A stretch of 25,541 nucleotides of DNA, from IMG/VR virus record IMGVR_UViG_3300035698_034045, positions 1 through 25,541 of that record; one strand, written 5' to 3'. The notes under the pieces were generated by a model. It had not been told where the DNA came from and searched no databases. It saw only the letters and a list, made by a program, of their open reading frames with translations. The position numbers were made by a program, and so were the translations under genes. Positions 1-25,541 of this stretch are shown here, piece by piece. Positions within the stretch are counted from its first letter, which is position 1; each line of letters opens with the position of its first letter. Source of the stretch: a virus.

Positions 1-899
1 AACCAGAATTTCTTACTAACACGTGTGGTTCCATCTGGCAGTGTCAATTTGATCTGGTACCAGTAAGTCCCGCGAATGAAGGTGCTAGTGTCGAGGTTCC
101 ATTTCACAACCCATGGGTTGGTTCGATAATTGCCTTGACGGAACCCAAGATCCATTTCAGCATCTTGGACCAGAACATCGCAATACTGCGTACCGACCGT
201 AATAGATGCCTTCAGAAAAGGAATCAATGGGTCTACGAGATTCTTGTTGTAGGAGTAAACCGGCAGCGGGATCAGACCAACTTCGAGAGGCTTGACTTCG
301 GGGCTGTTGAATCGAACATTGAGAGGTTCGAAACCGAAGTTGATGGTTTGTAGGCCATCGTTGCAGAGCCATGCGTCTGGGTAGACCCAGAATCGGTGGC
401 AGCATGTAACGAGTTGGTCTTCGTAGATTGGGTCGGTGCAGTCACATGGTGGGTTGGTGCCGGATGTGACCGGAACGTCTGGTGGGCATTCGGCTGGATA
501 TTGGTCGCCGATGCATGGGTTACGTGGGTAGAAGTACCAGACGTCGATGTAGACCTCTGGGGCTTTGAAGTCTGATGGGATGAGGAATGGTAGGTGATAT
601 TTCCCTGGGATTGGGATACCATCGGGTGGTGGTGCTGTTCCGCATTGTCCGATGTCTATTGGCAATGTTTCTTGGCAGGCTGGTGCTGGATATAGTGGAT
701 CTCCGCAGTCGGCGAATGGGATCACAGCTTCCAGATTTTCGGGAGCTACTTTACAACGGTAGATCTCGACTCTTTGAATCCAGAATGGATCATCGAGTCG
801 TCCGTTGTTGTAGAAGTCCACGTTGAGGTCGACTAGATTACCAGTTCGACCACTTATTCGTGGAAATGAATTTGCTAGATAGCAGTCACATGCGGCCAT
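1..899 (-). CDS. Cys-rich phage protein, probably structural (C-terminus outside window)
   Basis: A single open frame runs from an ATG at 899 to the left edge with no stop, giving at least 299 residues; the C-terminus lies outside the window. A good ribosome site, AAGGTGA, sits about six bases before the ATG. The protein has no signal peptide or membrane segment. It is rich in Pro, Tyr and Asp and has about 14 cysteines, in patterns such as CDC near residue 4 and again mid-protein (PPCDC), and TCCH. The second half has beta-rich stretches. It lies last in a run of tail genes, after tube, hub and a small acidic protein, so a baseplate or tail-associated virion part is the natural guess. I do not recognise the family. 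Base composition resembles the neighbouring tail genes. Confidence 0.8.
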   Translation of the reverse strand, partial: MAACDCYLANSFPRISGRTGNLVDLNVDFYNNGRLDDPFWIQRVEIYRCKVAPENLEAVIPFADCGDPLYPAPACQETLPIDIGQCGTAPPPDGIPIPGKYHLPFLIPSDFKAPEVYIDVWYFYPRNPCIGDQYPAECPPDVPVTSGTNPPCDCTDPIYEDQLVTCCHRFWVYPDAWLCNDGLQTINFGFEPLNVRFNSPEVKPLEVGLIPLPVYSYNKNLVDPLIPFLKASITVGTQYCDVLVQDAEMDLGFRQGNYRTNPWVVKWNLDTSTFIRGTYWYQIKLTLPDGTTRVSKKFW

Positions 900-954
900 T
901 GGTTCACCTTTTAAAAATGCTAAATTAGGTTTGATGATTCAGCATTAGGGACCA

Positions 955-1158
955 TTAACGCCGCCTATTTGCTTGAGCTTCTTGCTCTTCTTGAGCTTTT
1001 TTGATCCTTTCAATCCACCATCGCCTGTCTTCGGCAGGAATTTGTTCCTGCTCGAAGAGGCTCAATTTGGCGTGGGTCTTTAGTAAGTATTGTTCCTCTA
1101 GGAGGGATTCATACCTACTCTCAAGCTCTTCATCAGTCAGCCGTTCGAAAAAACCCAT
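955..1158 (-). CDS. Small acidic helical protein overlapping hub gene
   Basis: This 67-residue protein is very rich in Glu, Gln and Arg and should be almost wholly alpha-helical, possibly a coiled coil, with a WWIERIKKAQEEQ stretch near the end. Its ATG lies inside the end of the hub-like gene, so the two overlap by 26 bases in different frames; translation is probably coupled. No strong Shine-Dalgarno site precedes the ATG. Both frames read GFF across a run of six T in the overlap, so a ribosomal shift could join the two proteins (see findings). The position after a baseplate/hub gene resembles small tail-assembly chaperones, but that is inference only. The family is not recognised. Confidence 0.65.
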   Translation of the reverse strand: MGFFERLTDEELESRYESLLEEQYLLKTHAKLSLFEQEQIPAEDRRWWIERIKKAQEEQEAQANRRR

Positions 1159-2167
1159 CAGTAATGGGCAATTCCATCATTGCCTCATTACTGCACTCCT
1201 GACATGTGACGTTTACGGTAGTATCAATACCGGGGGTGTTTTCCATCAAGAAGTCTCTGATGGCCGCATTATCCCGAGAGTGCAAACGGGACACGATTCG
1301 GTTTACCAACATTGGCTCCGAATTACCATTGACGGACACAATGGTTTTTTCTACTGAACCATCCATAAGTTGATCAGCTTGGGATGCAGTTTCTGTTTGT
1401 TGCTGCGGTGGGCCGGGGCGTTGGCCTCGACGGTTGCGATTTCGAACGTTACCGGCTCGAACCGTGTTGCCGTCGAGTCGCTTGTTAAAGCGTCTGGACG
1501 CCATAATGTTCGCAATATCTGTTTGGCGGAGGAATCGTACTCCGACATAGACTTCACGACCGGAAACAGCAGTGAGGTGCGGCAATATGACTTTGAAAGG
1601 CTCATTGCCGATGTTGGGATTAGCTCGAATGACCGTGCCGTACAGTTCGTTCATGTCGTACGTGTGGCTGTTTTCAGCCGAGCAGTTAGGACATTTCGCG
1701 ACGAATTTGTAGAGATTACCGAATGTCAGACCTCGAATGTAGTACAGGAGGAATGTTCGGTCGCCGATGAGCAGGTCTTGGGGGTTCATGGCTCCTGGCA
1801 TTTCGGAGCATTGTTCGAACATTTTGTCGACTGCTCCGCCGCTTTGGATGAGTCGGCGGTTGGAGAAGGCTTTCTCGACCGATTGGGTCATGGCTCGGAC
1901 TTTGACAGTTCCGTTTTTCCAGCCTTCGTAGTAGAGCCCGTCGCTTGGGAGTGGTACTTCTTCCCATGGGATGAGCATTTCGTCTGGTGCGTTGGCCAGA
2001 GCATTCAGAAAGTCATCATCTGACATGTCCTTGCCGAGATCACGAATATCTGGATTCACTTCTTCCTTATTTGATACGGAAGGTGTGCCGACTTCGGATA
2101 ATGGGCGTCGTGGGCTGCGTGGATCGTCGCCATCATCTTCCAGATTGATGTCTTTCTCTTTAGTCAT
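1133..2167 (-). CDS. T4 gp26/gp51-like baseplate hub assembly protein
   Basis: The protein has 344 residues from the ATG at 2167, which has GGAA seven bases upstream and overlaps the tube gene stop by 8 bases; an ATG nine codons earlier (2194) is possible but has no ribosome site. After an acidic N-terminus comes the motif LPSDGLYY, then a central region with a CPNC pair (about residues 159-162), an Arg/Gln-rich insertion (about 230-265), and a second CQEC pair close to the end, followed by ELPITDGFF. The LPS-G-xY motif, the CxxC pairs and the closing GFF resemble the T4 base-plate family that includes hub proteins gp26 and gp51, which act in assembling the central baseplate hub. Position after the tube genes fits. 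It is longer than T4 gp26 or gp51, mainly through the N-terminus and the basic insertion. Confidence 0.7.
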   Translation of the reverse strand: MTKEKDINLEDDGDDPRSPRRPLSEVGTPSVSNKEEVNPDIRDLGKDMSDDDFLNALANAPDEMLIPWEEVPLPSDGLYYEGWKNGTVKVRAMTQSVEKAFSNRRLIQSGGAVDKMFEQCSEMPGAMNPQDLLIGDRTFLLYYIRGLTFGNLYKFVAKCPNCSAENSHTYDMNELYGTVIRANPNIGNEPFKVILPHLTAVSGREVYVGVRFLRQTDIANIMASRRFNKRLDGNTVRAGNVRNRNRRGQRPGPPQQQTETASQADQLMDGSVEKTIVSVNGNSEPMLVNRIVSRLHSRDNAAIRDFLMENTPGIDTTVNVTCQECSNEAMMELPITDGFFRTAD

Positions 2168-2741
2168 TCTTGTATTCCGATTCGAAGTAATCATAGGTGA
2201 TTGTTATTTCGATGCTCTTGATACTTGCTTCAAGGTAAGTGAGTTCACTTTCTTTGAAGGAGGTCGGCCAAGAGCCGAACAGCTTATATTCGGTGTTTCC
2301 AGAATCGACGCCAGCAGCTAATGGGCTGGTGTCGCCGATGTCTGGGCGATCACTGAGATACTTCCGAATTATAGCATCACCCTTATATGCGTTCGGAGCT
2401 TTTACTCCAGAATCAGTATCGAAAATTAGTTCATACCAACGTCGATAATATCGGCTAATGTCGACGGTATCATACCATGATATTCGAACATCTTCGAATT
2501 TTGGTTTACCAGCGAATTTATAATCTACTGAACCACTCTCGACTGAGACCTTATCAAAAGTCGCTTGGGGTAAGGTGGCTGTTCGAAGAGCGACTCTATT
2601 CCTAGCTCGATAATTCTCAAAAACCATTGCTGTTCCTGAGCTTAGATTATCGATTTCCCATGAGAAAGATGTGTAGTACCTCTGACCGGGATTGATTCCG
2701 CCACGGTTTCCCCCAAGTCCACTAATAACAAATCCGGGCAT
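2160..2741 (-). CDS. Tail tube protein, T4 gp19-like (paralogue 1)
   Basis: This 193-residue protein starts with MPGF and has a GGAG site before the ATG. It shows the usual pattern of T4 gp19-type tube proteins: an N-terminal strand, a central segment close to the motif FAGKPKFEDVRISWYDT, a helix with YYRRWYELIFD, and a C-terminal block with GSWP followed by alternating hydrophobic strands (IKSIEITITYDYFE). Such proteins stack as hexameric rings to form the inner tube through which DNA passes. It is the third of three tandem homologues, 15 bases after the previous one and overlapping the hub gene. Similarity among the three is clear in architecture but weak in residues, so they are old duplicates. 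Confidence 0.85.
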   Translation of the reverse strand: MPGFVISGLGGNRGGINPGQRYYTSFSWEIDNLSSGTAMVFENYRARNRVALRTATLPQATFDKVSVESGSVDYKFAGKPKFEDVRISWYDTVDISRYYRRWYELIFDTDSGVKAPNAYKGDAIIRKYLSDRPDIGDTSPLAAGVDSGNTEYKLFGSWPTSFKESELTYLEASIKSIEITITYDYFESEYKND

Positions 2742-2756
2742 GTTGATCTCCGAAGT

Positions 2757-3362
2757 TCAAGGAAGTCTGAGTTCAATAACTTTATCAAAGTTCAGAGTTA
2801 CTTGAATCTTGGATATTTCTGAATCTTTATAGCTCAAACTATCAGGGTTCAATATGTGCGGCCAACAACGGAGAAGACGGTACGCCCATATCGTCCCGCC
2901 TGTGCCATTCAATTGCTCGATTAGAACGTCAACACGACGGGCTGCTTCAAAACCAGAACGGGAATGTTGGACACTGAATGAAGCGTTAGTCCACCACTGA
3001 AGAAGAGCTTCTAAAGTCAGGCTATAATCTGAAGTGGTTGAACTGACTGAAGCTGAAGAATCTTGAATTATTTCATAGAAAGTAGCTGTGATTGGCTCAT
3101 ATTCGCCTCGTAGGGGCACATGAGAAAAGTCAGCTCCGTTCCATACTGTTTCAGATTGAATCCGTAAAGTCGGTCTGTCAATCTGTTCACAAGCGATTGG
3201 AATAATCAGTTGAAAATCTGTAACACCAGCCAACGGCGACACTGAAAGACGAAAACGATGACGTCTCGCAGTTTCAGTGCCGTTTCCGAGGAAATTGGGA
3301 TTACCGACCAATCCGACGTCATTACAGTCGTCGAAAAATCGTCCAACGTTGAATCCAGGCAT
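2757..3362 (-). CDS. Tail tube-like protein, gp19 family (paralogue 2)
   Basis: The protein has 201 residues and again starts MPGF. It shares with its neighbours the closing layout: a WWTN helix region, then RLLRCWPHIL and a terminal strand pair ending in VTLNFDKVIEL. It is the most divergent of the three: the middle FxGKxKF motif seen in the other two is replaced by a longer Ser/Thr-rich stretch with SSASVSSTTSD. In known phages a second tube-like protein often caps or starts the tube or sits at the baseplate (gp48/gp54 type), so this copy may be specialised. The gene lies between the two better-conserved tube genes with gaps of 15 bases each side. Confidence 0.7.
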   Translation of the reverse strand: MPGFNVGRFFDDCNDVGLVGNPNFLGNGTETARRHRFRLSVSPLAGVTDFQLIIPIACEQIDRPTLRIQSETVWNGADFSHVPLRGEYEPITATFYEIIQDSSASVSSTTSDYSLTLEALLQWWTNASFSVQHSRSGFEAARRVDVLIEQLNGTGGTIWAYRLLRCWPHILNPDSLSYKDSEISKIQVTLNFDKVIELRLP

Positions 3363-3377
3363 GTTTCACCAGTTGTA

Positions 3378-3974
3378 TTAAACGACTGGGCAGCTTGGAG
3401 CAATTGGTTGTGGAGTGATTGGAGTTGGGCAGCTTCCGTCCAAGAATTGACGAACCGCTCGATCGTAACGCATCGTGCACTCAATCATGCAGATCTTAGA
3501 CGATGTGTAATCCAGGTCACCCCAGTCGCAATCTTTCGGCCAGCAGCCCATCATCGACCAGACTTCATTAGGTTGACCAGTACCATCAAGCATCCGCAGG
3601 GAGCCTTCTCGCTTATAAAAGCGAGGGTGAGCAACCAACTGGTCCCCAATATCTAGCACTGTTTCAATCCAGTGATAGACACCCTTGGAAACATCAGGAT
3701 CTTGCTCAGCATCGTACCAACGCATTTTCATTGGTTGGAATTTGTGCTTACCAGCGAAGTACGCGGTTTCTTGGTTGTGGTGCATTTCCACTTCCTCGAA
3801 CTCGAACTTCGGTCGGCTAGCCGACTCCAAGAGCAAAAGCTCAGTTGTGGTCCAAGCACCCGCACCACGACCCAAGGATTCAAAAATCCAACGATTTTGT
3901 CGGCGAGTCTCGATGTTATTGGCGGGTCCCCCAGGGAGGGCACCACCAAACGGTGCAACGTTAAAACCAGGCAT
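3378..3974 (-). CDS. Tail tube protein, T4 gp19-like (paralogue 3)
   Basis: The protein has 198 residues from the ATG at 3974, preceded by an AGAGGAA ribosome site; an upstream TTG in frame is not needed. It begins MPGFN like both neighbours. The central motif FAGKHKFQPMKMRWYDAE matches the FAGKPKF...WYD motif of paralogue 1 and is typical of gp19-type tube proteins; GCWP and the C-terminal strands follow. A short Pro/Ile-rich tail with three Cys (GSCPTPITP...SCPVV) is added at the end and is absent from the other two. It is the first of the three in transcription order, so it is the best candidate for the main tube subunit. Confidence 0.83.
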   Translation of the reverse strand: MPGFNVAPFGGALPGGPANNIETRRQNRWIFESLGRGAGAWTTTELLLLESASRPKFEFEEVEMHHNQETAYFAGKHKFQPMKMRWYDAEQDPDVSKGVYHWIETVLDIGDQLVAHPRFYKREGSLRMLDGTGQPNEVWSMMGCWPKDCDWGDLDYTSSKICMIECTMRYDRAVRQFLDGSCPTPITPQPIAPSCPVV

Positions 3975-4018
3975 GAGCAATTCCTCTGAACAATGATTCG
4001 TGCTATTAGTAATTTTTC

Positions 4019-4510
4019 CTAGAAGATCTGCGGATTATAAACCGCAAGACGATTCATGGGATTTTGTGAGTTCGCTATGAACTGGTACTGGTCATTATTA
4101 AGTTCATCGCTATTAATAATTTTGGTGCAAACGAACCCTAGAGACTTCAAAAACAATTGTGCGGCAAGTAATGTCTCATTCAAAATTGTCATGATCGGAC
4201 GAGGATACTCAGCACGACTAATATGAGCCATCATCCGAGCCCCAACCTTCTGACGTCTAAATTTCGGATGCACCCAAAAATGCATCAAAAGAACCGGCTT
4301 ATTCTGCTGCCGATTATAAAGAACATAACCAATAGGATCACCATAAATATTGAACCCTATAATCCCACCACTCTGCCCAAGACTATAAAGATAATGTGGG
4401 ATACTCTGCTCAAGATCGATTTGAGTCTCATCGATACAAGATCGTAATATAGGTTCAAACTGGGTGCGGTGTTTCGAGTCAAGAGACTCAACTGTCATGA
4501 AAGTATCCAT
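4019..4510 (-). CDS. GNAT-family N-acetyltransferase
   Basis: The protein has 163 residues from the ATG at 4510, chosen because GGGGAG precedes it and because the longer frame upstream (to 4618) runs through terminator hairpins. The GNAT pattern is clear: strands GGIIGFNIYGD and PIGYVLYN, then the acetyl-CoA binding motif A, FWVHPKFRRQKVGARMM (core RRQKVGA), then an Asn/Glu-containing strand (ILNETLLAAQLFLKSLGF) and the usual closing strand. GNAT enzymes transfer acetyl from acetyl-CoA to an amine. It sits between sheath and tube genes, and the promoter-like site ahead of it suggests its own transcript with the tube genes. The substrate is unknown; a virion or host protein is possible. Confidence 0.83.
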   Translation of the reverse strand: MDTFMTVESLDSKHRTQFEPILRSCIDETQIDLEQSIPHYLYSLGQSGGIIGFNIYGDPIGYVLYNRQQNKPVLLMHFWVHPKFRRQKVGARMMAHISRAEYPRPIMTILNETLLAAQLFLKSLGFVCTKIINSDELNNDQYQFIANSQNPMNRLAVYNPQIF

Positions 4511-4527
4511 AGCATGTCTCCCCAAGT

Positions 4528-4553
4528 ATAATATGTTTGGAAAGAATACAAAA
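4528..4553 (-). promoter_or_regulatory. Promoter-like motif before the GNAT gene
   Basis: On the minus strand the sequence TTTTGTATTC (4553-4544) is followed after exactly 10 bases by TATTAT (4533-4528), 18 bases before the GNAT start codon. The same arrangement, with TATAAT, occurs at 18951-18926. The spacing does not fit a standard bacterial sigma-70 promoter with a 17-base spacer, so a phage-specific promoter is possible. It directly follows two terminator hairpins. Confidence 0.45.
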
Positions 4554-4585
4554 ATGGGGCGTTGACCACACCGCCAACACCCCAT
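4554..4585 (-). terminator. Rho-independent terminator (second of a pair)
   Basis: A stem ATGGGG/CCCCAT (4580-4585 with 4554-4559) continues, after one mismatch, with GTTG/CAAC around a 10-base loop. Read on the minus strand it is followed directly by TTTTTG, a T-tract. It lies downstream of the sheath gene and would end sheath transcripts. Confidence 0.75.
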
Positions 4586-4615
4586 GTTAAAGAAGGGGTG
4601 ACCCCCAAAATACAC

Positions 4616-4646
4616 CAATGGGGAGCCTTCTAGGGGCTCCCCATTG
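4616..4646 (-). terminator. Terminator hairpin after the sheath gene
   Basis: A perfect 12-base-pair stem (4616-4627 with 4635-4646) has a 7-base loop and lies 20 bases after the sheath stop codon. On the minus strand it is followed by GGTGTATTTTGGGG, so its T-tract is weak and offset; the second hairpin at 4554-4585 has the better T-tract. The two probably act together. Confidence 0.7.
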
Positions 4647-4665
4647 ACGACAATCGCTCTAACGA

Positions 4666-7521
4666 TTAACCACCATTCGTAACGCCAACAGCCGACAAGA
4701 CTTCTTCCGAAGTCAAGCTAACGCTCTGACGAGTAACACCAATATTGAGCACGACGATCTCAGCCGAGCGTTGCGGTACCAAAATCACCGAAACCCAAAG
4801 CTCACCACGATCAATTCGCTCAGGAGTATTGTTGTTCTCATCCACGATCACAACAAACTCAACCAAACCGCGACGAGACTGAATATCACTCAAGAACGGA
4901 TTGATCGAAGCCCGAACCTGCGACCACAAAACACGATCGTTGGGCTCAAAGACAAAGTTGCGGAGCAACTGAGCCAAGCCACGTCGTACGCGGTTCACGA
5001 GCAACCGGACGTCCATCCGACTCAAAGGAGACTCACCACGTTGCAACGTTCGGTTGCCCCAGACGGTCAGTCCTTCTTGAGTGAAATTCACAATTGGGTT
5101 AACGCTGTTGCCCGATCCGTAGAGCAAATCACGTTCACCTTGAGTTGGCGAGTATTCGACCGCGATTGGGCTCAAGAGCCGACCACGACGAAGACCGGCA
5201 GGAGCCGACCACGGTTCACCTTCACGAGCACTGCGGCTGAAGACAGCGGAAATGTGGCCGGATGGTGGAATCCAAACGTTCTGACCAGAGAACTGATCGA
5301 AGACCAGCAACCAACCAGTGTAAAGACCAGCATAGCTCGTGTTGATCGCTTGCTGCAGATCGCTCAAGAGCATACCATTGTGCCAATCGACCGTTTGTTG
5401 TGGGCGAAGCCCGAACGGAGGATCGACGAGGTAGACTGAGTCACCACGGCCCGAGACGATTTGAATCGCAGTACCAATCACCGCACCAGAACTGAATCCT
5501 GGAGTAGCGAGCACATCGACTTCCAACCCCTCTGGGTTCTCGAAGGCATACAAACCAGTCGCAAGCTGAGGACTACCAATGATAGCAGCGTCCAGCAAAT
5601 TCGAGAAGCTTGGGTCAGTTGGGATACCATTGGCACCACCAGTGTACTGACGAGAAGCAAACTGCGAAGGCTGACGAATTTCGTAAGTCGACAAGTTTGG
5701 ATCATTGTTCAAGAAGCCGGGACGCTCTTCCCAATGAACGTAGAGGTTTCCGCGAAGACCGCCACCGCTGGAACCTGGGTTAATCAGGTTAGCGACGTAG
5801 TTGCTGTCGTTCTTGTCGAATGTGAAGTCTTCGACTCGTTCAAGGATTTCTCCTTCACGACCAAGAACAATCAACTTGTAACGGCCAGCGATGTCACCCA
5901 CACCCTCGGTGAAGAGGGAGAGCTGAACTGTGACGTCATCTGCCCATGTTCCGGCACTTGGAGCGACGAACCATCCAACGATGTTTTGGAAGTAGTTCGT
6001 GTCCGAGACACAAGCCGCTGATAACGGGTTGTTTTCGCAGGAAAGCGGGTTGGCAGGGTTGTTCTGACCAGGAACTGGCAGCGACAATCGGCTGTCGAAG
6101 AAACCACGGTAGCTTCGGCGATAAGGATTGAGAATATCAACCTCATCAGCGAATCGTAGAACCTTAATATTACTGAAGTTGGCTTCAAGCTCAAGAGTAT
6201 CGTACTGGTGGTCTTCGGAAGCGATGATGACCAAGTGGGTTGTTCCACCGGGTACTGTCAATTCGATTGCTTCGTAGTAGACTTCACCACCGGTTGTTCC
6301 AGCTCCGTCGATTGTTCCGACGATCGAGGCAGTGGTAATGTTGTTACCAGTTGCGACCGAGACACCGATTTGTTGGGTGTCGTTTTCGCCGATCACGTTC
6401 AACAGAACTCGGTTGTTCTGCGAGCTGAAGGTGTGAGGACCTGGATCAAGGCCGAGCAAGAATGCACGTGGGATATCCCAAGCGAATTGTTGCGTGTCGA
6501 CTTCCAAAGCAAAAGCGTTGGTCGCTGTCAGTTGAAGTCTCTCGCCTTCAGTGACCGAGACGATTTCTGCTGTCTCAACACCTTCGAGCACCGTGTTGAC
6601 GAAGATGTAATCTTCTGAAACCAACAGGGCGTTTGCGGCGTTGACGAAAGCATTAACGCTGGTGTACGTTGCCGTTGGCATTTGGTACACGTTAGGAGTC
6701 GTTGCCCCTTCGACTGCTACAGCGAAGGATTGGTTATCGGGCTCGACATTCCATGTGAATGTGTCACCGACATCAAGTTCGCCTGAAGTCAGTTGAACTC
6801 GAACACTGAATCCAGCGTCTGGAATAGCGATGTAGTTCGAGACGTTGTTAGCACTTGGGTCGACGATTACGTCGTCCACGAGCACTTCACCGTCGCTGTT
6901 TCGGATGATCTGGAATTCGGAACCACCGATGCCTGCTCCTGAAGAGAGGTCTGGTTCGCTGTTGACGACGAGTGTGAAGGAGTCGTCGATATCGCCAGTG
7001 TAATTCCCAAGAATACCAAGAGTAGCAGCAGTCGCACCATTGGTGGAGCTGAGGCTAGCATCAGTATAGTTGATGTTGAAAATGCTGGACGGGTGGAATG
7101 AGACTGGTGGTGGGTTGTCGTTGGCACCGTTGCCAATACCACGCAGTGTCAAACGACCGACATCGATTCCGGAGAAGACTGGGACACGGCCCCAACCTTC
7201 GATTCGGGAACCGCTTGTGTCGATGCAGACTTCATTCAAAGAAGCTGGTTGGCCTTCTTCGCACTCAACACCGATTCGAAGCACGTAGGCTTGGTTTCCT
7301 TCTTCAAGGTAAGCCAGGACTGCGTATCCAAGATAGCTGTTGGGGAAGGGCTCTCCAAAGACATCAATGAACTGCTGAGCATTAGTGATTAATACTGGCG
7401 TGTTCACTGGGCCTTTTTGGGCGGTACCAATAAAGCCGGGACGAAGAGGACCAGCTGCGTTAGGCAGCTGAGCGATTTCGACCACTCTTGAGTAGACGCC
7501 GGGGCTCAAGTAAGTTGGCAT
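4666..7521 (-). CDS. Contractile tail sheath protein (T4 gp18-like), oversized
   Basis: The protein has 951 residues from the ATG at 7521 (MPTYLSPGVY). A TTG six codons upstream is possible but the GCGGAG site fits the ATG. The N-terminus shows the sheath pattern: LSPGVYSRVVE, then GFIGTAQKGPVNTPVLI, an FGEP turn and an AYLEEGNQAYVLRI segment. The C-terminal 200 residues are the conserved sheath core: LLYGSGNSVNPIV, GLTVWGNRTLQ, FVFEPNDRVLW, RGLVEFVV, NNTPERIDRGEL and a final beta strand. The middle is long, Thr/Val/Asn-rich and beta-rich, and probably forms extra surface domains. T4 gp18 has 659 residues, so nearly 300 have been added. The sheath contracts to drive the tube through the cell envelope. 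Tandem terminators follow the gene. Confidence 0.95.
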   Translation of the reverse strand: MPTYLSPGVYSRVVEIAQLPNAAGPLRPGFIGTAQKGPVNTPVLITNAQQFIDVFGEPFPNSYLGYAVLAYLEEGNQAYVLRIGVECEEGQPASLNEVCIDTSGSRIEGWGRVPVFSGIDVGRLTLRGIGNGANDNPPPVSFHPSSIFNINYTDASLSSTNGATAATLGILGNYTGDIDDSFTLVVNSEPDLSSGAGIGGSEFQIIRNSDGEVLVDDVIVDPSANNVSNYIAIPDAGFSVRVQLTSGELDVGDTFTWNVEPDNQSFAVAVEGATTPNVYQMPTATYTSVNAFVNAANALLVSEDYIFVNTVLEGVETAEIVSVTEGERLQLTATNAFALEVDTQQFAWDIPRAFLLGLDPGPHTFSSQNNRVLLNVIGENDTQQIGVSVATGNNITTASIVGTIDGAGTTGGEVYYEAIELTVPGGTTHLVIIASEDHQYDTLELEANFSNIKVLRFADEVDILNPYRRSYRGFFDSRLSLPVPGQNNPANPLSCENNPLSAACVSDTNYFQNIVGWFVAPSAGTWADDVTVQLSLFTEGVGDIAGRYKLIVLGREGEILERVEDFTFDKNDSNYVANLINPGSSGGGLRGNLYVHWEERPGFLNNDPNLSTYEIRQPSQFASRQYTGGANGIPTDPSFSNLLDAAIIGSPQLATGLYAFENPEGLEVDVLATPGFSSGAVIGTAIQIVSGRGDSVYLVDPPFGLRPQQTVDWHNGMLLSDLQQAINTSYAGLYTGWLLVFDQFSGQNVWIPPSGHISAVFSRSAREGEPWSAPAGLRRGRLLSPIAVEYSPTQGERDLLYGSGNSVNPIVNFTQEGLTVWGNRTLQRGESPLSRMDVRLLVNRVRRGLAQLLRNFVFEPNDRVLWSQVRASINPFLSDIQSRRGLVEFVVIVDENNNTPERIDRGELWVSVILVPQRSAEIVVLNIGVTRQSVSLTSEEVLSAVGVTNGG

Positions 7522-7578
7522 TGTTTCAAAGCTCCGCAATTATTAGATGTTTCAAAGGTAATTTTGCTAGAACGGAGC
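7522..7578 (-). promoter_or_regulatory. Sheath leader with repeat and possible ribosome-site hairpin
   Basis: The 78-base gap before the sheath gene contains CTTTGAAACA twice on the minus strand (7557-7548 and 7531-7522). It also contains GCTCCG (7578-7573), which can pair with CGGAGC (7536-7531), the sheath ribosome site. This could hide the site and limit sheath translation. It is seen in the sequence, but no function is shown. Confidence 0.35.
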
Positions 7579-7599
7579 GTATTCTATTGAAGGCGAATA

Positions 7600-7878
7600 T
7601 CACTCGCTGACAGTTGGTTTTATTAGTTTTAACAAACCGCGTTGTTGCAAGTTTTCGGCCTGCCCCTTAATCAGATATTTCTCATCAATCAGTACATCTT
7701 TACCTGATTGCAATTGTATCTGCTGTTGTCCACGAAAAAAGTCTTCGCCCTCTGCACTCAATTGCACAGGGATCATTTGATTGGAACAGTTGATAATCCG
7801 AATAGGATTATGCTCATTAGTCCGAGCACGCTTAATATCTTTTGCACGTGCTTTTGTCTTTGATTTGATGTTGGCCAT
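7600..7878 (-). CDS. Small basic phage protein, unknown function
   Basis: This 92-residue protein has a strongly basic N-terminus (KSKTKARAKDIKRAR) and a beta-rich body with an IRIINCSNQMIPVQL strand and a closing LQQRGLLKLI segment. No membrane segment or known motif is visible. It begins one base after the stop of the tail-completion-like gene and precedes the sheath leader, so it is expected to be expressed with neck and tail genes. The basic tail could contact DNA or an acidic virion surface, but that is only a guess from charge. Confidence 0.72.
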   Translation of the reverse strand: MANIKSKTKARAKDIKRARTNEHNPIRIINCSNQMIPVQLSAEGEDFFRGQQQIQLQSGKDVLIDEKYLIKGQAENLQQRGLLKLIKPTVSE

Positions 7879-7879
7879 C

Positions 7880-8704
7880 TTAGGTCCCGGCTTCTAGAAA
7901 CGGAGGAATGTTTAGATCAACTGTGCTCGTGCAGCTTTCTTTCCAAACGGCAATCGTACCGCGAACAGTAGGCGTAACAAGCTCTGGCAAAGGAATCCAA
8001 GTCTCAGCTTGAAAATTCAATTCCCAAGTATTTACTTGGTCCTGATCAAAAGGAACTTCCAATTCAGTAGTGGTATTTGCACCTTTATAATGCAATTGAA
8101 CAGCACCACTGATTCTCCCATCATCAACCATCAGTTCAGCATAAGGATTGAACCGACGCATCAAATGAGTCTGAATCGTACCCATATCACGCTTCGATTC
8201 AGTAACCACAGTCAACGTGTAATTCACCAAAACCGGAACAGGCCGAAAGACCTTCGCAACCTTATTACGCGAGTTATTAAGATAACGAACAGCCATAGGG
8301 AAAAAGGGTAAACTATATTTCTCTGGATTAAATTCATAATCCTTCCCACCAGACAGAGCAGCAATAGGAAGAATAGTCTGCCCCTCCTGCTGAGCCTGAG
8401 TATGCATCAAAACAGCCCGATTAGAACCCGCAATCCGCACCCTCATAAACCGAACATGATCCTTAGCCGGAACCGGAAGATCACCAAAATAATGCTTCAA
8501 AGAACGCTCAAGAGCATGAAAAGCAACAGGCACATCCTCACGAACATACGCAGAATACTGCCCAGTGAACTCACCCATGAGTTCAACACGCTTATCCTGA
8601 ATATCATCAAGCTGCTGAATAGCAGGAATCTTACGAACATGCGGCCCCAAAGACTCAGGATTCGGAGACTGTCGGAGATCGCCATCAAATTGATAGATAC
8701 CCAC
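7880..8704 (-). CDS. Tail completion/terminator-like protein (T4 gp15 position)
   Basis: The protein has 274 residues and starts with GTG at 8704 (MGIYQFDGD); its AAGG ribosome site lies in the last codons of the HNH gene. The central part reads PVPVLVNYTLTVVTESKRD, then an RRFNPYAELMVDDG segment and further strands. This pattern (a beta strand set, a helix, then NPY) fits the tail-terminator proteins that cap the tube and sheath and join them to the neck. The length matches T4 gp15 (272 residues), and the place between neck genes and the sheath matches the T4 order. Residue similarity to T4 gp15 was not tested, so the call rests mainly on order, size and fold-like pattern. Confidence 0.55.
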   Translation of the reverse strand: MGIYQFDGDLRQSPNPESLGPHVRKIPAIQQLDDIQDKRVELMGEFTGQYSAYVREDVPVAFHALERSLKHYFGDLPVPAKDHVRFMRVRIAGSNRAVLMHTQAQQEGQTILPIAALSGGKDYEFNPEKYSLPFFPMAVRYLNNSRNKVAKVFRPVPVLVNYTLTVVTESKRDMGTIQTHLMRRFNPYAELMVDDGRISGAVQLHYKGANTTTELEVPFDQDQVNTWELNFQAETWIPLPELVTPTVRGTIAVWKESCTSTVDLNIPPFLEAGT

Positions 8705-8705
8705 T

Positions 8706-8903
8706 TTAAACCTTCAATTTGTTTACTGACTTTATTTGATGACAATTACAACACAATAATTGTATGTTTAAATCAGTGTTGATATATTTTCGATATCTCG
8801 ATGCAGCAACGCCATATTTTGAACCATTGATGCCGTCGTTATCAATATGATCAAATTGGAGAACCTCATGATCACTTTCTCCACATTCATTGCATAATTT
8901 CAT
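8706..8903 (-). CDS. Minimal HNH endonuclease
   Basis: Only 65 residues, but a complete small HNH core is visible: a CNEC zinc knuckle (residues 4-7), then FDHIDNDG with the first catalytic His at about 19, NIQLLC at 46-51, and CCNCHQIK with the closing Cys pair and His at about 55. HNH proteins cut or nick DNA using one metal ion. The gene starts by ATGA overlap with the 84-residue gene and ends two bases before the GTG of the next, so it is spliced tightly into a gene junction, as homing endonucleases often are. No DNA-binding domain is present beyond the core, so it may be a remnant or may act with another protein. It is AT-richer than its neighbours. Confidence 0.85.
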   Translation of the reverse strand: MKLCNECGESDHEVLQFDHIDNDGINGSKYGVAASRYRKYINTDLNIQLLCCNCHQIKSVNKLKV

Positions 8904-9154
8904 CGTTTTAAAGTATCCTCAATTGCCGCCTCGATTCCTTGAATAATCTTAGCCTTCTTATCTTTGGGTAACTCAGCAGCCCCCGTAACAGTCACCTCAG
9001 CCGCCTGAGGCCCCGAACCCGTCTGCTCCGGCTTCGCCCTAAACTGAGGCTCAACCTTATTCACCCGATCAGCAATATCACGAGCCGCATCATTCACAAC
9101 CGCATGCATCTTAACTTCAAGAGCACGACGCAAAGGATCAAAACCAGTAGCCAT
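8900..9154 (-). CDS. Small phage protein, unknown function
   Basis: This 84-residue protein has a helical N-terminal half (DPLRRALEVKMHAVVNDAAR), a Gly/Pro/Gln-rich middle, and a helical C-terminus (KAKIIQGIEAAIEDTLKR). No motif is recognised. The start overlaps the gp14-like stop by one base and the end overlaps the HNH start by four bases (ATGA), so it is translated as part of the neck operon. Small proteins in this position in T4-like phages are often neck or assembly factors. Confidence 0.7.
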   Translation of the reverse strand: MATGFDPLRRALEVKMHAVVNDAARDIADRVNKVEPQFRAKPEQTGSGPQAAEVTVTGAAELPKDKKAKIIQGIEAAIEDTLKR

Positions 9155-9783
9155 TAATAAGACTCCCGAAAACCAGCACCGCCCGGATCATCTTGGGGGC
9201 GATCCTGAAGATCATCTTGGGGGCGAATCGTACTATCGGCCTTAAGCACAACAGCCTGGCAAGTAAAATAAAGCCACACATAACGGAAATTCCCAGAAGG
9301 TGCTCCGTTAGTTACACGATAATGAGTCGGATTAATCGCAGCCGCATTATAAGGCAAGTAAATCACATCACCAGCCCGCAACATCCGTTCACCAAACACC
9401 TCATAGAGCATCCTATGACTGAAGACAATCTCAGTCGGAGCTTCAGTCTGAATCCCCCACTTCTTCAATTCAATCTTCAAATTAGCGGGTTTGAAAAAAG
9501 CCTTCATACGATAATGATTCAAGTACGTCGGATCGGGATCTTCTTCCCACACAAGATCAAAATCCGCATTATCAGTACGTGGATAAATCTTAACCTGAGC
9601 CCCCGAAGTATTGATCGTCTCATCTGCTTGAGTGCGAGCAGTTAGTACCTCTGGAGAATCCGGTTGATAAATCGATAAAGGACCATTTTCTTTCTGTTCA
9701 TCTGAACGGAAATCTTGGGATTGTTGTAGAAAATGATTAGGTCCTGGAAGCTCTTCCCGCGAACCAAATTCATAAAGAGGCAT
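9154..9783 (-). CDS. Neck protein, T4 gp14-like
   Basis: The protein has 209 residues from the ATG at 9783 (MPLYEFGSREELPGP). A TTG 14 codons upstream would also read in frame but overlaps the previous gene. The middle contains ELKKWGIQTEAPTEIVF, then MLRAGDVIYLPYN and a strand pattern ending FRYVWLYFTCQAVVL. This GD(V/L)IY block followed by a Tyr-rich strand is typical of gp14-type neck proteins, which with gp13 join head and tail in T4-like phages. The position next to the gp13-like gene supports this. The C-terminus carries a tandem RPQDD repeat encoded by a 17-base direct repeat at 9186-9226. Confidence 0.62.
   Translation of the reverse strand: MPLYEFGSREELPGPNHFLQQSQDFRSDEQKENGPLSIYQPDSPEVLTARTQADETINTSGAQVKIYPRTDNADFDLVWEEDPDPTYLNHYRMKAFFKPANLKIELKKWGIQTEAPTEIVFSHRMLYEVFGERMLRAGDVIYLPYNAAAINPTHYRVTNGAPSGNFRYVWLYFTCQAVVLKADSTIRPQDDLQDRPQDDPGGAGFRESY
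9186..9226 (-). repeat. 17-base tandem direct repeat within the neck gene
   Basis: The sequence GATCATCTTGGGGGCGA occurs at 9186-9202 and again at 9210-9226, 24 bases apart. It encodes the two RPQDD units near the C-terminus of the gp14-like protein. The offset is a multiple of three, so copy changes keep the frame. Confidence 0.9.
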
Positions 9784-9784
9784 A

Positions 9785-10267
9785 TTAGTCTCGTTGGTTC
9801 GGTGTAATTGGTGGGAGGAACCCAATACCTAATGGGTATTCATTTTCTTTGAAATAAGTATTCGGACCAAGTTTTGGGTTTTCTTCGTCAAGTTCAGGAT
9901 TACACCATTGAGATGACTCAATGGAACAAGGACCAGGCTCCTCTGGCACGTTCGCACGAGGAAGATCTTTCAGAATACCATACCAGTCTGTATTACCAGG
10001 ACAAGGACATACCAATTGAGTTGGTGGTAAACGCAACCATTTGGTTCTGTAATTCGGAGGACCAAAATTAACCCCGTAAATAACTTCAGATCCAGGCAAA
10101 GCAGCCAACGCATCAGCAAGAGATACAAGTCCATCCCCACATCCACTTTCAGCATAATAAGCCGAAAAACGAAGGGTACTGACTTCACTCGGTGGTTCAC
10201 AGTGCGGGACCTGAATTAAGTCACCGGGCTTCACTTGTAACAAATTACCGATTTCAATTGGTTCCAT
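9785..10267 (-). CDS. Phage neck-region protein, unknown function
   Basis: This 160-residue protein starts MEPIEIGNLLQVKPGDLIQVPHC, preceded by a GAGGTAAT ribosome site, and ends just before the gp14-like start. The opening PGDLIQVP resembles the GDVIYLP block of the next protein, hinting at a shared small beta-barrel-like module, but this is a loose match. Six Cys, including a CPCPG motif, are spread through the middle and C-terminal half, and there are many Pro and Glu. It lies between the GYF protein and gp14-like genes. No known family is recognised; a neck or head-completion part is likely from position. Confidence 0.72.
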   Translation of the reverse strand: MEPIEIGNLLQVKPGDLIQVPHCEPPSEVSTLRFSAYYAESGCGDGLVSLADALAALPGSEVIYGVNFGPPNYRTKWLRLPPTQLVCPCPGNTDWYGILKDLPRANVPEEPGPCSIESSQWCNPELDEENPKLGPNTYFKENEYPLGIGFLPPITPNQRD

Positions 10268-10302
10268 AACATTACCTCTATTTTAAGTTCGACTGAAAAG
10301 CA

Positions 10303-10698
10303 ATGCAAAAAATTTGGTACTTCAAAAAACCCGGTGGACAAGTATGTGGCCCCATCGAGCAAAACACACTACAAAGACTAGCTGCATCAGGCAAAATCGC
10401 AGCCGACGACATTGTCTGGAAACAAGGCACAGAATTAAGAGTTCTGGCCAAGAATGTCGGAGGGCTCGACAAATACTACCTACCCAAACCACCGATCCAA
10501 GGCAGGCAAGTCCAAACAACCTACGCCCGACCAGTACAAGGACGACCAACCAGCCAAGCACAAGCTAGCTTGTTGTCAATCCTACCGACCCATCTGGATT
10601 CAGTAGCAATGCGTAGAGAATTGGTGGTAGCAGTCAAAACAATCATCATGGCAGCGATAATCGTAATTATCAGTATCATGTACCACTTGATTAGATAG
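10303..10698 (+). CDS. GYF_2-domain protein with C-terminal membrane anchor
   Basis: The protein has 131 residues on the opposite strand to all neighbours. Residues 4-55 form a GYF_2-type domain: IWYFKKPGGQVCGPIE, then LQRLAASGKIAADDIVWKQG. The first Trp-Tyr, the GP turn and the closing VWKxG are the landmarks of this family. A Gln/Thr/Arg linker follows (about residues 56-100), then one membrane segment (AVKTIIMAAIIVIISIMYHL) at the C-terminus, making it a tail-anchored protein with the GYF part facing the cytoplasm. GYF_2 domains are common in Planctomycetes and other bacteria and are thought to bind proline-rich peptides. Its gene is divergent from the 160-residue gene and convergent with the gp13-like gene, whose stop it overlaps by 8 bases. 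It looks like an acquired moron gene; no clear promoter is visible. Confidence 0.8.
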   Translation: MQKIWYFKKPGGQVCGPIEQNTLQRLAASGKIAADDIVWKQGTELRVLAKNVGGLDKYYLPKPPIQGRQVQTTYARPVQGRPTSQAQASLLSILPTHLDSVAMRRELVVAVKTIIMAAIIVIISIMYHLIR

Positions 10699-11488
10699 CG
10701 ACAATCCCAAGAGGCTCACCCTGAAGCATAGCCTGCTCCAGGATCTTCTCTTTCAATTCCTCGCCTTCTTTAACCAGAGCCTCACCATCATAAGTGAGAG
10801 TTCCACCATCCGGTGTGGGTACGCCCTGGATCTTACGACGAGCCATACCCAAAGCAATCCGAGCCTCCGCCTCAACGTAATCATACGCCAATTTCCGTGC
10901 CTGGGGGCTCCGGAAGTGGTTGATACAAGGCAAGTAGATCACTACCACCGGGAAAGCTGCTTTCGGCGTAGGAATGAGCCGAATCTTCTGGAACTCAGCA
11001 TCCAATGCGTCATCAATGACGGGTCCTTCCACTTCGCCCATCACTTCCCAACGACCCTCGACGCCAAGAATCTTAGCTGAGTGCCTTCGATAATGCTGGA
11101 CAAGGTGGAAGTCCAAGACCATCGTGTTCGGGCCGAAGAAGTTGCCAGAGTTCAGTAGATACTGGCCGACTCCGAAGATGTCGTTGAAGTTACCAACGTA
11201 GGGGTCCCAACTGACTTCTTCAATCCACCAAGCATCATCAGGCATTGGATATGTGGCTTGAAGTGGTATTGTATAAAAAGTGGCTACTTTCTGTTCCCTA
11301 GGGAAATACATGGCAATAAAATCGCCAGCAACCCGAATAATATCTTCTAGTTGCTCTTCGGTTAATTCCACATTAATATTAGGATAACCAAGCTTATGAA
11401 GAACATACCTCTTCAGAGGTTCCGTATTCATCTTAAGTATCGAAGGTCCAATGCCGCCCGGACCTGAAATTGAACCTGCACAACTCAC
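10691..11488 (-). CDS. Neck protein, T4 gp13-like
   Basis: The protein has 265 residues from the GTG at 11488; an in-frame ATG at residue 20 (MNTEPLKRYV) is an alternative start. The N-terminal segment LKRYVLHKLGYPNINVELTEEQLEDII is the typical opening of gp13-type neck proteins, followed by a FYTIPLQATYPMPDD block and a C-terminal helical part (KLAYDYVEAEARIALGMAR). gp13 binds the portal side and, with gp14, seals the filled head and accepts the tail. It is the first of the neck genes and follows HE1 by 15 bases. A 10-base repeat spans its start codon and the HE1 stop. Confidence 0.75.
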   Translation of the reverse strand: MSCAGSISGPGGIGPSILKMNTEPLKRYVLHKLGYPNINVELTEEQLEDIIRVAGDFIAMYFPREQKVATFYTIPLQATYPMPDDAWWIEEVSWDPYVGNFNDIFGVGQYLLNSGNFFGPNTMVLDFHLVQHYRRHSAKILGVEGRWEVMGEVEGPVIDDALDAEFQKIRLIPTPKAAFPVVVIYLPCINHFRSPQARKLAYDYVEAEARIALGMARRKIQGVPTPDGGTLTYDGEALVKEGEELKEKILEQAMLQGEPLGIVAI

Positions 11489-11505
11489 AATTAATACTCA
11501 CAATT
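11483..11505 (-). repeat. Tandem 10-base repeat at HE1 stop/neck start
   Basis: ACTCACAATT on the plus strand occurs at 11483-11492 and 11496-11505, offset by 13 bases. The second copy overlaps the HE1 stop codon and the first overlaps the GTG start of the gp13-like gene. It contains the left copy of the 10-base TTAATACTCA repeat that brackets HE1. Confidence 0.8.
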
Positions 11506-13159
11506 AGATTATTTTATTCCAAAGTAATTTTAAATGACCGGCATCATATGTTCTAACATACCCATTATTTAGCATGTTTTCGAATTCCGAACAGCCTGGA
11601 TCAAAGCAATCACCTAATAATCTATTCAACTTGTGTTTTTGGCACCTCTGCCTAGAATAAACATTACCAGCCTTGTAATAAAAATAATTGGGTGTAGTAT
11701 AGCTTTCAAAAACAAATCCATTCTTTAGATATAAATTACCCTCGCTAATCCTACAATCAGCGAAAGTCAGAATTTCGCTTGGATCAAAATCAGAAATGAA
11801 TTTTGAAAACAGCTTAGAAAAACCTCCCTGAACAGAATATCCCGGCAAAGAAGCATATCTAATCACCTCCCATTCATGCTTGGGGTGTTTTGAAAAGCTT
11901 AAAAGAGAAACTAGATCACCATCATAAAAAAGTCCATAATTCAATCTAGCATTTCTATGAGATTGTAAATGCGAAAGGTTCATGAACCCAGACACTTCAG
12001 AATTAGTACACTTTTTGAAAGAACACTTCCTAGCACCTATTTTTCTCAATTTCCCAAGTTTATAAGAAATCATCGATTCAATTAAAGAAAAATTGCTCAA
12101 AATCTCGTGGTCCCAAAATTGATACAACGAGATGTTTTTCTCTATAGACCTGACATACTTCATAAAATGTCTGTCTTTAGCGTTACTATTTTCATCAATC
12201 GACTTAGCCCCATGCCAATAACACCCATTAATTTCAATACCAAAATTTTGGCCAGGAACCCAAACATCAATTTCAAGACCGTCTAAAACAGATCTATTGT
12301 TTATCTCATACTCAACACCCAAAGAATCAAGATATTGAGTAACCAGCCTATGCGGAACCGAAATATTACATATCGGACATCCCTGACCTTTGTAATGATT
12401 TGTCGGTGCTTGCCAAAACGACCCATGCTTTTTACAACCAATTTCTATCTTAACCAATTGCGTGACATATACCGATTTTGAATAATCGTATATGTCACCA
12501 TGAATAGCATTGGCTTTGTTTATAAAATCTTCTAAGTTCAAACGATTATGAGACTCTAATAATCCACAATTAGGACAGCCAGATCCACATAAGTGAGAAT
12601 TCGGAGTCTGATAAAAAGACCCATGAGATCCGCAGATTATTTCTATTTTACTAGTTGCTGAAATATAGTCAGATTTGGAATAATCATACTTATTATCATG
12701 AACATCTCTAGCCTTTCTTACAAATTTTTGCAAACTTGAAGTATTCTTTTTCGACCTAGAAATTTTAGCACATTTTTGACACCCAGAGCCAGCGAGATGC
12801 CTTGTTGGTGTTTGTGAGAATTCCCCATGGATACGACAAACAATTTTAACATGCTTATGTGATGTTTCATATTCAACATCATCATAAACATACTTGTCGC
12901 CATGAACTAACACAGACTTAGCGACAAACTCTTTTTTGCCAAGTTGATGGATAGCCCTGTATTCGTCGTGAGTACAACTCGGGCAATTACCACCCCTAAG
13001 ATGAACACCAGCAACTTGACTAAATTGCTGGTGTTTAGAACAAACAATCACAACAGACTTCTTACTATTAATATATTCTACTTTAGAATAATCATATTTA
13101 TCGCCATGAATAGATATAGCCTGTTCGATAAATTGTTCTGTTGTTAAACGTGCAGCCAT
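11504..13159 (-). CDS. Homing endonuclease-like protein HE1: zinc repeats, Vsr-like nuclease, Mom-like C-domain
   Basis: The protein has 551 residues. Residues 8-264 carry four repeats of about 55-60 residues, each with an HGDKYDYSKV-like start, an I.C..HG.F.Q core and a closing CPxC; these resemble DUF723-type zinc-binding modules. Residues 270-355 match the Vsr-like (EDxHD-type) nuclease of phage homing enzymes: LEIDVWVPGQ (Glu296, Asp298), GIEINGCYWHG (Glu309, His316) and LYQFWDHE. Residues about 375-510 form a third domain with SHLQSHRNARLNYGLF, VIRYASLPGYSVQGG, ILTFADCRISEGNLY and PNYFYY, a GNAT-like pattern close to phage Mu Mom. It is a close paralogue of HE2. It lies after the stop of a small phage gene and is bracketed by TTAATACTCA. 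AT-rich compared with virion genes, which supports recent arrival. Confidence 0.78.
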   Translation of the reverse strand: MAARLTTEQFIEQAISIHGDKYDYSKVEYINSKKSVVIVCSKHQQFSQVAGVHLRGGNCPSCTHDEYRAIHQLGKKEFVAKSVLVHGDKYVYDDVEYETSHKHVKIVCRIHGEFSQTPTRHLAGSGCQKCAKISRSKKNTSSLQKFVRKARDVHDNKYDYSKSDYISATSKIEIICGSHGSFYQTPNSHLCGSGCPNCGLLESHNRLNLEDFINKANAIHGDIYDYSKSVYVTQLVKIEIGCKKHGSFWQAPTNHYKGQGCPICNISVPHRLVTQYLDSLGVEYEINNRSVLDGLEIDVWVPGQNFGIEINGCYWHGAKSIDENSNAKDRHFMKYVRSIEKNISLYQFWDHEILSNFSLIESMISYKLGKLRKIGARKCSFKKCTNSEVSGFMNLSHLQSHRNARLNYGLFYDGDLVSLLSFSKHPKHEWEVIRYASLPGYSVQGGFSKLFSKFISDFDPSEILTFADCRISEGNLYLKNGFVFESYTTPNYFYYKAGNVYSRQRCQKHKLNRLLGDCFDPGCSEFENMLNNGYVRTYDAGHLKLLWNKII

Positions 13160-13163
13160 CCCT

Positions 13164-13174
13164 GTTTAATACTC
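13164..13174 (-). repeat. HE leader repeat (copy before HE1)
   Basis: GAGTATTAAAC on the minus strand precedes the HE1 start codon by five bases. The identical 11 bases stand before HE2 (15356-15366). Here the repeat overlaps the TGA stop of the upstream gene. TTAATACTCA at 13166-13175 matches 11491-11500 beyond the other end of HE1. Confidence 0.85.
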
Positions 13175-13559
13175 ATGAAGTTTCTTTAACGTTATTATGG
13201 AATTCATCGATAATTCCGTCTAATGTTTTACTGGTTCGATATAATCTATGGGTATTAGACACATACCAAGTCTTTCCGTTGACAACAGATTTCCATACAC
13301 CGACATTCCCATCGCCCCAGACAGCCTTAGCTTTTTTGGCTTTTGATTTTTCTTCATCATCCAACGTCCGACGATGCTTCTTCAATTCTTTAAGATCTGG
13401 TGCAGATTCAGAAAGCATAACTTGAGTCCCAAGTTTCTTGAACAGATCTTGGGCACTGTCATACAAATTGTCGCCTTTTTCGATCTCGCCGCGATTCCAA
13501 GCATCCAAAATCTGCATTTCTTCAGACGTCAAAGATTCGTTTATAAGAGAGAGTTTCAT
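13173..13559 (-). CDS. Small phage protein, unknown function
   Basis: This 128-residue protein has an acidic, helical N-terminus (LTSEEMQILDAWNRGEIEKG), a highly basic middle (LKELKKHRRTLDDEEKSKAKKAK), and a conserved-looking C-terminus AVWGDGNVGVWKSVVNGKTWYVSNTHRLY with several Trp and Tyr. The last block looks like a small domain I associate with uncharacterised phage proteins, but I cannot name it. It overlaps the previous gene by one base (TAATG), and HE1 begins 13 bases after its stop. Confidence 0.72.
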   Translation of the reverse strand: MKLSLINESLTSEEMQILDAWNRGEIEKGDNLYDSAQDLFKKLGTQVMLSESAPDLKELKKHRRTLDDEEKSKAKKAKAVWGDGNVGVWKSVVNGKTWYVSNTHRLYRTSKTLDGIIDEFHNNVKETS

Positions 13560-13882
13560 TATTCGACTTCTAGGAGTGGCAATGATTGTCCAGCTAACTC
13601 ATGAGTACAATCAGATAAATATTTTACCATACCGTCGTTAACGAACGAATGACATCTTGGTCCTTCGGGACTCTGATCAGTGAGTATACTAGGCTTTAAT
13701 GTCGGGGATTCAATATCTCCATTCCACGACCAACAATTAGTGTTTTTTCGGCTTCCCTTGAGAATCACAGGTATGATTCTCATAGACATTGGACCAGGAA
13801 AATTCAATTCGACATGGGAACATTCGGATATGGCACATTGGATCAAAGCCCCATCGATAATCTTTATTGGTTTAGCTTTCAT
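13559..13882 (-). CDS. DUF6527-like small protein
   Basis: This 107-residue protein contains CWSWNGDIESPTLKPSI and then RCHSFVNDGMVKYLSDCTHEL. The order W-x-WNGD, PTLxPSI, CHSFVxDG and a late His matches what I know of the DUF6527 group of small, probably metal-binding proteins found in phages and bacteria; function is unknown. Two further Cys lie near the N-terminus (CAISEC). The start overlaps the HE2 stop by four bases (ATGA), and the GGAG ribosome site is within the final codons of HE2, so HE2 supplies the translation signal for this gene. Confidence 0.6.
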   Translation of the reverse strand: MKAKPIKIIDGALIQCAISECSHVELNFPGPMSMRIIPVILKGSRKNTNCWSWNGDIESPTLKPSILTDQSPEGPRCHSFVNDGMVKYLSDCTHELAGQSLPLLEVE

Positions 13883-15351
13883 TCATCATATCTCCAAATA
13901 AGCTTATGGTGACCAGCATCATAAACTTTAGTATAACCATTGAGAAACATATTCTCTGATTCAGATTTTTCAGGATCAAACCCATCTCCTAGAAATCTTG
14001 ACAATTTATGTTTTTGACATTTTTGTCTAGAAAAGACACGTCTTCCTTTAACATAGAAATAATTTGGTTTAGTGTGACTGTATAATTTTAAACCATTTCT
14101 TGAATAAACACCGCCGTTGCTATGCCTAGCATCAGCAAAGGTCATAACCTGACTTGGACTGTACTCTCTAATAAAAGCCTTGAATAATCTAGAAAAACCA
14201 CCAACCACAGTGTGTTTCAAAGAACAAGCATACCTTATTATTTCCCATTCGTGTTTTGCGTGTCTAGAAAGAGTCAAAGATGCCACAATCTTATTATCAA
14301 CTTTCAGACAATAAGATTGACTAGCGTTTCGATGCCCCTGTAGGTGTGAAGAGTCCATAAAAGGCTTAACCGAACTATTATCAGATTTAGATATTTCACA
14401 CTTTCTGGCGAATATCCTATTGGATATCCCCAATCGGTGGGACACCATGCTCTTCACCACATCGAATTTATCATCTATCTCATGATCCCAAAATTGATAA
14501 AGATCTATCCCTTTCGATTTGGCTAAATTATATTTATTTAAATGTTTGGAAGGGCAATTGTCAATTTTGTTGTTGGTCCCATGCCAATAGCACCCATTAA
14601 TTTCTATTCCGAATTTGTGGTCAGGAATCCAAATATCAATCTCAAAACCGTCTAAAGCAGATCTGTCGTTATCGACAACAGAAACATTGCTTGGAATTGT
14701 GTCGAGGATCTTTTGATGCGGCTTTGAGATGACTCCTGGGCATTTTGAGCAACCTCTTCCTTGAAGATGACCGTTCGGTGACTGTAAAAATTCACCATGT
14801 TTCCGGCAGATTATTGATACATATTCATCCCATTTGCGATATTCTACTTTAGAATAATCATATTTGTCGCCATGAATCTCAACAGCTTTTTTAACAAATT
14901 CTAATGTTGACAAAGAATTAAATGAGGAAACTTTATCAACACCACATTTAGGACATCCCTGTTTCCTATTGATATGCTTCACTGGAGATTGTAAAAATTC
15001 TCCATGATCAGGGCAAATTATAACAATTCTTGATTTATAAGAAGAATACTCTACTTTAGAATAATCGTATCTGTCGCCGTGAATTTCTTCTGCTTGGAGC
15101 ACAAATTTTTCTGTCGATGATTTATTAGAATCCGCTAATCTAATAATATTATCAACATTAGCACATTTGAGACAACCACTACAACAATTAATGTGGTTGT
15201 TCGGAGCTTGCTCAAATTCTCCATGTACGGGGCAAATTATAACCACTTTCAAAAAAGAGCTGATATATTCTACTTTAGAATAATCATATTTGTCGCCATG
15301 AATCTTTTTAGATCTTTCTATAAATTGTTCTGTTGTTAAACGTGTAGCCAT
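13879..15351 (-). CDS. Homing endonuclease-like protein HE2: zinc repeats, Vsr-like nuclease, Mom-like C-domain
   Basis: The 490-residue paralogue of HE1. It opens MATRLTTEQFIE (HE1: MAARLTTEQFIE) and ends with the same YDAGH.KLxW. Only three HGDKYDYSKV zinc repeats are present (about residues 8-63, 81-137 and 150-205) instead of four, so one has been lost here or gained in HE1. The nuclease block FEIDIWIPDH (Glu237, Asp239), GIEINGCYWHG (Glu250, His257) and LYQFWDHE is intact. The C-terminal domain again has SHLQGHRNAS, GGFSRLF, VMTFADARHSNGGVY and PNYFYV. It lies two codons plus the leader after the stop of the metallophosphatase gene, with the same 11-base leader as HE1. All key residues are present, so it may be active. 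Confidence 0.78.
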   Translation of the reverse strand: MATRLTTEQFIERSKKIHGDKYDYSKVEYISSFLKVVIICPVHGEFEQAPNNHINCCSGCLKCANVDNIIRLADSNKSSTEKFVLQAEEIHGDRYDYSKVEYSSYKSRIVIICPDHGEFLQSPVKHINRKQGCPKCGVDKVSSFNSLSTLEFVKKAVEIHGDKYDYSKVEYRKWDEYVSIICRKHGEFLQSPNGHLQGRGCSKCPGVISKPHQKILDTIPSNVSVVDNDRSALDGFEIDIWIPDHKFGIEINGCYWHGTNNKIDNCPSKHLNKYNLAKSKGIDLYQFWDHEIDDKFDVVKSMVSHRLGISNRIFARKCEISKSDNSSVKPFMDSSHLQGHRNASQSYCLKVDNKIVASLTLSRHAKHEWEIIRYACSLKHTVVGGFSRLFKAFIREYSPSQVMTFADARHSNGGVYSRNGLKLYSHTKPNYFYVKGRRVFSRQKCQKHKLSRFLGDGFDPEKSESENMFLNGYTKVYDAGHHKLIWRYDE

Positions 15352-15355
15352 TCTC

Positions 15356-15366
15356 GTTTAATACTC
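15356..15366 (-). repeat. HE leader repeat (copy before HE2)
   Basis: GAGTATTAAAC on the minus strand precedes the HE2 start and overlaps the last base of the TAG stop of the metallophosphatase gene. It is identical to the copy before HE1; similarity to HE1 stops right at its outer edge. Confidence 0.85.
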
Positions 15367-16724
15367 TAAACACTATGGACCATGAAATTAGATAATCCCT
15401 TATCCTTAGACCACAAGTAAGCCTCGGCTGCTCGGTGCGGTTTCACCCAGCCGTGCCTATAATGATATGAGTCCGTGGCTGTTAGACTTGGCAAAATCGT
15501 GACGCCGACACCATTGAAAGTATCACCAGCAATAAACCGAGTCTGTTTCTTTTTATGAAAATGCCCGACATGCCATTGGTGGAATTCTGCTTGAGCCCAT
15601 AGTTGCTTTTCTTCTTTGGCCATGATGAGCGGAAGATCGGCAGCTTTTTCATCACAAGAATGAGTGAAACCAAGAAGAGTGTTGCCGTAGAGTTCGTATT
15701 TACGTTGGCCTGGAGTCATGTCGAAGGTAATGTCTTCGATCCCGGCACCAATGCAGTATTGCTCAATCGTCTTCGTGAGGTACCAGGAAGTGCTTCTGTC
15801 GTGGTTTCCTGGGCTCCAAAGCACGTGGACCGGTGCGACGTCCCTACAACGCAGCAAGGCCCACTTGATGGCTTCTACGCCCACGGTGAAGATTTTGGAG
15901 AATCGATCGTCTGTCGATTCGACCAGCGTACCATTGCTGGTTTCGCCTTTCCAATTATCGACGTTGAAGAAGTCTTGGCCGATTGGGAAGACGATCCGTT
16001 CGACACCGAAGACTGAAGCACGGTCAAGGAGATCGTCGACCGCACCGAGGTAGATGTTCTCAGCGATTTTTAGGTTGTAATCCTCGCCAGTCTCTTCTTG
16101 CCAAGCCAGCTTCCCAAAGTGAGCGTCGAACAGGCTTATTTCGAGCATATGCGGCTTTGACATCGTCGCACGCCGCTTGATCTTTGGTGCCTTTGGTGGT
16201 CCGACCCATTTCTCCATCATTCTTTCCACGGCATCCTGCACGTACTTCGGAGCCCGGCGTTCGAGCTTGAATTTGACTTGGTAGAGTTGTTCCTTCCATA
16301 AGTCCTCTGGAAGCCATCGTTTTGTTCCTTCTTCTTGTCCGTTTCGTTTCTTACCAGCTACTTGCCATTGGTTAAAACGTGCTTCGGTTACTTTCCATTT
16401 CCGCATGTCGTAGCCAGCGATTTTGGCTATTTCTTCTGCGGTTAATTTGTCTCGCATCATTGCGACGAAGTTGAGTTCGTTTTCACCCTTGTGGGTGTAG
16501 GAGATGTGCTCGGTTTCAGTCTTCTTGACTTTGGTCGGGCTTTCGTCTGGTTCGCCGTCGACTGCTTGAAGGTCGAGTGCTGTGCCGTTTTTGAGCGAGC
16601 TATAGCGGTGTTGCAGGGTTGACCGGGCTACGCCCAGTTCCTCAGCTGCTCTTGAGATACTGCCGTCATGTGAGGCAATGGTGTTATATACCAGATCTTT
16701 ATCGAGCTTAGACTTTTTAGGCAT
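15366..16724 (-). CDS. HTH-calcineurin-type metallophosphatase
   Basis: The protein has 452 residues. Residues about 10-45 form a Fis-like helix-turn-helix (SISRAAEELGVARSTLQHRY). A linker with TAEEIAKIAGY follows. From about 190 a metallophosphoesterase domain shows the metal ligands in order: DAHFG (Asp200, His202), GQDFFNVDN (Asp251), GNHD (307-310), a lone His in GFTHS, and GHFHKKK (387-393). Such enzymes hydrolyse phosphate esters or act as nucleases with two metal ions. Phages often carry HTH-phosphatase fusions in late gene clusters, with unclear roles; DNA end processing or regulation are options. The ribosome site AGAG lies within the 3' arm of a long hairpin whose 5' arm holds the stop of the upstream gene (16727-16792). 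HE2 follows directly. Confidence 0.83.
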   Translation of the reverse strand: MPKKSKLDKDLVYNTIASHDGSISRAAEELGVARSTLQHRYSSLKNGTALDLQAVDGEPDESPTKVKKTETEHISYTHKGENELNFVAMMRDKLTAEEIAKIAGYDMRKWKVTEARFNQWQVAGKKRNGQEEGTKRWLPEDLWKEQLYQVKFKLERRAPKYVQDAVERMMEKWVGPPKAPKIKRRATMSKPHMLEISLFDAHFGKLAWQEETGEDYNLKIAENIYLGAVDDLLDRASVFGVERIVFPIGQDFFNVDNWKGETSNGTLVESTDDRFSKIFTVGVEAIKWALLRCRDVAPVHVLWSPGNHDRSTSWYLTKTIEQYCIGAGIEDITFDMTPGQRKYELYGNTLLGFTHSCDEKAADLPLIMAKEEKQLWAQAEFHQWHVGHFHKKKQTRFIAGDTFNGVGVTILPSLTATDSYHYRHGWVKPHRAAEAYLWSKDKGLSNFMVHSV

Positions 16725-16726
16725 GT

Positions 16727-16792
16727 TTAATCTCTATTGATGACAAGTCGGGACAATCCGTCGCAGGTAGTCCTGATACTAACAGAGATTAA
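16727..16792 (-). promoter_or_regulatory. Intergenic hairpin covering a ribosome site (possible coupling device)
   Basis: On the minus strand TTAATCTCT (16792-16784) can pair perfectly with AGAGATTAA (16735-16727). A second, inner stem of seven pairs (with one G-U) fits inside. The upstream arm contains the TAA stop of the 188-residue gene; the downstream arm contains the AGAG ribosome site seven bases before the metallophosphatase ATG. A ribosome finishing the first gene would open the stem and free the second site. There is no T-tract, so a terminator is unlikely. Confidence 0.45.
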
Positions 16793-17355
16793 CGCGGGAA
16801 GTGTAAGCCACCTGCACCAAAGATAATGCCAATGTAGTCAAGCTTATCAATGTTATAATCGACGCTAGCAGGGAGTGATGCAGTCATTTCTGTATCAATG
16901 ATCCCTTTAAGATCTTTGACGTCCTCAAGAACGTTAGGGTTAGGTGGTCCAATGTGTGGATAACCGCCCTGTGTGTCGTACAAAACTCCGCCGCTATATA
17001 CGGGCTTGGTGCTGTAGGGGTTCTTGATATCTCTGACAGAATGGAAGTGGCCCATTACGTAGATGTAGGGCTCGTTGTTGCCGATTTGTGGCGTGTAGCT
17101 GAATGATCCGGTTAGGCCACTGATGAGTGAGCCTCGTCCAGTTGTTGCACTAGACGGTGGCTCTGGCAGTTTGATGAGTGCGTTGTCACGGAGTTGTTCG
17201 TAACCGGCTACTGCTAGTCGCCCCATTTCGCGGTAGATTGTGAGCCTTGGTGGTTCTGTGTTTACTCGGTTTGTGACTGGGTAAACGGTGATCCATACTT
17301 TGAAGGCACGCCATTCTTTCGGGTTTACTGCGGAGGTTTTGGGGCTAATTGCCAT
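16789..17355 (-). CDS. Probable virion-associated protein, unknown
   Basis: The protein has 188 residues, with no membrane segment. It is beta-rich (WRAFKVWITVYPVTNRV, NEPYIYVMGHFHSVRDI) and ends with YIGIIFGAGGLHF. It belongs to a row of five similarly sized, beta-rich genes (16.8-19.5 kb) upstream of the neck genes, where head or head-tail joining proteins are usual. The start lies six bases after the stop of the previous gene. I do not recognise the family. Confidence 0.72.
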   Translation of the reverse strand: MAISPKTSAVNPKEWRAFKVWITVYPVTNRVNTEPPRLTIYREMGRLAVAGYEQLRDNALIKLPEPPSSATTGRGSLISGLTGSFSYTPQIGNNEPYIYVMGHFHSVRDIKNPYSTKPVYSGGVLYDTQGGYPHIGPPNPNVLEDVKDLKGIIDTEMTASLPASVDYNIDKLDYIGIIFGAGGLHFPR

Positions 17356-17361
17356 AATCTT

Positions 17362-17841
17362 CTATTCCCAAACGATTGGTGGGTAATCGTAATCAGCAAG
17401 AGCTATTGGATATTTGAATCCGGCATTCCTGCCTTCCACGAAATGGCCCATTTCGACTTCAAATGTTTTTTCGTTCACAAAGGCCACGTGAAGATTGCTG
17501 ACGGTTTTCTTACCGTCCCAGATGGCCCATCCGAGGAGATGTATCTTACCGGTAGTGCCAACATTTTGAGTCAACAAAGTACGTTGGCGATAAAATGGTG
17601 ACATGCCGGGGATAAATGATTGCGAAGTTATTAACTTGCAACCATGAACCGTAACAAGTGATACCTTTCTCAGATTCAGACGAGGCAAATCACCAAAAGA
17701 TCTTCCTTGACCTTTTGTATCATATTGATAAACCAAACGTTGGTTGCTGTAATGAGCAACCCACATCAGATTGTTGCCAAGATTAAGACGCGGGTCAGCA
17801 ACAGGTGTTTGGTTAGCACCTATCAAAATACCATCAGCCAT
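17362..17841 (-). CDS. Probable virion-associated protein, unknown
   Basis: This 159-residue protein has a strong GAGGAA ribosome site five bases before the ATG. The sequence is beta-rich with aromatic residues: NLMWVAHYSNQRLVYQYD, LLGWAIWDGKKTVSNLHV and a final YDYPPIVWE. No known motif is visible. Its place among small late genes and the next gene six bases away suggest co-expression with a structural set. Confidence 0.72.
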   Translation of the reverse strand: MADGILIGANQTPVADPRLNLGNNLMWVAHYSNQRLVYQYDTKGQGRSFGDLPRLNLRKVSLVTVHGCKLITSQSFIPGMSPFYRQRTLLTQNVGTTGKIHLLGWAIWDGKKTVSNLHVAFVNEKTFEVEMGHFVEGRNAGFKYPIALADYDYPPIVWE

Positions 17842-17872
17842 GGATTCCTCGATTCAAAAGAGTTTTGACTAT

Positions 17873-18280
17873 TTACTCTTTGAATGAAGGAAGAACCGGT
17901 TCACCATCTTCAAGAGCAAGAGGCTTAAGTTGACTTGATTCGACGATCACTTGGCCATCTTCATCAAGAGTGATGCTGTTGAATTTCTTGCCGACCATTG
18001 CTGCAACGGTTGCTTTTTGCAATGAAACACTTTGACCAACAGCGACCCATTCAGTTTCATCATAAATGAAATCCGGATAGACCCATAAGCATTGGTTAAA
18101 AAGACCTGCTCCATCACATGTTAGTCTTTTCCCTACTTCTTCATCGAATTGAAGACCGATGCTTTTGCCAGGAACGTCTGTTAGGGCGATGATCGTACCA
18201 AGAAGGGGAGCTGGTAAAGAGCTGGAAACGCACCAGTACCTATCGCCGATCGTAAATGTTGTGTTGCTTGTGCCGCTCAT
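17873..18280 (-). CDS. Probable virion-associated protein, unknown
   Basis: This 135-residue acidic protein starts after an AGAGG site. Its first half reads like a small beta-barrel (FTIGDRYWCVSSSLPAPLLG, then IIALTDVPGKSIGLQF) and contains GDRYW and LQFDEE; the end is acidic and loose (EDGEPVLPSFKE). Three Cys are spread through the first half. The family is not recognised; location fits a head or neck accessory protein. Confidence 0.7.
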   Translation of the reverse strand: MSGTSNTTFTIGDRYWCVSSSLPAPLLGTIIALTDVPGKSIGLQFDEEVGKRLTCDGAGLFNQCLWVYPDFIYDETEWVAVGQSVSLQKATVAAMVGKKFNSITLDEDGQVIVESSQLKPLALEDGEPVLPSFKE

Positions 18281-18329
18281 GAGAACCTCTATTTGAGATG
18301 ATTTTGTGAATTGTTAATAGTCTTAGCGA

Positions 18330-18899
18330 TTAAGACTCATCAAAAGCCCAAGTGAAGGTTTCTTGGTTGGTCGGACCGGGCAAAGCAGTTTGGATAACTT
18401 GGAATTGATAAACAATAAAGTTACCCAAAGCACCCGTAGCCGCACCAATTGAGCCGTTACCAATTGTCAGCGGGGAACCCGATGTGAAAGTAAACGGAGA
18501 CGCGGTTGCTGAAATTGTTGTATGGTTCGCAGCCAATTCGTCACCAGTAGATGTCGCACCAGTCGCTTGATCGTAACTGGCTCTAACAAGACCGTTAGCT
18601 GGTGCACTTCCGTACACACAGGAAACACCAGTACCAAAGCCGTCTGCACCGTCAGTGTACCAACGGACGTTGTTGATCGCAGTAGACGGAGCGACTGTTA
18701 CTTCCAAACCGGTGGTGCACCAAAAACTGTAGTTGGTACCAGCACCAGGGGGAATTTGAATAGGGTCGGCTACACCAACTGCACTAGCAGAAGCTAAGAT
18801 CTGTGGTAGGTCGTTAGCGGTGACGACGGTGTTAGCCGTGATGGGTGTTGCCGTTGGACCGGCACCGGTGTATCGGTTAATTACTACTGTTGCGGCCAT
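18330..18899 (-). CDS. Probable capsid-decoration-type protein
   Basis: The protein has 189 residues from the ATG at 18899, with GGAG seven bases upstream. It is very rich in Ala, Thr, Gly and Ser, with almost no Lys, and reads as an all-beta protein: VVINRYTGAGPTATPITANT, then EVTVAPSTAINNVRWYTDG, FTFTSGSPLTIGNG and a last strand QETFTWAFDES. Such composition is typical of head decoration proteins, fibre pieces or Ig-like virion domains, but no specific family is recognised. It is the first gene after the second terminator/promoter unit, suggesting high and separate expression, as expected for an abundant virion protein. Confidence 0.72.
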   Translation of the reverse strand: MAATVVINRYTGAGPTATPITANTVVTANDLPQILASASAVGVADPIQIPPGAGTNYSFWCTTGLEVTVAPSTAINNVRWYTDGADGFGTGVSCVYGSAPANGLVRASYDQATGATSTGDELAANHTTISATASPFTFTSGSPLTIGNGSIGAATGALGNFIVYQFQVIQTALPGPTNQETFTWAFDES

Positions 18900-18925
18900 T
18901 ACGTATCTCCGTGGAATGTTCGGTT

Positions 18926-18951
18926 ATTATAAATTTTGCTTGAATACAAAA
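18926..18951 (-). promoter_or_regulatory. Promoter-like motif before the decoration-type gene
   Basis: TTTTGTATTC (18951-18942) is followed after exactly 10 bases by TATAAT (18931-18926), 26 bases before the gene start, all on the minus strand. The layout matches 4553-4528. The TATAAT copy is a perfect -10 consensus, but no -35 lies at 17 bases. Confidence 0.5.
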
Positions 18952-18954
18952 TGA

Positions 18955-18986
18955 GCCTCGCACAACTCCAAAGAATCACACGAGGC
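18955..18986 (-). terminator. Hairpin, second of a pair
   Basis: GCCTCG (18955-18960) pairs with CGAGGC (18981-18986) around a 20-base loop. On the minus strand it is followed by TCATTTTG, a weak T-tract that merges into the promoter-like motif. It is a weaker terminator than 19013-19046. Confidence 0.45.
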
Positions 18987-19012
18987 CCATAAGACTCAAG
19001 CAACTGAATACG

Positions 19013-19046
19013 AAAAAAGCCGGGTATCTTTCGACGCCCGGCTTTT
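19013..19046 (-). terminator. Strong rho-independent terminator
   Basis: GCCGGG (19019-19024) pairs with CCCGGC (19037-19042); A/T pairs extend the stem. On the minus strand six T follow directly. It ends the transcript of the 134-residue gene, 39 bases after its stop. The A-run opposite could make it work in both directions. Confidence 0.88.
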
Positions 19047-19084
19047 CGTTTTTTCGTTTTTTCTGACCGAACCAGAAATCAAGC

Positions 19085-19489
19085 TTAGTTGTTGATATCT
19101 GGGGTGAGGTCGCGACCGTCTTGGTGAAGGTCGCCACTGAGACCAGTTTCGGTGTTCTGGATGAATTGGTCTTGACCAATCTTGAACGAGAAGCCAATGT
19201 TCGGCAGGTTGCCTTGAGCTTGTGCCAAGCTGACTTGATCTCGGAGACCAATGACAATTGGATAGCCCCGTACAGCTGTCGTGCGAGCTTCGCCCATGTA
19301 AGAGCTGAAGTCCGAAACGCTTGCATCACGAGTCTTGACTTCGACCAAGTCTTCACGACCTGGAATGCTCATGACCTGTGGGCGAAGACGCTTGGTCAGT
19401 GCAGCAATCGTTTCTTGACGATCAGCACGTCTATAGCTACGTAGTGTGCGGAAGACTTTGATCTGAGTGTTTGCGGGTTGAGCCGACAT
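19085..19489 (-). CDS. Probable virion-associated protein, unknown
   Basis: This 134-residue protein is preceded by AAGGA nine bases before the ATG. The N-terminus is basic and helical (FRTLRSYRRADRQETIAALTKRL), the middle has SSYMGEARTTAVRGYPIVIGL, and the end is polar (GLSGDLHQDGRDLTPDINN). No family is recognised. It is the first gene of the minus-strand block after the divergent HE3 gene, and has its own terminator directly after it, so it may be strongly expressed. Confidence 0.7.
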   Translation of the reverse strand: MSAQPANTQIKVFRTLRSYRRADRQETIAALTKRLRPQVMSIPGREDLVEVKTRDASVSDFSSYMGEARTTAVRGYPIVIGLRDQVSLAQAQGNLPNIGFSFKIGQDQFIQNTETGLSGDLHQDGRDLTPDINN

Positions 19490-19499
19490 TTCTGTGTTT

Positions 19500-19548
19500 C
19501 CTTTGCAAAGGTAAATAAAAGTGTTTTGTTAGTTTAGTTGGTACCAAC
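19500..19548. promoter_or_regulatory. Two palindromes between divergent genes
   Basis: The 87-base gap between the 134-residue gene and HE3 contains two perfect 12-base palindromes: CCTTTGCAAAGG at 19500-19511 and GTTGGTACCAAC at 19537-19548. The first overlaps the ribosome site of the minus-strand gene; the second lies about 28 bases before the HE3 start. They could be operators or short hairpins. Confidence 0.4.
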
Positions 19549-19576
19549 AACATATTAATTTTGTGAAGCATATAAT

Positions 19577-21538
19577 ATGAAATCAAAAAGAGATCATGTC
19601 AACTGGGGAAAAACACTAGAAAAATTCGGACAATCTAGAATAAAACCTTGTCCGACTGATAAAGTAATAGTTGATTGTAATTATTGTGATTCAGATTTTG
19701 AAATTGGTTATAGAAGTATCCGATCAAGGAAAAGTGGTGAATCATATGATGGGATTTGTAAAAGTTGTCAACAGAAACGGACTTGGTTTGAAAATGAAGA
19801 ATTTAGAAAAATGGTATCAAAGAAAAATTCGGAGATTCAAAAAAAGGTCTGGACCAGACCTGGTTATAGAGACAATCAATCCAAAAAGCAGAAAAATCTG
19901 ACAACAGAAAGGTGGCTGGACTCCGATTATAGAGAAAAGGTGATCGAAGGCGTAAAGAACGCTCATGCGACCATCAATGGGTACACAGAGTCTTGTGTGC
20001 CCAAAGTCACTCCGAAGTCAAGAGAGAGACAAAGGGAAATGACTCTCAGGTTGTGGCAAAATGTTGAATACAGAGAGAAAACTCTAGCCGGTATCCATAA
20101 AAACTGGGCCAGAAGTGAATTCAGAGAGAAAATTGCTGAAATCTATAAAGACCCTGATTATATTTCGAAACAAAAAGAGTCACACAGTTCTGGTGAATAC
20201 CTCCAAAAGATTTCAGAAGAGAAAAAGAAATGGTGGGCAGACAATAGGGAAGAACTGTTAGAGATTTACAGATCTGATAGTCACCGAGAGAAATTGAGAG
20301 AAATCTGGAAGAGGCCAGGTTTCAGAGAAAACATGATAGAGATTTTAAATTTTGAAAAGCATATTTCCAACTTATCGGAAATATCGAAGAAATGGTGGGC
20401 AGACAATAGGGAAGAACTATTAGAAATTTATCAGTCAGATGAACATCGTCAGAAATTAAGAGATATATGGAAGAGACCCGGTTTTAGAGAAATGATGTCT
20501 GAAAAAATGAGAGACGTTTGGAAAAATGAAGATCTAATAAAAGAAGTAACCGAAAGATCTAGGAACAATTGGAAAGACCCAGTCTATGCTGCAAAGTGTA
20601 TCAACCACCATTCTTCTAAATTAGAAGAACATTTGGCTGAATTATTAGATGGTTTTAATATTAAATATGACAGACAGTTCCATCTTGGCCATTGGTCTTT
20701 TGATTTTTTAGTAGACACTAACCCGATTAAGACGTTGGTTGAAGTGCAGGGTGAGTATTGGCATTTCAAGAGGTTCGGTGACCAGGAGTCACCTAGAGAT
20801 AAAGCAAAGGCGACTTTTGTTGAGAAATATCATTCCAATAACTATAAATTGGTTACAATTTGGGAGAATGAGTTTTTATCTCCTGAGAGACTGTCTAATA
20901 GATTGGATGAAATACTTGGCGGTAAGATAGAGAAGATCGATTTTAATTTCAAAGACTTATCGATTAAAAAAATAGATGGACCGACTTCTTCGAAATTCTT
21001 TTCTAAATATCATTATTCCGCTTCAGGTGGAAGATCTGGGATTAACATTGGATGTTTTTTAGACGACAAGCTAATATCAGTTTGTCGTTATTGCTCTCCG
21101 ACCAGAAAACAATCAGCGGACAGGTTGAATATAAAACAAAAAGAGTTGAAAGAGTTAACCAAGTTTGCAATTCATCCTTCGTATCAAAAGAAGAATCTTG
21201 CTACTTGGTTTTTGTCTAGAACCTATTGTTTTTTGCCTAGTGTGACCAAGATGTTGTTGTCATTTGCTGATGAGACTTTTGGTCACACCGGCACGATTTA
21301 CAAAGCTGCTAATTGGTGTTCGGACGGAACCTTGAAACCAGATTATGTATATGTTGATCAAAATGGTTTCATTATGCACAAAAGAACTCTTTGGGGCCAC
21401 TCTAAAAAGATGGGTATGAAAGAGTCAGAATATGCCAATCTTTGGGGATATGTTAAAATGTGGGGTAAAGAAAAACATCGTTTTATAAAAGAGCGAAGGG
21501 GTTGGTCTCGCACCAACAGTTCCAATCTGGTAGATTAG
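19577..21538 (+). CDS. Homing endonuclease-like protein HE3: zinc ribbon, basic repeats, Vsr-like nuclease, Mom-like C-domain
   Basis: The protein has 653 residues on the plus strand. Residues 34-64 hold a CNYC...CKSC zinc ribbon. Residues about 70-340 are charged, helical repeats built around W-(8-12)-R-(E)K/FRE units, similar to NUMOD-type DNA-binding repeats; two copies (about 217-257 and 271-311) are nearly identical. Residues 345-445 form a Vsr-like nuclease: SFDFLVD (Asp376), LVEVQGEYWH (Glu389, His396), then LVTIWENEFL. Residues about 465-635 resemble phage Mu Mom: FFSKYHYSAS, LTKFAIHPSYQKKN, LLSFADETFGHTGTIYKAANW and PDYVYV. TATAAT directly precedes the ATG and there is no good ribosome site. 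It is AT-rich and inserted opposite to its neighbours. Confidence 0.8.
   Translation: MKSKRDHVNWGKTLEKFGQSRIKPCPTDKVIVDCNYCDSDFEIGYRSIRSRKSGESYDGICKSCQQKRTWFENEEFRKMVSKKNSEIQKKVWTRPGYRDNQSKKQKNLTTERWLDSDYREKVIEGVKNAHATINGYTESCVPKVTPKSRERQREMTLRLWQNVEYREKTLAGIHKNWARSEFREKIAEIYKDPDYISKQKESHSSGEYLQKISEEKKKWWADNREELLEIYRSDSHREKLREIWKRPGFRENMIEILNFEKHISNLSEISKKWWADNREELLEIYQSDEHRQKLRDIWKRPGFREMMSEKMRDVWKNEDLIKEVTERSRNNWKDPVYAAKCINHHSSKLEEHLAELLDGFNIKYDRQFHLGHWSFDFLVDTNPIKTLVEVQGEYWHFKRFGDQESPRDKAKATFVEKYHSNNYKLVTIWENEFLSPERLSNRLDEILGGKIEKIDFNFKDLSIKKIDGPTSSKFFSKYHYSASGGRSGINIGCFLDDKLISVCRYCSPTRKQSADRLNIKQKELKELTKFAIHPSYQKKNLATWFLSRTYCFLPSVTKMLLSFADETFGHTGTIYKAANWCSDGTLKPDYVYVDQNGFIMHKRTLWGHSKKMGMKESEYANLWGYVKMWGKEKHRFIKERRGWSRTNSSNLVD
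20225..20418 (+). repeat. Internal direct repeat in HE3
   Basis: An exact 32-base sequence starting AAGAAATGGTGGGCAG occurs at 20225-20256 and 20387-20418, 162 bases (54 codons) apart. The similarity continues for some 90 bases with few changes, encoding the WWADNREELLEIY...WKRPGFRE unit twice. The near-identity points to a fairly recent in-frame duplication. Confidence 0.9.
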
Positions 21539-21565
21539 TGTGTTGCTTTACACCACCCTCGCTTA

Positions 21566-22540
21566 TCACACAAAAGTGTTACCAATCAATCTCATATCCG
21601 CGTCCACCATATCATGAACTAACTGTTCGAATGATATCTTTGGTTTCCACCCCAATTCCTCATGGGCAAGTGAAGCATCACCAAGAACAATCTCCACTTC
21701 CGCAGGCCGGAAGAACTTTGGATCAATCTTGACATATTTTTGATAATCCATACCCATACGACCAAAAGCAAGCTCAACAAACTCCCGAACCGTATGAGTC
21801 TCCCCCGAAGCGAACACAAAATCCTTCGCCTCATGATGCTGAAGCATCATCCACATCGCCTCAGCCATATCCGCCGCATGCGACCAATCCCGCTTAGCAT
21901 CAAGATTCCCAAGCCTAAGCTCCGTCGCCTGATTATAATTAATCCTAGCCGCCGTATGCGTAATCTTCCGAGTCACAAACTCATGCCCACGACGCGGAGA
22001 CTCATGATTAAAAATGATCCCACAACACGCGAACATGTCATAGGATTCCCTATAATTGATCGTTGACCAATGAGCGAACAACTTCGCCACACCATAAGGA
22101 GAACGAGGATAAAAAGGAGTCGACTCCCTCTGAGGCGTCTCAACCACCTGACCATAAAGCTCACTGCTCGAAGCCTGATAAAACTTGATCCGATGATTCA
22201 CAAGCCGAATCGCCTCAAGCACCCGAAGACAACCAAGCCCCGTCACCTCAGCCGTCTGAATCGGACAATCCCAACTCACCTTCACAAAAGACTGGGCCGC
22301 CAGATTATAAACCTCATCAGGCTCAACAGCCTCAAGAACCCGAATAATCGACGAAAGATCAAGAAGATCAGCAGGATGCAAAGTCACCAAATCAAGAATA
22401 TCATCGATCCGACTAGTATTAGGATTACTAGTCCGACGAACAATACCATGAACCTCGTAGCCCTTAGAAAGCAAGAACTCCGCAAGATAACTACCAGTCT
22501 GACCGGTAATCCCAGTGATTATAGCTTTAGGCTTAGTCAT
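21566..22540 (-). CDS. gmd: GDP-mannose 4,6-dehydratase
   Basis: The protein has 324 residues. It is a short-chain dehydrogenase-type sugar-nucleotide enzyme: the cofactor motif TGITGQTG (Gly10, Gly13, Gly16), an NLAAQSFV segment, catalytic SSSELYG (about 124-130) and YGVAK (Tyr149, Lys153), then NHESPRRG and a GNLDAKRDW substrate block. This set is specific for GDP-mannose 4,6-dehydratase, which turns GDP-mannose into GDP-4-keto-6-deoxymannose, the precursor of GDP-fucose, rhamnose and perosamine. It is a little shorter than E. coli Gmd (373). The start overlaps the glycosyltransferase stop by four bases (ATGA). No fucose synthase or other next-step gene is seen here, so the product may be finished by host enzymes. 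Confidence 0.93.
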
Positions 22541-23274
22541 AACAACTCACAATTATCCAAATGAACAGGCAAAGTGGGATCAATAGCAACAGAAGGAAAA
22601 GAAACCAAACTATCCAACGGCTTAAAATGTGCCTTCGCAATGCCCCTAAAATGATGAAACAAAAAAGCATCCTTCACAACCACACCATCACCACTTGGAA
22701 CAGCCAAATGCATATTCTTGAAAGAGCACTTGCGAGGATCAACCAAACACTTTGAAACCATAATCTTCTTAGGATGATACCGCTTAATATCCCGGATCTT
22801 CCTAACAAGACTAGACCCAAAAACCACCTGATTAGACATGAAAACCGCCGTGCCAGGATGCTCTACCACAACATCGACCAAATTCCTGTTCGGAATCTCA
22901 TCAACATCACAATGAACCACCCAATCCACCCCATCAGCAACAGACCTCACCAGCTCATCATTAACAAACTGAATCTGAGCCCTAGCTCTCTTCACATCTT
23001 CACCAGGACCAGAAGTCTCAACCTTCGACAAGCTGACTGGTAACAATTTAGAAATCCTAGCGAGAACAGAATCCCACTTCCGATATAACTCAGAATCAGA
23101 CAATTCTAAATTGTAAAACTTCGAATCAGGCTTCTTCCACCACACCTTATAGGACGGAAAATGAGAACGAAGAGCAAGACTAGTAATGCCCTTAGCCATC
23201 ATAATATCGACCCACTCTTCAAGCCGATTCACTTCTAATCTAGGTAAGGCAAAAAGCACGGCTCGAATTTCCAT
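22537..23274 (-). CDS. Glycosyltransferase (GT2/GT92-like)
   Basis: The 245-residue protein opens with [25 protein letters not shown], the common start of family-2/92-like transferases where E-x-x-x-W-V-D precedes the first fold. It then has [12 protein letters not shown] (Asp123-x-Asp125, the metal and sugar-nucleotide DxD site) and, near the end, [11 protein letters not shown]. No membrane segment is present. It probably adds a sugar to a surface glycan or to a modified base. It overlaps the gmd start and follows the DUF2585 gene by three bases, so these three form one unit. The acceptor is unknown. Confidence 0.75.
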
Positions 23275-23277
23275 GCA

Positions 23278-23832
23278 CTATTTACCAGCTTGCCAATCCT
23301 GTAAAAACTCGAACGGATAAGACAGCATGATCACGTTCAAGATCAAAGAGTCTCGGATAGACAAAAGCATTACCACTTCAATTATAACAAAAAGAGCAAA
23401 GCCCCATTTCCAATTCGTCCATTTACAGAGGTAATATCCCAACATGCAAGCCGCGATATCAGACATTGAATTGGCAATCGAATCACCATAATACCCAAGA
23501 GAGATATTAATAGCCCGATACCGGTCGATGATCAATGGAGTATTCTCAATGAACTCCCAGAAAGCCTCTACGCCCAAAGCTATGAGCATTTTGGTTTCGG
23601 CAGACCAACGTGTAATCCAGACCATAGCGTAAAAGAAAACGACGCCGTGCAACACGTGAGAGAACGTGTACCAATCCAGAAGGACTTGAGATTGGGATTC
23701 AGAGGCGTTATCGAAGGTCCATGGAATCAGGGTGCCAGTCTCGCACCACCAAACTCGCCCAAGGATCTTAAGGGCTACGATAGCGACTAAAAGAATACCA
23801 ACGATCCACGACCATTTTCTGGCGTTCGACAT
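23278..23832 (-). CDS. DUF2585 (UPF0314) family membrane protein
   Basis: The protein has 184 residues and about five membrane segments (near residues 8-30, 55-75, 80-95, 120-140 and 144-170). The block DWYTFSHVLHGVVFF, then EAFWEFIENTPLIIDRYR, and YYGDSIANSMSDI is the DUF2585 pattern I know from alphaproteobacterial membrane proteins (UPF0314). Function is not established. A phage copy is unusual; its place next to gmd and a glycosyltransferase suggests a role at the envelope. No clear ribosome site precedes the ATG. Confidence 0.82.
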   Translation of the reverse strand: MSNARKWSWIVGILLVAIVALKILGRVWWCETGTLIPWTFDNASESQSQVLLDWYTFSHVLHGVVFFYAMVWITRWSAETKMLIALGVEAFWEFIENTPLIIDRYRAINISLGYYGDSIANSMSDIAACMLGYYLCKWTNWKWGFALFVIIEVVMLLSIRDSLILNVIMLSYPFEFLQDWQAGK

Positions 23833-23873
23833 AATGCAACTTGGGGCTATAAGGACAGGTTATCTTTGCACCC

Positions 23874-24068
23874 TTATTTATCTCGATAGACCAAAGCACG
23901 CCGATTCATACCGCCACATAATGAACACACCTCCGTTTCGTCATCATCTTTAATGACCAAACAACCACAATCGTGGCAATGGGCTACTTCAGATTCTGTT
24001 GCTACTGTAATACCGCATCTCTGACATGATCCCACTCCACGAACAACATTCGTGACATGTTGGGCCAT
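23874..24068 (-). CDS. Small double zinc-ribbon protein
   Basis: This 64-residue protein has four Cys pairs: CQRC, CHDCGC and CSLC, with a His between them, in the pattern of one or two compact zinc ribbons. The N-terminus is short and basic-neutral; the end is GGMNRRALVYRDK. It starts right after the stop of the previous gene (TAA ATG) and is the last gene of the right-hand small-gene row. Such proteins often bind nucleic acid or other proteins; no function is claimed. Confidence 0.68.
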   Translation of the reverse strand: MAQHVTNVVRGVGSCQRCGITVATESEVAHCHDCGCLVIKDDDETEVCSLCGGMNRRALVYRDK

Positions 24069-24377
24069 TTAGGATGTTGAATCGTTTTGACGACCGTTTC
24101 GTCCTCGATCATCGGAACTCTTGTCAGCTTCGATTTCATCATCGGACTTATAGACATTTCCATCCTCCAAGGATTTTTCGAATTGTTCGATCACCACACG
24201 CATGTGCTTAATACAATCGCGTATGGCTTCTTGATGAGTATAACCACTTCCACTCATGAAGACTTCCCATGGACGAGCACAATAAGGCTGGTCAATCGCC
24301 CCAGCGGTATCGTACACGGCGATAGCTCCATTGCCGTCTGGATGATCATAATGACCAACGCACTCACTCATTCCCAT
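24069..24377 (-). CDS. Small phage protein, unknown function
   Basis: The protein has 102 residues from the ATG at 24377, with GAGGAC ahead; a TTG upstream and an ATG two codons later are other options. It contains CVGHYDHPDGNGAIAVYD, then TAGAIDQPYCARPWEVFMSG, a helical HQEAIRDCIKHMRVVIEQF and an acidic, disordered C-terminus. No motif is recognised. It overlaps the previous gene by 14 bases and is followed directly by the zinc-ribbon gene. Confidence 0.65.
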   Translation of the reverse strand: MGMSECVGHYDHPDGNGAIAVYDTAGAIDQPYCARPWEVFMSGSGYTHQEAIRDCIKHMRVVIEQFEKSLEDGNVYKSDDEIEADKSSDDRGRNGRQNDSTS

Positions 24378-24825
24378 TGATCTTGTCCTCAATATACTTT
24401 AAACGTGTACCGATCCGACAGCCGGTCTCGGCAGTAAGCTTCTCATCTGGATCTGTCGGAATCCCCATGGCATCCAATCGAGCGTGGACATATTCCTTAA
24501 AAATCGCCAACTTGCCAAGCTTCTTAATCAATTCAACAACGATCTCACGTTGGAGTGCCGGGCTTGTCTGATCGAAACGTTCAAGTACCTTATCGGTATC
24601 TGTTGAATTCATTGCATTTAATCCGTTGATGTTGGGATGAGCTACAACACGCCATTGATTGCCTATCATTTTGCTGAACGGCAAACCAAGCATCCGACAA
24701 GCAGTCTGGCATCTGTTCATGTCTTCAGAAAACGATAGTTCTTCAACGGTTTCAAATATCCGTTGGAGTTCTACAAATTCGGGCATTGTGACATTTATAG
24801 TATCACCAACAATTCTATTCATCAT
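24364..24825 (-). CDS. Phage protein, unknown function
   Basis: The protein has 153 residues and is mainly helical: TMPEFVELQRIFETVEELSF, then MNRCQTACRMLGLPFS and a C-terminal part with REIVVELIKKLGKLAIF and LKYIEDKINGNE. It has no zinc or catalytic motif that I can name. It overlaps the genes on both sides by 4 and 14 bases, so it is translated in series with them. Confidence 0.68.
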   Translation of the reverse strand: MMNRIVGDTINVTMPEFVELQRIFETVEELSFSEDMNRCQTACRMLGLPFSKMIGNQWRVVAHPNINGLNAMNSTDTDKVLERFDQTSPALQREIVVELIKKLGKLAIFKEYVHARLDAMGIPTDPDEKLTAETGCRIGTRLKYIEDKINGNE

Positions 24826-25055
24826 TCCTCTACACGGTCCTGATTAGTAAGGTCAGATCTTTTCATTGCTAAATCCATACCCTGACACGCGGCACAATAA
24901 TTGATAAAATCGACCAATACAGAATCAATCATTTCCTGTGATGGAGTAGAATCCGATTCCGTAAGATGGGTATTTCTCTTGAGAGAATCCTGAGCCCCAG
25001 CTCTATAAGCCACGGCACGATTCTCTAACAATTTTACAAGTTCACCATTCGTCAT
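24822..25055 (-). CDS. Small phage protein, unknown function
   Basis: The protein has 77 residues from the ATG at 25055, chosen because it makes an ATGA overlap with the stop of the previous gene; a GTG five codons earlier is less likely. The sequence is MTNGELVKLLENRAVAYRAG, a helix, then a polar middle and a FINYCAACQGMD segment. No family is recognised. The end overlaps the next gene by four bases. Confidence 0.62.
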   Translation of the reverse strand: MTNGELVKLLENRAVAYRAGAQDSLKRNTHLTESDSTPSQEMIDSVLVDFINYCAACQGMDLAMKRSDLTNQDRVEE

Positions 25056-25264
25056 CTGGAAGTACCACACTCACTACATTGAATGAAAACCGGCCTCGAA
25101 TGAGGTTCCACCCAAGTCCGGTGCGAAATATCGCAATCACACTTGGCTTTATAATGCTCCCAAACTGGACACTTTGGATTATGCAACCGGATTTGCCACT
25201 TACCCGAACAATTGAAATCCGGGCAATCTTTCAAATCAGAATGAACAATTGATTCAAGCATCAT
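25052..25264 (-). CDS. Small Cys-rich protein
   Basis: The protein has 70 residues, from MM at 25264 or 25261, overlapping the end of the BRCT gene by 11 bases. It holds Cys residues in DCPDFNC, KCPVW, KCDCD and a final CSECGTSR, with two His nearby, so it may fold around one or two zinc ions. No function is known. It is coupled to the next gene by ATGA. Confidence 0.62.
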   Translation of the reverse strand: MMLESIVHSDLKDCPDFNCSGKWQIRLHNPKCPVWEHYKAKCDCDISHRTWVEPHSRPVFIQCSECGTSR

Positions 25265-25541
25265 CCATCATCGTAAAAACTTCTTCGAACGCTGATTCAC
25301 CATCAAGGATTTGAGGATCGGCTTCTCTAATCATCTTTTCCAATTCTTGGATTCCAATAATGGTTATTCCATATTGTTCGGCTTTTTTAGCTTTAGAAGT
25401 GCGTTCAGATTTATCACGTTGGACCAAGAAATCAAGCTTCTTGCTCACACCGCTCTTAACCTCACCGCCAAGCTTCTCAACAATGTCAGCATAGAGTCGG
25501 GTACCAGTAAAACAAAAAGTTCGTGTTTGGAAAGGCTTCGA
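25254..25541 (-). CDS. BRCT-domain protein, C-terminal part (start outside window)
   Basis: The frame is open to the right edge, so the N-terminus is missing; 95 residues are seen. They form a BRCT domain: RTFCFTGTRLYADIVEKLGG, then VSKKLDFLVQRD, then SKAKKAEQYGITIIGIQEL. This order (FCFTG, LGG, DxLV, K..KA, GI.II) is characteristic. BRCT at a C-terminus is common in NAD-dependent DNA ligases, and also occurs in replication clamp-loader subunits and in exonuclease-like proteins; which one applies cannot be decided from this part. The acidic tail SAFEEVFTMMDDA follows the domain. Confidence 0.8.
   Translation of the reverse strand, partial: SKPFQTRTFCFTGTRLYADIVEKLGGEVKSGVSKKLDFLVQRDKSERTSKAKKAEQYGITIIGIQELEKMIREADPQILDGESAFEEVFTMMDDA

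Follow-up and report, generated by a model that had tools for sequence, protein, structure and literature searches.

A Hef-like homing endonuclease gene in a viral contig encodes a predicted Mom-type acyltransferase domain

The window analysed here is a 25,541-nucleotide viral sequence (IMG/VR record IMGVR_UViG_3300035698_034045, positions 1 to 25,541), and our analysis centers on HE3, one of three homing endonuclease genes in it. HE3 is intergenic and has two neighbours on the opposite, minus strand: an ORF (19085-19489) on one side and a GDP-mannose-dehydratase-like gene (21566-22540) on the other. The features discussed below are as follows.

11504-13159, minus strand: HE1, a Hef-type homing endonuclease with a C-terminal nuclease and GNAT pair as in HE3
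13879-15351, minus strand: HE2, a Hef-type homing endonuclease with the same kind of C-terminal pair
19577-21538, plus strand: HE3 ORF, 653 aa, a Hef-like homing endonuclease with a Mom-type C-terminal domain
19587-21563, no strand assigned: a 1977-bp stretch missing from the relatives L168, L169 and L170, which have 4 bp (GGAG) there instead
19676-19768, plus strand: zinc ribbon of HE3, residues 34-64, with CxxC at 34-37 and 61-64, read from the sequence
19784-20488, plus strand: Trp/Arg-rich basic repeats of HE3, residues 70-304, with seven W..[YF]R motifs
20612-20911, plus strand: Vsr/EDxHD-like PD-(D/E)XK nuclease of HE3, residues 346-445
20957-21487, plus strand: Mom-type GNAT domain of HE3, residues 461-637, PF25680
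21491-21562, minus strand: tRNA-Gly(acc)-like cloverleaf found by ARAGORN, inside the insert and abutting its right boundary

An earlier note on this DNA had described HE3 as a protein without HGDKYDYS-type repeats, in which a zinc ribbon and Trp/Arg-rich basic repeats precede a Vsr-like nuclease and a Mom-like domain, and this description is confirmed. The ORF, the zinc ribbon, the repeats, the nuclease and the Mom domain are found where they were claimed, and the segment from residue 65 to 345 has a pI of 9.4. Unlike HE1 and HE2, which both match Pfam DUF723/DUF4379, HE3 has no match to these families. The HGDKYDYS-type N-terminal repeats are a common trait of Hef-type homing endonucleases and not a defining one.

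Searches with single sequences give a weak signal for the nuclease, and a Pfam search with HE3 alone did not report a Vsr-like nuclease. It emerges from the family: a profile of 27 HE3-like proteins, made of HE3 and 26 further sequences from viral contigs, matches 3r3p with E=5.1e-12. This entry, which carries the database name ‘mobile intron protein’, we take to be I-Bth0305I, the EDxHD prototype homing endonuclease. The likeness consists of the nuclease fold and the conserved residues; among 48 non-redundant HE3-like proteins, D376, G392, H396, D408 and K411 are invariant and E389 is kept in 47. The match spans the nuclease only and the 3r3p chain has no Mom-like domain, so the presence of a GNAT domain is not a requirement for homing nucleases of this kind. 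We looked for wild-type I-Bth0305I in phage records and did not find it there.

The C-terminal domain matches PF25680 over residues 461-637 (E=2.1e-23; score 83.5 bits, curated cut-off 27.1) and phrog_1384 (E=2.6e-23), and the 27-member profile matches Mu Mom (PDB 8bv8) with E=4.5e-12. For the predicted-structure comparison with Mu Mom that the note had proposed, we used an AlphaFold2 model of residues 336-653 made with 27 sequences (mean pLDDT 87.9). The best solved match to this model is 8bv8 (Foldseek 7e-11), and in VIA-align the two superimpose with a Z of 18.2 and an rmsd of 3.4 over 173 aligned residues, the runner-up having a Z of 14.6. The Foldseek and VIA results for this model are taken up by its GNAT half, and the nuclease fold is based on the profile matches. 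The PF25680 match, the predicted fold and the family-profile match to 8bv8 rule out a chance likeness to Mom. HE3 shares with Mu Mom, which is named a methylcarbamoylase, the GNAT domain, the Pfam family, the nearest fold and the H, E, N, D and Y positions; Mu Mom stands alone, whereas in HE3 the domain is joined to a nuclease and to DNA-binding parts. From sequence and model, we conclude that the C-terminal domain of HE3 is a true Mom-type GNAT acyltransferase with predicted activity. Elsewhere in the window, a small separate ORF at 4019-4618 on the minus strand, which adjoins a tail-sheath-like gene, looks by eye like a GNAT acetyltransferase.

The Mom-domain positions of HE3 are H479, Y480, E526, K529, N540, T543, D565 and Y575, where K529 and T543 correspond to R111 and the catalytic S124 of Mu Mom; the title of 8bv8 names an ‘inactive mutant S124A’. 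H479, Y480 and D565 are invariant in all 48 HE3-like proteins. The S124 position is Ser in 42 of them and Thr in six, HE3 included, while the R111 position is Arg in 47 and Lys in HE3 only. The loss of active-site residues with which the note had reckoned is therefore not seen in the family, although HE3 itself departs from Mu Mom at these two positions, in both cases conservatively. Such conservation would be expected under selection for catalysis. The acyltransferase of HE3 in particular may be weak or altered, given K529 and T543, with K529 as the reason to suspect a weakened enzyme. The closest pair of HE3-like genes, L008 and L009, has too few changes for a dN/dS estimate.

The 26 further sequences share 31-45% identity with HE3 where they align, and in nearly all of them the nuclease is followed by Mom, one ending early at the end of its contig. 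Their N-termini vary among zinc ribbons, HTH domains and repeats. L001, the sole match to HE3 when searched alone, covers only the W-repeats and was left out. The HE3-like profile aligns end to end, over 278 columns, with a profile of the C-terminal half of Hef-type proteins that includes HE1 and HE2 (hhalign, E=3e-38), and a Mom profile matches the Hef C-terminal profile with 96.3% probability (E=1.5e-9). Thus, as the note had suggested, HE3, HE1 and HE2 and the wider family combine one C-terminal pair with N-terminal modules that are unrelated to each other, and judged from these alignments the nuclease and the Mom-like domain are one inherited module. The note had also asked how often the two domains occur together, and the pair turns out not to be rare: in a tblastn search with the pair of HE1, 406 phage records match and 382 of them cover at least 80% of it at one place, which makes nuclease and GNAT domain, at the sequence level, nearly inseparable in Hef-type proteins. 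Mom is also found alone, for example in Mu and in Listeria phages; the nuclease is thus strongly linked to Mom, but Mom is not strongly linked to the nuclease.

The closest known Hef systems are Hef of phage U5, Hef73/74 of Campylobacter phage NCTC12673 and those of phages N2 and PA5oct; they are free-standing, are present in multiple copies in many phages, and have a C-terminal pair homologous to that of HE3. In Escherichia phage N2, Hef is located between the genes for the ribonucleotide reductase subunits, and hef of U5 is reported to cleave nrdB (PMC2988022). The GNAT domain of HE3 is much closer to Mom than that of Hef. HE3 has the Mom-specific residues Y480, N540, H570 and A577. The Hef branch has lost several such residues, those corresponding to Y59, N121, A161 and N163 of Mu Mom, and Mom is no outstanding match to the domain predicted for this branch (Z 13.3, rank 43). 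Twenty Hef-type sequences retain a core of H, R, S, D, G and Y. In the domain tree, stand-alone Mom forms one clade (support 100/99) and Hef another (100/100), with the HE3-like sequences, not resolved as a single clade themselves, in between.

That HE3 is an insertion, as the note had implied, is borne out by L168, L169 and L170, which match both flanks (99.7% on the right, a mosaic of 95-97% on the left) and lack 19587-21563. Over its final 100 bases, the identity of the left flank to these relatives falls to ~80%. The HE3 ORF has its first 10 bases, ATGAAATCAA, within the shared left flank; either HE3 captured a pre-existing ATG, or these bases are what is left in the relatives of a copy since lost. 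Two more distant relatives (L171 and L172, 72-80% identity) lack HE3 and also the whole HE1-HE2 block. The contig that holds L168 has another HE3-like gene elsewhere, at 55751-56629, and nine large contigs have 3 to 13 matches each to the HE3-like profile, which is the multi-copy habit of homing genes. Taking identity and mobility jointly, we are highly confident that HE3 is a mobile homing endonuclease gene. We also noticed that HE1, two small ORFs and HE2 lie as one block at 11488-15372, with HE2 present in L170 at 99.9% identity, and that 17900-18600 has a mosaic identity of 76-95% to L168 and L170 between stretches of ~100%, which suggests a recombination tract. HE3-like genes also occur on contigs binned as Lokiarchaeota MAGs (L173-L176), which are probably viral contigs; the start of L174 looks by eye like a fragment of a T4-type major capsid gene.

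The last ~16 codons of HE3 run antisense through the tRNA-Gly-like element. ARAGORN found no such element in 5.1 Mb of shuffled sequence, Rfam gave no tRNA match for 21491-21562, and a 26-base stretch of the element had no exact match in viral contigs; the element is probably degenerate. We considered a tRNA as the target site of the insertion and rejected it because the element lies within the insert and the empty relatives have none. Nor does a wider comparison support tRNA genes as general targets: of 31 HE3-like loci, L015 is the single one in which a tRNA or tmRNA gene adjoins the ORF. There, a tmRNA gene (4431-4769) starts 3 bases past the end of the HE3-like ORF (4427).

Fusions with the architecture of HE3 have been described in jumbo phages, where Mom domains joined to REase-fold nucleases were read as restriction components (PMC7824862). 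That paper counts five momylating enzymes in PA5oct and makes no mention of homing endonucleases. The HE3-like profile has exactly five matches in PA5oct, which lie in frames 509-614 aa long; we infer that these are the same five genes. Three of the five places were examined, and all three carry the annotation Hef-like homing endonuclease and have head, sheath or other structural genes next to them. A full-text literature search, whose scope took in few subscription papers, returned no paper linking Hef and Mom.

Reading HE3 in the manner of that paper, as a single-chain restriction-modification weapon in which Mom protects the phage genome while the nuclease is directed at the DNA of the host or of competing phages, would account for the published architecture and for the cut-plus-modify logic. 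We consider this quite unlikely, because HE3 behaves like a homing gene: it is intergenic, on the opposite strand, multi-copy and divergent in its N-terminus, and its absence from near-identical genomes speaks against a stable gene, as do the Hef-like annotations and the structural-gene neighbours of at least three of the five PA5oct genes against a restriction role. The GNAT domain could also acylate a protein, such as a host or competing nuclease or a recombination protein, instead of DNA. The fold of the Hef-branch domain, which is equally close to protein N-acetyltransferases and to Mom, would allow this, but the domain of HE3 is specifically nearest to Mom and carries the Mom-specific residues, and we regard a protein substrate as very unlikely.

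Alternatively, the Mom-like domain might no longer be an enzyme and might instead bind DNA or flip bases as an additional module, helping the nuclease to read a target adenine. This idea fits the Lys and Thr that HE3 has at two otherwise nearly invariant positions of the active site, and the loss of some Mom-specific residues in the Hef branch. However, the S124 position is Ser or Thr throughout the HE3-like proteins, which also keep H, D, Y and, with one exception, Arg, and the Hef-type sequences retain H, R, S, D and Y as a core, although catalytic residues are not obviously needed for a pure binding role. On balance, a purely binding module seems unlikely to us.

The best overall explanation, which we consider reasonably probable, is that HE3 is a free-standing, mobile homing endonuclease related to the Hef class, with possible self-protection by a DNA acyltransferase. 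The zinc ribbon and the W..[YF]R repeats would bind the target DNA, and the Vsr/EDxHD-like domain, judging from its invariant catalytic residues and its homology to U5 Hef, would cut it. Recombination would then copy HE3 into empty genomes; the presence and absence of the gene in near-identical genomes is observed, and the transfer is presumed from it. The Mom-type domain, presumably using CoA, would mark adenines at the target or close to it and thereby spare the carrier DNA a second cut. Self-protection is the likeliest role that we can propose for the Mom-type domain, and we propose it tentatively. Immunity by marking the homing site has not been described for homing endonucleases in the literature searched.

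HE3 joins two groups that are unconnected in that literature, the Hef homing endonucleases and the fusions of Mom with a nuclease that had been interpreted as parts of restriction systems. The nuclease and GNAT pair is present in hundreds of phage records, and it is conceivable, though somewhat short of an even chance in our estimate, that the Hef-type and HE3-like proteins together form a large class of single-chain cut-and-mark enzymes in which a Mom-descended acyltransferase would make carriers immune at the homing site. The connection makes a long-standing question testable: how free-standing homing endonucleases spare their own genome, and whether chemical marking is used.
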